Shown in pieces: positions 1 through 61,553 of a stretch of 61,553 nucleotides of DNA (positions are counted from its first letter, which is position 1; each line of letters opens with the position of its first letter). The position numbers and the translations under genes were made by a program. The notes beneath the pieces are model-generated. The model was not told the DNA's origin. It was given only the letters and a program-made list of their open reading frames with translations, and did not search any database. This DNA comes from an uncultured bacterium (GTDB lineage Bacteria; Acidobacteriota; Thermoanaerobaculia; Multivoradales; J023): assembly GCA_937948815.1 (NCBI GenBank), contig CALFAM010000161.1, positions 1-61,553 on the forward strand, in the 5' to 3' direction.

Positions 1-457
<457 letters not shown>

Positions 458-579
458 TCCTGCAATCGAGTCATGACCGAAGCCATGCTCGAGTATCTAC
501 TCGGTTTGCCCGTGCCTCGCGACACAAGCCATCTGAACTAACGTCCAGATGTGAATTGACGTTGACTTCTCTCTATCTA

Positions 580-591
580 GTTTTCAAAGAA
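580..591 (-). promoter_or_regulatory. boxA-like antitermination element in the rRNA leader
   Basis: On the minus strand the leader reads TTCTTTGAAAAC about 120 bases before the mature 16S 5' end. This resembles the bacterial boxA consensus (TGCTCTTTGAAAA), the NusB/S10-binding element that makes rRNA transcription resistant to premature termination. The position inside the leader, downstream of the promoter, is as expected. Confidence 0.7.
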
Positions 592-623
592 CCGGCGCTT
601 TGCCTCGCAAGGCGCGGTCGCTC

Positions 624-652
624 AGAGTAACTCTCAAACTCTCTCGTGTCAA
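624..652 (-). promoter_or_regulatory. rRNA operon sigma-70 promoter
   Basis: The minus strand has a perfect -35 TTGACA (647-652), a 17-base spacer and a -10 TACTCT (624-629). Transcription would start near 617, giving a leader of about 160 bases before the 16S gene. An A-rich stretch just upstream of the -35 (about 653-665) could act as an UP element. It is one of the two cleanest sigma-70 promoters in the window, as expected for an rRNA operon. Confidence 0.85.
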
Positions 653-782
653 CCCTTTTTTTAGGATTGTCAGCGATTCAGTTTTTTGAGGAAGCTGGTT
701 ACGACTGCGCGTCCCACTTTCCACCACCAGTCCGAGGACTGACCCGGAAGGGGAATTGCCTGCTAGGCGCTGCGCTCTCAAA

Positions 783-811
783 GATCCCGTTGGGGTTTCC
801 CCCGTCGGGAG
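783..811 (-). terminator. candidate terminator after purN
   Basis: Nested arms TCCCG/CGGGA and GGGG/CCCC form a hairpin just past the purN stop, ahead of the rRNA promoter. On the minus strand it is followed by only a short T-containing tail (TCTTTG). Placement is good, but the tail is weak for an intrinsic terminator. Confidence 0.5.
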
Positions 812-818
812 GCGAATA

Positions 819-1532
819 CTAGAGAGCTGTTAAGGGAGAGTCAACCCCCTTTTTGCTTTTTTCTTCGATCTCGTCCTCAAAGCGAACACGGCGCCCCTCG
901 ACGCGCCATGCGCGCCCGAGAAGACGCCGGAGCGCCTCAGGGTAGGCACGGTGCTCTTGGCGCAGAATTCGCGCTGCCAGGGCCGCCTCATCGTCATCGT
1001 CAGCGACCTGGACGGCCCGCTGCTCGACGATCGGGCCACTGTCGAGCCCCTCGTCCACGAGATGCACCGTGCAGCCGCTGAGCCGCACGCCGTAGTCCAA
1101 CGCCTGCCGCTGAGCATTGAGTCCTGGGAAGGCCGGCAGCAGGCTTGGATGGATGTTGACGATGCGCTGAGGAAAGGCGCGGACGAACGCCGCGCTCAGA
1201 ATTCTCATGTAGCCAGCCAGGCACACCCAGTCGACGCGCGCGTCACGCAGGGCGGCGATGACTTGGCGATCGTGCTCTTCGCGGCCGAGCAGCCCGCTCC
1301 CCGCCGATCGCTTCCGGGAGACGACGCACGTTTCGAGGCCACGTGCTCTGGCGGCCTCGAGGCCGGCTGCATCAGGTCGGTTGGAGAGTACGAGGGCAAT
1401 CTCTGCTGGCAGCTCGCCGCGATCCACGGCGTCAGCCAGGGCCATGAAATTGCTCCCGCGCCCAGATAACAGGATGCCGAGGCGCGTCTGCGACGACCGC
1501 CCCTGAGAACTGCTCTCGCTGGCCACCGTCAA
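819..1532 (-). CDS. purN: Phosphoribosylglycinamide formyltransferase PurN
   Basis: Transfers a formyl group from 10-formyl-tetrahydrofolate to GAR, the third step of de novo purine synthesis, in the cytosol. The 237-residue protein has the GRGSN phosphate-binding loop (24-28), the NIHPSLL motif (N126, H128) and D164 in EGLDSGP. These correspond in order and spacing to the catalytic Asn, His and Asp of the E. coli enzyme. The N-terminus is about 17 residues longer than usual, and a polar, lysine-containing tail follows residue 220. The start overlaps the purM stop by four bases (ATGA), so the two are translationally coupled. It is the last gene of the purine operon. Confidence 0.97.
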   Translation of the reverse strand: MTVASESSSQGRSSQTRLGILLSGRGSNFMALADAVDRGELPAEIALVLSNRPDAAGLEAARARGLETCVVSRKRSAGSGLLGREEHDRQVIAALRDARVDWVCLAGYMRILSAAFVRAFPQRIVNIHPSLLPAFPGLNAQRQALDYGVRLSGCTVHLVDEGLDSGPIVEQRAVQVADDDDEAALAARILRQEHRAYPEALRRLLGRAWRVEGRRVRFEDEIEEKSKKGVDSPLTAL

Positions 1533-2629
1533 GCCTCGCCAGCGGATCCCGAATCGTTGCCGCTCAGGTCGCCGACGCTGGGTCGGTCGGGAGGCGCGTC
1601 GTAGACGACGCCGGCGCCTCCCTTCTGGATACTGCCGATGGGAACCGCCTTCGCTCCACGCTTCTTGAGATCAGCAAGCATCTCACCGAGAGCGTCTGGG
1701 GCCACGACAGCGACCATGCCGATGCCCATGTTGAACACCTGCAGCATCTCCTCGTCAGACACACCGCCATGCTGCTGAAGAGCCCCGAACAGCTCCGGGA
1801 CTTCCCAGCTACCGAGTCGAATGAAGGCGTGCGTCTTCTTGGGCAGAATGCGCGGGAGGTTGTCGGTCAAGCCGCCACCGGTGATGTGGGCCAGCCCGTG
1901 GAGGCCTGGGTGTCTCAAGAAGGGGCGCAATGCGTCCAGGTAGGAGAGATGCGGATCGAGCAGCAGCTCGCCGACGCTCCGGCGATCCTGGAGGCCTGGC
2001 ACCGCGTCACCGATCGCGAGACCGAGCTGATCGAACAGCACACGGCGCGCCAAGGAGTAGCCATTGGTGTGCAGGCCGGCCGAGGGCAGACCGATGAGGA
2101 CGTCGCCGGCTTGCACTCGCGAACCATCCAAGAGCAGGCTGCGGTCGAGCATGCCGACGACGAAGCCCACGAGCTCGTGGTCACCGGGCTGGTAAAAGCC
2201 GGGCATCTCGGCCAGCTCTCCCCCCAGGAGCGCACAGCCGTTCGCGCGACACGCGCGGGCCACGCCGTCGACCAGGGCAACGACCGAATCGGGCTCCAGT
2301 ACGCCTGTACCGATGTAGTCGAGGAAGAAGAGCGGCACCGCCCCTTGAACCAGGATGTCGTTGACGCAGTGATTGACCAGATCCCCTCCCACCGTCGAGA
2401 AGTCGCCGGCTTCACGAGCCACCGCTAGCTTCGTGCCGACGCCATCCGCGGATGCCACCAGGACGGGATCTTCGATGCCCTTCAGGTCGGGCCGAAACAG
2501 GCCACCAAAGCTACCAAGCTCACTGAGAACGCCCGGCGTCGTGGTCGACTTGACCAGGGACTTGATGCGATCGAGTGCGCGATCTTGGGCGGCAATGTCG
2601 ACACCAGCGTCACGATAGGCCTGACTCAC
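1529..2629 (-). CDS. purM: Phosphoribosylformylglycinamidine cyclo-ligase PurM (AIR synthetase)
   Basis: Closes the imidazole ring of FGAM to give AIR with ATP hydrolysis, the fifth step of purine synthesis. The 366 residues contain the ADGVGTK nucleotide-binding motif near the N-terminus, the GGELAEMPG segment in the middle and the HITGGGLTDNLPR signature in the C-terminal domain. The length is slightly above the usual 340-350 because of a C-terminal polar tail. It is coupled to purN by a four-base overlap, and purF ends 50 bases upstream in the same direction. Confidence 0.97.
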   Translation of the reverse strand: MSQAYRDAGVDIAAQDRALDRIKSLVKSTTTPGVLSELGSFGGLFRPDLKGIEDPVLVASADGVGTKLAVAREAGDFSTVGGDLVNHCVNDILVQGAVPLFFLDYIGTGVLEPDSVVALVDGVARACRANGCALLGGELAEMPGFYQPGDHELVGFVVGMLDRSLLLDGSRVQAGDVLIGLPSAGLHTNGYSLARRVLFDQLGLAIGDAVPGLQDRRSVGELLLDPHLSYLDALRPFLRHPGLHGLAHITGGGLTDNLPRILPKKTHAFIRLGSWEVPELFGALQQHGGVSDEEMLQVFNMGIGMVAVVAPDALGEMLADLKKRGAKAVPIGSIQKGGAGVVYDAPPDRPSVGDLSGNDSGSAGEA

Positions 2630-2679
2630 CTCGACTCCTTAGGGGACGGTGTGTCTGAAACACGCTCCACTGGCGTGCT

Positions 2680-4074
2680 TTAGACACGCTCCTCGCTGTG
2701 AATGGGAAAGAGCACTTTCTGGCGATCATCTTGGGCTTCACTCGCCACCCGGTACTGCCCCGTCCAGCAGGCCGTGCAGTAGCTCTCTGGCGCACCCGAG
2801 AGGCAACCCAGCAACCCTTCGACGGATAGGTAGCCCAAGCTGTCGGCTTCGATGAATGCGCGGATGCCTTCGACATCGTGCTGGGATGCAATCAGCTCTT
2901 CTTTGCGCGGCGTGTTGATGCCGTAGTGACAGGGCCACCGCGTGGGGGGCGAGCTGATGCGCAGATGAACTTCCGCGGCGCCCGCCTCGCGCACCATGCG
3001 GACGATCTTGCGCGAGGTCGTCCCCCGGACGATGGAATCATCGACCAGGATCACCCGCTTGCCGGCGATCAGACGGCGGTCCGGGTTCAGCTTCACGCGT
3101 ACGCCGAAGTCTCGGATCGACTGTTGCGGCTGAATGAACGTTCGCCCGACGTAGTGGTTGCGCGTCATGCCGAGCTCGAACGGTAGACCCGATGCCCGGC
3201 TGTATCCGAGGGCCGGACACAGACCACTGTCGGGAACCGGCACCACGATGTCCGCGTCTGTCGGCTGCTCCTGAGCCAAGACCTGCCCCATCTGCGTGCG
3301 CACTTGCGCCACGCTGTCTTCGTAGACCTGACTGTCCGGACGGGCAAAATAGACGTGCTCGAAAGCACACCGGCTTGGTTGCGCAGCTTTTCCCATCTGG
3401 TAGCGGCGGACCGCACCATCTCGGGCCACCACGACCTCTCCCGGGTCGAGCTGCCCGATCATCTCGGCGCCGAGGAGGTCGAACGCACAGGTCTCCGACG
3501 CCACGCAGAAGGCATCTCCCAGCGTGCCCAAGGCGAGGGGACGAAAGCCGTTCGGATCGCGCGCGGCGACCAAACCTTGGCTGGTGAGCAGCAGCAGGGA
3601 ATACGCCCCTTCGACGACCCGCAGCGCCTCCAAGAGTGACTCGACCACGTCCTCACGCGGATTGCGCGCCATCAAGTGCAGAATGACCTCGGTGTCGCTG
3701 CTGGTCTGGAAGATCGAGCCCTCTTTCTCGAGCTTGCGACGCAGGCCGCGCGCATTGGTCAAGTTTCCGTTGTGAACGACTGCGAGCGGGCCATTGGCGG
3801 TGTTGACCACGATCGGCTGAGCGTTCAAAAAGGCACTGGCACCCGCTGTCGAATAGCGCGTATGGCCGATCGCGCTCTGGCCCGCCAGGCGCTCGAGCGT
3901 GGCGGGGCGAAAGACGTCCGCCACCAACCCCATTCCGCGCTCGACACGCATGTTGTCGCCATCCCAGGACACCATGCCCGAGCTCTCTTGGCCGCGATGT
4001 TGAAGCGCGTAGAGCCCGAGGTAGGTAAACCCAGAAGCTTCCGGATGGTTCTCGATACCGAAGATGCCGCACAT
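2680..4074 (-). CDS. purF: Amidophosphoribosyltransferase PurF
   Basis: Catalyses the committed first step of purine synthesis, PRPP plus glutamine to phosphoribosylamine. Cys2 directly follows the initiator Met, so the Ntn glutaminase nucleophile would be exposed by Met removal without a longer propeptide. The glutaminase domain shows YALQHRGQES, HNGNL (101-105) and SSDTE (125-129). The PRPP loop VILVDDSIVRGTT lies at 341-353. Cysteines at 236, 382, 433 and 436 match in position the four [4Fe-4S] ligands of the Bacillus-type enzyme, so an oxygen-sensitive cluster is likely. No good ribosome binding site is seen; a TAGGAT hexamer lies seven bases upstream of the ATG. Confidence 0.97.
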   Translation of the reverse strand: MCGIFGIENHPEASGFTYLGLYALQHRGQESSGMVSWDGDNMRVERGMGLVADVFRPATLERLAGQSAIGHTRYSTAGASAFLNAQPIVVNTANGPLAVVHNGNLTNARGLRRKLEKEGSIFQTSSDTEVILHLMARNPREDVVESLLEALRVVEGAYSLLLLTSQGLVAARDPNGFRPLALGTLGDAFCVASETCAFDLLGAEMIGQLDPGEVVVARDGAVRRYQMGKAAQPSRCAFEHVYFARPDSQVYEDSVAQVRTQMGQVLAQEQPTDADIVVPVPDSGLCPALGYSRASGLPFELGMTRNHYVGRTFIQPQQSIRDFGVRVKLNPDRRLIAGKRVILVDDSIVRGTTSRKIVRMVREAGAAEVHLRISSPPTRWPCHYGINTPRKEELIASQHDVEGIRAFIEADSLGYLSVEGLLGCLSGAPESYCTACWTGQYRVASEAQDDRQKVLFPIHSEERV

Positions 4075-4081
4075 GGGCTCT

Positions 4082-4087
4082 ATCCTA
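4082..4087 (-). promoter_or_regulatory. candidate -10 of a short-leader purF promoter
   Basis: On the minus strand TAGGAT ends seven bases before the purF ATG, and no ribosome binding site is visible. A 207-base gap separates purF from purL, so an internal promoter is plausible. No clear -35 was found. The layout resembles the leaderless pattern seen at four other genes in this window. Confidence 0.35.
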
Positions 4088-4281
4088 CGTAGTCGGCCGA
4101 TTGCCGGTTGGCGCCCGAAGGCTCGTCATACGAAGACGTGGCGCCCAAAGTCTGGAAGATTCGGGCGAGGAGGCTACCGCACTCGTCGCCCTGCTGTCTC
4201 TTCACGGGCACCCCAAACACTGGTGCCGACGAGCTTACTCGCCGGCTGTCGCCGAATGTCGCGCCCCCTTCATGCTCGCGC

Positions 4282-6558
4282 TCATTGTTCGAGCGCACGG
4301 GGCAAGGCCGTCAGCCACGTCTGATGGAGGTCTTCGACCGCTGCGTCGATTGCACCACCGTCCGCCCGGATGGTCAGTCGATCGCCGCCGACCTGGCCGA
4401 CATCCCGCGCGACGACCCCTCCGGACTCGGCCCTCGCGAGCACCGTGTCGACGTGCTCCGGTGCGACCGCCACCAGCGCACGTCCTTGGCTCTCCGAGAA
4501 CAGGTGCGTCGGCGAGAGGGCGACGTCGATCTCCGCCCCGTGGCATACCGCCTGGCCGCGCGTGGCCCCGCCAGGCGCACCGCCAAAGCAGGCTTCCGCC
4601 AGCGCGACGGCCAAACCGCCTTCGGAGAGGTCGTGGGCGGTATGGACCCACCCCTGACCAATGCACTCCCGAAGCAGCCTGGCAAGCCGCGCCTCGGCCT
4701 CCAGATCAACCTTGGGCGGGTGCCCTTGCTCGATGTCGTACAGCAGCCGCAGGTAGGCCGATCCACCGTGCTCCCCTGCGTCCTCTCCGAGCAGGATCAC
4801 CCGGTCACCCGCGTGGGTGAAGTGCGATCGGGGAACGTGGGCGATCTCCGGAATCACCCCGACCATCGCAACGGTCGGCGTCGGATGAATCGAGGAGCCG
4901 TCGGTCTCGTTATAGAACGAGACATTGCCCGAGACCACCGGCACTGCGAGAGACTCACAGCCAGCCACCATGCCCGCGACGCACTCCTTGAACTGCCAGG
5001 AGATCTCCGGATTCTCGGGATTGCCGAAGTTCAGGCAATCGGTCAGCCCCACCGGCTTGGCGCCGGCGCAAGCGAGATTGCGCACGGCCTCGGCAACAGC
5101 TTGCGCCCCACCGGTCCGCGGGTCGAGCCAGCAATAGACCGGGTTGACGTCGCTGACGAGTGCCAACCCGCTCGACGTTCCCTTGAGGAGCAAGACCGCG
5201 GCGTCGCCGCCCGGGCCGATCGCCGTGTTGGTGCGCACCGTGTGATCGTACTGTCGCCAGATCCAGTCCTTGGAACCGAGGTTCGGCGTGTCCAACATGC
5301 GTCGCAGAGCATCCGTCGGATCCTCTGCCGGCGGCACCTCCGGAGCAGCTTGGCGTGCCGCGAGATCTCCCGGCACAGCGGTCGGACGCTCGAGTACCGG
5401 CGCACTCTCGGTCAGCGGCAGAATCGGCATGTCGGCGTAGGTCTGACCGTTCATGGCGATGCGTGCTCGCCCATCGTCCGTGATCCGGCCGATGGTCTCG
5501 ACCTCCAAACCCCAGCGTTCGAAGACCTTCGCCACCTCCTCTCGCCGACCTCGCTCCGTGACGAGAAGCATGCGCTCCTGCGACTCCGAGAGCATGATCT
5601 CGTAGGGCACCAGCCCTTCCTCGCGCAAGGGCACGCGATCGAGTTCGAGGTGCATGCCGACATCGCCTCGGCCGGCCATCTCGAATGCGCTCGAGGTCAG
5701 GCCAGCGGCACCCATGTCCTGAATCGCCACGACAGCGCCGGTCTTGAGCGCTTCGAGCGTCGCCTCGATCAGAATCTTCTCGGTGAAAGGGTCACCGACC
5801 TGGACGGTCGGTCGACGCGCCTCGGCCTCGGTATCGAACGATTCCGAGGCCATGGTGGCGCCATGAATGCCATCGCGCCCGGTGCGGCTCCCGGCGTACA
5901 GGACCGGATTGCCGACCCCGGCCGCGCGCGCGTGGGCGAGCTGCTCCCGGCGGGCCAATCCGAGGGCGAAGGCGTTGACCAGGATGTTGCCGTCGTAGCT
6001 CTTGTGGAAACCCGTCTCCCCACCGACAGTCGGGATGCCGACACAGTTGCCATAACCGCCGATGCCGCGCACCACGCCATCGACCAGGTGGCGCATGCGG
6101 GGTGCATCGATCTGCCCGAATCGTAGCGAGTCCATGCAGGCGACGGGCCGAGCGCCCATGGTGAAGACATCGCGCAAGATCCCGCCGACGCCTGTCGCGG
6201 CGCCCTGGAAGGGCTCGATGTAGCTCGGATGGTTGTGGCTCTCCATCTTGAACGCCGCCACCCAGCCATGACCGACGTCGACCACGCCGGCATTCTCCCC
6301 CGGGCCTTGGACGACATGCTCACCCTCGGTGGGGAACGTCCGCAGATAGATCTTGGAGCTCTTGTAGGAACAGTGCTCCGACCACAACGAGGACGTGATG
6401 CCCAGCTCGGTCCAGCTCGGCTCGCGCTCGAGAAGCTTCTGGAGCAGCTCGTACTCCTGATCCGACAACCCGTGCTCGCGGGCCATCTCGACATTGACCG
6501 TGTGCTCGCTCACCGGGGCCGGTGCCCCGGAAGACGCCTTCTTCTCCTCGCCGCTCAT
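4282..6558 (-). CDS. purL: Phosphoribosylformylglycinamidine synthase subunit PurL (small type)
   Basis: ATP-dependent synthetase subunit that converts FGAR to FGAM using ammonia from PurQ. At 758 residues it is the short PurL of PurSLQ systems rather than the about 1300-residue fused enzyme. The SEHCSYK (60-66) and ESHNHPS (106-112) motifs and the [10 protein letters not shown] segment are the family's active-site regions. A polar N-terminal extension of about 20 residues precedes the domain. Its start overlaps the purQ stop by four bases. The stop lies 207 bases from purF. Confidence 0.97.
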
Positions 6559-7256
6559 GCCGAGAGCCTCACCGTTTCACCAATCAATGACTCGAAGAGC
6601 ACGAGACCGTCCTCATTGCCCAGGACGGCTTCGGCACAGCGCTCGGGATGGGGCATCAGGCCGAGCACGTTGCCATGCTCGTTGGTGATGGCGGCGATCG
6701 ACCGGGCCGACCCATTGACGTTGCTCTGCGGATCCGTCTCGCCACGCTGAGAGACATAGCGAAACACCACCTGATTCGCCGCTTCCAGCGTGTCGAGACG
6801 GTCTTCGTGATCTGCGTAGTTGCCTTCGGCATGGGCAATCGGGAGTCGGATGACCTGCCCAGCCTCGTAGTGGCGGGTGAAGGGCAGATCGGCTCGCTCG
6901 ACGCGCAAGAAGACGTCGTCGCAGATGAAGCGGAGGTCGCGGTTTCTGCGCATCGCGCCGGGCAGCAGCCCAGACTCCAGGAGAACCTGGAAGCCATTGC
7001 AGATACCGAGCACCAGACCACCGTTTGCGGCATGCTGTTTGACTGCGGCCATGATGGGAGACAGCGCGGCCATGGAACCCGCTCGCAGGTAGTCTCCATA
7101 GGCAAAGCCTCCTGGCAGGACCACCAGATCAGCCCCGTCGAGTGACGCTTGATCGTGCCAGAGGAAGGTCACCTCTTGGCCGACCACGTGCTTCAGGACG
7201 TGGTAGACGTCGTGGTCGCAGTTGCTTCCTGGAAAGACGACAACGCCGCACTTCAT
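6555..7256 (-). CDS. purQ: Phosphoribosylformylglycinamidine synthase subunit PurQ (glutaminase)
   Basis: Class I glutamine amidotransferase that delivers ammonia to PurL. The start is the ATG giving [16 protein letters not shown], because this is where family members begin and because it overlaps the purS stop as ATGA; the frame is open for 21 more codons upstream, but that stretch lies inside purS. The catalytic triad is C86 (in GICNGFQ), H203 and E205 (in PHPE). The length of 233 residues fits the family. Confidence 0.96.
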
Positions 7257-7561
7257 GAGTCGTCGGCTCCCGAACCGCCTGCCGAGTCGTCCTCGGCAGG
7301 CTCGACCTCGATGGTCCAATCCTCCATGACCGGGTTGGCCAGGAGCTGCTCGGCCATCTCCTCGACGCCGGCGCGCGCAGTCTCCAGATCCTTCGCCTGG
7401 ACCGTGAGTCGGAACACCTTGCCCGCGCGCACGTCGCTGACGCCTTCATAGCCGAGGCGTGCGAGCGAGTTCTCGATCGCCTTGCCTTGTGGGTCCAAAA
7501 CCGCCCCGCGCGGCATCACAGCCACGCACGCGTCGAAAATGGGTTGATTCTTCTTGCTCAT
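7253..7561 (-). CDS. purS: Phosphoribosylformylglycinamidine synthase subunit PurS
   Basis: Small subunit that holds PurL and PurQ together in the PurSLQ complex. The sequence has the family pattern: a first beta strand (ACVAVMPRGAVLDPQG), then KAIENSLARLGY and VRAGKVFRL. At 102 residues it is about 20 longer than most PurS because of an acidic, Gly/Ser-rich C-terminal tail. It overlaps purQ and the upstream metallo-hydrolase gene by four bases each, so all are probably translated from one message. Confidence 0.95.
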   Translation of the reverse strand: MSKKNQPIFDACVAVMPRGAVLDPQGKAIENSLARLGYEGVSDVRAGKVFRLTVQAKDLETARAGVEEMAEQLLANPVMEDWTIEVEPAEDDSAGGSGADDS

Positions 7562-8394
7562 CCGTTGTTCTCGCTGCTGTTCCCCGAACTTCGATCTTGG
7601 ATCTCGATCCAGGGCGTGGGCTGGAATTGGCTGCTGACCACGAGGTCGAGCGAAGCACGCTCGCGGTCGAGCCGTTCACCGAGGGTATCCAGCGCCAGCG
7701 CCGGAAGGTTGTTGGTACGTGACAGGTGGTAGAGCACGACCGTCTGCAGGCGATCGTCGAGAAGCTCGGCCAAACCTGAGGCTGCATCTTCGTTAGACAG
7801 ATGACCATAGCGCCCAGCAACACGCTGCTTCAGGTGCCATGGATAGGGCCCCTCTCGGAGCATGGTGAGATCGTGATTGGTCTCGAGAATCAGACAGTCG
7901 AGATCGTGCAGGCGCGCCCAGGCGAGCTGGCTCCGACAGCCGAGGTCGCTGGCCAGGCCAAGGCGGTGACCGGCTTCGTCTTCGACCACGTACCCAACCG
8001 GCTCGGCCGCATCGTGCGGCACCGAAAAGGCCTCGACGTGAAATCCCTCGATCTCGAAGGGCTGACCCGAGCGCACGACATGGCTCACCGGAAGCTTCGG
8101 AGGTTCGTCGAAAGGAAGGGTGTCGGTCACCAGCTTGGCGGCACGCAATGTACCTGCGGTGGCGTAGATCGGCATCTGGTGACGCCGCGCCAACCGAACG
8201 GCGCCGCGCACATGGTCGCCATGCTCGTGGGTGAGCAGCAATGCGCCCACGGAGCGCGCATTTTCGCCCAGCGCACCAAGCCGCTGTTCGACCTGCCGGC
8301 AAGAGAAACCGGCGTCGATCAATACGCGATGCTTGCCCGAGGCAACCACCACCGCGTTACCGCTGCTGCCCGAACCGAGCACCGCCACGCGCAT
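7558..8394 (-). CDS. MBL-fold metallo-hydrolase, YycJ/WalJ-like
   Basis: Predicted cytosolic metal-dependent hydrolase of the metallo-beta-lactamase fold. The N-terminus has the GSGSSGN signature typical of the YycJ/WalJ group, followed by THEHGDH (H56, H58, D60, H61) that binds two metals. The length of 278 residues is typical. Family members are proposed to act on nucleic acids, but the substrate here is unknown. It overlaps purS by four bases, which places it in the purine operon although no purine role is established. Confidence 0.88.
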   Translation of the reverse strand: MRVAVLGSGSSGNAVVVASGKHRVLIDAGFSCRQVEQRLGALGENARSVGALLLTHEHGDHVRGAVRLARRHQMPIYATAGTLRAAKLVTDTLPFDEPPKLPVSHVVRSGQPFEIEGFHVEAFSVPHDAAEPVGYVVEDEAGHRLGLASDLGCRSQLAWARLHDLDCLILETNHDLTMLREGPYPWHLKQRVAGRYGHLSNEDAASGLAELLDDRLQTVVLYHLSRTNNLPALALDTLGERLDRERASLDLVVSSQFQPTPWIEIQDRSSGNSSENNG

Positions 8395-8475
8395 CGTGGC
8401 GAACCGTATCAGGTCACAACGACTACGAGCCCGCCTTTCTCACCGGAAGTCGAACCAGGCGCTCGAGGCAGGCAA

Positions 8476-9237
8476 CTAGAAGGTGTAGATCTTCCCCTGT
8501 TCGAGGAAGTCGAGATCGGGGTTCTTCATCCGCCGAACCTCTTCTCGAATGGCATCGACGCAAGGGGGCTTGAGGTGGTGCAGCAACACCGGCACACGCT
8601 TTTCGAGCTTCTCGAGCTCGAGGGCGAGGGTCTGCGGCGTCAGGTGGAAGGAAACGTCCGCGATGCGCTGGAGGTCACTCGAGAAGCTGACGTCGATGGC
8701 CACGGCTTCGAGGTTGCGGGTCTGGTTCGCCACCTCCCACAGACGCTGGGTCGGCCCGGTGTCACTGGACCACAAGAAGGCCTTGCCGTCTTGCTCGATC
8801 AGGAATCCCTGGGTCGGCACCAGGTGGTCCACAGGGATCGGGGTGATCCGCACACCATCGATCTCGATGGGCACCTCGTCGCGCAGCTCGTGGAAGCGCA
8901 CCGCGGGCAGCAGGTGGTTCGGCAGGCGCGTGAAGTCCGGCCAGGTGGCGTTGTTGAAGAGGTACTTGCGGATCGCGTAGACGGTCGCTTGCGACGTATA
9001 GACGTCGATGTTCTTTTCGGCTCGACTGAACACGTTCTCGATGAAGAACGGCATCGAGTTGGTGTGGTCCATGTGCGAATGGGTGAGCAGGATGCTGTGG
9101 ACCAGTAGCTGCCGTTCGATCGGCAATGCCTGCGACAACGAGCCTGCATCGAGCGCGATGCAGTCGTTGATCAAGAGGCAGGTCATCCGGCACCCCAGAC
9201 TTTCCCCGCCGTAACCTCCGAGAACTTCGATCTTCAT
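8476..9237 (-). CDS. MBL-fold hydrolase resembling class II 3',5'-cyclic nucleotide phosphodiesterase
   Basis: The start at MKIEVLGGYGGE is chosen because the beta-strand/Gly-rich opening is the first conserved element; a longer open frame upstream has Arg-rich, non-conserved sequence. The metal-binding motif THSHMDH (H53, H55, D57, H58) matches the HxHxDH of CpdP-like phosphodiesterases, followed by a conserved NSMPFF segment. Later conserved points are IPVDHLVPTQGFLI and SSDTGPT. The protein is 253 residues, and substrate specificity for cAMP is inferred only from this resemblance. It lies 81 bases upstream of the YycJ-like gene on the same strand. Confidence 0.8.
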   Translation of the reverse strand: MKIEVLGGYGGESLGCRMTCLLINDCIALDAGSLSQALPIERQLLVHSILLTHSHMDHTNSMPFFIENVFSRAEKNIDVYTSQATVYAIRKYLFNNATWPDFTRLPNHLLPAVRFHELRDEVPIEIDGVRITPIPVDHLVPTQGFLIEQDGKAFLWSSDTGPTQRLWEVANQTRNLEAVAIDVSFSSDLQRIADVSFHLTPQTLALELEKLEKRVPVLLHHLKPPCVDAIREEVRRMKNPDLDFLEQGKIYTF

Positions 9238-9346
9238 GTGAACGAGAACTGTCTCCCTGCCCGCCCAACTCGCCCTTGGCTGCACGCGCTCCGCCGCGGG
9301 CATGCAGGACGATTTGAACGAGGTTCGCGCGGATTGTACCCGATCG

Positions 9347-9376
9347 CAAAAACGGGGCACGTACACACGTGCCCCG
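9347..9376 (-). terminator. intrinsic terminator of the envelope operon
   Basis: Perfect nine-base arms GGGGCACGT and ACGTGCCCC around a four-base loop are followed on the minus strand by GTTTTTG. It lies 62 bases past the stop of the large surface protein gene. This is one of the two clearest Rho-independent terminators in the window. Confidence 0.85.
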
Positions 9377-9437
9377 CCCATGATTCGGTGTCGCGATTTG
9401 GCTCGCGACGCGCGCGTTCCGCGCGCTGAAGCGTCAA

Positions 9438-12374
9438 CTAGAAGCGCGCTCCGATCCAGAACGCGGACTCGAATTCCGAGAGCGACGATTCGAGGTCCCA
9501 GCGCTTGGCGAAGTCGAAGTTCAGCGACACGCCCAGGAACCGGATGGTCACACCGTATCCGAACGATGCCACACAGCCGCCGAGCCGATCGTTGTCGCTG
9601 TCGTAGCAATCAAAATTGGTCTCGACCGGCGGCACACCGAACGGAACGGCCACATCGACGGGATCGGGGAACTCAGCGCCTCCGATATCGAGGAAGAAGA
9701 CGCCACGAATGCCCTCGAAGCGAAGAATCGGGAAGGCGAGCTGGTCGATCAGCGGGAAGCGGAATTCGATATTCGCATACCAGGACCGGGTACCCGCGAA
9801 GTCGCGGAAATCGAATCCGCGAATCGTATCCAGCCCGCCGATGAAGAACGGCGTCGGGAAATTGCCGTCCCGCTCGCCGTAGAAGAGCCGGAAGGCAAAG
9901 TTACTCCGCCGCGTCACCGGGATGTACTTGCGCGCGTCGATCGTGAACGACGTCTCCAGGGTGCCGCTCTCGTCGAGATCCGGCGCGTAGCTGGCGCTGG
10001 CCCGGAAGAGATGCCCGCTGATCGCGCCCCAGGGCGAGTACAGCGCGGTATCGCTGACGAAGGCAGCGCTCACGATCGGGTACTCGTCTTCACGCGGCAC
10101 GATGTACGGAACGATGTTGCCCGCCGAATCGATGGCATTGGCAAAGGTGTCGAACTCACGCAGGTTGAATCCAGCACCGAACTCGAATCGCCGCTTGAGC
10201 GAGATCGGATAGTTGACCCGTGCTCCAACACCGGTCAGCCGGAAGACTTCCGCCCGGTCGAGACCCTGGCCCGTCCGCGGATCGCGCAGCACACCGAAGA
10301 ACCGCGTGTCGAAGATCGACGCGCTCCACTGCCAGCGCCGCGAAAGGTCGAGGTACGTGGCGTTGAAGTCGGAGAACGAGTCGATTGCCGCGACATCCGC
10401 CAGGATCCGGCGGTCACCGAGATAGTCACTCCACGACAGCAAGACGCGTCCGACGAAGATGTTGTTCGACGAGATGCCAGCAAATGTCTGCGCATCATCG
10501 AGGAAAAACTTGAAGCCACCGTACTTGTCGACGTTGGCATCGTCGAGACTGACTTCGATGTCCGGCTCGAAGCGCGGCAGCTCAGCGGTGATGGTCGGTT
10601 CTTCGGTCGTGAAATCGGCGCGACGCGGCGGCTTGACCGGCTCGTCGACATCCGTCATGTAGAGATCGAAGCTTCGCTTCCAGTAGCCGTTGTAGACCAG
10701 CCGCTCGCCACCATCCGGCAAGGGCAGCACGGTCGGACGATCGCAGGCGGTCACCACATCGGTGTACTGGTTGATCAGGCCGTTCTCGAGGTCGAGTCCG
10801 TAGATGTTGTCCACGCCATCGCGATCGCTGGTGAAGTAGATGCGGTTGCCGTCGGGCGAGAACACCGGTTCCTTGTCGTTGAACTCACCGGCGGTCAGGG
10901 CATAGCGCTTCGACGGATCATCGGGGTCGAGGCGGAAGAGGTGGGTGTACTCACCCACAAAGGTCGTATAGGCCAGCCACTTGCCGTCGCCCGAGAACGT
11001 CGGCGCTGTGTCGAACGGCTCGTCGTTGGTGATGTTCGTGATCTCGAGACTGTCGAGATCGACCCGGAAGAGATCGTGCTGCCCGTTGAGGTTCCCCGAG
11101 AACACGATGGCATTCTCGTTCGGATCCCAGGTCGGCGTTCGCGCCTGCTCGATCTCCATGTCGATGACCCGCTTGAGACCACCGTTGAGGACATCGATGA
11201 GGACCAGGCTGTTGAAGCCTTCGCGACGGCCGAACGCGGCAATGAAGTTGCCGTCCGGTGAGAAGGCAAGATCGGAGCCTGGCTGCTTGGTGCTCGAGGA
11301 GACGATACGCTCGATTTGCTTGTCGAAGCCCTTGGTCAGCACCTTCAACCGCGTGCGTCGCGTGGCATCGAAGAGCGAGATGTCCGTCTCGCCTTTGTCG
11401 GTGGTAATCGACGCTACGAGGTCGCCGCCTGGTGAGGCGACCGGCGAAAACTCCTGCCCGCCCCGCTGGCCGTCGCCAAGCCGGAAGGGGCGGCCGAAGT
11501 CACCGGGCTCGCCGGTTTCGACCAGCTCGGTGAGGTAGCGCTTGCGCAGCCATCGACGCAGCTCGAGATTGAAGTCCTCCGCATCCATGCGGAAGACACG
11601 CTCGATCGCCCGCCCGACGTTGCCGCCGATGGTATTGCGCATCTCATAGAGGAAGTCGACCACGGTCTCCTTGCCCCAGCGCTCTTCGATGAAGTCGAAA
11701 ACGGCATGCCCGAATCGATAGGCAAGGTAGCCGCCGACGCCTTGCTGCACCGAGGGGATCTGGTCATTGACCACCATGTCGCGGATGAACTTGCGCTCGG
11801 TCGGCGACTCGTCGTCTCCGAAGTAGCTGGCCATGCCCTCCATGAACCACTGCGGTGGACCGCCCCGCAACCCAGCGCCCAAGCGGCCGCGGAACAGGAT
11901 GTGGAACTGGAAGATGTGGGTGAGCTCGTGCTTCATGAGCGCATAGAGATCCGGATCCGGCAGGTCCATCGGCATCACCATGCGGAAGCGCGACGGTACG
12001 GCGAAGGCCACGGCGCCTTCCGGGACACCATTGAGAATGATGTTGTTCTGCAGGAACGCCGAGTGCGTCTGGTAGATGATCAGCGTCGTCGGATCTTGGA
12101 TCTGAAAATCGAAGGTGCGCGAGAGCTCGTCGTACGCACTCTCGGCGAACGACACGGCCTTCTGCAGCAGCGCGGACTCTTCTTCGTAGTAGTGCACGTC
12201 GAAGTGAGGCGCGTGGTAGACCTTCCAATCGGTGAAGTCACGATATCGAACGCGATTCTTCCCAAACTGGGCTTCAGCCGGGCCAGCGATGAGCGAACCC
12301 ATCGCGAGCAGCGCGATCACGAATGCCGCGGCTGCCACCGGGCGCGTTTGGGGATGACGAAAACGGGTCACCAT
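9438..12374 (-). CDS. Outer-membrane protein: MA-type peptidase, TolB-like propeller and BamA-like barrel
   Basis: A 978-residue exported protein. After a signal peptide ending near AEAQF comes a gluzincin-like domain with HELTH (149-153) and a downstream WFMEGMASYF segment that could supply the third ligand. Next are WD40-like/PD40 beta-propeller repeats (about 290-560; blades such as SPDGNRIYFTSDRDG). The C-terminal half looks like a surface-antigen/BamA-type barrel: RGFDFRDFAGTR, ENIEFRFPL-like strands, and a final aromatic strand ending WIGARF. ATG 12374 follows GAGGAGG by only three bases; the next codon, GTG, has better spacing and may be the true start. The operon partners are an exported protein and a TPR protein. 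Function is unknown; a role in envelope proteolysis or outer-membrane assembly is inferred. Confidence 0.8.
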   Translation of the reverse strand: MVTRFRHPQTRPVAAAAFVIALLAMGSLIAGPAEAQFGKNRVRYRDFTDWKVYHAPHFDVHYYEEESALLQKAVSFAESAYDELSRTFDFQIQDPTTLIIYQTHSAFLQNNIILNGVPEGAVAFAVPSRFRMVMPMDLPDPDLYALMKHELTHIFQFHILFRGRLGAGLRGGPPQWFMEGMASYFGDDESPTERKFIRDMVVNDQIPSVQQGVGGYLAYRFGHAVFDFIEERWGKETVVDFLYEMRNTIGGNVGRAIERVFRMDAEDFNLELRRWLRKRYLTELVETGEPGDFGRPFRLGDGQRGGQEFSPVASPGGDLVASITTDKGETDISLFDATRRTRLKVLTKGFDKQIERIVSSSTKQPGSDLAFSPDGNFIAAFGRREGFNSLVLIDVLNGGLKRVIDMEIEQARTPTWDPNENAIVFSGNLNGQHDLFRVDLDSLEITNITNDEPFDTAPTFSGDGKWLAYTTFVGEYTHLFRLDPDDPSKRYALTAGEFNDKEPVFSPDGNRIYFTSDRDGVDNIYGLDLENGLINQYTDVVTACDRPTVLPLPDGGERLVYNGYWKRSFDLYMTDVDEPVKPPRRADFTTEEPTITAELPRFEPDIEVSLDDANVDKYGGFKFFLDDAQTFAGISSNNIFVGRVLLSWSDYLGDRRILADVAAIDSFSDFNATYLDLSRRWQWSASIFDTRFFGVLRDPRTGQGLDRAEVFRLTGVGARVNYPISLKRRFEFGAGFNLREFDTFANAIDSAGNIVPYIVPREDEYPIVSAAFVSDTALYSPWGAISGHLFRASASYAPDLDESGTLETSFTIDARKYIPVTRRSNFAFRLFYGERDGNFPTPFFIGGLDTIRGFDFRDFAGTRSWYANIEFRFPLIDQLAFPILRFEGIRGVFFLDIGGAEFPDPVDVAVPFGVPPVETNFDCYDSDNDRLGGCVASFGYGVTIRFLGVSLNFDFAKRWDLESSLSEFESAFWIGARF

Positions 12375-12407
12375 CAGCCTCCTCGGGCGGGTTGGGAGCA
12401 TTGCGCG

Positions 12408-13115
12408 CTACTGTGCGAACAGCACGCGAGTCGCCTGGACGCGCTTCTGCGCAAAGATACCGGCGATCCGGTCTTCGAGGGCATAGAGGTTCTGGAACAT
12501 GCCGACCAGCGGGTCAGCGGCTTCACCCTCGTACTGCTTGAAATCTTTGAAGTTGTCGTCGTGAATCAGCTCGCCGGTGCGGCCATCGTAGACCTGCATC
12601 ACGATGTCGTACTCGAAGCCGGTCTCCTCGACCAGCACCTGGCGCCGATACGGGCGGCCGTCGTAGGGCGAGGTGTACTCTTCCGTGCGGTAGCCGCTGC
12701 GATCTTGGATGTCGAAGTCGAGGCTACCGACGAGAATCACGTCCGCCTGGATTTGCTCGCCGAGGGCACGCCAGAAATCGGCGTCGCGCGACAGCATCTC
12801 GAGGTCGTAACTCGGAAGCTGGACGGGCCCCGGCTCGACGACCTTGAGGGGCGTATCGCGGCGCATCAGCTTGATCAGGTAGCGCTCGAACTCGGCTTGG
12901 ACGTCGATATCGCGGCCCGGGATCTGCCCTTCGCCCTCGCCGCTGACGACAATGAAGGGAATCGCCGCGACCGTGCGCCGATTCTCCAGGTCGATGCGCG
13001 CTTTCACGGGCAGGCTCAGGCGGACTTCCACGCCGTCGGCGGCGGTCACCGGAACCGCGGTTGCCAACAACAAGCTCGAGGCCAGCGCCAATCGAAGCAT
13101 TCTGCGAGCCGACAT
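12408..13115 (-). CDS. Exported protein of unknown function, CsgG/TolB-N-like
   Basis: A 235-residue protein with a signal peptide (MSARRMLRLALASS onward, cleavage after VTAAD or nearby). The start is fixed by GGAGAGG six bases upstream. The mature part alternates beta strands and helices: AAIPFIVVSGEG, a helical stretch that includes EFERYLIKLMRR, then QADVILVGSLDFDIQDR and YDIVMQVYDGRTGELIH. This resembles the anticodon-binding-like fold of CsgG, LpoB and TolB N-terminal domains, though no lipobox is present. It lies between the TPR gene and the barrel protein gene on one strand and probably acts with them in the periplasm. The family assignment is tentative. Confidence 0.75.
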   Translation of the reverse strand: MSARRMLRLALASSLLLATAVPVTAADGVEVRLSLPVKARIDLENRRTVAAIPFIVVSGEGEGQIPGRDIDVQAEFERYLIKLMRRDTPLKVVEPGPVQLPSYDLEMLSRDADFWRALGEQIQADVILVGSLDFDIQDRSGYRTEEYTSPYDGRPYRRQVLVEETGFEYDIVMQVYDGRTGELIHDDNFKDFKQYEGEAADPLVGMFQNLYALEDRIAGIFAQKRVQATRVLFAQ

Positions 13116-13261
13116 GTTCCTCTCCTTCAGGCGGTCGAATGGGGAACGGTTTGGAAGAGAAGTTGCGTGCACGGTCGATGCCAGGCTCGAATCGCTTGTC
13201 CTAGCCACGTCCGCGTCGCCGGCCGAGGGCGATGGTGTCCTCGTGGAGGGTCGGACCGGCG

Positions 13262-13696
13262 TCACGAACTGGCATCCTCAGCGCGTGCGTCTTCGCCTTC
13301 CGCCGTGACCGCGCCATCCGCCGGATCGGGCCGGAAGTTGCGATAGAAGTCGACGAATCGCGCGTAGTTCTGACGTAGCTCGGCGTTTCCAGGATCGATC
13401 TTGACCGCGTCCTGATAGACCTCCAGGGCCTTCTCGAAGAGGCCCAATGCCTCATAGGCAACGGCCATGTTGTTCAGCGTTCGGCCGTTGCTCGGCTCGA
13501 TCCGGTTGGCCTGTTTGAAGCGAAAGAGCGCTTCTTGCCAAAGACCGCGTTGGGCCATCTTCACGCCGAAGTCGAGCTGGGCCTTGGCTGATGCCGGATC
13601 CGAGTCGCCGAGTGCGGCGGAGGTCGGCAGAAGGGCCAGTGCCCCGAGCAGTAGCCAGGGCAGGATCATGGTGGGCTTGCAGTTGCGCGTATTCAT
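13262..13696 (-). CDS. Exported TPR-repeat protein
   Basis: A 144-residue protein beginning MNTRNCKP, with a hydrophobic signal segment (MILPWLLLGALALLP). At least two tetratricopeptide repeats follow, including GRTLNNMAVAYEALGLFEKALEVYQDAVKI-type helices, ending in an acidic tail. TPRs mediate protein-protein contacts. It is the first gene of the operon with the exported protein and the barrel protein and may be their periplasmic scaffold. A perfect 8-base inverted repeat lies 32-59 bases upstream of the start. Confidence 0.8.
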   Translation of the reverse strand: MNTRNCKPTMILPWLLLGALALLPTSAALGDSDPASAKAQLDFGVKMAQRGLWQEALFRFKQANRIEPSNGRTLNNMAVAYEALGLFEKALEVYQDAVKIDPGNAELRQNYARFVDFYRNFRPDPADGAVTAEGEDARAEDASS

Positions 13697-14046
13697 CGCG
13701 GACGTCCTCGAGCGGTACCGCCACAGCAACCATCCACGGGGTGTCGCGGATGGTTCGAAGGCGGCGTACGCTTGGTCAGAGCCTTCGGAAGTATATACCT
13801 ACCCTCTACCTCGTCTGGATTGCCAGGATGCTGGGCCGAGACGGCACCGGCCGGCCACGAGATCACGTCCCAGACGAAGCTGACGACACCGCCGCGGCAC
13901 GCGTCCCGCACCGATCAGCGTGCCTCCCCAGCGCGTCGATGCCCCGTGCGCCCGAGATTTCTGTTGGCTTTCCATCTGCCGGTGCGTTTCTTGGGGGTGA
14001 AGGACAGCCTGACCTGCCGTCAGCATGTCCCCTCAGGAGCGCATCC
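13697..14046. other. divergent intergenic region between the TPR operon and dprA
   Basis: No gene is supported in this 350-base gap. It contains a perfect inverted repeat AACCATCC (13728-13735) / GGATGGTT (13748-13755) close to the TPR gene start, and an AT-rich GTATATAC patch near 13793. Either could belong to the divergent promoters, but no complete -35/-10 pair was found. Confidence 0.6.
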
Positions 14047-15345
14047 ATGTCCGAGTCACCGCAACGAAACCTGCTCATTGCCCTGGCAATGTCGCCCCTC
14101 CACCGTGCCGTCATTTGCCGCCTCGGAACGACCGTTCGAGTGTGGGCCTCGGTTCGCGGCGTCGCCGCTACCCGCGAGACCGCCCAGCGCCTTGGGGTAC
14201 CGATCACCCAGCTCCGACGGGCACTGGACCTTCGTCGTCACGCGGGCACGTTGGCGCGTGAGGAGACCCGTCTGGCCGATCAGGCGGAAGCGCGCATCGT
14301 GACCATTCTCGACCATGACTACCCGGCCGACTTTCGCACGCTCCCCTTGCCGCCGCCCGTCCTCTACCTGCGCGGCACGCTGATACCGGAACGTCCCGCG
14401 TCCACGGATGCTGGTTCGGCAGCGCAGGCACCGGGGGATGCCGTGACGGAAGGGCCGACGTCCGCGGCACACGCGCCCCCGACGATCGCGATGGTCGGGA
14501 GTCGCACCCCTGATCACTATGGGAAGACCTGCGCTGAGCGCTTCGCCCGAAGCCTCGCGGCAGCAGGTCTGACGATCGCCTCGGGCTTTGCGAGAGGCGT
14601 CGACCAAGCCTGCCACCGTGCGGCTCTCGACAGCCCCGACGGCCGCACGGTTGCCGTGCTCGGCTGCGGAATCGACATCGACTACCCATCCCGCAGCCGA
14701 CACTTGGCCAACGCGATCTCCAGTCGCGGCGCGCTCCTGACCGAGTTGCCGATGGGTACCGAGCCTCGCCCCCACCACTTTCCCATGCGCAACCGCCTGA
14801 TCGCCGCGCTCGGGATCGGCGTCGTGGTCGTGCAGGCCAAGGTTCGGTCTGGAAGCCTGGTCACCGCCCATCACGCCCTCGACCTCGGCCGCGACGTGTG
14901 GGCGATTCCGGGCCCGATCGACTCGGCCCTCGCCGGCGGCCCCAATGGCTTGATCGCGGACGGCGCGATGTTGGTCCAAGCGCCCGAGGAGATCCTCACC
15001 ACCTTGTCCCTCGGCGCGCAGCAGACACTCTTCCCGTCCTGCAAGGGGAAGAGCCGGAAGGTAGCGAAGGCTGGGCCGAAAGCCGCATGCCTCGAGACGA
15101 CCACCGCCCGTGGGATGACCGAAGCGGGCGCGGCCAAGCCTCGCGGTGCCTCACCGAACGCCCCCGCGCCACGGGGTCTGCCTCGGCAGATCCTCGACGC
15201 CCTCGAAGGCCGTGCCCCTTGCACGGTCGAAAGTCTGGCCGAGGGTCTGACGACACCCGTCGATCGCATTCTGGTGGCGCTACTCGAGCTCGAGCTCGCC
15301 GGACTCGTCGATCGTCTTCCGGGCCCGCTCTACGCGCGACTCTGA
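14047..15345 (+). CDS. dprA: DNA-processing protein DprA
   Basis: Rossmann-fold protein that loads RecA on single-stranded DNA entering during transformation; also widespread in non-competent bacteria. The start has AGGAG eight bases upstream. The core shows GSRTPDHYG, SGFARGVDQACH, PMRNRLIAAL and AIPGPI, followed by a C-terminal winged helix (LPRQILDALEG onward). A low-complexity Ala/Pro/Thr stretch of about 30 residues interrupts the region just before the Rossmann core, and a basic linker precedes the winged helix, giving 432 residues against about 370 usual. It lies upstream of the trmFO-xerC-hslVU group, as in many Deltaproteobacteria and Firmicutes, but topA is not present next to it. 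Confidence 0.95.
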   Translation: MSESPQRNLLIALAMSPLHRAVICRLGTTVRVWASVRGVAATRETAQRLGVPITQLRRALDLRRHAGTLAREETRLADQAEARIVTILDHDYPADFRTLPLPPPVLYLRGTLIPERPASTDAGSAAQAPGDAVTEGPTSAAHAPPTIAMVGSRTPDHYGKTCAERFARSLAAAGLTIASGFARGVDQACHRAALDSPDGRTVAVLGCGIDIDYPSRSRHLANAISSRGALLTELPMGTEPRPHHFPMRNRLIAALGIGVVVVQAKVRSGSLVTAHHALDLGRDVWAIPGPIDSALAGGPNGLIADGAMLVQAPEEILTTLSLGAQQTLFPSCKGKSRKVAKAGPKAACLETTTARGMTEAGAAKPRGASPNAPAPRGLPRQILDALEGRAPCTVESLAEGLTTPVDRILVALLELELAGLVDRLPGPLYARL

Positions 15346-15383
15346 CCCCATGCGCTCCTTTCCGATATCGGGCAGCAGCATGG

Positions 15384-15389
15384 TAAGGT
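15384..15389 (+). promoter_or_regulatory. candidate -10 of a leaderless promoter (radical SAM gene)
   Basis: TAAGGT ends exactly six bases before the ATG at 15396, with no ribosome binding site in between. This spacing would put the transcript start on the A of the ATG. No convincing -35 is present. Three other genes here show the same arrangement. Confidence 0.45.
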
Positions 15390-15395
15390 GCGACA

Positions 15396-16535
15396 ATGAC
15401 AGCCTTTGGCCCTACCGCCCAAACGGGCTCGCCCTGCCATCAACGCTCGCCGGCCGCCTCGGCCGCGCAGGAGCGTGTCGAACCCTTCCTCCACGTCGAG
15501 GATCAACGGATCTACAACCCGCTGGAAGATCGCGCCATCGTGGCCGGTGAGCCAGACTTCGCCGAGCTACTCGCACTCGCGGGCGGTGCCATGGAGGTAC
15601 CCCAGCTCACACCCGAAGTCCGCGAGCGTCTGGTCGCGAGCAAATGGGTGGTTCCGGATCTCGACGACCTGGGTACGCGCTACCGGCTCAAGTACGTCTC
15701 GTTCGAAGCGCATACGGTGTGCAACCAGGGCTGCTACTTCTGCCCGGTTTCGGAGCATCGCCGCGAGCCCTACTTCATGGCCACCGACTTCTACGAATCG
15801 GTCGTTCAGCAACTCGCCGAATTCAAGTCGACGATCGAGGGCGTCTCGATGATCCACTACAACGAGCCAACCGCCGACAAGCGGTTCGTGGATCAGGTCA
15901 AGATGCTCAAGAGCTATGGCCTACCTCCAGCGGTGCTGACCAACGGCACCGGCCTGACACCCAAGCGGGTGGACGCAATCATGGAGGCGGGCGGCGTCAT
16001 CTATCTGTCGATCAACCTTTCGACACTCGATCGCGAGCGGTATGCCAAAGAGCGCGACGGCGACCATCTCAAGCTGGTGATGCGCAACCTGGACTACATG
16101 AAGGATCTGCCACTGGCGCCGCAGATGGAGATCGTGGTCTTGGGCAAGGGTGACGCCGAGCACAAACAGGACATGGCCGAGATCGAAGCTCGCTTCGCCG
16201 GCTCGCGTTTTGAAGTGAAGTACTACGAGGTCATGGACCGCGCGGGCAATGTCGGCGTCGGAATCCGGCCCCCTTCCGCCCACGTGAAGTTGCGCGGGTG
16301 CGAGCAGACCGGCTCCCGGCCGCTGCAGTGGGCGCACATTACTCCTCACGGCAAGCTCGTCCTCTGCTGCCAGGACTACCACGATCACCACGTCGTCGGA
16401 AATCTCCACGAGCAGAGTCTGGCGGAGATCCTGGAAGGGCCGGAGATCGCCAAGCTCCGTCGCTGGGTCTATGGTGTCGACGAGGCGCCCGCCGACTTCA
16501 TCTGCCGCAACTGCATCTACGCGCTGACGCGGTAA
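15396..16535 (+). CDS. Radical SAM/SPASM-domain protein
   Basis: A 379-residue enzyme predicted to cleave S-adenosylmethionine with a [4Fe-4S] cluster held by the CNQGCYFC motif (C109, C113, C116). A TIM-barrel core follows (MIHYNEPTAD, VLTNGTGLT, SINLSTLD). The C-terminal part is SPASM-like: RGCEQTGSRPLQW, LVLCCQDY, NLHEQSLAEILEG and FICRNC provide cysteines for auxiliary clusters. SPASM proteins modify peptides or carbohydrates; no precursor peptide was found nearby. The glycosyltransferase gene starts six bases after its stop and overlaps an aldo-keto reductase gene, suggesting one carbohydrate or secondary-metabolite pathway. The substrate is unknown. Confidence 0.9.
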   Translation: MTAFGPTAQTGSPCHQRSPAASAAQERVEPFLHVEDQRIYNPLEDRAIVAGEPDFAELLALAGGAMEVPQLTPEVRERLVASKWVVPDLDDLGTRYRLKYVSFEAHTVCNQGCYFCPVSEHRREPYFMATDFYESVVQQLAEFKSTIEGVSMIHYNEPTADKRFVDQVKMLKSYGLPPAVLTNGTGLTPKRVDAIMEAGGVIYLSINLSTLDRERYAKERDGDHLKLVMRNLDYMKDLPLAPQMEIVVLGKGDAEHKQDMAEIEARFAGSRFEVKYYEVMDRAGNVGVGIRPPSAHVKLRGCEQTGSRPLQWAHITPHGKLVLCCQDYHDHHVVGNLHEQSLAEILEGPEIAKLRRWVYGVDEAPADFICRNCIYALTR

Positions 16536-16541
16536 ACGCTC

Positions 16542-17564
16542 GTGCGTCCGCCGCAGACGCGCAGGATTTTCTACCTCGCGCCTGACTTCGACCGCCCGAG
16601 CTGGGGGGTCGGCTTGCTCTACGGCCACGTTCGGCTACTCCGTGATCGCGGCTGGCACGCCTCCGTGCTCCACCACCGACGCCCCTTCCGCGTCGAATGG
16701 CTCGAAGACGCGCCGCCCTGCGACCACCTGGACGACCCCTCACTCGACTTCGCCGACTCGGACATCCTGGTCTGCCCCGAGGTGCTCGCCCACGAGGATG
16801 CGGTCGCGCGCTTTCCCGGCCTGACCGTGCTCTTCGTCCAGGGGACCTATCCCCTCTTCGCCTCCATTCAGGGGCGCAAGGCGCTCGAGGGACTCGGTTT
16901 CGACCGGGCAATGACCATCCTGCCCCATGCCCGCGCGGTGCTGACGCGCTTCTTCGGGATCGATACGGCAGTCGTGCCACCGTTCATCGCGCCGTACTTC
17001 TTCGACGCGTCGCTCGATCAGCAGCGCGCTCGGCGTGTGCTTCTTCACGTCAAGCCCGACTACGAGAAGGCGGGCTTCCTCGATCGCCAAATCTTCGAGA
17101 CGCTGTGGTCCGAAGGGCCGACCCGCGGATGGGAGCTCGACCGATTCGGCGGGCTCGACCATGGCCAGGTCGCAGCTCGTATGGCCGATTCGACCTTCTT
17201 GGTCAATCTCAACGTGCTCGAGGCCTTCAACACCACAGTCCCCGAAGCCATGGCCGCAGGATGTATTCCGCTTTGCTACGAGGCTGTCGGCGGGCGCGAC
17301 TTCCTGGTGGATGGCGAGAATGCCTTTGTCTTTCCGAATGGCGACATCGTGCCGCTCATCGAGCGTCTTTTCGCGTTGATCGAGCATGGCGCCCCGCACC
17401 AGCAGCTCAAGCGTCTGCGTGCAAGCGCACGGGCGACCGCCGAGCGCTACCGTGAATGCGCCACCGGCGAAGCCTTGGAACGCTTCTTCCGGCACCCCGT
17501 CGAGGTCACCCAGTCGGCCGCGACCCGCAGCCCAGCAGACGGCTCTGATGAACGCACCAGCTGA
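16542..17564 (+). CDS. Glycosyltransferase, GT4-like
   Basis: A 340-residue predicted GT-B-fold glycosyltransferase beginning at GTG (VRPPQTRRIFYLAPDF). The C-terminal half contains the donor-binding pattern FLVNLNVLEAFNTTVPEAMAAGCIPLCYEAVGG, shown here only by its key parts: LEAFNTTVPEAMAAGCIP (an E-x7-E type motif) followed by VDGENAFVF. The N-terminal acceptor domain is less conserved. It starts six bases after the radical SAM gene, and its 3' end overlaps the aldo-keto reductase gene by 17 bases. The nucleotide sugar and acceptor cannot be deduced. Confidence 0.8.
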   Translation: MRPPQTRRIFYLAPDFDRPSWGVGLLYGHVRLLRDRGWHASVLHHRRPFRVEWLEDAPPCDHLDDPSLDFADSDILVCPEVLAHEDAVARFPGLTVLFVQGTYPLFASIQGRKALEGLGFDRAMTILPHARAVLTRFFGIDTAVVPPFIAPYFFDASLDQQRARRVLLHVKPDYEKAGFLDRQIFETLWSEGPTRGWELDRFGGLDHGQVAARMADSTFLVNLNVLEAFNTTVPEAMAAGCIPLCYEAVGGRDFLVDGENAFVFPNGDIVPLIERLFALIEHGAPHQQLKRLRASARATAERYRECATGEALERFFRHPVEVTQSAATRSPADGSDERTS

Positions 17565-18459
17565 AGCCCTCCAGTTGCCCAAGCTGGGCCTTGGCTGCTC
17601 GCCGATCGACCCAGGAGGCGAGGCGCGCGATCTCGCCCCGGTCATCGACCGCGCCCTCGATCTGGGTTATGCGCTCTTCGATACCGCGGAGCTCTACGGC
17701 ACCGAGGCCGCGATCGGCGCGTCCCTGGCGCGTCGGCCCGGCGCGCGCAGCAGCGTCGTCGTGGTGAGCAAGGTCTGGTCCACGCATCACCGGCCGCACC
17801 TCGTCGAATCGGCCTGCGAACGGTCGCTGCGCCAACTCGGTCTCACCGAGCTCGACCTGATGTTGATTCACACCCCCCAGGCCTGGCGACCGCGTGATCA
17901 GCCTCCGCACCTGCTCAGCATCGAAGCCATGCAGCGTCACGCCCGCTACGGCGAAGATGGTGGCCGCTTCGTCCCGGACGACGTTCCGCTTCAGGAGACC
18001 TGGGGTGCCCTCGAGCGATTGCGCGACCGAGGTCTCGTGCGCGGCATCGGTGTCAGCAACTTCGCAGCGGCCCATCTGCGAACGGTGCTGACCACGGGCG
18101 GCCCGCCCAGCGTCCATCAAATCGCGCACTCACCCATGGCGCCGCAGACCGACGTTGCTGCGCTGTGCGCCACGCACGGCGTCACGCTCATGGCCCACTC
18201 TCCCCTTGCTGCTCCAGGCCTTCTCACCCAACCGGCTGTCGAGACGATCGCAGCAGCCAGAGGCTGGGCACCTGCTCAGGTCGTTCTGCGCTGGAACATC
18301 GAGCGCGGGGTGATTCCGCTACCGGGTACCCGATGCCATCACCACCTGGCGCAGAACCTCCAGACACTCCAGATGCGCCTCACGGAGCACGAGCGTGCAA
18401 CGCTCACCGCGCTGAGCGGGGCCTCGCTCAGCCCACCAGCCCCAGCACCGGCGCAATAG
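17548..18459 (+). CDS. Aldo/keto reductase
   Basis: NAD(P)H-dependent carbonyl reductase of 303 residues with a TIM-barrel pattern. The catalytic tetrad is D45, Y50, K75 and H108 (DTAELYG, VVSKVWS, LMLIHTP). The cofactor-binding C-terminal region shows GVSNFAAAHL and VIPLPGTRCHHHL. The start is the ATG overlapping the end of the glycosyltransferase gene. As the third gene of the radical SAM cassette it may reduce an aldehyde or ketone intermediate of the same pathway; the substrate is not evident. Confidence 0.9.
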   Translation: MNAPAEALQLPKLGLGCSPIDPGGEARDLAPVIDRALDLGYALFDTAELYGTEAAIGASLARRPGARSSVVVVSKVWSTHHRPHLVESACERSLRQLGLTELDLMLIHTPQAWRPRDQPPHLLSIEAMQRHARYGEDGGRFVPDDVPLQETWGALERLRDRGLVRGIGVSNFAAAHLRTVLTTGGPPSVHQIAHSPMAPQTDVAALCATHGVTLMAHSPLAAPGLLTQPAVETIAAARGWAPAQVVLRWNIERGVIPLPGTRCHHHLAQNLQTLQMRLTEHERATLTALSGASLSPPAPAPAQ

Positions 18460-18837
18460 CCCCTTCGGCATTTCCTTCGCGCCCGATTCGCACTTTCTTG
18501 CCCGAAGCCTTCCATTTCGTCCCCCAATCCCATAGAATTATGGGAATTTCTTGGTTCGCGCGAGCCCGAGGAGAGGGCTCCGGAGAGTCTGCAGCCGCCG
18601 CTTGTCCGGCAGGTGGCTGCGCGTGTCGAAGGAACGCCGCCGCGATTGCTGAATCCTGCCTACCGGGCGCCTCGACATGTTGCCGGTACCTCACTCCTCC
18701 CGTCGATCTATGTGCCGCTGTGCGGTTTCTCACGAAGCCGTGACGACAGCAATCGGCTGAACGAAGCCCGCGCGCGCCGCAACCGGCCGCCAGGCCCGGC
18801 TTCCACTCCTGGCGGCTAACCGCACAGGGGGATATCG
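18460..18837. other. intergenic region and long leader of the cytochrome gene
   Basis: No gene is supported. The region holds a short hairpin (TCCCATA/TATGGGA with a four-base loop, near 18528-18545) and a ten-base inverted repeat, CTGTGCGGTT (18718-18727) and AACCGCACAG (18818-18827), whose right arm runs into the AGGGGG ribosome binding site of the cytochrome gene. Pairing of the arms could therefore affect translation. Confidence 0.55.
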
Positions 18838-20973
18838 ATGAGACAGTTTTCGAGAAGCTTGGTGCTCCTGGTGATTACGAGCACAGCGCTCCTGGGACTC
18901 GCGTCGGCGCACGCCGACAGCACCGCCGGCTCGGCGGTCGCCAAGTGGCCGTACTTCGATCGCTGGTCCGCGGCGTACGAAGAGCTCAACGGTGACCGCG
19001 AGATCGTCATTCGCGTCGCGACATCGCGCAACTACGTGACCGAGCGGGTCGACGCCCACGGCTACGTCCGCCTCGACCTGCTCGCCGGCAAGGTCGCGAT
19101 CGAGCTCGACCAGCTCGACCGCGCGGTCGATGTCTGGCTGCTCGACAACAAACCGGGAGACGGCAAGAGCATCCTGCCCGAGGATGGTGATGTCCTCATT
19201 CCGCTCGGCCGCCTGGCTCCAAACAAGGACGGCAGCACCGCTCGCCTGGAGACCCACTTCGGTCCGGAGCGCTTTCGCGGCGTCGAGGTCAACTGGATCC
19301 TCGTCTCGGAAGCTGGTGCCGACCCGGCTACCAGCCGGCTGCTCTACGGCACGCGCCCCTACCTGGAAAATCTCTACACCCGCAAGCGCCTCGCCCGCGA
19401 AGGCTACGTCGAAGAACAGATTGCGCCCCGGGTCACCGACAAGGCCCTGGCCAGCCGCAGTCTCGGCGACGCACCCTTCAGCACCCATCCGGAGCTCGCT
19501 GCCGGCGCGACGGTCGCCAACAAGGCGGCCGTGATCATCTCCCTGCGGCCTCACAAGATCCTGGCGGCCAAGGGCCTCGTCAGCGAGGACGTCTTCCGCG
19601 GCGGTGAAGTGTTCTTCCGGGAGACCTTCGAGGGCAATGGCCGAAGCTGCGGCACCTGCCATCCGCCGGAGAACAACCAGACCATCGACATCCCCTTCAT
19701 CAACCTGCTGTCGAACGCTGATCCGCTCTTCGTCGCCGAACAGCGTCCGCCGAGCGATCCGATCTCGAATCTCGAACGGCCGCCTTTGATGCGCAACTTC
19801 GGTCTGATTCTCGAGAACGTCGACGGCCTGGAAGATCCGAATAGAAAATTCCTGATGCGCGGCGTTCCGCACTCGCTGTCGATGGCGACGTCGATCATGG
19901 CACCGCCCGGCAACCCGGACGTGCAGGATCACACGGGCTGGTCCGGTGACGGCGCGCCGTCACCGGGGCGTCTGCGGGAGTTCCTGCTCGGCGCGATCAT
20001 CCAGCACTACCCGAACAACAGCCTGGCCCGCGAGTTCAAGGAGGACGTCCCCCCGGGCTACCCCTTCGACTTCCGCATGCCCACCGACCGCGAGCTCGAC
20101 CTGACCAATGAGTTCATGCTGAACGTCGGCCGCCTCAGTGAGCTCGACCTGCCGACGCTGAGCCTGACCGACACCAGCGCGGAAGCCGGCCGTACGCGCT
20201 TCATCAACAGCGGCTGCAACGGCTGCCACAACAACGCCAGTGCCAATGTCGCTTCCGGTCTGAACCTGAACTTCTTCACCGGCGTCGAGCGTCTGCCGAA
20301 TCCGGCCCAGGGATTCGCCGGGATCAACTTCCCCCTCGATGGCGGCTTCGGTGGCCAGGGTCTGAATGCCTTCAACTTCGACTGCGACGGCGACGGCACC
20401 AACGACTGCTTCGGCGACGGCCAGTTCAACAGCGTCGGCTTGATCGAGTCGGCGGACACGGCACCGTTCTTCCACAACAACGTTACGCCGACGATCGAGG
20501 GGGCGGTGGCCTTCTACCAGGCAGCGCCGTTCCCGGCACCGCTCGGCTTCACGCCGGCCGAGGTCGACAACGTGGCCGCATTCCTGCGGGTCATCAACGC
20601 CTCGTTCAACCTGCAGATGGGTGTGCAGCGTACGCTCGCCGCGCTCGACATCGAGCCTGACGCCGCGAATGCGACGAACTTCATCGACTTTGCGGGCATT
20701 CGGGGCACCTCGAACCGGCTCATCTTGCTGGCCGCGTTCGAGGTCGAGGACGCCTACCAGGTGCTCACGGGCGGCCCCCTCGGTACCCTGAACCCGGACA
20801 GCGTCGCGGCCCTCTCGGCGGGATTCGATGCGCTCGGCTTCGCCTTCTTCTCCAACAACTTCACCGTCCGCGCCTACTACCTGAAGGTCGCGGCCGAGTT
20901 GCTGAGCAAGGCCGACGCAGGGCTCGGAACCGGTACCGGCCTGGTGATGGGCGAGGGCAACCTGCTCTTCTAG
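18838..20973 (+). CDS. Exported di-haem cytochrome c, MauG/CcpA-like, with N-terminal extension
   Basis: A 711-residue periplasmic protein with a signal peptide (cleavage after ASAHA). Two CxxCH haem-attachment motifs, CGTCH (271-275) and CNGCH (460-464), match the two-domain layout of MauG and bacterial cytochrome c peroxidases. The ESADTAPFFHNN segment resembles their interdomain and haem-ligand region. About 240 residues before the first haem domain are not recognised and look beta-rich. An Asp-rich loop, DCDGDGTNDCFGDG (from about 515), resembles a calcium-binding repeat. Ribosome binding site AGGGGG precedes the ATG. It is a stand-alone gene. Peroxidase or tailoring-oxidase activity is inferred. 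Confidence 0.85.
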   Translation: MRQFSRSLVLLVITSTALLGLASAHADSTAGSAVAKWPYFDRWSAAYEELNGDREIVIRVATSRNYVTERVDAHGYVRLDLLAGKVAIELDQLDRAVDVWLLDNKPGDGKSILPEDGDVLIPLGRLAPNKDGSTARLETHFGPERFRGVEVNWILVSEAGADPATSRLLYGTRPYLENLYTRKRLAREGYVEEQIAPRVTDKALASRSLGDAPFSTHPELAAGATVANKAAVIISLRPHKILAAKGLVSEDVFRGGEVFFRETFEGNGRSCGTCHPPENNQTIDIPFINLLSNADPLFVAEQRPPSDPISNLERPPLMRNFGLILENVDGLEDPNRKFLMRGVPHSLSMATSIMAPPGNPDVQDHTGWSGDGAPSPGRLREFLLGAIIQHYPNNSLAREFKEDVPPGYPFDFRMPTDRELDLTNEFMLNVGRLSELDLPTLSLTDTSAEAGRTRFINSGCNGCHNNASANVASGLNLNFFTGVERLPNPAQGFAGINFPLDGGFGGQGLNAFNFDCDGDGTNDCFGDGQFNSVGLIESADTAPFFHNNVTPTIEGAVAFYQAAPFPAPLGFTPAEVDNVAAFLRVINASFNLQMGVQRTLAALDIEPDAANATNFIDFAGIRGTSNRLILLAAFEVEDAYQVLTGGPLGTLNPDSVAALSAGFDALGFAFFSNNFTVRAYYLKVAAELLSKADAGLGTGTGLVMGEGNLLF

Positions 20974-20980
20974 CCTGCGC

Positions 20981-21022
20981 GCAGACGCCAGAAGGCAGAC
21001 GCCAGAAGGCAGACACCAGAAG
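20981..21022. repeat. three tandem copies of a 14-bp unit
   Basis: GCAGACGCCAGAAG occurs at 20981-20994 and 20995-21008 exactly, and at 21009-21022 with one change (ACGCC to ACACC). The array lies eight bases after the cytochrome stop codon, in the 279-base gap before trmFO. It could change copy number by slippage. No function is evident. Confidence 0.95.
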
Positions 21023-21240
21023 AAAGGCGGCGACGCCGCATCCATATTGTTCGGGTCGATGGAAACGGACAGTGGAGGCTCGCGGCGCCGCCGCCTCGAA
21101 GGCTACTCCCGCCTCGTGGCAGAACCGTGTCCGAATGTGTCGATCGCGTGTCGGAAGCGGGCGCGCCACGGTACGCGCGTTCGCGCCAGGCCAAACGGCC
21201 TGGACCACCTCTGCCGCTCGTACCCGCCCCGCGAAACGAC

Positions 21241-21246
21241 TAAGAT
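21241..21246 (+). promoter_or_regulatory. candidate -10 of a leaderless trmFO promoter
   Basis: TAAGAT ends exactly six bases before the trmFO ATG, with no ribosome binding site. The preceding gene ends 279 bases upstream, so trmFO needs its own promoter. No -35 was recognised. Confidence 0.5.
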
Positions 21247-21252
21247 TCGCGG

Positions 21253-22593
21253 ATGAGTGATCCGATTCATGTCATTGGTGGCGGGCTCGCGGGCTCGGAA
21301 TGTGCCTTCCAGCTCGCCTCGCGCGGCCATCGCGTGGTGCTGTACGAGATGCGACCCGTGCGCTCGACGCCGGCACACGGCAGCGACAAGCTGGCCGAGT
21401 TGGTGTGCTCGAACTCCCTGCGCTCCGACGATCCCGAGCACGCGGCTGGACTGCTGAAGCGCGAGATCGAAGCCTTCGGGTCGCTGATCATCGGATCCGC
21501 ACGCGCGGCGGCCGTGCCCGCGGGAGCCGCGCTGGCCGTCGACCGAGAGCGCTTCGCCGACCGTGTCACCGGCACCATCGCCGCGCATCCGAACATCGAG
21601 CTGCGGCGCGAAGAAGTCACCGCGCTGCCGGACGGAGACGTCGTACTGGCCACCGGCCCGCTGACTTCGGAGGCCATGTCGAGCGTCTTGCTCGACCTCT
21701 TGGGCGACGAGTACCTCTACTTCTACGACGCCATCGCACCGATCATCGACGCCGAGTCCCTCGACATGGATATCCTCTTCGCCGCGTCGCGATGGGACAA
21801 GGGAGACGGCGCCGACTACCTCAACGCACCGATGGAGAAAGACGAGTACCTGGCCTTTCACCAGGCCCTCCTCGATGCCGAACAGGTGACGCCCCACGAC
21901 TTCGAAAGCGTCAAGTACTTCGAGGGCTGCCTGCCGATCGAGGAGATCGCGGCCCGCGGTGTCGACACGCTCCGCTACGGGCCGATGAAGCCGGTGGGCC
22001 TGCGCAAGCCGGACGGCTCGAGCAGCTATGCGATCGTGCAGTTGCGCCAGGAGGATCTGGCCAAGACCCACTACAACATGGTCGGCTTCCAGTCGCGCAT
22101 GGCCTGGGGCGACCAAAAGCGCGTTTTGCGCATGATTCCCGGCCTACAGAATGCGGATTTCGTTCGTCTCGGCCAGATTCACCGCAACACCTTCATCAAC
22201 GCGCCGACCCATCTCGACCCCTTCTATCGGCTGAAGAACCATCCAAGGATCCGCCTCGCCGGTCAGATCACCGGCGTCGAGGGCTACTTGGAGTCAGCAG
22301 CGACCGGCGTTGCCATCGCCCTGTTCCTGGACCAGGAACGACGAGGCCTCGAACCCGAGCCATTCCCTGCCACCATGGCCCTCGGCGCGATGAATCGTCA
22401 CCTGATCGAGTCGAGCCCCAAACGCTTCCAGCCGGCGAACATCAACTACGGTCTGTTCACACCACTCGAAGGCCGCGTCAAGCGCGCCGAGCGACGCACC
22501 GCCTACGCCACCCGTGCCCACACTGCCCTCGACGCCTGGATGACGCGCCATGGCTATGCCGACGCGCGAGTCTCTGCCACGGCCGGTGCGTGA
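21253..22593 (+). CDS. trmFO: Methylenetetrahydrofolate-tRNA-(uracil-5-)-methyltransferase TrmFO
   Basis: FAD- and folate-dependent enzyme that makes ribothymidine at position 54 of tRNAs. The 446 residues open with the FAD-binding GGGLAGSE loop (9-16), followed by HGSDKLAELVCSNSLRSDD, whose key part LVCSNSLRSD is a TrmFO/GidA-family hallmark. NYGLFTPLEGR near the C-terminus is also conserved. TrmFO occurs in Firmicutes, Alpha- and Deltaproteobacteria and a few other groups, where it replaces TrmA. It lies upstream of xerC as in the conserved topA-trmFO-xerC-hslV-hslU order, but an oxidase gene on the opposite strand has been placed between them here. Confidence 0.97.
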   Translation: MSDPIHVIGGGLAGSECAFQLASRGHRVVLYEMRPVRSTPAHGSDKLAELVCSNSLRSDDPEHAAGLLKREIEAFGSLIIGSARAAAVPAGAALAVDRERFADRVTGTIAAHPNIELRREEVTALPDGDVVLATGPLTSEAMSSVLLDLLGDEYLYFYDAIAPIIDAESLDMDILFAASRWDKGDGADYLNAPMEKDEYLAFHQALLDAEQVTPHDFESVKYFEGCLPIEEIAARGVDTLRYGPMKPVGLRKPDGSSSYAIVQLRQEDLAKTHYNMVGFQSRMAWGDQKRVLRMIPGLQNADFVRLGQIHRNTFINAPTHLDPFYRLKNHPRIRLAGQITGVEGYLESAATGVAIALFLDQERRGLEPEPFPATMALGAMNRHLIESSPKRFQPANINYGLFTPLEGRVKRAERRTAYATRAHTALDAWMTRHGYADARVSATAGA

Positions 22594-22605
22594 GCAGGGT
22601 GCCCG

Positions 22606-23913
22606 CTACGCCGACGGAGCTTTTTTGAGGCAGTCTGGGCCGAGGTCGGTGACGGTAGTGCGGCCGAGAAGGCCGAGGGAGAGGTCCATCTCGGCCACGA
22701 CGTTGCGAATCACCTCGCGGACCCCGGCCTCACCCGCCACTGCCAAGCCGTAGACATAGGGTCGCCCGAGGAGTGTGGCGGTGGCGCCGAGGGCGAGAGC
22801 TTTGAGCACGTCCGCGCCGCCCCGAATGCCGCTGTCGACCAGCACCGGAAGCTGACCGTCGATCGCTTCGACGATCCTCGGCAAGGCATCGAGGGTGGCG
22901 ATCGAGCCATCGACCTGCCGGCCGCCGTGATTCGAAACGACGACCCCGTTCATGCCTGCATCGATCGCCCGGCGCGCGTCGTCCGCGTGGAGGATGCCCT
23001 TGAGCACGATCGGCAAGCGAGTCTTCTCCCGAAGCCAGGCAAGATCGCTCCAGGCCAGAGACGGGCGGCTGTAGGTGGCCACGAACCGTTGCACGGCCGC
23101 CCGCGCAAACCGTCGTTTGGCCGACCACGGGCCGGGGAAGTTGCGAAGCTGCGCCGCCGCGGTGCGGAGGGTCGCGATCGTCAGAGGCGGCTTGACCGCT
23201 GGTGCGGGCATGGGCTCGTCCAGGCTGGCGAGAAACGTCGGATCCGAGGTGTATTGGGCAATGCCCATGCCGCGCAAGAACGGCAGGTAGGCAAGGTCGA
23301 GATCCTGGGGTCGCCAGCCGAGCATGGTGGTGTCGAGGGTGAGGACGATGGCCTCGCAGCCACTCGCCTCGGCGCGGTGCAAGAAGCTCTCGACCAGTGC
23401 ATTGTCCTCGCTCCAGTAGAGCTGGAACCACCGGGGACTGTCGCCCATGGCGGCTGCACAGCGCTCCATCGGTACCGACGCCTGGTTCGAGAACACCATG
23501 GGGATGCCGAGCGATGCGGCCGCACGCGCGACCGCCTCATCCGCACCCGCATGCGCCAGCTCCAGCACGCCGATCGGCGCCAGCAGCAGCGGCGCGGGCA
23601 AACGCCGACCGAGTAGCTCGACCGAAAGATCCCGATCGGACGCATCGCGCAGCACCCTGGGCACCAAGCGCCACCGATCGAATGCACTTCGATTGGCCCG
23701 CATGGTCGCCCCCATGCCCGCGCCCCCAGCCACGTAGGCCCACGCTTCTACGGACATGGCTTCTCGCGCGGCCGTGCGCAGGTGCGCGAAATCCGTGGGC
23801 ACCTGGGGACTCTCGCCGCCGGCTCCAGCAACGAAAATCTCGGTCTGGCGGCTCCGTCCCGGTTCCGGGTTGTGTCCCTGAAAGCGGTGTTGTGTTGGTT
23901 CAGGCATCGACAT
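22606..23913 (-). CDS. FMN-dependent alpha-hydroxy acid oxidase/dehydrogenase
   Basis: Member of the glycolate oxidase/lactate dehydrogenase family, which oxidises 2-hydroxy acids to 2-oxo acids. The 435-residue TIM barrel has the catalytic [12 protein letters not shown] motif (His and Arg of the active site), [12 protein letters not shown] and [10 protein letters not shown], which bind FMN phosphate. Upstream, [19 protein letters not shown] and WFQLYW are also conserved. The N-terminal 30 residues are variable. Closest by pattern to L-lactate 2-monooxygenase or lactate oxidase, but substrate choice is not secure. It is convergent with trmFO (12-base gap) and divergent from xerC. Confidence 0.9.
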
Positions 23914-23942
23914 GCGAGGCTACCACCGGTCAGAATTGCGGA

Positions 23943-24899
23943 ATGCAGGCCCTCATCGACGACTTTCTCGAGCATGCCGCGCTCGAGCGCAACCTGTCGC
24001 CCGCGACGCAACGGGCGTACACGGGCGACCTCGGCCGATTCGTCCACTTCTTGGTGGAGTACCTGGGGCATGACGCGGCCGCGCTTCGTCCCGGCCATGT
24101 CGAGCCGGCCGCTGTCCGCGCCTTCCTCGCCCACCTCGACCGCGAGGGCCTCTCCAAGACCAGCCGAGCGCGCATGCTGTCGGCGGTGCGCAGCCTCTTC
24201 CGCCATGGCTGTCGCACCCATCGCGTGGCCGCCAACCCGACCCAGGGCGTGCGCACACCCAAGCAGGACAAGACCCTACCCAGCCACCTCCGGCCGGGTG
24301 AAATCGAAAGGCTGATCGAGGCCACCGCCGATCCGCAGACCGAGCCGTATCGAGACGATCGCGACACGCCACTGACGGCCCGCGACCGGGCGGCGGTCGA
24401 GCTGCTCTACGCCGCGGGGCTACGGGTATCCGAGCTGGTCAGTCTCGACTGGGAGGCTGTCGACCTTTCGGGCCGCGTGCTGCGGGTCATCGGCAAAGGC
24501 GGCAAAGAGCGTATGGTGCCGTTCGGTAAGCCCGCCGCGGCGTCCCTCACCGCCTGGTCGCAGGACTGGGAGGCCATCCGCGTACGGCAGAAGCCTCCGG
24601 CCAAGGATGAGCCGGTCTTCCTCAACCACCGCGGCGGTCGTCTGTCTGCGCGGTCGGTCCGTCGCATTCTCGATCGCTACGTGCCGGCCACCGATTTACC
24701 GGCCGATCTCCACCCACACACCCTGCGACACACCTTCGCCACCCACCTGCTCGAGGGCGGCGCGGATCTCCGTGCGATTCAAGAGCTCTTGGGCCACAGC
24801 TCCCTGGCCACCACGCAGAAGTACACCCACGTCGACATCGAGCGGCTCCTGCGGGTCTACCGAGACACGCATCCGAGGGCGAAGCGCGACTCGCCCTGA
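23943..24899 (+). CDS. xerC: Tyrosine recombinase XerC
   Basis: Site-specific recombinase that, with XerD, resolves chromosome dimers at dif. The 318 residues have an N-terminal SAM-like DNA-binding domain and the full catalytic set: R161 (AAGLRVSEL), K185 (IGKGGKER), H259 and R262 (HTLRHTFATH), H285 (LLGHSSLATT) and nucleophile Y294. The start ATG was chosen because the conserved N-terminal helix begins here; a CAGAAT hexamer sits six bases before it and no ribosome binding site is seen. A loop insertion near 130-145 is slightly longer than usual. Its placement after trmFO supports the XerC assignment over XerD. Confidence 0.93.
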   Translation: MQALIDDFLEHAALERNLSPATQRAYTGDLGRFVHFLVEYLGHDAAALRPGHVEPAAVRAFLAHLDREGLSKTSRARMLSAVRSLFRHGCRTHRVAANPTQGVRTPKQDKTLPSHLRPGEIERLIEATADPQTEPYRDDRDTPLTARDRAAVELLYAAGLRVSELVSLDWEAVDLSGRVLRVIGKGGKERMVPFGKPAAASLTAWSQDWEAIRVRQKPPAKDEPVFLNHRGGRLSARSVRRILDRYVPATDLPADLHPHTLRHTFATHLLEGGADLRAIQELLGHSSLATTQKYTHVDIERLLRVYRDTHPRAKRDSP

Positions 24900-24912
24900 C
24901 AGGGCTGACACG

Positions 24913-26853
24913 ATGACGTCGAAGCGACTCCAACGCTGGCGCGAGCGCGTGATGCTCTTCCTCGAAGCCGGGGTCGACCGCACCACGGCTGCCCCGGGCT
25001 ATCTACGCCAGGTTCGCATGGTGAGCTTCAACACTGTGTTGATGTTCACCATCGCGATCCCCTTCGTGTTTCGCTACTTGAGCCTCGGCATCTGGCTGAT
25101 CGCGGTCGGCTTGCTGGTCACCATGATCGGCTGCGTGGTCAACATCTCGATTCTGCGGCGCACCCACAATCCCGTCGTCTCGGGCCACGTCGCCGCTACG
25201 CTGCTCTTCTTGCTGTTGGTGATGTCGAATGTCGTGTCGGGCGGCTTCTACGACGCCAACTTCTCGTGGCTGTACATTCTGCCCCTCGGCGCCGCACTGT
25301 TGGTCAACCTGCGCGCCGGCTGGATCTGGACCGCGATTGTCGTCCTCACCACGCTCGTTTTCTGGCTGCTACCCGGTTTGGGCGTCGAGGTTCCCAACCT
25401 GATCCCACCGGACGAGCACGCCGTCCAGAGCCTGCTCAACCGCATCTCGGCCATTCTCGCCATTGCCATCCTGACGACCGGCTTCGTCGTCGTCGAGCGA
25501 CGGACCGAGCGCAGCCTGCAGGCCGCCAACAGCGCCTTGGCGAAAGAAGTCGAGGAGCGCAAGCGGGCAGAGTCCGAGGCCCGCGCCGCCGACCGCGCGA
25601 AGAGCGCCTTCCTGGCCACCGTCAGCCATGAGCTGCGCACACCGATGAACGGCGTCATCGGCATGACCGGCATCCTGCTCGACACCGACCTCGACGAAGA
25701 CCAACGCAGCTACGCCAACACCGTGCGCGTGAGCGCCGAGTCGTTGCTGACCCTGATCAACGAAGTACTCGACTTCGAGAAGATCGAGTCCGGCACCCTC
25801 GCCCTCGAGCCCATCGACTTCGACCTCGATGACGCGCTGGCCGAGATGATCGAGCTGCTCTCGCCGATTGCAGGCGAGAAAGGCCTGGCGCTGATCTGGC
25901 GGCGAGCCCCAGAGGTCCCCAAGCGGGTCCGCAGCGACCTCGGCCGGCTCCGGCAGATCCTGATCAACCTGATCGGCAATGCCCTGAAGTACACCGAGAA
26001 GGGTTCCGTACACGTGTTGATCGAGGCAGCCGAAGAACATCAGGCGACCCAGCCGGGCCAACTCGTCGCCTTTCGCGTGGTCGACACGGGCATCGGTATT
26101 CCGAGCGAGCTCGTGCAGCAACTCTTCCGGCCCTTCACCCAGGCAGATGACTCTCCGACCCGCCGGTTCGGCGGCACCGGCCTGGGCCTGGCGATCGCCA
26201 GCCAGCTTTGCGAGCTGATGGGGGGCGCCATCGATGTCACTTCCAAACAAGGCATGGGCAGCACCTTTCGCTTCACCGTACGGCTGACGGCGCCGCGCGG
26301 CGAGCCGGCGGCCGATGCCGCCCAAAGCGTTCCGGAGATGCCGCGGCCCTCGATCCTCGCAATCGACGTGCCCGCGGTGGCGCGAGCGCCCCTCCCCGAA
26401 AAGAACGCCCGATCAGCCGCCGAGCAGAACGCCTATCAGCCGCCCACGCCGAGTGGCCGTGTCTTGATCGTCGAAGACAACGCGATCAACCAACGCGTGC
26501 TCGCAGCCATGCTCGAGAAGCTCGGCTATCTCTCCGACGTTGCCGCCAATGGTCGCGAAGCCGTGGGCATGCTCGAGACGATCGCCTACCAAGCCGTACT
26601 CATGGACTGCTGGATGCCGGTGCTCGACGGCTACCAGGCGACCCGCGAGATCCGCCTGCGCGAGACCGGCCCGGAGCGCATTCCGATCATCGCGCTGACC
26701 GGCAGCGCGCTCCCCGACGAGCGTGATCGCGCCAAGCAAGCAGGCATGGACGACTTCGTGACCAAGCCGATCACCCTCGAGACGATGCGCAAGGTGCTCG
26801 CACACTGGCGCGTCAAACCGACCGCACCCTCGGCCTCTGCCGCGAATCCGTAG
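24913..26853 (+). CDS. Hybrid sensor histidine kinase/response regulator, membrane
   Basis: A 646-residue protein with about six hydrophobic segments in the first 200 residues (for example FLLLVMSNVVSGG and AILAIAILTTGFVVV), a short coiled coil, then HisKA with VSHELRTPMNG (phospho-accepting H239) and HATPase with N-box LIGNALKYTEKG and G-boxes VDTGIGIP and GGTGLGLAIA. A Pro/Ala-rich linker joins a C-terminal receiver with phospho-acceptor D565 (VLMDCWMPVLDG). The sensor part resembles integral-membrane MASE/7TM-like input regions rather than a periplasmic loop. No HPt protein or output regulator is encoded nearby, so the phosphorelay partners are elsewhere. It starts 13 bases after xerC and is probably cotranscribed. 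Confidence 0.92.
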   Translation: MTSKRLQRWRERVMLFLEAGVDRTTAAPGYLRQVRMVSFNTVLMFTIAIPFVFRYLSLGIWLIAVGLLVTMIGCVVNISILRRTHNPVVSGHVAATLLFLLLVMSNVVSGGFYDANFSWLYILPLGAALLVNLRAGWIWTAIVVLTTLVFWLLPGLGVEVPNLIPPDEHAVQSLLNRISAILAIAILTTGFVVVERRTERSLQAANSALAKEVEERKRAESEARAADRAKSAFLATVSHELRTPMNGVIGMTGILLDTDLDEDQRSYANTVRVSAESLLTLINEVLDFEKIESGTLALEPIDFDLDDALAEMIELLSPIAGEKGLALIWRRAPEVPKRVRSDLGRLRQILINLIGNALKYTEKGSVHVLIEAAEEHQATQPGQLVAFRVVDTGIGIPSELVQQLFRPFTQADDSPTRRFGGTGLGLAIASQLCELMGGAIDVTSKQGMGSTFRFTVRLTAPRGEPAADAAQSVPEMPRPSILAIDVPAVARAPLPEKNARSAAEQNAYQPPTPSGRVLIVEDNAINQRVLAAMLEKLGYLSDVAANGREAVGMLETIAYQAVLMDCWMPVLDGYQATREIRLRETGPERIPIIALTGSALPDERDRAKQAGMDDFVTKPITLETMRKVLAHWRVKPTAPSASAANP

Positions 26854-26865
26854 AGCGCGGCCGCT

Positions 26866-27390
26866 TCACCAGCCGCGTCGACTGCGCAGCGTCGTGATGT
26901 GCGCGATGTGGTGCTGAGCGTGCCAGGCATAGAGCGCAATCCCGTCGGCAACGGTCAAGGTGCCGTCGTCCGGATGCTCGAAGCAGCGCATCATGGCCGC
27001 GTCGTCGAGCGCACGCATCGAGCGTGCCCAGCGGATCTGGAGCGCTTCGAAGAGGTCGAGGGAGGCAGCGATACTGGTGTCCGCGTCCGGCAGACGAGCC
27101 CAGGCATCCTGGTCGTAGGTGCGAATCGTCGGCGTCGATTCGGTCAGCGCAATCTTGAGACGAATATAGCCGTGCACCTGACTGTCCGCGATGTGGTGAA
27201 CGACCTGCGCCACACTCCAGCCGCCTGGACGGTAGGGCGTCGAAAGCTGCTTCGCATCCAGGCCGTGCACAGCAGCACGCAGCGCTTTGGGGGCCTTTGC
27301 CAGCGCGCCTGTTGCCGCCGAAATCTCGCGGCGACTGTAGGTGAACTTGGCTCGGAACGGACCGATGGGAAATCGCAGATCGGTGGTCAT
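26866..27390 (-). CDS. DinB-superfamily protein, YfiT/BstA-like putative thiol transferase
   Basis: A 174-residue four-helix-bundle protein. The pattern [19 protein letters not shown] and the C-terminal [12 protein letters not shown] supply the three histidines that bind one metal ion in YfiT-type DinB proteins. In Firmicutes such proteins transfer bacillithiol to electrophiles; elsewhere the thiol cofactor is unknown. The start was chosen at [10 protein letters not shown], with GAGG just upstream; this start lies 37 bases inside the 3' end of the YfcE-like gene upstream, so the two are likely coupled. Confidence 0.85.
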
Positions 27391-27430
27391 GGATACCTCG
27401 TGTTCCACCCGTCGCCACTGGCGAAGGGCG

Positions 27431-27907
27431 TCAGCCCGACGACGCCGCGACCGGCAGCTCGATGATCTCGGGCTCCAAGACACCCGCGCGAATCGTCAAC
27501 CGGCCGATGGTCACCGGCAAGCGAAAACGCCGGCGTCCCGCGCTACCCGGGTTGATGAAGCAAACCCCGCGATGCGTTTCGATGGTCGGCTGATGGGAAT
27601 GTCCATAGACCACCGCATCGATGCCAGCGGCTTTCGGATCGATGTCGAGGTCGTCGAGGATGTGGATCATGTAGAGGAGCTTGCCCTCGATCTCCACGGT
27701 TTCGGTGATTGGCAGGGCATCCGCCCACGCGCCCCGGTCGACGTTGCCACGCACGGTATGGAGCGGCGCGATTTCGCGAAGCGCCTCGAGAATTGCCGGA
27801 TCCTCGACATCCCCAGCGTGCAGGATGAGATCCGAACCGGCGAGGGCGGAGACCGCCTCGGGACGCAGCAACCCGTGGGTGTCGCTGATCAGGCCGACGA
27901 TCGTCAT
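27431..27907 (-). CDS. YfcE-family metallophosphoesterase
   Basis: A 158-residue phosphodiesterase of the MJ0936/YfcE group. Metal ligands are clear: ISDTHG near the N-terminus, HAGDVED, RGNVDRG and YGHSHQP, followed by NPGSAGRRR. Family members hydrolyse phosphodiester model substrates; the natural substrate is unknown. The ATG has GGAGG four bases upstream. It is divergent from hslV and overlaps the thiol-transferase-like gene downstream by no more than its own 3' end. Confidence 0.92.
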
Positions 27908-28021
27908 CCAGCCTCCCTCCGGGTCATTCGTGCAGTGGTTCCGATCGGCATCATTCCCAGCATCTCTGTATCGTACGGCAATCCCGGGTCGAGCGCTTCG
28001 TTACGGGCCCCCGTCCCCTGG

Positions 28022-28027
28022 TACAAT
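28022..28027 (+). promoter_or_regulatory. candidate -10 of the hslVU promoter
   Basis: TACAAT lies ten bases before the hslV ATG, and no ribosome binding site is visible. Transcription would begin only a few bases before the start codon. No convincing -35 was found. It is a very short leader rather than the exact six-base spacing seen at four other genes. Confidence 0.4.
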
Positions 28028-28037
28028 CCGCGGCTCC

Positions 28038-28580
28038 ATGACGACTTTCCGCTCCACAACCGTCCTTCTCGTGCGCCGCGGCGGCACCACCGTGATGGCC
28101 AGCGATGGCCAGGTGACACTCAACAATACGGTGATCAAGGCCGGCGCCAGCAAGGTGAAACGCATCGGCAAGGGCGACCGCTCGGTGCTCGTGGGCTTCG
28201 CCGGCGGCGCCGCGGATGGGCTGGCGCTGTTCACCCGCTTCGAAGCCAAGCTCGACGAGTTTCAGGGCAATCTCGAGCGCGCCGTCATCGAGCTGGCCAA
28301 GGACTGGCGAACCGATCGCGTCCTTCGTCAGCTCGAAGCGATGATGATCGTCGCCGGCAAGAACCAGAGCTTTCTGATGTCGGGCACTGGCGATCTGTTG
28401 CAACCGGACGAGAATGGCGTGCTATCCATCGGTTCCGGCTCCAACTACGCCCTCGCTGCGGCGCGCGCGCTGAGCGATCACACCGAGCTTTCGGCGAGAG
28501 AGATCGCCACCGAAGCCATGAAGATCGCGGCTTCGATCTGTGTCTTCACCAACGACCACTTTACGGTCGAGGAGATCTGA
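28038..28580 (+). CDS. hslV: ATP-dependent protease subunit HslV
   Basis: Proteasome-like peptidase that works with HslU to degrade unfolded proteins in the cytosol. The 180 residues contain [10 protein letters not shown], whose first Thr (T7) should be the catalytic N-terminal residue after removal of a six-residue propeptide. This propeptide form is found in many proteobacteria, whereas E. coli removes only Met. [12 protein letters not shown] and [14 protein letters not shown] follow as in the family, and YALAAARAL lies in the C-terminal half. hslU begins eight bases after the stop. Confidence 0.96.
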
Positions 28581-28588
28581 ATCCCGCC

Positions 28589-29980
28589 ATGAGCGACGAT
28601 TCCTCGCTACCCGCGCCGGCCCTCGAAGGCCGACGGATGCTCGACGACATGTCGCCGCGACAGATCGTCGCCGAGCTGGACAAATACGTGGTCGGACAGG
28701 GCGACGCCAAACGGGCAGTCGCCATTGCGCTTCGCAATCGCTGGCGTCGTCAGCAGATCGAAGGGCCGATGGCGGAAGAGATCGTGCCCAAGAACATCCT
28801 GATGATCGGCCCCACCGGTGTCGGTAAGACGGAGATCGCCCGACGGCTGGCCAAGCTGGCCGCAGCCCCCTTCATCAAGGTGGAAGCCAGCAAGTTCACG
28901 GAAGTGGGCTACGTGGGCCGCGACGTCGAGTCGATGATTCGCGATCTGATGGAAATTGCCATCGTCATGGTCAAGGAAGAGTGGCGGGAGACGGTCGGCG
29001 AAGCCGCCGTGACGAAGGCCGAAGATCGCTTGCTCCAGCTCCTGGTTCCGGCACCCGAGCTCGCGACGCCGGCCTACGAGATGCGCGAAGGAGACGTCCA
29101 GTCCACCCGCGAGAAGCTTCGAGAGAAGCTCCGCGAAGGCAAGCTCGAGAAGCGAACCGTCGAGATCGAGGTCGAGGAAGCCCGCTTCCCGAGTCTCGAA
29201 ATGTTCACGCCCCATGGCGGTGTGGAAGAAGTCGGCGTCAACTTGCGGGACATGATGCCAGGCATCTTCGGCGGCAAGCGGCACAGCCAGAAGATGACCG
29301 TGGCCGAGGCGCGTGAGGTGCTGCGGCAGCAGGAAGCCGAGAAGCTGATCGACCAACGGCAGGTCGCGCGCCAGGCGCAGGATCGAGTCGAGCAAGGCGG
29401 CATGATCTTCCTCGACGAGATCGACAAGGTTGCGGGACGCGAAGGTGGACGGGGGCCCGATGTCTCGCGCGAGGGCGTGCAGCGCGATCTGCTGCCGATC
29501 GTCGAGGGCACGACGGTCACCACCAAGTACGGCATGGTCAAGACCGACCACATCTTGTTCATCGCAGCCGGTGCCTTCCACCTCTCGAAGCCGTCAGATT
29601 TGATTCCAGAGCTGCAGGGCCGCTTCCCGATTCGGGTCGAGCTGAGCGCGCTCGGCAAGGATGAGTTCGTGCGCAGCCTCACCGAGCCCGAGGCTTCGCT
29701 GGTCAAGCAGTACACCGCACTCTTGGGTGCCGAGGATGTCACCCTGACCTTCACGGACGATGCGGTCGAAACGCTGGCACGCCTGGCCGTGGAGGTCAAT
29801 GCGCAGACCGAGAACATCGGCGCACGGCGCTTGGCCACGTTGATGGAACGCCTGCTGGAAGAAGTGTCATTCGAAGCGCCGGATATGGAAGGCGTCTCGG
29901 TCAAGATCGACGCGGGTTACGTCGAGAATGCCCTGGCGGACATCGTCAAGGACGAGGATCTCAGTCGCTATGTGCTCTAG
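28589..29980 (+). CDS. hslU: ATP-dependent protease ATPase subunit HslU
   Basis: AAA+ unfoldase that feeds HslV. The 463 residues begin with a short extension, then [17 protein letters not shown], Walker A GPTGVGKT (74-81), a [10 protein letters not shown] pore segment, a coiled intermediate domain with [12 protein letters not shown], Walker [10 protein letters not shown] and the sensor region [14 protein letters not shown]. The C-terminus DLSRYVL is the tail that docks into HslV. GAGGAGAT lies upstream of the ATG at a long spacing; the downstream ATG at 28637 is an alternative start. It overlaps the lipoprotein gene by 11 bases. Confidence 0.96.
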
Positions 29981-31043
29981 AAAGTCAGCTGCAGCCATGA
30001 TGCTGCTCGTACTCGCCGCCAGCTTCGTTGCTGGAGGATGTGGTCGCAAGGGCGATCCGCTTCCGCCCCTGCGCGTCATTCCGGCGCCGACGCGCGACCT
30101 GCGGGTCTTCCAACAAGGCGGCATCTTGATGGTGCAGATGACCTACCCAGCCACCACCACCAGTGGTGCGGCGCTGGGTGGCGTCGACTCGGTCCAGCTT
30201 TGGCAACTCACCCGGCCGTCGATCGACGGTGAGGCCCCGCAGGTCGAAGCCGCTGAATTCGACGCTGCAGCCGAGCCGCTCTTGGAGCTGCGGGGTGCCG
30301 AGCTCGCGGCGGCGACCTCCGGTGATCGCCTACAGTTTCAGCTTCCCTTGACCCTGCCGCTGCCCGACCCGGACCAGGCGCTGGTGTTCGGCGTCCGCAC
30401 CACCAAGGCGCAGCATTCGTCGCCGGTATCGAATCGGGTGGCCATCGTGCCGCGGCAGCCACCCGAGCCTCCATCCGCGCTCACCCTCGAAGGCACGGCC
30501 CAAGGTATCCGCGTCGGCTGGACCTTCGACGCGCCGACCGAGGAAGACGAGCCCGAAGGGTTCCAGATCTATCGGCGCGACGCGCGCGTTCGTGGCTACG
30601 GCGAGCCGGTTGGCTCGATGCCTGGCGACAAGCGAACCTGGCTCGATCGCAGCGCCCAGTTCGGCCAGCGGTACATCTACACCGTGCGGACCCTGGCGAC
30701 CAAGGTTCCCCCCATCCGTAGCGCCGAGGCTGGCGAGCGAGAGATCGACTTCCAGGACCGCTTCGCGCCGCCGCTTCCCGCACGATTCGTCGCGCTCGGT
30801 GAGCGCAACGCGGTTCGACTGCGCTGGGAGCGAAGCCGCGCCGACGATCTGGCGGGCTACGTGATCTACCGCCGCGATCCCGGCCGCGATTTCCGACGCC
30901 TGAACGACGACCTGGTCACCGGCATCGAGTTCATCGACCGCGGCCTGGCTTCGGGCGTGAAGTTCGAATACCGCATCCAAGCCGTCGATCGACAGGGCAA
31001 CGAGAGCGCCCGATCGCAGCCCGTTTCCGCCACTGCGCGGTAA
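29970..31043 (+). CDS. Lipoprotein with LptM/YifL-like N-terminus and fibronectin-III-like domains
   Basis: A 357-residue lipoprotein. The signal sequence ends in the lipobox VAGGC, giving lipidated C24 (C15 if translation starts at 29997), followed by GRKGDPLPP. This sequence is typical of LptM/YifL-type lipoproteins that precede lysA or dapF in proteobacteria. Unlike those short proteins, this one continues with about 300 residues resembling two or three fibronectin type III modules ([38 protein letters not shown]). LptM helps LptD maturation in E. coli; whether the extended form does is unknown. It overlaps hslU and precedes dapF by 47 bases. Confidence 0.85.
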
Positions 31044-31090
31044 CGCAGCCGACGAGTCGATCGGCAACGAGGCGGCCTAGCGGGACCGGA

Positions 31091-31984
31091 ATGACGCCGG
31101 CTGATGACATCGCAAGCCACGCGCCGACTGCGGACGTGGAAACCGATACGGGAACACCGGCCTATTTTCTTTCTGGGGCCGGCAACGACTTTCTCGCCCT
31201 GGTCGAGCCCGCGCACGATCCGACGAGCGAGCAGATCCGAGCGTGGTGCAGCCGAGGACTGTCGATCGGCGCCGATGGGCTCTTCACGCTCGACCGCACA
31301 AACGACGGCGCGCGCATGCGCTACTGGAATGCCGACGGCGGTTCCGGCGACCTCTGCCTGAACGGCAGCCGGTGCGCTGCCCAGCTCGCATCCCAGCTCG
31401 GATGGGGAGCCGGAAACGCGCTCCGCCTGCACACGTCGGCCGGCATCCTCGATGCGGTTCGGCGTAGCACTACCCAGGTGACGCTCGCGCTTCCCGACAT
31501 CATCTCCGTGCCCGAGGCACGATCGCTCGACGCGGCGAACACGACCTTCGAAGGCTGGTCGATCACCGTCGGCGTGCCGCACTTCGTTCTGCCCTGGCCC
31601 GGGGGCCTCGGCAAGGTCCCCATCACGTCCCTCGGCCCTGCGCTGCGTGGCCATCCCCAGCTCGAGCCGGCAGGAGCCAACGTCGACTTTCTGCACGTTC
31701 GGTCCTCCCACGCGATCGATCTCCGGACCTACGAGCGGGGCGTGGAAGCGGAGACCCTGGCTTGTGGAACCGGCGCAATCGCGGCCGTGGCCGTCGGAAT
31801 CGCACGCGGTGAGCTCACCTTGCCCGTCGAAGTCCGAACCAGCGGCGGACTCGATCTCGAGATCGACGGCGATGTCCAGGGAGGACGCCTGGTCAGCGCC
31901 ACGCTGACCGGCGATGCGCGGGTGGTGGCCACGTGCCACCTGTTTCGGGCAGCGGCAGCAGTACCAACCCCGACGACCTGGTAG
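31091..31984 (+). CDS. dapF: Diaminopimelate epimerase DapF (divergent)
   Basis: Converts LL- to meso-diaminopimelate for lysine and peptidoglycan synthesis using two active-site cysteines. The protein has 297 residues. GAGNDF opens the fold; NADGGSGDLCLNGSRC carries the first catalytic Cys, and AETLACGTGA carries the second with its preceding Glu. The first motif is unusual: the family has CGNG after NADGS, but here it reads CLNG after NADGGSGD. About 24 residues of non-conserved polar sequence precede the domain, so a later start is possible. Position after an LptM-like lipoprotein supports DapF. Confidence 0.85.
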   Translation: MTPADDIASHAPTADVETDTGTPAYFLSGAGNDFLALVEPAHDPTSEQIRAWCSRGLSIGADGLFTLDRTNDGARMRYWNADGGSGDLCLNGSRCAAQLASQLGWGAGNALRLHTSAGILDAVRRSTTQVTLALPDIISVPEARSLDAANTTFEGWSITVGVPHFVLPWPGGLGKVPITSLGPALRGHPQLEPAGANVDFLHVRSSHAIDLRTYERGVEAETLACGTGAIAAVAVGIARGELTLPVEVRTSGGLDLEIDGDVQGGRLVSATLTGDARVVATCHLFRAAAAVPTPTTW

Positions 31985-32039
31985 CTCGGCGCCGGCCTGC
32001 CGCGTTCGGCACGGACCGGCTGCGTTGGGCGAAGACGGG

Positions 32040-32045
32040 TATGAT
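32040..32045 (+). promoter_or_regulatory. candidate -10 of a leaderless promoter (ApbE-like gene)
   Basis: TATGAT ends exactly six bases before the ATG at 32052. No ribosome binding site is present and no -35 is recognisable. The gene starts 68 bases after dapF. Confidence 0.45.
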
Positions 32046-32051
32046 CGCCCC

Positions 32052-33104
32052 ATGGACGGTCACACCCCACGCATTCTCTTCTTGCTACTGACCATCTCGC
32101 TACTTCTCTCCGGCACCCTGGCGGCGCAGCCCGTACGACTGGCTGCCGAGTTCGGCGACGATCACGCGGAAATCGAGGTGCGCGATCTGCGCACGGACAA
32201 GGGCGAGGCCGCCATTCAGGCCGCATTTGCCGAGATGACCGCCGTCCTGGCGATGGTCGAAGGGCCAGGCGCCAGCCAGGTGACCATCGAGCCAGGCGCC
32301 GAGCCACTGGTCGTCGATCCGCGTTTCGCTGGCCTCGCCCTGCGTGCTCAGCATTTCTGCCTGTGGTCGAACGGCGCCTTTGGTCCTTTGGCTGGCCTGC
32401 TTGCCGCGCAGCGCAACCCGACCGGCGACCAGAGCCAACGGACGGAGATTCCTGACGTTGCCAAGGCGCTCAACAGCGCCCAGTGCCAGAATCTTCGTCT
32501 GGCCGCCAGCACAGAGGCCTTCGCGCCAGCGGTTGCCGGAGCTGAGCCCACGAACCCCGACGGCTCGGCGGCTACCCCCACCTCGCTTTCGGTCGCCGAA
32601 GGCAGCGCGCTCGATCTGCGCGGGTGGCTGCGCGGATTCGTCGTCGACCGCGCGGTCGAAATTCTCCGGGAGCACGGCGCCAGCAATGCCTGGGTGGAGC
32701 TCGGGCCCGTGCGCCGCGGCTTGGGCGCCGGACCGGGCGGAGATGGCTGGCCGGTGATTCTCTCGTTTCCTGGCATCGAAGCGCCGGTCGCTTCGATCTA
32801 CCTCCGCGACAAGGCCATGGCGATCATGATGCCCCTGGCGCCGCGCGGCAAGCGTGACCCCGTCCTCGTCGACCAGCGCAATGCCCGTGAGCCACGCGGA
32901 ATCGTTGCCGTGGTTGCCGTTACCGAGCTCGGCATCGACGCCGAGCCCTTGGCCGTGACTGTGACGATTATCGGGATCAACGAGGGGCGGATGCGTCTGG
33001 CTTCCCTGAAGCCGTCGCCTTCGGCCCTCGTTCTTCTGGGGAACGGCGTCAGCCAACCGATCCGGTCGGACTTTCGTTGGCTCGAGCTGCCCCAGATCCG
33101 CTAG
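32052..33104 (+). CDS. Exported ApbE-like protein, probably degenerate
   Basis: A 350-residue protein with a signal peptide (ILFLLLTISLLLSGTLAAQ). It resembles ApbE/Ftp flavin transferases, which attach FMN to exported proteins: ALDLRGWLRGFVVDRA (from residue 186) followed by ASNAWVELGPVRRGLG corresponds to the ApbE DLGGIAKGYAVD and LVNLGG regions. However, Gly/Lys positions of that motif are replaced, the HIIDPRTG segment is reduced to VDQRNARE, and the metal-binding segment near the C-terminus is not recognisable. It may therefore bind a ligand without catalysis. No flavinylated partner is encoded next to it. Confidence 0.6.
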   Translation: MDGHTPRILFLLLTISLLLSGTLAAQPVRLAAEFGDDHAEIEVRDLRTDKGEAAIQAAFAEMTAVLAMVEGPGASQVTIEPGAEPLVVDPRFAGLALRAQHFCLWSNGAFGPLAGLLAAQRNPTGDQSQRTEIPDVAKALNSAQCQNLRLAASTEAFAPAVAGAEPTNPDGSAATPTSLSVAEGSALDLRGWLRGFVVDRAVEILREHGASNAWVELGPVRRGLGAGPGGDGWPVILSFPGIEAPVASIYLRDKAMAIMMPLAPRGKRDPVLVDQRNAREPRGIVAVVAVTELGIDAEPLAVTVTIIGINEGRMRLASLKPSPSALVLLGNGVSQPIRSDFRWLELPQIR

Positions 33105-33177
33105 TCAGTCAGTCGTAAGCCGGACCGAATGACCAGCCGTAGGACCGCGCCGGCTCGACGAGGGCCTGCGCGGTTGG

Positions 33178-33215
33178 GGTCGCCGGGTCCCTGGGCGTTC
33201 CGGGACGCGGCGACC
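33178..33215. terminator. hairpin between convergent genes, candidate bidirectional terminator
   Basis: Outer arms GGTCGCC and GGCGACC with inner arms GTCCC and GGGAC form a stem of about 13 pairs with one mismatch. It lies in the 121-base gap between the ApbE-like gene and gltA, which converge. No T-run follows on either strand, so it may stop transcription only partly or need Rho. Confidence 0.5.
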
Positions 33216-33225
33216 GGCGTGCTCG

Positions 33226-34488
33226 CTAGCGGTCGGCGATTTCCTTGAAGTCGCGCGCCCCTTCACCCGTGTAGATCTGACGAGGCCGGTTGATGCGCGT
33301 CTTGGGATTGCCGCGGTTCTCTTTCCAATGCGCGAGCCAGCCGGGCATGCGCCCGAGCGCGAACATCACCGTGAACATCTTGGTCGGGATCCCCATCGCG
33401 CTGTAGATCAGCCCGCTGTAGAAATCGACATTCGGGTAGAGGTTGCGTGAGACGAAGAATTCGTCCCTGAGCGCGACCTCCTCCAGGCGCTTGGCAATCT
33501 CGAGCAGAGGGTCGTTGATGCCGAGCTCCTCGAGGACTTCGTCTGCGGCCTTCTTGAGGATCGTGGCACGTGGGTCGAAGTTCTTGTAGACCCGGTGGCC
33601 GAAGCCCATCAGGCGGAACTCGCGGTTCTTCGCCTTCTCGACGTACTTGTCGACGTCGCCACCGTCGTCGTGGATCATCTTGAGCATGTCCATGACGCGC
33701 TGGTTGGCGCCGCCGTGAAGCGGGCCCCAGAGGGCACAGACACCCGCCGAAATCGAGGCGAAGAGATTCGCGTCGCTCGATCCCACCATGCGCACCGTCG
33801 AAGTGCTGCAGTTCTGCTCATGGTCAGCGTGCAGGATGAGCAGGAGATTGAGCGCACGCTCGAGTGTCGGAGAGAGCTGGTAGGGCTCGGCCGGCACTGC
33901 GAACATCATGTTGAGGAAGTTCCCGGTGTAGGAGAGGTCGTTGCGTGGGTAGATGAACGGCTGACCGATGGCCTTCTTGAACGAGAAAGCAGCCAGCGTC
34001 GGCGCCTTGGCGAGTAGCCGGATGATGTTGAGCGCCACCCGCTCGTTGGCGTGTGGATAGTAGGTGGAGAGCGAGGCGATCATCGAAGACAGAATCGCCA
34101 TCGGGTGCGCGGTCGGTAGGTACCCCTCGAAGAACTTCTTCATGTCTTCGTGGATCATGCTGTGGTACGTCAGCTCGTGCTTGAACGCCGCCAGCTCGTC
34201 CGCATTCGGCAGCTCGCCGTTCACCAGCAGGTAGCAAACCTCCACGAAGTCGGCATGCTCGGCGACCTGCTCGATCGGGTACCCGCGGTAGCGCAGGATG
34301 CCGTTCTCGCCGTCGATGAAGGTGATGCTGCTCTCGCAGCTTCCCGTGTTGGCGTATCCATAGTCGAGCGTGATTGCACGACTCTCCTTGCGCAGCTTGC
34401 CGATATCGATGCCGACCTCGCCTTCGGGCCCTCGCGTTACCGGAAGCTCGTACTCCTGGCCATCGAGGATGAGCTTGGCCTTGTCCAT
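33226..34488 (-). CDS. gltA: Citrate synthase GltA
   Basis: Condenses acetyl-CoA and oxaloacetate to citrate, the entry step of the TCA cycle. The 420 residues match the type II hexameric bacterial enzymes: GILRYRGYPIEQ, YLPTAHPM, HADHEQNCSTSTVR, ALWGPLHGGANQRV with a catalytic His, and FGHRVYKNFDPRA with His and Asp. The start MDKAKLILDG is supported by AGGAG nine bases upstream. It is a single gene, convergent with the ApbE-like gene. Confidence 0.97.
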   Translation of the reverse strand: MDKAKLILDGQEYELPVTRGPEGEVGIDIGKLRKESRAITLDYGYANTGSCESSITFIDGENGILRYRGYPIEQVAEHADFVEVCYLLVNGELPNADELAAFKHELTYHSMIHEDMKKFFEGYLPTAHPMAILSSMIASLSTYYPHANERVALNIIRLLAKAPTLAAFSFKKAIGQPFIYPRNDLSYTGNFLNMMFAVPAEPYQLSPTLERALNLLLILHADHEQNCSTSTVRMVGSSDANLFASISAGVCALWGPLHGGANQRVMDMLKMIHDDGGDVDKYVEKAKNREFRLMGFGHRVYKNFDPRATILKKAADEVLEELGINDPLLEIAKRLEEVALRDEFFVSRNLYPNVDFYSGLIYSAMGIPTKMFTVMFALGRMPGWLAHWKENRGNPKTRINRPRQIYTGEGARDFKEIADR

Positions 34489-34626
34489 TACCGTACGCTC
34501 CTAGCTGACGATCGCGCCTCGCGGGCGCGCTTTATTGCATGGGGAAATGACAGACGCTGCCGCCGTGCTCAGCGCCCCCTGGCACCGAGCTGGCGAAGCC
34601 TGCACGCTGATAAGGCCGTTGCTCAC

Positions 34627-34655
34627 GGAGTCCGAGCTCGCCATGCTCGGACTCC
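34627..34655 (-). terminator. hairpin between mobA and gltA, candidate terminator
   Basis: Perfect ten-base arms GGAGTCCGAG and CTCGGACTCC around a nine-base loop. It lies 71 bases past the mobA stop and about 140 bases upstream of gltA on the same strand. No T-run follows on the minus strand, so it could end the mobA transcript or be part of the gltA leader. Confidence 0.5.
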
Positions 34656-34725
34656 AGGGCCATGCCGCAGAACGGCATCGATCTTACCGCCTGACTCGTA
34701 GCCGAGCAAGGGAGCCCGTCCCGTG

Positions 34726-35373
34726 TCAGGAGCTATACGGCTCCCGCAACGCGTCCAGATCCTCTGGAGAGTTGACGTTGCGTAACATGGTCGCCGGATC
34801 GCCGATCGTTCTCAGCGCCCGTTCGTCGATGAAGTGGGTGCTCAGACCGCCCGTCGATGCCACGGGGTGAAGCGCGAATCGGCCCTCCCGCGCACGTCCG
34901 GCAAGGCGGTCGAGCGCCGCTGGCCCCCAGCGGGCACAAAGCGGCTCCAGCTGGCCCGCGCCGTGCCGCGGCACGACCAAGTCAGCCTCAGGCGCGACGG
35001 CCGCGATCATCGCGAGCAGCGAGGTGGGGACCGCCGGCAGATCGCATGCGAGCACCAAGAGCGCATGCCCGGGAAACTGACGCGCAGCGCCCAGGAGCCC
35101 GGCTGCCGGCCCCTTGACCGGCGCGGCACTGCTGCCCGCATCCTCGATCGACCGGAAGCCAGGCAACAGCGCGCGTCCGCGGTCGCTAATGACCACGGAC
35201 GTGACGACATCTCCCAACCGCCTCGCCGCAGCAGCAGCCAACGGCTCGCCGGGCGCGCTTTCAGAGCTTGCCCCCGCAGGCAGGCATAGCAAGGCCTTGT
35301 CGCGCCCCATGCGCCGAGACTCGCCTCCGGCGAGCACGACACCGACCAGCACGCCGGGAAGCGATGCGCTCAC
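34726..35373 (-). CDS. mobA: Molybdenum cofactor guanylyltransferase MobA
   Basis: Adds GMP to Mo-molybdopterin to make the bis-MGD form used by DMSO-reductase-family enzymes. The 215-residue nucleotidyltransferase fold has the VVLAGGESRRMGRDKALL signature (GTP-binding loop, residues 12-29), LVLACDLPAVP with the metal-binding Asp, and a C-terminal NVNSPEDL segment. An Ala/Ser/Pro-rich loop replaces the usual short loop after the first helix. No other molybdopterin genes are in the window. It follows the cold-shock gene by 18 bases. Confidence 0.88.
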   Translation of the reverse strand: MSASLPGVLVGVVLAGGESRRMGRDKALLCLPAGASSESAPGEPLAAAAARRLGDVVTSVVISDRGRALLPGFRSIEDAGSSAAPVKGPAAGLLGAARQFPGHALLVLACDLPAVPTSLLAMIAAVAPEADLVVPRHGAGQLEPLCARWGPAALDRLAGRAREGRFALHPVASTGGLSTHFIDERALRTIGDPATMLRNVNSPEDLDALREPYSS

Positions 35374-35391
35374 CGACGCCTACTCCTGCAC

Positions 35392-35601
35392 TCAGAGACG
35401 AAGGATCTTCTCGGCCCGCGCGCCTCGTGGGCCGTTCGCGAGCTCGTAGCCGACCCGCTCACCCTGCTGCAAGGGGCGCACCTTTTCATCCGGAATCGAA
35501 GAGTGGTGAATGAAGACGTCATCGCCACCATCATCCGGCGTGATGAATCCGTAACCCTTGGCCAAGCTGTACCACTTGACCGTACCCTGGAGTTGTTCCA
35601 C
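35392..35601 (-). CDS. Cold-shock domain protein
   Basis: A 69-residue single-stranded nucleic-acid-binding OB-fold protein. RNP1 is KGYGFI (15-20) and RNP2 is VFIHH (29-33), with LQGTVKWY at the start and a conserved GPRGARAEKI near the end. The GTG start was chosen because GGGAGG lies five bases upstream and the family begins here; the frame stays open further upstream without conservation. It likely acts as an RNA chaperone. It is in line with mobA downstream. A perfect 16-base hairpin lies about 85 bases upstream. Confidence 0.93.
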   Translation of the reverse strand: MEQLQGTVKWYSLAKGYGFITPDDGGDDVFIHHSSIPDEKVRPLQQGERVGYELANGPRGARAEKILRL

Positions 35602-35685
35602 ATCGACCTCCCGTGACACATCCCACCTCGCCCGTTTGTTGGACGAGATCACACATACGCCACACGGCGATTCAGACAAGCAACC

Positions 35686-35738
35686 CCCTGTTTGTGATCG
35701 CCTCGCTGCTTACACATGCAGCGCGATCACAAACAGGG
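35686..35738. repeat. long perfect inverted repeat upstream of the cold-shock gene
   Basis: Arms CCCTGTTTGTGATCGC (35686-35701) and GCGATCACAAACAGGG (35723-35738) are perfectly complementary over 16 bases. The 21-base loop contains a further GCTGC/GCAGC pairing. It lies between tRNA-Leu and the cold-shock gene, both on the minus strand. There is no T-run on either side, so it is not a standard terminator. It may be a leader structure of the cold-shock mRNA, a processing site after the tRNA or a protein-binding site. Confidence 0.85.
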
Positions 35739-35878
35739 ACATCCGCCGCAGTCTACCGAAGCTGCGCCGAATGCACCTGCGACTGTGCCTTACTGGCGAC
35801 AGTGCCCTACTGGTTGCTTGCAAACCAAACGACCGGACCCGAAGCGTCGCGATCGATATCAAATGAAATCAGGAAGGG

Positions 35879-35963
35879 TGGTGCCGAAGGCCGGACTCGA
35901 ACCGGCATGGATTGCTCCACACGGCCCTCAACCGTGCGCGTCTACCAATTCCGCCACTTCGGC
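35879..35963 (-). tRNA. tRNA-Leu (anticodon GAG)
   Basis: An 85-base class II tRNA with a long variable arm. The acceptor stem GCCGAAG pairs with CTTCGGC; the anticodon stem CACGG/CCGTG encloses the loop TTGAGGG, giving anticodon GAG, which reads CUC and CUU. The T arm is GCCGG-TTCGAGT-CCGGC. The 3' CCA is encoded. It lies 118 bases downstream of secG, an arrangement shared with E. coli (secG-leuU) and many other proteobacteria. Confidence 0.97.
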
Positions 35964-36081
35964 TAGGAGCTTTCGCCCGAATCGGGATTCTAGTACAAGC
36001 CTGGCGTGTATGCCACACGATCCGCGCTGCTCGAAGTGATCTTTCTGCGCGATGATCATGCGCCACAGCGGGCCTGCCGTA

Positions 36082-36588
36082 CTAGCTGTCGCTGCCCCCC
36101 TCAGGGGTACTGGCCGCGGCGTCACCCTCGGGCGTCGTGTCGCCTTCCGAGGCGGCTTCTCCGGCCTCGGCAGCTGCTGAATCGTTTGCCGTCGCCGCGT
36201 CGTCTGTCGCAGCCGGAAGGTCCGCGGAATCGCCGCTGGCGCCATCCGTGAGCTCACCCGAGGTGTCGGCAGCCGCGTCGGCCGCAGGCTGACTGGTGGC
36301 CTCACCATCGGCCGCGACATCCGTAGCCGGCACATCGGCCATCACCGTGCTGCCGTCATTGCTGCGCTGCAGAACGCCGATCGATAGCGTCGTCACCATG
36401 AAGGCGATAAACGCTCCGACCGTCAGGCGGTGGAGGATGTTCGTGGCGCTGCGTGAGCCGAACGCCGTCATCGTGCTACCACCTCCGAAAACGGAGAGGT
36501 CGGCCCCTTTTCCTTGCTGCAGCAGCACGACGCCGATCAGGAAAAGCGAAATGATGACGTGGACGATGTAAAAAAGTACCAGGATCAT
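36082..36588 (-). CDS. secG: Preprotein translocase subunit SecG with long acidic tail
   Basis: Small inner-membrane subunit of SecYEG. The start MILVLFYIVH has GGAGG five bases upstream. Two membrane segments (about 2-24 and 55-76) flank the conserved loop LLQQGKGADLSVFGGGSTMTAFGSRSATNIL, whose core QQGKGAD and GSRSATN are diagnostic. After about residue 80 comes a tail of roughly 90 residues made almost only of Ala, Asp, Glu, Ser, Thr and Gly. Typical SecG is 70-120 residues, so the tail is unusually long and likely disordered. It lies in the pgk-tpiA-secG-tRNA-Leu group. Confidence 0.94.
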   Translation of the reverse strand: MILVLFYIVHVIISLFLIGVVLLQQGKGADLSVFGGGSTMTAFGSRSATNILHRLTVGAFIAFMVTTLSIGVLQRSNDGSTVMADVPATDVAADGEATSQPAADAAADTSGELTDGASGDSADLPAATDDAATANDSAAAEAGEAASEGDTTPEGDAAASTPEGGSDS

Positions 36589-36624
36589 TGCGTCCTCCGG
36601 AGACAAGAAAACGGCGTCGCGGAT

Positions 36625-37395
36625 CTACGTCCGCGCGCCGCAGGCGGCAATGATACCCGAGAATGATTCTGCGTCAAGGCTTGCGCCGCCAACCAGGAAA
36701 CCGTCGATGTCCGGTGCCGCGCCCAGCGAGGCAGCGTTGGCGGGTTTCACGGAACCCCCATAGGCTATGCGAATCGACTCGCCACGCTCGTCCCCCAATC
36801 TTCGCGCCAGCTCCGACCGGATGAACGCATGCGCTTCCTGGGCGATTTCTGGTGTCGCGGTCTCGCCGGTGCCGATCGCCCAAACGGGCTCATAGGCTAG
36901 ATCGAAACGGTCCAGCTCACCGTGTTCCGATCCCAGCACCGCGGCCAACTGCCGCTCCAGGACGGCGAACGTCTTGCCGGCCTTGCGCTGCTCCCCTGTC
37001 TCGCCGACACAGATCAACGGCACGAGATCCGCGGCACGCGCGGCATGGGCCTTCGCCGCGACCAGCGCATCGTCCTCGGCATGGTCTGCTCGCCGCTCGC
37101 TGTGGCCACAAAGCACCCAGGTACAGCCTGCGTCGGCGAGCTGCTGCGCGGAAACGTCGCCAGTGTGTGCACCGGAAGCACGCGGATGAAGATCCTGCCC
37201 GCCGACCGCGACCGGCATCCCGGCCAGACCGTCCACCACCGAATCGATCAGCGGAAACGACGGAAAGACCACGACCTCGGCAGGCGGTGCGCCGAGCTCG
37301 CCGACCAGGGTTCGACAGAAGGTGCGGGCCTCGGCACGCACGAGGTGCATTTTCCAATTCGCCGCGACCAGCGGCCGACGCATCGATGGGTTCAT
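36625..37395 (-). CDS. tpiA: Triosephosphate isomerase TpiA
   Basis: Interconverts dihydroxyacetone phosphate and glyceraldehyde 3-phosphate. The 256-residue TIM barrel has N13 and K15 (AANWKM), H98 (CGHSERR), catalytic base E169 (AYEPVWAIGTG) and the phosphate-binding YGGSVKPAN and LVGGASLD loops. Its start overlaps the pgk stop by four bases (ATGA), so translation is coupled. Confidence 0.97.
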   Translation of the reverse strand: MNPSMRRPLVAANWKMHLVRAEARTFCRTLVGELGAPPAEVVVFPSFPLIDSVVDGLAGMPVAVGGQDLHPRASGAHTGDVSAQQLADAGCTWVLCGHSERRADHAEDDALVAAKAHAARAADLVPLICVGETGEQRKAGKTFAVLERQLAAVLGSEHGELDRFDLAYEPVWAIGTGETATPEIAQEAHAFIRSELARRLGDERGESIRIAYGGSVKPANAASLGAAPDIDGFLVGGASLDAESFSGIIAACGART

Positions 37396-38591
37396 TCTGC
37401 TTTCTCCAATACGGCGACGCCGGGTAGGTGCTTGCCCGCGAGCAGCTCGAGTGACGCCCCCCCACCGGTCGACACGTGGCCAACAGCCTGATCAACCCCG
37501 GCGCGGCGAACCGCAGCGACGGTTTCGCCGCCGCCGATGACCGTAAAGCCTTGGCAGTCAGCGAGCCCATCGGCCACGGTGTTGGTCCCGGCATCGAATG
37601 GGGGCTTCTCGAACACGCCGAGTGGGCCGTTCCAGAAGAGGGTTGCCGCCCCTTGGCAGGCAGCCACGAAGGCCCGGCGGGTCCACTGCCCGACGTCGAC
37701 CGCCATCATGTCCGGACCTACCGCATCAGGCGCGACGGTCTCGATCTGTTTGGGCTCGGAGAGATCGTCGGTGACCACCAGATCCTGCGGCAGCAGCACC
37801 TCAGTATGCGCGGCCTCCGCGGCTGCGAGAATCTCCCGGGCGGTGTCGATTCGATCCGCTTCGACCAGCGAGCGCCCCAGGTCGTGACCACGAGCGGCGA
37901 GGAAGGTATTCGCCATGCCGCCACCGAGCAGCAAGGTATCGAGCCGAGGGAGGAGATTCTGCAGCGTCTCGATCTTTCCGTCGATCTTGGCGCCACCGAG
38001 TATGCCGACGAACGGCGTCCGGGGCTCGTTCAGCAGACCTCCCAGCGCCTCGATCTCGCGGGCCATGAGCCGCCCAGCTGCCCGTTCTTTCACCCGCTCG
38101 GCAACCCCCACCACGGAGGCATGTGCACGGTGCGCTGCGCCGAAGGCATCACCAACGAAGACGTCGGCGAGCGCGGCAAGCTGCTCTGCGAACGCCGGAT
38201 CATTGGCTTTCTCGCCTGCGTGAAAGCGCAGATTCTCGAGCAGGCAGACGTCGCCGTCTCCCAGCTCCGCCACGACCCGTTCCGCCGCAGGACCGACCGA
38301 GTCCTCGGCGAATCGAACCGACGATTCGAGTAGCTCCCAAAGCTTGGAGGCGACGGGCCGCAAGCTGAGCGCGGGATCGACCTTGCCCTTGGGACGTCCG
38401 CAATGCGAGCCGAGAACGACTTTCGCCCGCGCCGCCACCAACTCACGAATGGTCGGCAAAGCGGCTTCGATACGCGAGGTGTCGGCAACCTGTCCGCCTT
38501 CGAGCGGGACGTTGAAATCAACGCGCATGAAAACGCGGGCGCCGCGCAACGTGCTGGGGTCGAGATCGTCGAGCGTGATCAAACGGGTCAT
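37392..38591 (-). CDS. pgk: Phosphoglycerate kinase Pgk
   Basis: Transfers phosphate from 1,3-bisphosphoglycerate to ADP in glycolysis. The start MTRLITLDDLD has GGAGG upstream; the frame is open for 24 more codons without conservation. The 399 residues show RVDFNVPLEGG, SHCGRPKG, FVGILGGAKIDGK and the C-terminal GFTVIGGGETVAAV nucleotide-binding segment. It is the first gene of the pgk-tpiA-secG group. A candidate sigma-54 promoter for the opposite strand lies 67 bases upstream. Confidence 0.97.
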   Translation of the reverse strand: MTRLITLDDLDPSTLRGARVFMRVDFNVPLEGGQVADTSRIEAALPTIRELVAARAKVVLGSHCGRPKGKVDPALSLRPVASKLWELLESSVRFAEDSVGPAAERVVAELGDGDVCLLENLRFHAGEKANDPAFAEQLAALADVFVGDAFGAAHRAHASVVGVAERVKERAAGRLMAREIEALGGLLNEPRTPFVGILGGAKIDGKIETLQNLLPRLDTLLLGGGMANTFLAARGHDLGRSLVEADRIDTAREILAAAEAAHTEVLLPQDLVVTDDLSEPKQIETVAPDAVGPDMMAVDVGQWTRRAFVAACQGAATLFWNGPLGVFEKPPFDAGTNTVADGLADCQGFTVIGGGETVAAVRRAGVDQAVGHVSTGGGASLELLAGKHLPGVAVLEKAE

Positions 38592-38657
38592 TCGTCCTCC
38601 TACGAGATTTCGGCCGACCATGGTATACCGGCCAGCTCCGTGGTGGGGGGCCGCTAA

Positions 38658-38673
38658 CGGCACGCGCCTTGCA
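38658..38673 (+). promoter_or_regulatory. candidate sigma-54 promoter for the kinase-regulator operon
   Basis: CGGCACGCGCCTTGCA matches the sigma-54 consensus TGGCACG-N4-TTGCA at every conserved position except the first T. The GG and GC are twelve bases apart, as required. Transcription would start near 38685, about 105 bases before the kinase ATG. Because the next gene encodes a sigma-54 activator, this suggests autoregulation. Confidence 0.65.
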
Positions 38674-38789
38674 GCGAGCTTGGCAGATCGAGCCTGGCAA
38701 ATGGCGTCCGGCTCGGCGCAGAAGGATGCATGCTCCCGCAGCCAGCATCCGATAGCCTCGGTATCGTCACCTCGACCTGGGAACCACTC

Positions 38790-40613
38790 ATGAGCCTTCG
38801 CGTACGCCTGTTCCTGATGATCGCCAGCATGGTCTCGCTACTGGTCCTGGCCCAATGGTGGTGGGTCCGCAGCCTGACCGACGAGCTGGCGGAGGAAGTC
38901 GACTCCGTGGCCCTTCAGATCGGAAACTCCGTGGCAGAGGTCCTGATCGCGAGCGTCAGCCCGGGCAGCCAGGCCATCGCCACGCCGGCCGCCACCCGCC
39001 CGCACTGTGCCGAAGACGATCCGGATTGTCGGCGCCTGCGCGTGGTGCGGAAGGTGATCCGGCGCGGTCCCGTCAGCGGTGACGACGAGCACGTGGTCTT
39101 CTTTCGCCAACGAACCGCTACGCGCACCGAGGAGCACCCGCACGGCCATGCACCGCGCGATCTCGCCATTCCCCCCGGGGACGCCGATTCCGAATCAGCC
39201 CACTGGGTCGATCGCCAGATCTTCACAGACGACGAGAGCGGCCGGCACCAGGTGATGACCTACTCGTTCGACATCAGCCGATCGGTCAACTGCCCCGAGG
39301 ACGACCGGGACTGCGCGCGGGCTGCGGATGCCGTTTTCATGTTCGCGGACAGCCACAGCACCCACACCAGCAACGCGCATGAAGCGCACGGCGGAGTCGA
39401 CCGCCATCTCGCACTGCACCTGAACACCTGGATTCCCGACGACGCGGTGACGGAGGTCGTGGCAACGGGCGGCGCGGCCGCTGATAGCGCGGCCCGCCAG
39501 TCCAAGCCCCCACCAACGCTGGTCGAAGCGGGCGGCCCCCGCGGCGCCAGGGCCCTGGGCCGCGCTGCAGCGCGCGAAGGCGACGGATCCGTACAGTTGA
39601 TTCCGATTCGAGACGGTGGCGTGCAGCAGCGTATCGATCGTCTTTCCCAGCGCTTGATGCTCGGCTCTGGAGCCTTTCTGATGCTCGGTCTGCTGGCCGC
39701 TGCATTCGTCGCTCATCGGGTCAGCGCGCCGCTGCGGCAGCTATCGGCCGCAGCCGAGCAGGTTGGGCGAGGGGCGCTCGGCACGCAGATCGAGGCGACG
39801 CGAGCTGACCCCGATGTCGGGCAGGCGATCGCTGCCTTCAATCGCATGTCTGACCGGCTGGCCTCCCTCGATCGCGCCCACCGCGAGCTCGCGGCCAGCC
39901 AACACCTCGGCGAGATCGGCGATATCGCGCGCGGCCTCGCCCACACGTTGCGCAATCCTCTCAACGCACTCGGCCTGTCGCTCGAAGAGATCGCCGCGCG
40001 GGCTCAGCAAGGCGATGTGGAGGACGAAGGCACGAACCAGCTGGTGGCCGGCGCGCGCCGGCAGATTCGCCGCGCTGACCACAGTATCCGCTCTTTCCTC
40101 GCCCTCGCGAGCCACGGCGGCGAGGTAGAGCGCGTGGATCTCGCCGAGTTGGCGCGTGATGTGGCGCTCGAAGCCCTCCAAGATGCTGGCCGGAAGGTCC
40201 TGGTCGAGGTCGACGCGCCGGATCCGGCACCGATCTTCGCGATCGCGCCCGAGGTGCGCGCCGTGATGCAGGCCTTGGTGGTCAACGCAGTCGAAGCCAG
40301 CCCCGGCAGCGAGACGGTACACGTGACCGTCCTCGCGGCCACCCCGCCACAACAGGAAGACAACGTCACGGTGACGGTGGCCGACCGCGGCGCCGGCCTG
40401 CCCGAGTCGGTCAAGGCGCGCCTGTTTACACCCCATCAGACCACCAAATCACACGGCTCGGGCATGGGCTTGTTCCTCGCTCACCGCATGGCCACCACTC
40501 GCTACGGCGGCAGCCTTCGAATCGATCCGCGCCCGGACGGCGGTACTGTCGCCGTGCTCACCCTCGGCCCCCGCCAAGAAGGCCCTCAGTCCCCGGTCGA
40601 AAGGAATCCATGA
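38790..40613 (+). CDS. Sensor histidine kinase with duplicated CxEDDxDC ectodomain motifs
   Basis: A 607-residue membrane kinase, the likely sensor of the adjacent sigma-54 regulator. One membrane segment near the N-terminus (LFLMIASMVSLLVLAQ) and one near 285-310 (AFLMLGLLAAAFVAH) enclose a periplasmic domain of about 250 residues. This domain has HCAEDDPDC (C73, C80) and NCPEDDRDC (C168, C175), and His-rich patches (EEHPHGHAPRD; six His between 189 and 213). HAMP, an H-box GLAHTLRNPLN (H385) and an ATPase with VNAVEAS and GSGMGLFLAH follow. The H-box His-Thr-Leu-Arg-Asn-Pro is the NtrB/ZraS-like form. The start at 38790 is preferred to an ATG at 38730. The stop overlaps the regulator start (ATGA). 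Confidence 0.9.
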   Translation: MSLRVRLFLMIASMVSLLVLAQWWWVRSLTDELAEEVDSVALQIGNSVAEVLIASVSPGSQAIATPAATRPHCAEDDPDCRRLRVVRKVIRRGPVSGDDEHVVFFRQRTATRTEEHPHGHAPRDLAIPPGDADSESAHWVDRQIFTDDESGRHQVMTYSFDISRSVNCPEDDRDCARAADAVFMFADSHSTHTSNAHEAHGGVDRHLALHLNTWIPDDAVTEVVATGGAAADSAARQSKPPPTLVEAGGPRGARALGRAAAREGDGSVQLIPIRDGGVQQRIDRLSQRLMLGSGAFLMLGLLAAAFVAHRVSAPLRQLSAAAEQVGRGALGTQIEATRADPDVGQAIAAFNRMSDRLASLDRAHRELAASQHLGEIGDIARGLAHTLRNPLNALGLSLEEIAARAQQGDVEDEGTNQLVAGARRQIRRADHSIRSFLALASHGGEVERVDLAELARDVALEALQDAGRKVLVEVDAPDPAPIFAIAPEVRAVMQALVVNAVEASPGSETVHVTVLAATPPQQEDNVTVTVADRGAGLPESVKARLFTPHQTTKSHGSGMGLFLAHRMATTRYGGSLRIDPRPDGGTVAVLTLGPRQEGPQSPVERNP

Positions 40614-42100
40614 AGACGATGCGGGATCGCACAGGACGCGATCGAACGGAATTCGACGCTTCGACTACCACCACGCATCACGTGCTCGTCGTAGAGGATG
40701 AGCCGGACCAGCGATTCTTGGTGGCCAACATTCTGCGCGGCCAAGGCTACGAAGTCAGCGAAGCCGACGGTGTCGCGGCTAGCCAAGAAATCCTCGCACC
40801 CAGCGATGCCGCGACCGCCTCCCGCCGAGCGGGCCCGTCGCAGGCCACCGGCTCCCCACGATCAAAACGCCCGGTAGACGTCGTGGTCAGCGACTGGCGG
40901 CTGACGGACGGCAATGGGCTCGACGTGCTCACGGCCACCCGCGAGCACGCCCCAGGCGCGGCATTCATCATGGTCACGGCCTACGGCACCATCGCCCGGG
41001 CGGTCGATGCCGTGCGAGCAGGCGCTGACGACTACCTTGCGAAGCCCTTCGAACGTCAGGCGCTCGTGCTCGCCCTCGAGAAGGCACTGCGCGCACGCCA
41101 CCTCGAAGACGAGAATCGCCGCCTCTCCGAAGCACTCGGTGAGCGCGACCGTCTCGTCGACCTGGTCGGCAGCGCACCCTCCATGCAAACGGTCTTTCGG
41201 CGGGTCGAGAAGCTTGCCGGGACCGCCGCTACCGTGCTGCTCGGCGGCGAGAGTGGCACCGGCAAGGAGCTCGCAGCCCGCGCCCTGCACGCCCTCTCCA
41301 AACGATCGAGCATGCCGTTCGTCGCCGTCAACTGCGCAGCCATCCCGGAGACGCTGATCGAGTCAGAGTTCTTCGGCGTCGAGAAAGGCGCATTCACCGG
41401 CGCGGACCGCGCTCGTGCAGGCTCGTTCGAGGCTGCACATGGAGGCACACTCTTTCTCGACGAGGTTGGCGAGCTGCCACTGGCCGTACAGCCCAAGCTC
41501 TTGCGCGCCCTCCAGGAAAGCCGGGTGACGCGGGTCGGCGCCCACCAGGAGCGACCGGTAGACGTTCGGATCATCGCCGCCAGCAACCGCGACCTGGGCG
41601 CCGAGGTGCAGCGCGGTGCCTTCCGCGAGGACCTCTACTATCGGCTCAATGTGGTGCCGCTGCGCATGCCGCCCCTGCGCGAACGGCGGGAGGATATCCC
41701 CCGGCTCGTCGACCACTTCGCGGACCGCGCGGCGCGTCGGCACGGCATGGCGGTCGACCCGTTCCCGGCCCACGTTCTCAAACAGCTGATCGACTACCCT
41801 TGGCCGGGCAATGTGCGTGAGCTCGGCAATGCCGTCGAGCGGCTGGTGCTGCTTTCCGAGGGAGGCGTCGTCTCCGCGAACGACCTTCCCGCGACCTTGC
41901 TCCCCGCTCCGGCGGAAGAGATCGGGTTTCAGCTTCCTCCCGGGGGCATGTCGTGGGAAGCACACGAGCGTTCGTGCCTGGCCCAAGCCCTGAACGTGGC
42001 GGGCGGCAACCGAGCGCGCGCCGCGCGCCTTCTGGAGCTGCCGTACAAGGCCTTCCTCTACCGTCTCGAGAAATACGACCTCGTCCCCAACGGCGGTTGA
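40610..42100 (+). CDS. Sigma-54-dependent response regulator (NtrC/ZraR-like)
   Basis: A 496-residue activator with the standard three domains. The receiver has VLVVEDEPDQ and phospho-acceptor D95 (VVSDWRLTDGNG); about 25 low-complexity residues are inserted before the D95 strand. The AAA+ domain has GGESGTGKEL, the GAFTGA loop (260-265) that contacts sigma-54, GGTLFLDEVGELP, and RLNVVPLRMPPLRERREDI, of which PPLRERREDI is the conserved part. A Fis-type helix-turn-helix (GGNRARAARLLELPYKAF) ends the protein. Intact GAFTGA supports true sigma-54 activation. Its probable targets are the two sigma-54 promoters flanking this pair. Confidence 0.95.
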   Translation: MKTMRDRTGRDRTEFDASTTTTHHVLVVEDEPDQRFLVANILRGQGYEVSEADGVAASQEILAPSDAATASRRAGPSQATGSPRSKRPVDVVVSDWRLTDGNGLDVLTATREHAPGAAFIMVTAYGTIARAVDAVRAGADDYLAKPFERQALVLALEKALRARHLEDENRRLSEALGERDRLVDLVGSAPSMQTVFRRVEKLAGTAATVLLGGESGTGKELAARALHALSKRSSMPFVAVNCAAIPETLIESEFFGVEKGAFTGADRARAGSFEAAHGGTLFLDEVGELPLAVQPKLLRALQESRVTRVGAHQERPVDVRIIAASNRDLGAEVQRGAFREDLYYRLNVVPLRMPPLRERREDIPRLVDHFADRAARRHGMAVDPFPAHVLKQLIDYPWPGNVRELGNAVERLVLLSEGGVVSANDLPATLLPAPAEEIGFQLPPGGMSWEAHERSCLAQALNVAGGNRARAARLLELPYKAFLYRLEKYDLVPNGG

Positions 42101-42216
42101 TGGCCGTCGCGTGCGGCATGGCCAACCGCGGCCCCTCAGCACGCCGCGACGCCCGATTTCAGCAAACACCTCCTCATTTCAGGAGATCGTTCTGCGTCCC
42201 TCGAGCACGCATCACC

Positions 42217-42235
42217 CGCGGAATGACCTTCCGCG
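42217..42235 (+). promoter_or_regulatory. candidate activator-binding inverted repeat
   Basis: Perfect seven-base arms CGCGGAA and TTCCGCG are separated by five bases. The site is about 40 bases upstream of the exact sigma-54 promoter, within the range of enhancer sites for Fis-type helix-turn-helix activators. Further upstream, ATTTCAG occurs twice with a 20-base period (42156 and 42176), which could be a second element. No matching repeat was found near the promoter at 38658. Confidence 0.4.
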
Positions 42236-42272
42236 CGCAGTTCCGCCTTGGTCGCTCCGTCCTGGCCACACC

Positions 42273-42288
42273 TGGCACACCCATTGCT
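42273..42288 (+). promoter_or_regulatory. sigma-54 promoter of the secreted protein gene
   Basis: TGGCACACCCATTGCT is an exact match to the sigma-54 core (TGGCAC-N5-TTGCT), with the -24 GG and -12 GC twelve bases apart. The start is expected near 42299, giving a leader of about 59 bases that ends in a normal GGAG ribosome binding site. It lies between the sigma-54 activator gene and the secreted protein gene, so the regulatory link is direct. Confidence 0.85.
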
Positions 42289-42357
42289 CAATCGGCTTTC
42301 CAACGAAGCCACGACACAAGGATCGACTTCACCCATTTCATTCGAACTGGAGACATC

Positions 42358-43083
42358 ATGAACACCGACGCTACGATCGCGCAGAGCTCGCCCAAGTCCA
42401 GCCTGCTCAAGTCTGGCCTGTTGCTGGCCCTCCTCGCACTCTCTGCCTTCGCCCTCGTCGCCACGGCAGGCGAGCCTGACATCGACCGACAGGTCAAGCT
42501 GAAGATCCTCGCCGATGACGAGATGGTCGAGCTGGATCTCTCTCACCTCGAGGTCGGCGAATCCGAGCAGCTCTTCTCCGAGAGTGGCAAGGAGATCGTG
42601 GCGCTGCGCACCGAAGAGGGATTCGAGATCGATGTCGAAGGCCGCGACGAGCCGATCATCGTCAAGACGGGCGACCACGCCTACGCCTTCTCGGTCGACC
42701 ACCACTGCGAGGAATCAGACGACGACTGCACGCACAACGTGATCGTGCGCAAGAACGTGCACATCCTGCACGAAGAGGACCATCACGAGCATGGTGAAGG
42801 TGCCCACTCGATGGTGTTCATCAGCGGAGAGGGTGAGCAGCACATTGTCGGCGGCCATGCCAACGTGTGGCTCTCGAGTGAAGGTGAAGGCGAAGGCATG
42901 AAGGTCTTTCGCTTCAACGGTGGAGGGGAGGGGGCCATCGAGAAGCTCCTCGCGTCCGGCGCCCTGGACAACCTCGACGAGGCCAAGCGTGAGGAGATCC
43001 TCGAAGCCTTGCGCAGCGGTCACGGCGAGGGCAACGTGCGCGTCAAGGTCATCGAGAAGCACCGCCACGAGGACGATCAGTAG
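42358..43083 (+). CDS. Exported acidic, His-rich protein sharing a motif with the kinase ectodomain
   Basis: A 241-residue protein of no recognised family. GGAG lies six bases before the ATG. A signal peptide covers about 1-45 (GLLLALLALSAFALVATAG), with a longer than usual polar N-region. The mature part is strongly acidic and rich in His, Gly and Glu (EEDHHEHGEGAH, HRHEDDQ). HHCEESDDDC (C117, C124) matches the two CxEDDxDC motifs of the kinase, and the next residues, VIVRK, match VVRK after the first kinase motif. A helical segment DEAKREEILEALRSG lies near the end. It is the predicted target of the sigma-54 pair and is followed by a terminator. Metal binding or a signalling role is inferred only. 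Confidence 0.85.
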   Translation: MNTDATIAQSSPKSSLLKSGLLLALLALSAFALVATAGEPDIDRQVKLKILADDEMVELDLSHLEVGESEQLFSESGKEIVALRTEEGFEIDVEGRDEPIIVKTGDHAYAFSVDHHCEESDDDCTHNVIVRKNVHILHEEDHHEHGEGAHSMVFISGEGEQHIVGGHANVWLSSEGEGEGMKVFRFNGGGEGAIEKLLASGALDNLDEAKREEILEALRSGHGEGNVRVKVIEKHRHEDDQ

Positions 43084-43137
43084 CCGACGTTCCGGATGAA
43101 GACCTCCGATCGAGAACATCCATCTCGAGGAAGGCGG

Positions 43138-43175
43138 CGGCCGGTGCGGGACTTCGCAGTCCCCGCCGGCCGTTT
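43138..43175 (+). terminator. terminator after the secreted protein gene
   Basis: Outer arms CGGCCGG and CGGCCG and inner arms GCGGGACT and AGTCCCCGC form a long GC-rich stem with a small bulge and a TCGC loop, followed by TTT. It lies 54 bases after the stop codon and before the tsaD promoter region. Confidence 0.75.
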
Positions 43176-43207
43176 CGCGTCGACCGCGCTCCACAGCGAG
43201 CCACGGA

Positions 43208-43213
43208 TAGAAT
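43208..43213 (+). promoter_or_regulatory. candidate -10 of a leaderless tsaD promoter
   Basis: TAGAAT is followed by six C residues and then the tsaD ATG. There is no ribosome binding site, and the terminator just upstream means tsaD needs its own promoter. No -35 was recognised. Confidence 0.5.
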
Positions 43214-43219
43214 CCCCCC

Positions 43220-44293
43220 ATGGCGCCTCCGCAGAATCTCGTTCTCGGCATCGAATCCTCTTGTGACGACACGGGTTGCGCGATCCTCGATGCGCGCGGC
43301 GCAGTGCTCGCCTCCAAGGTCTCCAGTCAGCTCGCCAGTCACCGACCCTACGGCGGCGTGGTCCCCGAGATTGCTTCGCGCGAACATCTGCGCAACTGGC
43401 CCGCGGTCTCACAAGAAGCCCTGGCCACGGCCGGTTGCACGCTCCACGACGTGGGAGCGGTGGCGGCAACCCGCGGCCCGGGCCTCACCGGCAGCTTGCT
43501 GGTAGGGCTATCCGTCGGACGCGCGATTGCCTGGGGTCTCGACCGGCCGTTCTACGGCATGCACCACCTGGAAGGCCACGTCTACTCGCCCTTTCTGCGC
43601 GAGGAAGGGCCGGCCGACCCGGTACCCGAGCAACTCACAGCGCTGGTCGTCTCGGGCGGCCACACCTCCATGCTCGACGTCTCGGGCAGCGCCATCACCA
43701 GCATGGCGGAGACGCGAGACGATGCGTTCGGCGAGGCCTTCGACAAGGTTGGCAAGCGGCTCGGCCTCGCCTACCCCCAAGGCCCGAAGGTCGACCTTCT
43801 GGCCGAGCGGGGCGACGCATCACGGCTGCGCTTCAATGTGCGGGGGCGCGACGAGCTTTTCTTCTCGTATTCGGGACTCAAGACACAGGCAGTCCGCGCC
43901 CTCGAAGCGCTCGAGGCCGCTGGCACGGTTCCGGCACACGCGGTTTGGGACGATCTGGACGCTGTGCCGGCCGCAGTCTGTGACCTCGCGGCTTCGTTTC
44001 GCGATGCGGCGGTTCGTCAAATCCTCGACCGGCTCGGCCGCCTCGCTGCCCGCAAGCCACTCGGCACGCTGGCCGTATCGGGAGGCGCCGCCGCCAACCG
44101 CCTGCTCCGCCGCCGCCTCGCCACCTGGGCCGAGCAGCGCCAGATTCCCCTACGGCTGGTGCCGCTGGTGTTCTCCGGTGACAACGCCGCCATGATCGCC
44201 TTTGCTGCGCTGCGCCGCATCGCGAACGGCGATCCCGGAAACGGCCCCGACGACACGACCGTGCACAGCCGCATCCCCTTCGCACACGCCTGA
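43220..44293 (+). CDS. tsaD: tRNA N6-adenosine threonylcarbamoyltransferase TsaD
   Basis: Transfers threonylcarbamoyl to A37 of ANN-reading tRNAs, together with TsaB and TsaE (not in this window). The 357-residue ASKHA-fold protein has GIESSCDDTG (10-19), PEIASREH, HHLEGH (H116 and H120 of the metal-binding HxxxH), VSGGHTSM, and the C-terminal VSGGAAANRLLR and FSGDNAAMIA segments. All family signatures are intact. Confidence 0.97.
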   Translation: MAPPQNLVLGIESSCDDTGCAILDARGAVLASKVSSQLASHRPYGGVVPEIASREHLRNWPAVSQEALATAGCTLHDVGAVAATRGPGLTGSLLVGLSVGRAIAWGLDRPFYGMHHLEGHVYSPFLREEGPADPVPEQLTALVVSGGHTSMLDVSGSAITSMAETRDDAFGEAFDKVGKRLGLAYPQGPKVDLLAERGDASRLRFNVRGRDELFFSYSGLKTQAVRALEALEAAGTVPAHAVWDDLDAVPAAVCDLAASFRDAAVRQILDRLGRLAARKPLGTLAVSGGAAANRLLRRRLATWAEQRQIPLRLVPLVFSGDNAAMIAFAALRRIANGDPGNGPDDTTVHSRIPFAHA

Positions 44294-44374
44294 AAGGCTG
44301 ACGATCGTTCGCGTCTGGAGCCAGCGCTGGTGTTGGCGCCGTCGCCGCGCTCGGCGCTTTGGGAGCGGACAGCC

Positions 44375-44393
44375 GCAGGCCGGCTGGGCCTGC
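44375..44393. terminator. hairpin between convergent tsaD and NYN genes
   Basis: Perfect seven-base arms GCAGGCC and GGCCTGC with a five-base loop lie in the 121-base gap between two convergent genes. No T-run follows on either strand; the position suggests a bidirectional terminator. Confidence 0.45.
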
Positions 44394-44414
44394 GACCCGC
44401 GAGGGTGTAGCCGT

Positions 44415-46124
44415 TCAGTGGTGGGCTGGGGGCGCCGGGAAACCGGTCACGACATAGCTCCCCGAGCGTCGGTCTCGCGCCAGCACCACGACCTGCTTGT
44501 CTCGTGCATCCTGGAGCAGCTCCGAGAAGCTGTCGTAGCCGTAGTAGCCCTCGTTGAACGATGGCCGCTTGCGCTTCATGGTCTGCTTGATCATCGAGCC
44601 CCAGAGAACTTCCTTGTTCTCGCGTACGAGCGCGACGATGGCCTCGATCATCAGGCCGAAGACTTCGGCATCCTTGGGCGAGAGGTGATCGAGACGCGGC
44701 ACGCGCTGCACGTCGCGCCACATGTCTTCGTAGTAAATGAACTCATCACAGTTGTCGATCAGCAGGTTCGACGACGAGTTCTTGACGCCGATGCCGATCA
44801 CGTACTTGTTGTTCTCTTTGAGCTTCGAGACCAGCGGCGAGAAATCACTGTCGCCCGACACGATGACGAACGTGTCGAGATGGGGCTTGCTGTAGCAGAA
44901 GTCCATCGCATCGACCACGAGCTTGATGTCTGCGCTGTTCTTGCCCGCGTAGAACTTCTGCGGGATGTCGATCAGCTCGATCGCCGCCTCGTGGAATCCG
45001 CGCTTGTAGTCGCCGAATCGCTCCCAGTCCGCATAGGCCCGCTTGACGATGATCTTGCCCTTCTCGAGGACACGCTCGAGCAGCAACCCGATATCGAACT
45101 TCTTGAAGTCCGAGTCCCGGACGCCGATTGCGATGTTCTCGAGATCACAGAACATCGCAATTCGCGCCTCTGATGTCTCGGCCGCACTGGACGTCGTCGC
45201 GACGGGCGCCGAGTCATGCTCGACCGTGCGGTGTCCGAACGGCGCCTTCGGGAGGTCACAGTCGGCCGGCAGAGAGGCCTCCGCCACCGGCGATCTTGGG
45301 GCCGAAAGGCCGGCTTCTGAGACCACGGGCGCCGCTTTGCGCGCGGCACGCTGGTCACCGCCGTGCGATCCAGGCGTTTTCCGTTCGGCCGGCGGCGAAT
45401 CCTGAGCAGATCGTTCATCGCGGTCCGGTGGCTGCTCAGCCTTGGGACGAACCTCAGACTTGGGCCGGCGCTTAGACTCTGGACGAACCTCAGACTTGGG
45501 ACGGACCTCAGCCTTGTGGCGACGATCAGCCTTGGGACGAACCTCAGCCTCGGACCGCTCCTGCGCGGGTTCGGCCTCGGGCTCCGGCTTGCGCTTGGGC
45601 TGGCCTTCGCCTTCAGGTTTCGGCGGCGCGCTGTTCCAACTCGTGATCTCGCGCGCACCGTCGGGCCGAGAGCCCGCGCTCCGCGATGCCTTTGTCCAAG
45701 ACGCCACCTCCGGATCCGCGGACTCCGATTCCTTGGACGCCTTCGAGCCTCCGGCGGTCGTTGCCGGATCAGCCTGCTTGCCTTCCGAGGCGGGCAGCTG
45801 CTCGACACTCGCCTCGCTCGGCTGCGCCCGCTGAGGTCGACGACGGCGGCGCCCACCTCGGCGGCGGCGTGTCGATGCCGCGGGCTCCGCATTTCCGGCC
45901 TCTTCCTCACCTGTCGACTCGGTCGCCCGGGCCGCCTCCACGGTCTCGGTGACCGCGGGCTCGGCACGCGCCGAGCGGGCGGCCCGGTTCGCCGGTTCGC
46001 CCTTCCCGCGCCGTGGACCGCGGTCATCGGATGCCTGCTGAGCCTGGGGCTCCTCGGACGCCGGCTTGGTCGCTGAATCGTCGTCGTTGCTCGCTCCCAA
46101 CCACCAAGGTGACACCGTTCGCAT
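44415..46124 (-). CDS. NYN-domain and LOTUS/OST-HTH RNA-binding protein with long disordered N-terminus
   Basis: A 569-residue protein. The C-terminal half has a PIN-like NYN domain (about 320-467) with acidic metal-binding residues in FCDLEN (D327) and VSGDSDF (D425, D427), followed by a LOTUS/OST-HTH-like domain (about 478-562). This pairing is found in LabA-type bacterial proteins and in animal MARF1/Limkain and suggests RNA binding or cleavage. The first 300 residues are disordered: an Arg tract (86-99) and about six hexapeptides of the type EVRPKS (193-229), from an 18-bp minisatellite. The ATG has GGAGG directly before it; a GTG three codons later, nine bases from GGAGG, may be the real start. 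Confidence 0.88.
   Translation of the reverse strand: MRTVSPWWLGASNDDDSATKPASEEPQAQQASDDRGPRRGKGEPANRAARSARAEPAVTETVEAARATESTGEEEAGNAEPAASTRRRRGGRRRRRPQRAQPSEASVEQLPASEGKQADPATTAGGSKASKESESADPEVASWTKASRSAGSRPDGAREITSWNSAPPKPEGEGQPKRKPEPEAEPAQERSEAEVRPKADRRHKAEVRPKSEVRPESKRRPKSEVRPKAEQPPDRDERSAQDSPPAERKTPGSHGGDQRAARKAAPVVSEAGLSAPRSPVAEASLPADCDLPKAPFGHRTVEHDSAPVATTSSAAETSEARIAMFCDLENIAIGVRDSDFKKFDIGLLLERVLEKGKIIVKRAYADWERFGDYKRGFHEAAIELIDIPQKFYAGKNSADIKLVVDAMDFCYSKPHLDTFVIVSGDSDFSPLVSKLKENNKYVIGIGVKNSSSNLLIDNCDEFIYYEDMWRDVQRVPRLDHLSPKDAEVFGLMIEAIVALVRENKEVLWGSMIKQTMKRKRPSFNEGYYGYDSFSELLQDARDKQVVVLARDRRSGSYVVTGFPAPPAHH
45435..45560. repeat. 18-bp tandem repeat (minisatellite) within the NYN gene
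   Basis: Seven consecutive 18-base units of the type CTCAGCCTTGGGACGAAC, in exact 18-base register at 45435, 45453, 45471, 45489, 45507, 45525 and 45543; the last one and a few internal ones are diverged. The units keep the reading frame and encode the hexapeptides in the disordered part of the NYN-LOTUS protein. Copy-number change would lengthen or shorten the linker without a frameshift. Confidence 0.9.
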
Positions 46125-46331
46125 CCTCCGCAGACTGACTGATTTCGAGGGGTCGCCCGTATCGTGCCAGCAGGAATGCAGCACGCCGGACATGGACTGC
46201 GGATCCTACCATCGGCACCGGCCAAGTTCCGGCCCTCTTCGCCACAACCTAAGCCGGTCACGAAACGCTATACTCCCCGCCCGACCGTGATCGCGGCATG
46301 GACGAGCCGCCAACGGCCAGACGGATCTCTC

Positions 46332-46985
46332 GTGAGCGACTCTCTACCCATCAATTACTTGGCGGTCGATGGCCCGATCGGCGTCGGCAAGACCACCCTG
46401 GTCGACATGCTGACCCGGCGCTTCGAGGGCGTCAAAGTTCTCGAGGACGTCGAGAACCCATTCCTCGACAAGTTCTACAAAGACCGCCCCGGTGGTGCCT
46501 TCCAGACGCAGCTCTACTTTCTGCTCTCGCGATTCCAGCAGCAGCGCGAGATCATCCAGCGCGAGCTGTTTCAGCGCCTGGTGATCGCGGACTATCCGTT
46601 TCAGAAAGACCGCATCTTCGCCTACCTGAATCTGTCGGACGACGAGCTGCTGATCTATGACCGGCTCTACGCCATGCTCGAGGAGCAGACGCCGACGCCG
46701 GATCTGGTTCTCTACCTGGTGGCCGACGTCGAGACCTGCATGGCCCGCATCAAGAAGCGGGCACGAAGCTTCGAGCGCAGCATCTCGCGAAGCTACCTCA
46801 GCGAGCTTCTCGACGCCTATAACCACTACTACCACCACTACAGTCGGTCACCGGTGCTGGTCGTCGACACGCGCAATCTCAACTTCCCCGAGCGGCCGGA
46901 CGATTTCGAAGAGCTGATCCGTCAGCTCCGCAAGCCGCACAAGGGGACGCAGTACTACCTTTCGGGCGGCGACCGCAGTCGCTAG
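46332..46985 (+). CDS. Deoxynucleoside kinase (dAK/dGK family)
   Basis: A 217-residue nucleoside kinase that phosphorylates deoxyadenosine and/or deoxyguanosine, salvaging DNA precursors. It has a P-loop DGPIGVGKTTL (G14-T21), YPFQKDRIFAY, and the lid region CMARIKKRARSFERSISRSY, of which RIKKRAR provides the phosphate-contacting Arg residues. The start is uncertain: GTG 46332 gives the usual short N-terminus, while GTG 46287 lies a few bases after a TATACT hexamer. Neither has a ribosome binding site. thiG begins 18 bases downstream. Confidence 0.88.
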   Translation: MSDSLPINYLAVDGPIGVGKTTLVDMLTRRFEGVKVLEDVENPFLDKFYKDRPGGAFQTQLYFLLSRFQQQREIIQRELFQRLVIADYPFQKDRIFAYLNLSDDELLIYDRLYAMLEEQTPTPDLVLYLVADVETCMARIKKRARSFERSISRSYLSELLDAYNHYYHHYSRSPVLVVDTRNLNFPERPDDFEELIRQLRKPHKGTQYYLSGGDRSR

Positions 46986-47003
46986 CCGCCCCGCGACGAG
47001 TCC

Positions 47004-47843
47004 ATGAACGACGCCAGAAACGACTCGAGACAAGACGTGAACCCCGACACGAACGCTGACCGCTCCATCACGGTCGAACCGCTGCGCATCGCCGATCGTA
47101 CGTTTCGCTCCCGCCTATTCCTCGGCACCGGCAAGTTCCCGGACAGCCCGACCATGGTGCGGGCCTTCGAGGTCGCGCAAACCGAAGTGGTGACCGTCGC
47201 GCTGCGGCGGGTCGACCTGTCGGACACCAGCGAAGCTTCGTTCGTCAATCACATCGACCGCGAACGCTACCTCTTCTTGCCCAATACCGCTGGGTGCTAC
47301 ACCGCTGACGAGGCCGTGCGCACCGCCCGCCTGGCACGCGAGCTCGGCGGCTGGACCTGGGTCAAGCTCGAGGTGATCGGTGACAAGAAAACGCTCTTCC
47401 CGGACAACGTCGAGCTACTCACCGCGACCAAGACGTTGGTCGATGAGGGATTCACGGTTCTCCCGTACACCAGCGACGATCCGGTGACCTGCAAGAAGCT
47501 GGAAGATCTCGGCGCCGCGGCGGTCATGCCTCTCGGCGCACCGATCGGCTCTGGCATGGGGATCCGCAACCCTGCGAACCTCCAGATCATCATCGAACAG
47601 GCCAACGTCCCGGTCATCGTCGATGCCGGCGTCGGCACCGCATCGGACGCCGCGGTCGCCATGGAGCTCGGCGCCGATGGCGTGTTGATGAACACGGGCG
47701 TCGCCTGTGCGGACGACCCGGTGCGGATGGCCTACGCCATGCGTTTGGCCGTCGAGGCTGGCTGGTTGGCCGCGCACGCCGGACGCATTCCCCAGAAGCT
47801 CTACGCCATCGCCTCGTCACCCGAGAAGGGCTTGATCGAGTAG
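47004..47843 (+). CDS. thiG: Thiazole synthase ThiG
   Basis: Forms the thiazole phosphate of thiamine from deoxyxylulose phosphate, dehydroglycine and ThiS-thiocarboxylate. The 279-residue TIM barrel shows [30 protein letters not shown] with Schiff-base K121, [13 protein letters not shown] and [11 protein letters not shown]. The first 20 or so residues are polar and non-conserved. thiS, thiH/thiO and thiF are not nearby, so ThiG is separated from its partners. It is downstream of the deoxynucleoside kinase gene with an 18-base gap. Confidence 0.96.
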
Positions 47844-47856
47844 CCTGCTCGCCAGC

Positions 47857-49752
47857 TCAGCTCGTCGCGTCCGCCGGGTCCGAAAGGCCGAGACGGGCTG
47901 CGAGGCCCGATGGCACGAAGAAGTGATTCACACTGATCGCCGGGTTGACGCCGGACTCCGGCGTATAAGGGTAGATGGTGCGTGTCCGCGTGCTGTAGTC
48001 GCGGACGCGGACGTAGCCGGCCCGCCGGGCGCATGCCGACCAGGCAGCGCGCAACGGCGCCCCCAGTCGCACCGGCGGACGGGCGTCGGCCGGGCGTAGC
48101 CCCTGACCCGATTTCTCGTGCACGTAGCGGAAGCCGGCATGGAAGGTGTTCCACGCCGTGGCACGCAGATCGTCGATCGCCAGCGCGTTCTCTTCCGTGA
48201 ACAAGAGCACGATCCCCGCGTCGTGGTAGCCACGAAAGACGTCGACCATACGCTCGTCCGTCTGATTCCTCACTTCGTGAAAGCCGTTACCCACCAGCAT
48301 CACGGCCCCATCCGGGTCCGCATCGGCAGCTACCAGGGCATCGATCAGGATCTTCGGCTGGCCGATATCGGCCTGGCGCACGAAGAGCTGGTCGCGCGGT
48401 AGATTGCCGCGCGCCTGCTCCGCCTCTGCCGCATCGATCGCCGCGTCTTCGAGATCCGCCCCCACATACCGAATCTGCTCGTCCCCGGACCGCTCGAGCC
48501 GCTGCCGGGTGGCTTCCCCGCGGCCGATCGCATGCTCGATGAATACGGTGTAGGAGAAGCCGGTGTCGGCGCAAAAGCGGTCGAGCGCATCGTTCGCCTG
48601 GGCAAAGGTGCGCCGGTTGGCGTCCTGGCTGGCACCGACATTGTCGCCCCGACGCACCCACTCCCCCCGCGGTCCGTTGACCAGAATCTCGACACCATTC
48701 GCCAGATAGGGCTGGTAGGCCTCGATAATGCCGAACGGCCCCGGGCCACGGGCAAAGCCACGCTCTCCCAATCGCGTCACGCGATAGCCCTCGCCGTCAC
48801 GCTCCATCCAACCTGCCGACGTGAGCACTTCGAGCGCACCGGCGGCACAGACCGGGTGTCGAAGACTCCAATCGGTCGGCACCACGCGTCGCCCACAGGC
48901 AAGGTCGTGGGTTCGCTCCTGGGCGCGCAGACCGAGCACGATCGGCACCAGCCGATAGCCGATTTCGACTTCTTCCAGCGTCGGAATCCAGTGGTTCTGA
49001 TGCTCCGACGATCGCGGCCGCGCATAGGATGCATGCTCGAGCAGTGCTTCGAGCGCATCCCCTTCCAGGGTCTCGCCACCGAAAAGCTGGCGCCACAAAC
49101 CCGAGCGACCGCCGACGTCCGCGGCGAAGCGCCCCGTGGGTGCCGGATCGACTGCGCCCAACAGACTCCGAACCCGAGGATGGCCGGCGATCCGATAGCT
49201 GTCCTCGTACTGCTCGACGACTCCCCGCGAAAGCAGGAAGTGGAGATCCTTCTCCAGCTCGTCGCTGCGAAGGCGCGCCGTCCGACCATCGATCACGACC
49301 TCGCAGTGGCTCGGATAGATCGCCTCACCACGGATCAGGCGGTCGAGCAGCCCGAGCGAGGAAAACGTACCGAGGACATGACGAAGCAACCAGAGATCTG
49401 GCGGCGCGGTGATCGACGCGGTCAACACCACCTGGCGGGCAACACGACAAGCCCGTTCCAAGCTCTCGCGTGTCGCCGCGGGGAGCCCGACTGTCGCCGC
49501 GTCTCGTTCCAGCGCTTCGACCACACGCAGCACGCGGAGGCCCATGCGAAACAGCACGGGAACGCGATCGCGCAAGGCGTCCCAGGCATCCTTCTCGAGA
49601 AATGGATAGCCCGAGCTGGTCAGATGCGTCGGCCGCACCAGGATCGGAACCAAAGCCGTTGCAAGTGAATCTCGGCCGACGCCCTCCAGCGCCAACAACC
49701 GTTGGGCAACGGCCTGTGTGGAATCGGCCAGGTTTGATGCGGGTTTCGCCAA
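47857..49752 (-). CDS. SAM-dependent methyltransferase-like protein with internal winged helix
   Basis: A 631-residue protein not assigned to a named family. The C-terminal part (about 400-525) fits a class I methyltransferase: motif I as EHAIGRGEAT (406-415), a strand ending in acidic D433 (YVGADLEDAAIDAA), RQADIG (459-464) and VMLVGNGFHEV (484-494). About residues 300-333 look like a winged helix (ALEVLTSAGWMERDGEGYRV). The first 250 residues are alpha-helical and unrecognised. Hydrophobic export signals are absent, so it is cytosolic. It converges on thiG with a 13-base gap. The substrate is unknown. Confidence 0.65.
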   Translation of the reverse strand: MAKPASNLADSTQAVAQRLLALEGVGRDSLATALVPILVRPTHLTSSGYPFLEKDAWDALRDRVPVLFRMGLRVLRVVEALERDAATVGLPAATRESLERACRVARQVVLTASITAPPDLWLLRHVLGTFSSLGLLDRLIRGEAIYPSHCEVVIDGRTARLRSDELEKDLHFLLSRGVVEQYEDSYRIAGHPRVRSLLGAVDPAPTGRFAADVGGRSGLWRQLFGGETLEGDALEALLEHASYARPRSSEHQNHWIPTLEEVEIGYRLVPIVLGLRAQERTHDLACGRRVVPTDWSLRHPVCAAGALEVLTSAGWMERDGEGYRVTRLGERGFARGPGPFGIIEAYQPYLANGVEILVNGPRGEWVRRGDNVGASQDANRRTFAQANDALDRFCADTGFSYTVFIEHAIGRGEATRQRLERSGDEQIRYVGADLEDAAIDAAEAEQARGNLPRDQLFVRQADIGQPKILIDALVAADADPDGAVMLVGNGFHEVRNQTDERMVDVFRGYHDAGIVLLFTEENALAIDDLRATAWNTFHAGFRYVHEKSGQGLRPADARPPVRLGAPLRAAWSACARRAGYVRVRDYSTRTRTIYPYTPESGVNPAISVNHFFVPSGLAARLGLSDPADATS

Positions 49753-49916
49753 GGGCCACTCCTCGTTTCGCTCGGGTCACCGTTTGAGATCGTCAGGGCA
49801 GGCCACCGGGCGAGGTCCCGCGGCCACGTCGTGCGACCACGTCACACAGGCAAACGGCCCGAATCACCACCTCGCGATTCTGTCATTGGAAACGTGTGTC
49901 CGAACGCTCGAGACGA

Positions 49917-49955
49917 TTGACAGGCGCATCCGCGCCCACTACTATCAGATTGATA
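49917..49955 (+). promoter_or_regulatory. padR promoter with overlapping palindrome
   Basis: TTGACA (49917-49922), a 17-base spacer and TACTAT (49940-49945) form a near-consensus sigma-70 promoter. A palindrome TATCA-GAT-TGATA (49943-49955) covers the -10 and the expected start near 49952. Since the first gene downstream is a PadR repressor, this palindrome is a likely operator for autoregulation. Confidence 0.7.
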
Positions 49956-49996
49956 ATAGAAGATGTCTGCACACCAGGCTTCACCTGGCCCGACGC

Positions 49997-50362
49997 ATGA
50001 AAGATCAGCCCACGACAGCCCACTCCTTCTTGCCCCTGCATGCGTTGGAGTTTCAAACGCTGCTGAGCCTGAGCGCGGGTTCGGCCCATGCCTACGCCAT
50101 CGTACAGGCCATCGAGAAGCGACAACCGGCGTGGTCTCCGGTCCAGCCTACGAACATGTACCGCCGCATCTGGCGACTCGCGGCCGACGGCCTGATCGAG
50201 CAGATCGAAGCGCCGCCGAATGTCACGGATCCGAGGCGGAAGTACTTTGCCATCACCGAGCTTGGCAGCCAGGTCGCCGCCGCCGAGGCGGCACGGCTCC
50301 GCTCCCTGCTTCGTCACGCGGAAGAAGCCGGGATCGTCGCGCGAGAGGTTCCCCAAGCGTGA
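49997..50362 (+). CDS. PadR-family transcriptional regulator
   Basis: A 121-residue winged-helix repressor. The conserved pattern is PLHALEFQTLLSLSAGSAHAYAIVQAIEKR-like (key parts FQTLLSLS and HAYAIVQAI), then NMYRRIWRLAADGLIE and RRKYFAITELG for the wing. PadR proteins usually repress adjacent transporter or detoxification genes. It is immediately followed by, and overlaps, an ADOP-type permease gene, a pairing that is characteristic of that permease family. The preferred start is ATG 49997, without a strong ribosome binding site. Confidence 0.88.
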   Translation: MKDQPTTAHSFLPLHALEFQTLLSLSAGSAHAYAIVQAIEKRQPAWSPVQPTNMYRRIWRLAADGLIEQIEAPPNVTDPRRKYFAITELGSQVAAAEAARLRSLLRHAEEAGIVAREVPQA

Positions 50363-53097
50363 ATGCCGAAATGAATGCCGACTGTCCATGGCTGGTCCGA
50401 GTCTTTCGATTCTGGCTGCGACTGATTCCGACCCGTTTCGGCCCCGATGTCAGGCGAGAGATCGCCCTCTTGTTCGAGGATCGACTGCGCGAGGGATCCT
50501 TGACGCCGAGCCGGCGACTCTTGCTGTTGTTGCAGGCGATGGCCGATGCCGTACTCCATGGCCGGCATCCTGTTTTCGAACGCCCGCTTCGTTCCTGCAC
50601 CGCGCGCCGCGACCACGTCGCCGAGCCAGGGAAACGACGGCACGAGCGCCGCACCACGAGAGGAGACGATCTGATGAGCTCGATGCTGCAAGACCTCCGC
50701 TTCGCCCTCCGCTCGCTGCGCCGCCGCCCCGTCTTCGCGACCTTCGCGATCGTCGCCCTGGCGCTCGGGGTCGGCGGCACGACCTCGATGTTCAGCGTCG
50801 TCGATGGCGTGCTCTTGAAAAAGCTGCCGTATCGCGATCCTTCGACCGTCGTGAGCATCTGGAAGGCGTGGCCGAGCTGGCGAGGGGAACCCGGCCTCGA
50901 CTACGTCTGGGACCACATTCACTTCCCTTGGGGGGACTACCTTCAGGTGCGCGACCACGCCACCTCGCTCGAGACAGTCGCCGCCCACGCGCAGGAAGTC
51001 GCCGTCATGACAGGCGACGGCAACGCCGAAGAGCTATCGATTGGCGAGGCCAGCGCCAATCTCTTCGAGATGCTAGGCGTCCGCATGCCCCTGGGGCGCG
51101 GCTTTGCCTCCAACGAGGTCGCGCCAGCCGGCGAGCCGGCGCGGCTGATGGTGCTCAGCCACGAGCTCTGGCAACGCCGGTTCGGAGGCGACCCCAGCGT
51201 GCTCGGGCAGACGACCACCCTCGGTGCCGAAGCCTTCGAGATCATCGGCGTCTTGCCGCCACGCTTTCGATTGCCCAGCGATCTGATCGCGACCCACGAC
51301 AATGGCGGCGACGTCGACCCAGGACTTCGCGATGCATGGCTCCCCCTCGGCTACCACGGTGCCGACCGCGGCAACTCGTTCGAGCTGATCGCCCGGTTGG
51401 CGCCGGGCGCCTCGGCCGAACAAGCGCAGGCCGAGGTCCAATCCCTGATGACCGACGGGCCGGACGACCAGATCGCTCGCGTGGTTCCGCGCAAGGACGT
51501 GCTCACCCGCGGGTATGGCACGCCACTGGTCGTGCTCCTCGCGGCTGCCGGCCTCTTGATGCTCATCGCCTGCACCAACGTGATGGGGCTGCTGCTCGGC
51601 GAGGCACCCGGCCGGCAGCGCGAGATCAGTGTGCGAGCCGCACTCGGTGCCCCGCCCCGGCGTATCCTCCGCCAGCTTCTGACGGAGAACGTCCTGTTGG
51701 GGCTCGCTGGCGCCGGGCTCGGCTTCTGGGTTGCACGCATCGGCACCAGCGCGCTGCTTGCTGTTGCGCCGCCCTTACCCCGCCTCGAAGCGGTCACCAT
51801 CGATGGGCGGGTCATGCTCTTCGCCGCCGTGGCCGGTGTCGCCACAGGGCTCGTCTTCGGCATGCTTCCCGCGCTCCACCTGGTGCGCGGCGCGGGCGCC
51901 AAGCTACGTGTACGCGCCAGCAGCAAGCGTGCGCGGCCGTTGCAGTCCTTGGGTGTTGCGGCACAGGTCGGCTTGACCGTGGTCTTGCTGGTTTCCGCTG
52001 GGCTCTTCGGGCGTAGCCTGCTGCAACTCTTCGCTGTCGAGCCGGGCTTCCGAACCGCTCAGCTGGCGGCGCTGGAGCTTCGCATGCCACCCGAAGAACC
52101 AACGACACCAGACGATCGCACTCGCTTCTTGGACGCGGTGTATCGGGCCAGTACCGGTACGCCGGGGGTCGTTGCGGCGAGCGCGGCCCGCCGCTTGCCC
52201 TTCGCGAGCGGCAACGGCACCCAGAGCTTCTCGTTCCTTCGTGACGGCGAAGAAGTCGGCTCCACCCAGCTCCCGATGTTCGTCCACCCGAGCTACTTCG
52301 AGATGCTCGGTATCCCCCTGCTGCAGGGTCGTTCGCTGCAGGTCAGCGACAACCGCGACACCGAACCGGTGATCGTGATCAGCCGAGCGCTGGCCGAGCA
52401 GAACTGGCCCGACCGATCGCCGATCGGTGAACGGGTTCGCTACCGCGGCCGCGACTGGACGATCGTCGGCGTGGTGGGTGATGTGCTGCACCAGGCGCTC
52501 GGCGACGACACCATCGCCACCTTCTACGCCTCGGCCTACCAGGTGGCGCAGCACACGATGCAGCTGATCGTCCGCACGACCGGCGAGCCCAGCACCGTCC
52601 TACCGACGCTGCGCGAGCGCCTGGTTGCCATCCACCCCAACATCGCCATTCGCGAAGCGGGAACGATGACCAACCTGATGAAGGAGTCTGCTTCGGACGC
52701 TCACTTTCGGGCCGTCTTGCTCGGAACCTTCGCCACCCTCGCCACCCTGCTCGCGGTCATTGGCATCTTCGGCGTGACCGCGCGGTCGATCGCGGCGCGC
52801 TCGCGCGAGCTCGGCATTCGTTCCGCGCTCGGCGCGCCTTTGCGGGCGCTCGAGCTCTTGGTGCTTCGCGATGGTCTCGCGAGCGCTTTGCTCGGTGTCG
52901 TGGGCGGTCTGCTCGGCGCCATTGTCGCGGCACGATGGATCGGGCACCTACTCTTCGAGGTTCCGCCGCTCGATCCGCTGACCTACGCGGGCGCCACCGT
53001 CCTGGCAACCACGGTGTGTCTGATCGCCGCCTACCTGCCGGCGCGCAAGATCGCGCGCATTCAGCCGCGCGAGGTCATGACGGACGACCAATCCTGA
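50359..53097 (+). CDS. ABC transporter permease, ADOP-type (orphan FtsX/MacB-like)
   Basis: A 912-residue inner-membrane protein beginning at a GTG that overlaps the padR stop, with GAGAGG upstream; ATG 50371 is an alternative. An N-terminal helical segment of about 100 residues precedes MLQDLRFALRSLRRRPVFA, the start of the first MacB-type unit. Two FtsX-like permease regions follow, each with a periplasmic domain, ending with the conserved ARIQPREVM. The duplicated arrangement, the N-terminal extension and the PadR partner fit the acidobacterial duplicated orphan permease family, which lacks an adjacent ATPase; none is found here. The substrate is unknown. Confidence 0.9.
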   Translation: MNAEMNADCPWLVRVFRFWLRLIPTRFGPDVRREIALLFEDRLREGSLTPSRRLLLLLQAMADAVLHGRHPVFERPLRSCTARRDHVAEPGKRRHERRTTRGDDLMSSMLQDLRFALRSLRRRPVFATFAIVALALGVGGTTSMFSVVDGVLLKKLPYRDPSTVVSIWKAWPSWRGEPGLDYVWDHIHFPWGDYLQVRDHATSLETVAAHAQEVAVMTGDGNAEELSIGEASANLFEMLGVRMPLGRGFASNEVAPAGEPARLMVLSHELWQRRFGGDPSVLGQTTTLGAEAFEIIGVLPPRFRLPSDLIATHDNGGDVDPGLRDAWLPLGYHGADRGNSFELIARLAPGASAEQAQAEVQSLMTDGPDDQIARVVPRKDVLTRGYGTPLVVLLAAAGLLMLIACTNVMGLLLGEAPGRQREISVRAALGAPPRRILRQLLTENVLLGLAGAGLGFWVARIGTSALLAVAPPLPRLEAVTIDGRVMLFAAVAGVATGLVFGMLPALHLVRGAGAKLRVRASSKRARPLQSLGVAAQVGLTVVLLVSAGLFGRSLLQLFAVEPGFRTAQLAALELRMPPEEPTTPDDRTRFLDAVYRASTGTPGVVAASAARRLPFASGNGTQSFSFLRDGEEVGSTQLPMFVHPSYFEMLGIPLLQGRSLQVSDNRDTEPVIVISRALAEQNWPDRSPIGERVRYRGRDWTIVGVVGDVLHQALGDDTIATFYASAYQVAQHTMQLIVRTTGEPSTVLPTLRERLVAIHPNIAIREAGTMTNLMKESASDAHFRAVLLGTFATLATLLAVIGIFGVTARSIAARSRELGIRSALGAPLRALELLVLRDGLASALLGVVGGLLGAIVAARWIGHLLFEVPPLDPLTYAGATVLATTVCLIAAYLPARKIARIQPREVMTDDQS

Positions 53098-53120
53098 GCC
53101 ATCTGCGGCCATCCAGGGAC

Positions 53121-53438
53121 CTATGGCTCGCAGCCCGGTGCCAGGAAGCTCGTCTCCGGAAGCCCGCGCTGGGTCGCCGCCTGCGGCCCTGAGCTCGGCC
53201 CATTCGCAGCCGCGACGGCCAAGCCGTACAGCCCACCGAACACCAGCACGAGGACGACGAAGCCGAGGACGAGCCCGTGCACCGGGCGCCTTCTTTTCGC
53301 GGGAACCGCGCGAGCCCAGGGCTCGCGCTTCGCTCGCTGGCGAACGTCTCCGGTCAGTGAATCCAGGCCATACGATGGGTCTCGGACGGTGGACTGACGG
53401 GGCGCAGGTAGCGAGTGCCATCCTTCAAGAGCAACCAT
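53121..53438 (-). CDS. Possible small single-pass membrane protein
   Basis: A 105-residue frame with one strong hydrophobic segment (LVLGFVVLVLVFGGLYGLAVAA, key part GFVVLVLVFGGLYG) preceded by a basic stretch (AKRRRP), so an N-in, C-out protein is predicted. The only ATG lies 85 bases inside the upstream gene in another frame, which lowers confidence; a later alternative start codon may be used. It sits at the end of the receptor/propeller operon. No family was recognised. Confidence 0.4.
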   Translation of the reverse strand: MVALEGWHSLPAPRQSTVRDPSYGLDSLTGDVRQRAKREPWARAVPAKRRRPVHGLVLGFVVLVLVFGGLYGLAVAAANGPSSGPQAATQRGLPETSFLAPGCEP

Positions 53439-53803
53439 AGATCCTCGATCTCCGCGGCAGGAACGACCAGGCGAATGCCGCAGTCGTTCAGCTTGAGGTA
53501 GAGGCGTTCTTCCGGTCCGTAGCGCGTACCGACGTCGTCATACCCTTCCCGCACAAGCGAGCTGAGCAGATCCAGGCCGGGCGCATCGAGGGTGACGCGG
53601 AAGTTGCCGTACTCGATCTCGTAGCAGCCACAGCCGCTGCACAGGTAGATCTCGCCCTTGCCGTGGCGATACGTTCGCCCCCCGCCCTTGCATGACACCT
53701 CGGCCACTTCTTGGCCATCCTCGAATCCGTTCGGCGACCGCTCCGTTGATCGAGCGCCGCGACTCCCGCGCGCGGGATCTTGGCTATTCGGCTTGCGCGC
53801 CAT
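53354..53803 (-). CDS. Small cysteine-cluster protein of unknown function
   Basis: A 149-residue protein. Four cysteines, C38, C55, C58 and C60 (VSCKGG, LCSGCGC), could bind zinc or an iron-sulfur cluster, but the spacing does not match a family I can name. The rest is a mixed alpha/beta sequence (YEIEYGNFRVTLDAPG, LKLNDCGIRLVVPAAEI). The first 30 residues are basic and polar. Its start overlaps the 3' end of the propeller gene by 20 bases, so it is part of the receptor/propeller operon. Confidence 0.7.
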   Translation of the reverse strand: MARKPNSQDPARGSRGARSTERSPNGFEDGQEVAEVSCKGGGRTYRHGKGEIYLCSGCGCYEIEYGNFRVTLDAPGLDLLSSLVREGYDDVGTRYGPEERLYLKLNDCGIRLVVPAAEIEDLWLLLKDGTRYLRPVSPPSETHRMAWIH

Positions 53804-56099
53804 GGGCGGCCTCCGCGATCTGCTCGGTGGCTTCGGGAGCAGGCGACTGTGGCGGCATACCGACGCGCAAGAGGCGTTGTCCGGTGCGGACCAGGAAAGC
53901 CCCTTCGGTCGGCGCTACGCCATAGACGGTGCCGTCGATCGCGAGCACGTTGCTCGCCACCACTTCAGCGCCGTCTTGCCCGGGGCGCAAGACGGTAGTC
54001 TCGCCATTCTTGGCAAAGAAGAACGCGTGCTCGCCACCGGCGATGGGCGATGCCCACAAGCCATCCGCGAGGCGTTCGCGCCAGCGCGTCGCTCCCGAGC
54101 GCAGATCCACGCACGAGACCGCCCCTGCCTTGTTGGCGAAGAGCACACAGTCCCCGTGCACCAGCGGTGAGCCGAAGCCCGAAGCGACACCCTCGGCGCG
54201 CCACAACACGTGCTCCTCACCCAAGACTCCCCGCCCACCGCGACGCAAGGCGAGGTTGTCGCCCGCGTCGGAGCTGGCAACAATCACCACATCGTCCGTC
54301 ACCACAGCGGATGGGATGTGATTCTTTTCAACGCCTTCGAAGACCCAGCGCTGCTCGCCGGTCGATGCATCGAGACACTCCACACGTCCCGGCGCGCTGA
54401 TCACGATTTCAGAACCCGTCTCGCCTTCGACCACGACCGGCGTGGTCCAGGTCACCTTCGCGGGACGGTCGACCTTCCAACGGTTCTCGCCGGTCGCCTT
54501 GTCCAGGGCCACCACGTACGACGGCCCGTCGTGCGTGATCTGTACGATGACGGAATCGGTGGTCAGCACAGGTGAGCTCGCCACCCCATGGTTGCCCTGG
54601 AAGATGCCGTACTCATCGGTCAGCGACCGCTTCCACAGCGTCTCGCCGTCATGGTCGAGGGCGACCATGTCACCACTCTCCCAAAAGGCATACAGGCGTT
54701 CCCCGTCGACCACCGGAGTCGGCGCGCCGCGGCTGACCATCTCCGAGTTCTCCACCTCCTGGCTGGCCGAGAATCGACGGCGCCAGGTAAGGGTGCCGTC
54801 CGCGATGTCGAAGGCCGAAAGGATCAGTTTCTCCTTGTTCGGCCCTTGGACCGAGGTCACGAAGGCCTGCTGTCCCCAGATCACCGGCGCGGACTGGCCG
54901 TAGCCAGGAAGCGTGACCTGCCACGGGACATCCTCGTCCGCGGTCCAAGAGATCGGGAGCGCCATGGCATCCGCATGGCCATCACCCGCGCCGCGGAATC
55001 CTGGCCACGAAGACGCTGCCGAGACCGTCTCGACCGCGGGCGCCTCCTTGCGTTGCGGCTCCGGCTCGGGAACCGAGCCTGGCTGCGTGAGCGAAGCGAG
55101 CGCGAACGCTTCGACGTCGCCCAGATGGCCTTCACCACCGGAGCCGGCGCCGGCCACGAAGTAGGCCTGCTCGTCGTCCACCAAGAGACGGTGGAAGAAA
55201 CGCGGCGTCTCGAGCTTGGCAAGACGCTCCAGCCACTGGTCGCCGACCAGGGCATGGATCACGCCATCACCTGCCGAAAGGAAGATGCGATCGCCAGCAC
55301 CGTAGGCCGAGACACCGAAGCCCTTCAAACGCCCCTCGACCGCTGGCAAGTCTGGCCCCGACGACCAGGCTTCGCTCGCCACGTCGAAGATGTCGACCGT
55401 ACGACTGGTGCCGTTCTCCTTGCCGAGGCCGCCGAATGCCACGACTCGACCATCCGCGGCGGCCACAGCCAGCGCGCGCCGCGTGAACGGCTGCGGGACC
55501 TCACGCCAGGCCAGCGGTTCGGCGTTCAAGTCGAGAACCGCCATGTTCTCTTGCCAAACGGATTCCTTCCCCGCGCCGCGGAGCTGCCAGCCGCCCATCA
55601 CGAACAGGTGGCCGCCGTGGATCACGGCGTCGTGCGAGGAGCGGGCCTGGGGCAAAGGCGGCAGCGCCTGCCAGGCCCCGATCGACGGATCGAAGCAGGT
55701 GACCTCGTCGATCGAGATCAGGTCTTCTTCCTCGTCGTCGATCTCGTTGCGGGCCTCCATGCCGCCGACACGGCAGACGCGGTCACCATCGGTCACCAGG
55801 GCCAGGCCTTGAAGCCCACGGGCGGACCCAAGATCCTGCCAACCTTGCTCCGGCTGCGTGAGATCGAGGCGGGCGAATCGGTGCCAGAGATTCTGGACCG
55901 AGTGTTGGTGCGTTTTCCCCACGTGGCCTCCGTAGACGTAGAGGTGGTTGCCCGCCACCGCGCCGCCGAAGCTGGCCAGCCCCTCGGAGAGGGATGGGTA
56001 ATCGGCCCAAGTGGTCGGTGCGAGCGTGAGGGATGCGGTCATCAGCAGGCCCAGCATGCCGCGCCTGCCTCTCTCGTAATGGCTCTTTGCGTGCATCAT
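53784..56099 (-). CDS. Exported Kelch plus PQQ-like double beta-propeller protein
   Basis: A 771-residue protein with a signal peptide (cleavage after TTWA). Residues about 35-330 form Kelch-type blades (YVYGGHVG, LFVMGGWQL, VVAFGGLGKENG). After a Pro/Glu linker, residues about 380-745 form PQQ/quinoprotein-type blades (LTWRRRFSA, ALDKATGENRW, CLDASTGEQRW, CVDLRSGATRW). The W-containing blade ends are clear, but catalytic residues of PQQ dehydrogenases were not identified, so it may be a scaffold or binding protein. It starts 23 bases after the TonB receptor gene and overlaps the cysteine-cluster gene. It probably acts in the periplasm or at the cell surface together with the receptor. Confidence 0.85.
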   Translation of the reverse strand: MMHAKSHYERGRRGMLGLLMTASLTLAPTTWADYPSLSEGLASFGGAVAGNHLYVYGGHVGKTHQHSVQNLWHRFARLDLTQPEQGWQDLGSARGLQGLALVTDGDRVCRVGGMEARNEIDDEEEDLISIDEVTCFDPSIGAWQALPPLPQARSSHDAVIHGGHLFVMGGWQLRGAGKESVWQENMAVLDLNAEPLAWREVPQPFTRRALAVAAADGRVVAFGGLGKENGTSRTVDIFDVASEAWSSGPDLPAVEGRLKGFGVSAYGAGDRIFLSAGDGVIHALVGDQWLERLAKLETPRFFHRLLVDDEQAYFVAGAGSGGEGHLGDVEAFALASLTQPGSVPEPEPQRKEAPAVETVSAASSWPGFRGAGDGHADAMALPISWTADEDVPWQVTLPGYGQSAPVIWGQQAFVTSVQGPNKEKLILSAFDIADGTLTWRRRFSASQEVENSEMVSRGAPTPVVDGERLYAFWESGDMVALDHDGETLWKRSLTDEYGIFQGNHGVASSPVLTTDSVIVQITHDGPSYVVALDKATGENRWKVDRPAKVTWTTPVVVEGETGSEIVISAPGRVECLDASTGEQRWVFEGVEKNHIPSAVVTDDVVIVASSDAGDNLALRRGGRGVLGEEHVLWRAEGVASGFGSPLVHGDCVLFANKAGAVSCVDLRSGATRWRERLADGLWASPIAGGEHAFFFAKNGETTVLRPGQDGAEVVASNVLAIDGTVYGVAPTEGAFLVRTGQRLLRVGMPPQSPAPEATEQIAEAAHGAQAE

Positions 56100-56122
56100 C
56101 GTTCCCCGAGTCGTTCGTTGCT

Positions 56123-58381
56123 TTAGAAGTTGAAACGCGCCTGCAGCCCGACGCTGCGCCCAGAGCTGGTGAAGCGATCCAAGACCGGATCGCCCTCAGA
56201 ACGCCCCCGTGCGTTGGTCCACTCCCAGTAGGTCTCGTCGCCCAGGTTCCAGCCCGAGAGCTGGAGGGTCAGCCAGTCACGGACCGTCCACCAGGCCGCG
56301 ATGTCCACCACCTCGTAGCTCGGCGTCTGGAACTGATTCGAGTCGCTCGGCAGGTCGCTCGCGCTCTTCGAATCCACGAAGGTGGCAACACCTTCAACTC
56401 CCCAGCGACCACCCGTCGATTGGTAGCGCAGACCGGTCACCAGGGTCGACGGCTGGATGGATTCGAGAGGCTCCTCGGCTGTGTCGTTGTCCCCCTCGAC
56501 GATGCTGAGCGCACCGCGCAGGCGCCAGTGGCGACCGAAGCGAACATCGCCCGCGAACTCGACGCCGCCGATGCTTACGTCCGTCACATTCTGCGGCTGG
56601 AACTCGACGAGCCCCTCCGCAGGGTTGAATCCAAGAAACACCGTCTCGATGAAGTCCTGGTAGTCGTTCTGGAAGACGGTCAAGCTGAAGCTGCTGCGAC
56701 GGTACGCACCCCGAATGCCGACCTCGAAGTTGTCACTGGTCTCGGGCTCCAGCGCGCGGTTCGAGAGTGTCCGGTAGCCGCCCGCGCGATTCGTGAAGCC
56801 GTTGTTGACCGCGCTCATCGGCGGCGCTCGGAATCCGCGCGCATACTGCCCGAAGAGCGAGATCTGATCACTGGCAGCCACGACGAGGCCGAGCTTGGGC
56901 GAAATCGAATCCTCGGAAATGTCGGCAGGTGGTGCCTGCCCGGGATTTCCGTCAAGGAAGATCTGGTCGCTTTCGTCGGAATCGAGGTCGTAGCTGTCGA
57001 AGCGGACACCCGGGATCAACCGCACTTTCCCGTTTGCGAAGAGCAGCTCCGCCTGGGCGAAGAGGCCGAGCTCCTCGGTTTCACTCTGGGGGAAGTACTT
57101 GGTCGGGAAGACCAAGGAGGTCGGCACGGGCTGGCCCGTGTCGATCACGGACTCCGTGCGGTTGCGGAGCTGGTCGAAGTCGTCGAGGCGATAGAGCAAG
57201 CCGTAGGTCAGGGTCTTGTCGCCTTTCTTGTCGAAGGCCTTGCGGACCTCGATCTCGGCACCGGTGGTCTCCTGCTCGAAAGCCACCAGCCCATTGCGCT
57301 CCGCCAGGCCCAGCGACGGCAACCGCAGCTCGTCGGTGACCTGATCGGTGTCCGCGTCCTGGCGGTAGATTCGCCACAAGATCGAGTCGGCGAGCGCTGT
57401 CGAGAGGACAAGACTCTGCTCGAGGCTCAGCCGCATGCGCTCCTGCGTGTCGCGGGCATCAAAGTCGAGAACGGCGGAGCCAAAAGGCGAGCCGCCGCTG
57501 CGTGAGCTGAAGACCTCGGTGTCTGTACGTGCATCGAACCACTCGACGGTCGCTTCGGTCTGCGTACCGCTGTCCGTGTTGTGGGTCAGCTTGGCCAGGA
57601 CATTGTCGGTCCGGCGGTCAATCGGATTCGGCGCGGTACGCGAGCCGTCCTCTGACCGAATGTTGCCCTGGTTGTCCTGCTCGGCGCCGTCACGGTGGGT
57701 GTAGACGATCGAGCCGGCGAGCCGAGAGCCACCCCGGGCATAGACCAGGGACTCGGAGAGCTCATCGCGGCGGCCGTCGTAACCGGCGCGTACGCCGACG
57801 ACCTGGCCCCGGCTGCCGAGATAGCTGCTCGGACTGCGCGTCTCGAGCGCCACGACCCCACCCAGGGCATCGCTGCCGTAGAGCGCCGAGCCTGCGCTGC
57901 GCACCACTTCGACACTTTCGAGGGTGTCGAGATCGAGGCTGAATTGGGTAACGCTGAACGGTCCGAAGTCGAACTGCTCAGCGACCGGTACGCCATCAAC
58001 TTGGGTCAGGACGCGGTTGCCACCGATGCCACGAATGTTGAATCCGCTCGTGCCCAGCCGGGTGACGTCATTGGCGACGTAGACCCCAGGCGCGAAGCGC
58101 ACCAGATCCGCAATGTTGGTGTACCCAAGCTCCTCGATCTCTTGCTTGTCGACGACATCGACATGGCCCGGCGTGTCCGCGAGCGTCTGCTCGGAACGGG
58201 TAGATGTGACCGTGACGGTCTCGAGATAGGTAGCTTCCGCTGCCGGTTCCGCGTCTGCGCCGTCCTCGGCATCTGCCTCAGACGCACTGATCGAGAGGGG
58301 AAAGGTGAGAAGCACGGCCAGGGCGGCCAAGCATCGGTGAGCCGCGCCGTAGGCACAGCGCTCCTGAATGGGATCCCACAT
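56123..58381 (-). CDS. TonB-dependent outer-membrane receptor, haem/haemoglobin-type
   Basis: A 752-residue receptor with a signal peptide (LAALAVLLTFPLSISASEA region), a TonB box-like ETVTVTST, a plug domain (NIADLVRFAPGVYVAND, FNIRGIGGNRVLTQVDGVP, ALYGSDALGGVV) and a 22-strand barrel ending in RSVGLQARFNF. The FRAPP segment and the ALEPETSDNFEVGIRG segment resemble the FRAP/NPNL region of haem and haemoglobin receptors, but the NPNL box and the usual His are not obvious. Iron- or haem-type uptake is therefore inferred. It leads an operon with the propeller and cysteine-cluster genes, downstream of a Fur-like palindrome. Confidence 0.9.
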   Translation of the reverse strand: MWDPIQERCAYGAAHRCLAALAVLLTFPLSISASEADAEDGADAEPAAEATYLETVTVTSTRSEQTLADTPGHVDVVDKQEIEELGYTNIADLVRFAPGVYVANDVTRLGTSGFNIRGIGGNRVLTQVDGVPVAEQFDFGPFSVTQFSLDLDTLESVEVVRSAGSALYGSDALGGVVALETRSPSSYLGSRGQVVGVRAGYDGRRDELSESLVYARGGSRLAGSIVYTHRDGAEQDNQGNIRSEDGSRTAPNPIDRRTDNVLAKLTHNTDSGTQTEATVEWFDARTDTEVFSSRSGGSPFGSAVLDFDARDTQERMRLSLEQSLVLSTALADSILWRIYRQDADTDQVTDELRLPSLGLAERNGLVAFEQETTGAEIEVRKAFDKKGDKTLTYGLLYRLDDFDQLRNRTESVIDTGQPVPTSLVFPTKYFPQSETEELGLFAQAELLFANGKVRLIPGVRFDSYDLDSDESDQIFLDGNPGQAPPADISEDSISPKLGLVVAASDQISLFGQYARGFRAPPMSAVNNGFTNRAGGYRTLSNRALEPETSDNFEVGIRGAYRRSSFSLTVFQNDYQDFIETVFLGFNPAEGLVEFQPQNVTDVSIGGVEFAGDVRFGRHWRLRGALSIVEGDNDTAEEPLESIQPSTLVTGLRYQSTGGRWGVEGVATFVDSKSASDLPSDSNQFQTPSYEVVDIAAWWTVRDWLTLQLSGWNLGDETYWEWTNARGRSEGDPVLDRFTSSGRSVGLQARFNF

Positions 58382-58586
58382 GGGATACTACCCCGCTTGC
58401 ATTGGGGCGCGGCGCAAGCCGTGCCTTGGTTCAACACCGGCGGTGACCCGTCACTCGGCCAGAGATCATCGGGTCACCGCCATCTTCGACTCTCAGCCCG
58501 CGCTGGACCCCTACGCATCCTGACGAGGCAAGCGTTGGTCAGGCACTGAGCCGGCCTCGACGCGTATCCGTGTCAACCGGCCAACT

Positions 58587-58609
58587 TTATTGAGACTTCA
58601 TCTCAATAA
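58587..58609 (-). promoter_or_regulatory. Fur-like palindromic operator candidate
   Basis: Perfect nine-base arms TTATTGAGA and TCTCAATAA are separated by five bases, in otherwise GC-rich DNA. The TGAGA-N5-TCTCA core resembles Fur-superfamily boxes. It lies about 205 bases upstream of the TonB receptor gene, the likely regulated gene. Lack of a T-run on either side argues against a terminator. Confidence 0.55.
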
Positions 58610-58690
58610 CGGGCTATCGAATAGTGGACCGTTTCGGTCTTCTTTGTCAAGGGCACGACGAGAATCAGCGTGACGGGAATCTGGGCAACG

Positions 58691-58720
58691 AGAAAAGCCG
58701 AGCCCATGAGAGCTCGGCTC
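58691..58720 (-). terminator. intrinsic terminator of the hydrolase gene
   Basis: Perfect eight-base arms AGCCGAGC and GCTCGGCT with an eight-base loop are followed on the minus strand by TTTTCTC. It lies 26 bases past the hydrolase stop codon. Confidence 0.85.
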
Positions 58721-58745
58721 GCCGTCAACCCGAAAGGGCGGATGA

Positions 58746-60860
58746 TCAGTGGGTCAGCTCGAGGCTGTCGATCTGCACCGAACCGCTGCCATGCCCCGGG
58801 ACATCGAAGTACAGCGCTACCCAGCTGACGTTGCTCAAGTTGGCGTTGCCGAACGCGGAGAGTGGCACGCGGATCGTCTCCATTGTGGTCTTGCTCCAGT
58901 CGTCCGGGAAGAAGATGGTGAAGTTGGTCGGGTAGGCGAGATCGCCATAGTTGCCAAGCGGCACCTTGGTCGACCAACCATCGCTCGTGAATAGCCGAAC
59001 ATGGATGTTCTGAGCCTGCGCTGGAACGTTCCATGCGTCGTTGTAGTTCTGGCCGACACGCAGGCTGAGGTGGCTGTAGCTCGAGAAGTTCCGCAGCGAG
59101 CCAATGCCAAAGGGTGAGACGTTGGGAACCCGCCAGCGTACCCACGGCGTACCGCCACTGCCGTCCCACTTGATCCGCATGCCGCGCGTTTCATGCGGGG
59201 TTGCCGGATCCATGTCGATCAGCTCGTCTTCCGCCAACACGGCAACCGGCGCGCTCTTTTGCACCAAGTCGTTCATGGTGCTCGACGTCCAGCCACCCTG
59301 TTCGAAGTTGTCGATCACCCGCCGAACGCCATCGCTGAGCTGCTGCTGCAGATCGAGCCCTGCGATCGCGCCCGGCCTCCACTGGCCGTTGAAGAAGCCA
59401 CGGTATTGCGTCTGGTTGTAGACCTGCCAGCGGAGGAAGGCATTGAAGTAGGCCTTGGCCGTGTCGCGATGGTCTTCGCACGAAATGGCGGCGAAGTCGT
59501 TCCCGCACTCATCGGCATCCATGAAGCCCTTGTGGGTCGCCCGGTCGACGAACACCATGGCCTTGGTCATGTGAAGGCCAGCGAGAACGAAGCCTTCCGA
59601 CGAGAACTCGCTGCCAGCGCGATCGTAGATCGAGAACGCCGTCTTCTCCGGACTGGTGGGCCAGGGTGCGATCGGGAGGCCTTTGACGTCCGCGTCACGG
59701 GAGCCGTAGAGGCCCAAGAAGCCACGCGCCATGCTTCCCCGGAGGTTCTCCTGCGGCTGGGCACCGTCGCCACCACCGCCGTCGGTCGGTGCGATCGAAA
59801 CCACCGCGCGCACGTCGTAGGCCTCATGGCCGAGGGCCGGCGTGTCGTCGAGCATGCGCGCGGCCGTGACCGCGGCTTCCCCGCCACGGCTGTGCCCCGC
59901 GAACGCGACACGGTTGTTCAGGCGGTGGGACCAACCCCAGAACGCATGCATGCCGTTGAGGAAAGAGATCGCCTGGCGCGCGCGCCCTTCGTTGCTGCCG
60001 CCATCGAACTGACCGTTGGCGATGCTCACGGTCACGATGCCGTTGCGTGCCAGGTGGGCCATGAGGTAATCGTGATCGAAACGGTCCATGTCGCGACCGT
60101 GGGTGAAGATCATCATCGGACGATTGGCAGGCGGCCCATCGGCACGGACGCATGTCGACGACGGCCACCGCACACGGCCGGAGACGCCCGGCACGCCATC
60201 GCCACCGTAGTTCCAGACATAGTTGCTGATGTAGTGGCAGGGGTAGCTCTGATACGTCGTCGGGTCGGCTGGCGGCGGAAGAGCCAGCCCTTTGTTCGCT
60301 CCAGCGAGGCTCGCGACGGCCTGGTTGTCGTCAGCATCCGGCACGATCTCACTCGGCGTGTCGGACGGATGCCAGTAGGACGGCTCGAGGTCGTGGCGCG
60401 CGATCTGCCCGGCAGCCGCCGGCACACCTTCGATCACCGTCACCGGCAGGACGAACGCCGCCACCGCGTCGTCGGCCTCGTTCTCGCCGCGTGAGCCACT
60501 GATCGTGAGACGAACTGTGTAAGCGCCATCTGTCACCTTCGAGACCGGCGCCAAGCGCAGCAAGCCGTCCGCGGCGTCGAGCTCGGCAACTTCCAGGACG
60601 TGCTGATCGTCGAGCAGCTCCTGCAACACAGAGAAGGAACCGACGCCAGCGGGCACCGACAGCATCAGGCGCTGGTCATCACGAGCCGAGGCGCGCAGAT
60701 CAAAGTCATCTGCAAAGACGGGCGACGAAACGACCAGGCTGACCAGCGCGAGCGCGAGCACCGCGCCCATACGCCCGAACCCTGGGTGACGGAATCCAGT
60801 GTGACGGAGTCGTGCGCTTCGAAGCGCACGGGAAAACAGATCGGTCTGGGATGTCGACAT
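58746..60860 (-). CDS. Secreted alpha/beta hydrolase with N- and C-terminal accessory domains
   Basis: A 704-residue exported protein. GAGGAG six bases before the ATG supports this start. The N-terminus is long and basic before a hydrophobic segment ending near PVFADD. Residues about 55-150 resemble a beta-sandwich. The hydrolase core has THGRDMDRFDHDY, the nucleophile elbow GHSRGG (S324) and a likely acid/His pair later (LYGSRDAD, ATHKGF), similar to PAF-acetylhydrolase, chlorophyllase and polyester-hydrolase relatives. The last 180 residues look like a jelly-roll domain (WVRWRVPN, DSLELTH at the end), perhaps for polymer binding. It is a single gene with its own terminator. The substrate is unknown; a lipid, polyester or plant-type ester is possible. 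Confidence 0.85.
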   Translation of the reverse strand: MSTSQTDLFSRALRSARLRHTGFRHPGFGRMGAVLALALVSLVVSSPVFADDFDLRASARDDQRLMLSVPAGVGSFSVLQELLDDQHVLEVAELDAADGLLRLAPVSKVTDGAYTVRLTISGSRGENEADDAVAAFVLPVTVIEGVPAAAGQIARHDLEPSYWHPSDTPSEIVPDADDNQAVASLAGANKGLALPPPADPTTYQSYPCHYISNYVWNYGGDGVPGVSGRVRWPSSTCVRADGPPANRPMMIFTHGRDMDRFDHDYLMAHLARNGIVTVSIANGQFDGGSNEGRARQAISFLNGMHAFWGWSHRLNNRVAFAGHSRGGEAAVTAARMLDDTPALGHEAYDVRAVVSIAPTDGGGGDGAQPQENLRGSMARGFLGLYGSRDADVKGLPIAPWPTSPEKTAFSIYDRAGSEFSSEGFVLAGLHMTKAMVFVDRATHKGFMDADECGNDFAAISCEDHRDTAKAYFNAFLRWQVYNQTQYRGFFNGQWRPGAIAGLDLQQQLSDGVRRVIDNFEQGGWTSSTMNDLVQKSAPVAVLAEDELIDMDPATPHETRGMRIKWDGSGGTPWVRWRVPNVSPFGIGSLRNFSSYSHLSLRVGQNYNDAWNVPAQAQNIHVRLFTSDGWSTKVPLGNYGDLAYPTNFTIFFPDDWSKTTMETIRVPLSAFGNANLSNVSWVALYFDVPGHGSGSVQIDSLELTH

Positions 60861-61172
60861 GATTGGCTCCTCTCTGGGGGGCACCGCACGCCAGTGTGCG
60901 ACGCGTGTGAAGCAGCATGACGACGAGTTGATGCTCTCGATGCGACGACCGGATCGCTGCTCCTACGAGTGAAGCGCAAGCCGAGCCCAATCGGGCTAAT
61001 GCAATCTGACATTTGTTCTTCCGAGCGGAAACACGCCCACCACCTGAAACGTTTTTCGCCGAATCCTCACTCCCGGGCAAGTCAGCACGACACTGTACGC
61101 CCGGCCGCGCCCCAGCTCACTCCGTCGGAGCACGAGCCCGGGCTCCCTGGCAACCGCTCTGGAGAACCTGCG
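60861..61172. other. intergenic region between hydrolase and small gene
   Basis: No gene is supported. The only structure noted is a small hairpin AGCCC/GGGCT near 60985-61000. Promoters for the divergent genes on either side should lie here, but no convincing -35/-10 pair was found. Confidence 0.6.
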
Positions 61173-61385
61173 ATGCATGATGAGACGACCCGCGAAGGAT
61201 GGTGGCGAGCCTGGTGCCATGACGGCGAAGGCTGGATCGGATCTCCAACCAAGAATCGGTCACAGGCCGAAGGCGACTGCGTACGCCACCGCAGTGCCGT
61301 ACCCTTCCATCGCAACCAAGAAGTTGTGATCTACGAAACCGACGACGCCCGCGCCAACGCCACCTGCGAACACACCAGCGGCTGA
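61173..61385 (+). CDS. Small hypothetical protein
   Basis: A 70-residue frame beginning MHDETTREGWWRAWCHDG, with GGAG nine bases upstream. It has a WW/WC/H-rich start, a second cysteine followed by CVRHRS, and ends in CEHTSG. The three Cys and several His might bind a metal, but no family was recognised. It is followed after 18 bases by a very strong hairpin. The frame is open further upstream without a good start. Confidence 0.5.
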   Translation: MHDETTREGWWRAWCHDGEGWIGSPTKNRSQAEGDCVRHRSAVPFHRNQEVVIYETDDARANATCEHTSG

Positions 61386-61403
61386 CCCTCTCTTGCCCTC
61401 GCC

Positions 61404-61451
61404 GCTCCCACGCCAGGCAGTCTCACCCCTGGGCTTGCCTGGCGTGGGAGC
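61404..61451. terminator. long perfect hairpin, candidate terminator
   Basis: Fifteen-base arms GCTCCCACGCCAGGC (61404-61418) and GCCTGGCGTGGGAGC (61437-61451) are perfectly complementary, with an 18-base loop. It lies 18 bases after the small gene. No T-run follows on the plus strand, so termination is uncertain. The rest of the window to 61553 shows no recognisable gene. Confidence 0.55.
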
Positions 61452-61553
61452 GACTGCGAAGATCGCGCGCCGCCTTGTTCAAAGGAAGACAGAACCGACT
61501 TCGAGAATCGCGGGTAGTTTCGGCCCGCAGCCTCAGTCTTATGCGCTAGGCGG

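Follow-up and report, generated by a model that had tools for sequence, protein, structure and literature searches.

Results

A kinase, an activator and a secreted protein lie in one run

The window, the whole 61,553-bp stretch of DNA that was analysed, comes from an Acidobacteriota genome, probably of the Thermoanaerobaculia, and carries a run of three genes on the forward strand. The first (38790–40613, +) encodes a membrane sensor histidine kinase with Pfam HAMP, HisKA and HATPase_c domains, and its orthologs also lie upstream of the activator. The reading frame opens at 38730, and the conserved start, MSLRxRLFL, is at 38790. The kinase has two transmembrane helices and a large, variable periplasmic domain; the model of this sensor domain was too poor for interpretation (mean pLDDT 57.6).

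The second gene (40610–42100, +) encodes an NtrC-family response regulator, or sigma-54 enhancer-binding protein (Pfam Response_reg, Sigma54_activat at 9e-71, HTH_8). An earlier sequence-only reading had placed an activator gene upstream of a promoter, and we observed the full domain set of the NtrC family in this product: a receiver, an AAA+ domain with the GAFTGA motif and a Fis-type HTH. Activator orthologs at related loci were 63–72% identical, and their HTH carries a conserved, unusual helix signature, LPYKAFLYRLEK.

The third gene (42358–43083, +) encodes a secreted acidic, His-rich protein of 241 aa with a signal peptide. A GGAG ribosome-binding site precedes it at 42349–42352 (+), and GGAG or a similar sequence stands before the start in most orthologs. 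The protein belongs to an unnamed family: it had no Pfam or NCBIfam family, and neither sequence nor fold searches of the PDB gave a significant match. Across 39 family members, Pfam gave just two isolated matches, each in a single member (SHMT and CopK). In the AlphaFold model, mature residues ~9–66 form a small beta domain of high confidence (near pLDDT 90); the acidic/His-rich middle is disordered, and the C terminus folds as a helical hairpin. Further along the window, an NYN nuclease with an OST-HTH/LOTUS domain has a long, charged, repetitive N-terminal extension (KAEVRPKSEVRP...; 44415–46193, −).

A sigma-54 promoter precedes the secreted gene

The sequence-only reading had noted a full match to TGGCAC-N5-TTGCT after the activator gene. 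We found this –24/–12 element, TGGCAC-ACCCA-TTGCT, at 42273–42288 (+). It is the single exact occurrence of TGGCACN5TTGCW in the 61.5-kb window (0.04 expected from shuffles). At 13/13 orthologous loci from the same taxonomic order, a –24/–12 element is likewise present in the interval that separates the activator from the secreted gene. By phylogenetic footprinting, we take the predicted promoter at 42273–42288 to be real, with a predicted transcription start near 42299. The earlier proposal that this promoter drives the secreted gene, with the neighbouring activator acting from upstream, thus stands as a prediction; the enhancer that it had assigned, CGCGGAA-N5-TTCCGCG, was not conserved.

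A search for RpoN in the assembly that contains the window (82% complete) returned none. RpoN is encoded in 57/59 genomes of the order, the same genus included, and most likely that part of the genome is absent from the assembly. Exact sigma-54 sites number 26 across the same assembly, whereas the reversed pattern occurs 12 times; 25 of the 26 sites end in TTGCT. Given this excess, the uniform ending and the presence of RpoN in the order, the organism very likely uses this sigma factor. Several of the genomic sites (L128–L153) precede genes for exported proteins, pseudopilin-like genes (L140, L150) and genes for FtsX/MacB-like permeases (L142, L146, L152).

The conserved enhancer candidate is a palindrome pair at 20 bp

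Two upstream elements had been put forward in the earlier reading, which ranked an inverted repeat first and a direct repeat, ATTTCAG with a 20-base period, second; comparison of orthologous upstream regions had been suggested as a check. In that comparison the direct repeat was conserved and the inverted repeat was not.

The inverted repeat is present as described, ~40 bp upstream of the promoter at 42217–42235 (arms 42217–42223 and 42229–42235). Its perfect 7-N5-7 symmetry at this position speaks for a reading in which it serves as the enhancer and the direct repeat is incidental. Yet the palindrome was absent from every ortholog, where the 20-bp pair is conserved in its place. Perfect inverted repeats of the 7-N5-7 form number 18 in the window, or one in every ~3.4 kb (88 when spacers of 3–8 are allowed). 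A perfect repeat with 7-bp arms and any spacer of 0–12 also arose in 11% of shuffles of the intergenic region. These data suggest that CGCGGAA-N5-TTCCGCG is probably due to chance, and we regard an enhancer role for it as highly improbable.

ATTTCAG occurs at 42156 and 42176, and in both places it makes up the middle of a 16-bp palindrome. Setting the intergenic regions of related loci side by side gave the consensus CTCCC-S-AWWT-S-GGGAG (CTCCCSAWWTSGGGAG), mostly in two copies that are 20 bp apart in most orthologs, with exceptions at 19 or 21 bp. In the window, the distal putative activator site, UAS1 (CGCCCGATTTCAGCAA, 42150–42165), is degenerate, matching 12/16 consensus positions, and lies 20 bp from the proximal putative site, UAS2 (CTCCTCATTTCAGGAG, 42170–42185), which begins 103 bp upstream of the –24 element. 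UAS2 is the sole exact match to CTCCYSAWWTSRGGAG in the entire genome assembly. A strict tandem pattern gave no matches across the family, the copies being degenerate.

The summed best UAS score over the 14 regions of the order, the window included, was 206, against 147 ± 3.1 for dinucleotide shuffles. In a hold-out of 38 loci outside the motif definition (Acidobacteriota and Gammaproteobacteria), the sum was 526 against 393 ± 4.8, with a shuffle maximum of 409; the loci are related, so such counts are non-independent. The second palindrome copy in the hold-out loci formed a sharp peak at exactly 20 bp. The UAS was weak in L094, and L069, L086, L092, L100 and L104 had no good sigma-54 site within the scanned stretch. 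Judged by conservation, the enhancer candidate is therefore the 20-bp repeat that had been ranked second. It supplies the palindromic sites near a target promoter that are expected for an NtrC-family regulator, and we infer that the activator binds the pair.

Distances between palindrome and promoter follow the helical repeat

The distance from the promoter-proximal palindrome to the –24 element fell into clusters at 46.7, 57.3, 68.3, 78.3, 88.5 and 102 bp. This ladder has a period of ~10.85 bp (P = 0.0003 for unique distances; P = 0.0017 for the hold-out alone), values to be read with the caveat that the loci are related and that the promoter was taken as the best-scoring site. A ladder of ~10.9 bp suggests that insertions and deletions have kept the UAS and the promoter on one helix face. 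Some gammaproteobacterial loci have long distances that lie off the short ladder, up to 289 bp (L063) and 350 bp (L090). Such naturally varied distances offer a ready data set on the DNA-looping constraints of sigma-54 enhancers.

The module recurs, and the palindrome travels with its target

The secreted protein was found in 14/72 genomes of the order, that of the window included. The 13 relatives preserve the succession of kinase, activator and secreted gene up to the limits of their contigs, and PGK or TsaD often adjoins the module, as in the window. A scan of genome contigs with the single secreted protein gave no matches, the sequence being too divergent, and a 13-row alignment of the family was too variable as a query. 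We therefore scanned with the activator HTH (LPYKAFLYRLEK), using one genome per species, and obtained 60 loci. These came from Acidobacteriota, Gammaproteobacteria (Alishewanella, Arsukibacterium, Rheinheimera, Colwellia, Aliikangiella and Lysobacteraceae), Planctomycetota and others.

With the window counted, 51/61 loci include a member of the secreted family. Its gene directly follows the activator at 36 of these; at the other 15 it is divergent and upstream of the kinase. The UAS travels with the target: in the divergent loci it lies between secreted gene and kinase. This movement bears on another reading of the palindromes, in which they would fold into RNA hairpins where the activator mRNA ends and would serve as a terminator or processing signal. 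Many loci do place them ~40 nt or less from the activator stop codon. The 15 divergent loci, in contrast, have the palindrome far from the activator 3' end, and it also stands upstream of unrelated sigma-54 targets elsewhere. Neither the 20-bp spacing nor the helical phasing to the promoter is expected of hairpins, and the window region has no terminator-like site. Because the palindrome moves with the target gene, a hairpin of the activator mRNA is disfavoured, and we give it only a slim chance against a DNA site for the activator.

Four loci (L073, L101, L078 and L083) have the activator and the palindrome without a recognised secreted partner. The adjoining gene in L073 and L101 reads as a CNNM-like membrane protein, and the target may have been replaced there.

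Few further targets are predicted

We searched eight relatives for UAS sites at up to one mismatch and found 1–4 per genome, commonly the secreted gene's own. One further target with a promoter, seen in L112/L126, was a PDZ protein whose gene heads an operon that includes ABC-type genes; another, in L116/L127, was a secreted protein that resembles serine hydrolases. In the genome of the window, the 20-bp UAS pair was present at 2 of the 25 exact sigma-54 promoters that were scored (0.0025 expected). These two precede only the secreted gene at 42358–43083 and a gene for a secreted aspartyl protease with a PDZ domain (contig 303, L154:2600–3928; locus with pair and promoter, L154:2397–3928). The protease gene is predicted to be a second target of the same activator.

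Single UAS matches were also tried as a guide to the regulon in this genome. At two mismatches they did not outperform the reversed pattern (19 versus 17), and the one-mismatch match lies inside a coding gene resembling cystathionine synthase. Sigma-54 has been proposed to govern mainly the bacterial exterior (PMC3162934), and the envelope theme of the predicted targets is in line with this proposal.

A probable envelope-signalling circuit

Overall, our data suggest a three-gene, sigma-54-dependent envelope-signalling circuit of a kinase, an activator acting on a 20-bp palindrome pair and an exported protein, a reading that we hold at a probability of roughly 85%. Dozens of bacteria, drawn from two phyla or more, carry the promoter and the paired sites beside the same gene trio; the module is thus probably a genuine circuit that controls the cell envelope, though an undescribed one. 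We found no description of it in the open-licence literature.

In the proposed mechanism, the membrane kinase (38790–40613) would detect something outside the inner membrane and phosphorylate the activator (40610–42100). Activator dimers would then occupy the palindromes at 42150–42165 and 42170–42185 and form an AAA+ ring. This ring would loop ~100 bp to RNA polymerase–sigma54 at TGGCACACCCATTGCT and open the promoter. The resulting transcript, from ~42299, would encode the small exported acidic/His-rich protein. Envelope or metal stress is the presumed signal, and the exported protein may have a feedback or scavenging role.

The circuit makes an enhancer code testable: a recognition helix (LPYKAFLYRLEK), a 16-bp palindrome pair at 20 bp and a helical-phase rule. 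For poorly cultured Acidobacteriota, and for several gammaproteobacteria that can be cultured, it also yields a predicted sigma-54 regulon, and it marks the unnamed family of exported proteins as candidate envelope effectors.

Known sigma-54 two-component systems are similar in logic

In the zinc-dependent Zra envelope-stress system of Salmonella and E. coli, zraSR and zraP have divergent promoters driven by a sigma-54 response regulator, and ZraP is a zinc-binding periplasmic chaperone (PMC4987338). A paper cited there names ZraP as a repressor of ZraSR. The module resembles ZraP/ZraSR in that a two-component sigma-54 activator controls a neighbouring gene whose product is a small periplasmic protein, and some gammaproteobacterial loci share the divergent layout.

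The logic of a sigma-54 two-component activator controlling a periplasmic metal-binding protein (PMC4987338), together with the shared layout in some gammaproteobacteria, would also fit a true Zra zinc envelope-stress system, with the kinase as ZraS, the activator as ZraR and the secreted protein as ZraP. The equivalog scores refute this membership: the kinase reached 67.1 bits against a ZraS cut-off of 479, and the activator 365.9 bits against a ZraR cut-off of 760. Unlike ZraP, the secreted protein here has no Pfam family. The target also lies downstream of the activator at 36/51 loci, and the enhancer is different, paired at 20 bp. The envelope-stress system ZraP/ZraSR is the best functional analogue, but the module is not a Zra member, and we attach next to no probability to that assignment.

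The undescribed circuit shares other features with AtoC/NtrC, which have the same domain order of receiver, AAA+ (GAFTGA) and Fis HTH. AtoC (417 bits) and NtrC (400 bits) were the best NCBIfam scores of the activator, below the cut-offs of 714 and 558.6 bits, and the activator here differs from both in having its own recognition helix (LPYKAFLYRLEK) and its own enhancer (CTCCCSAWWTSGGGAG). PrsK/PrsR is a sigma-54 two-component pair that controls exported proteins in PEP-CTERM/exosortase systems. Its likeness to the module lies in the exported target and in profile matches to both partners, each under the cut-off (kinase 68 of 300 bits; activator 371.6 of 502.6 bits), whereas the secreted partner here matches no family.

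Sensor domain and exported target share sequence features

The exported protein probably acts in the periplasm, as an effector that either buffers the signal or exerts feedback on the sensor. We compared it with the periplasmic domain of the window sensor and observed C-x5-D-C and His-rich tracts in both. Their cognate alignment had a z-score of 5.8, the best of 23 partners. This sequence mirroring of sensor and target, strong in the window, was weak over all loci (permutation P = 0.026).

Across 24 pairs, target content correlated with sensor-domain content for His (rho = 0.75) and Cys (rho = 0.63), and target and kinase-domain content did not correlate (rho = 0.14 for His). Relatedness is only partly controlled in these correlations, and sister-pair contrasts agreed in sign in 9/12. 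We take these data as a mere hint of a shared ligand of sensor domain and exported target. A fuller reading, in which the sensor periplasmic domain and the target of an undescribed envelope-signalling family co-evolve on the same ligand, perhaps a metal, with the target as both scavenger and feedback ligand, is speculative and on balance doubtful. In L067 and L077 (Alishewanella/Arsukibacterium), Pro-rich tracts were instead present in both the sensor domain and the target.
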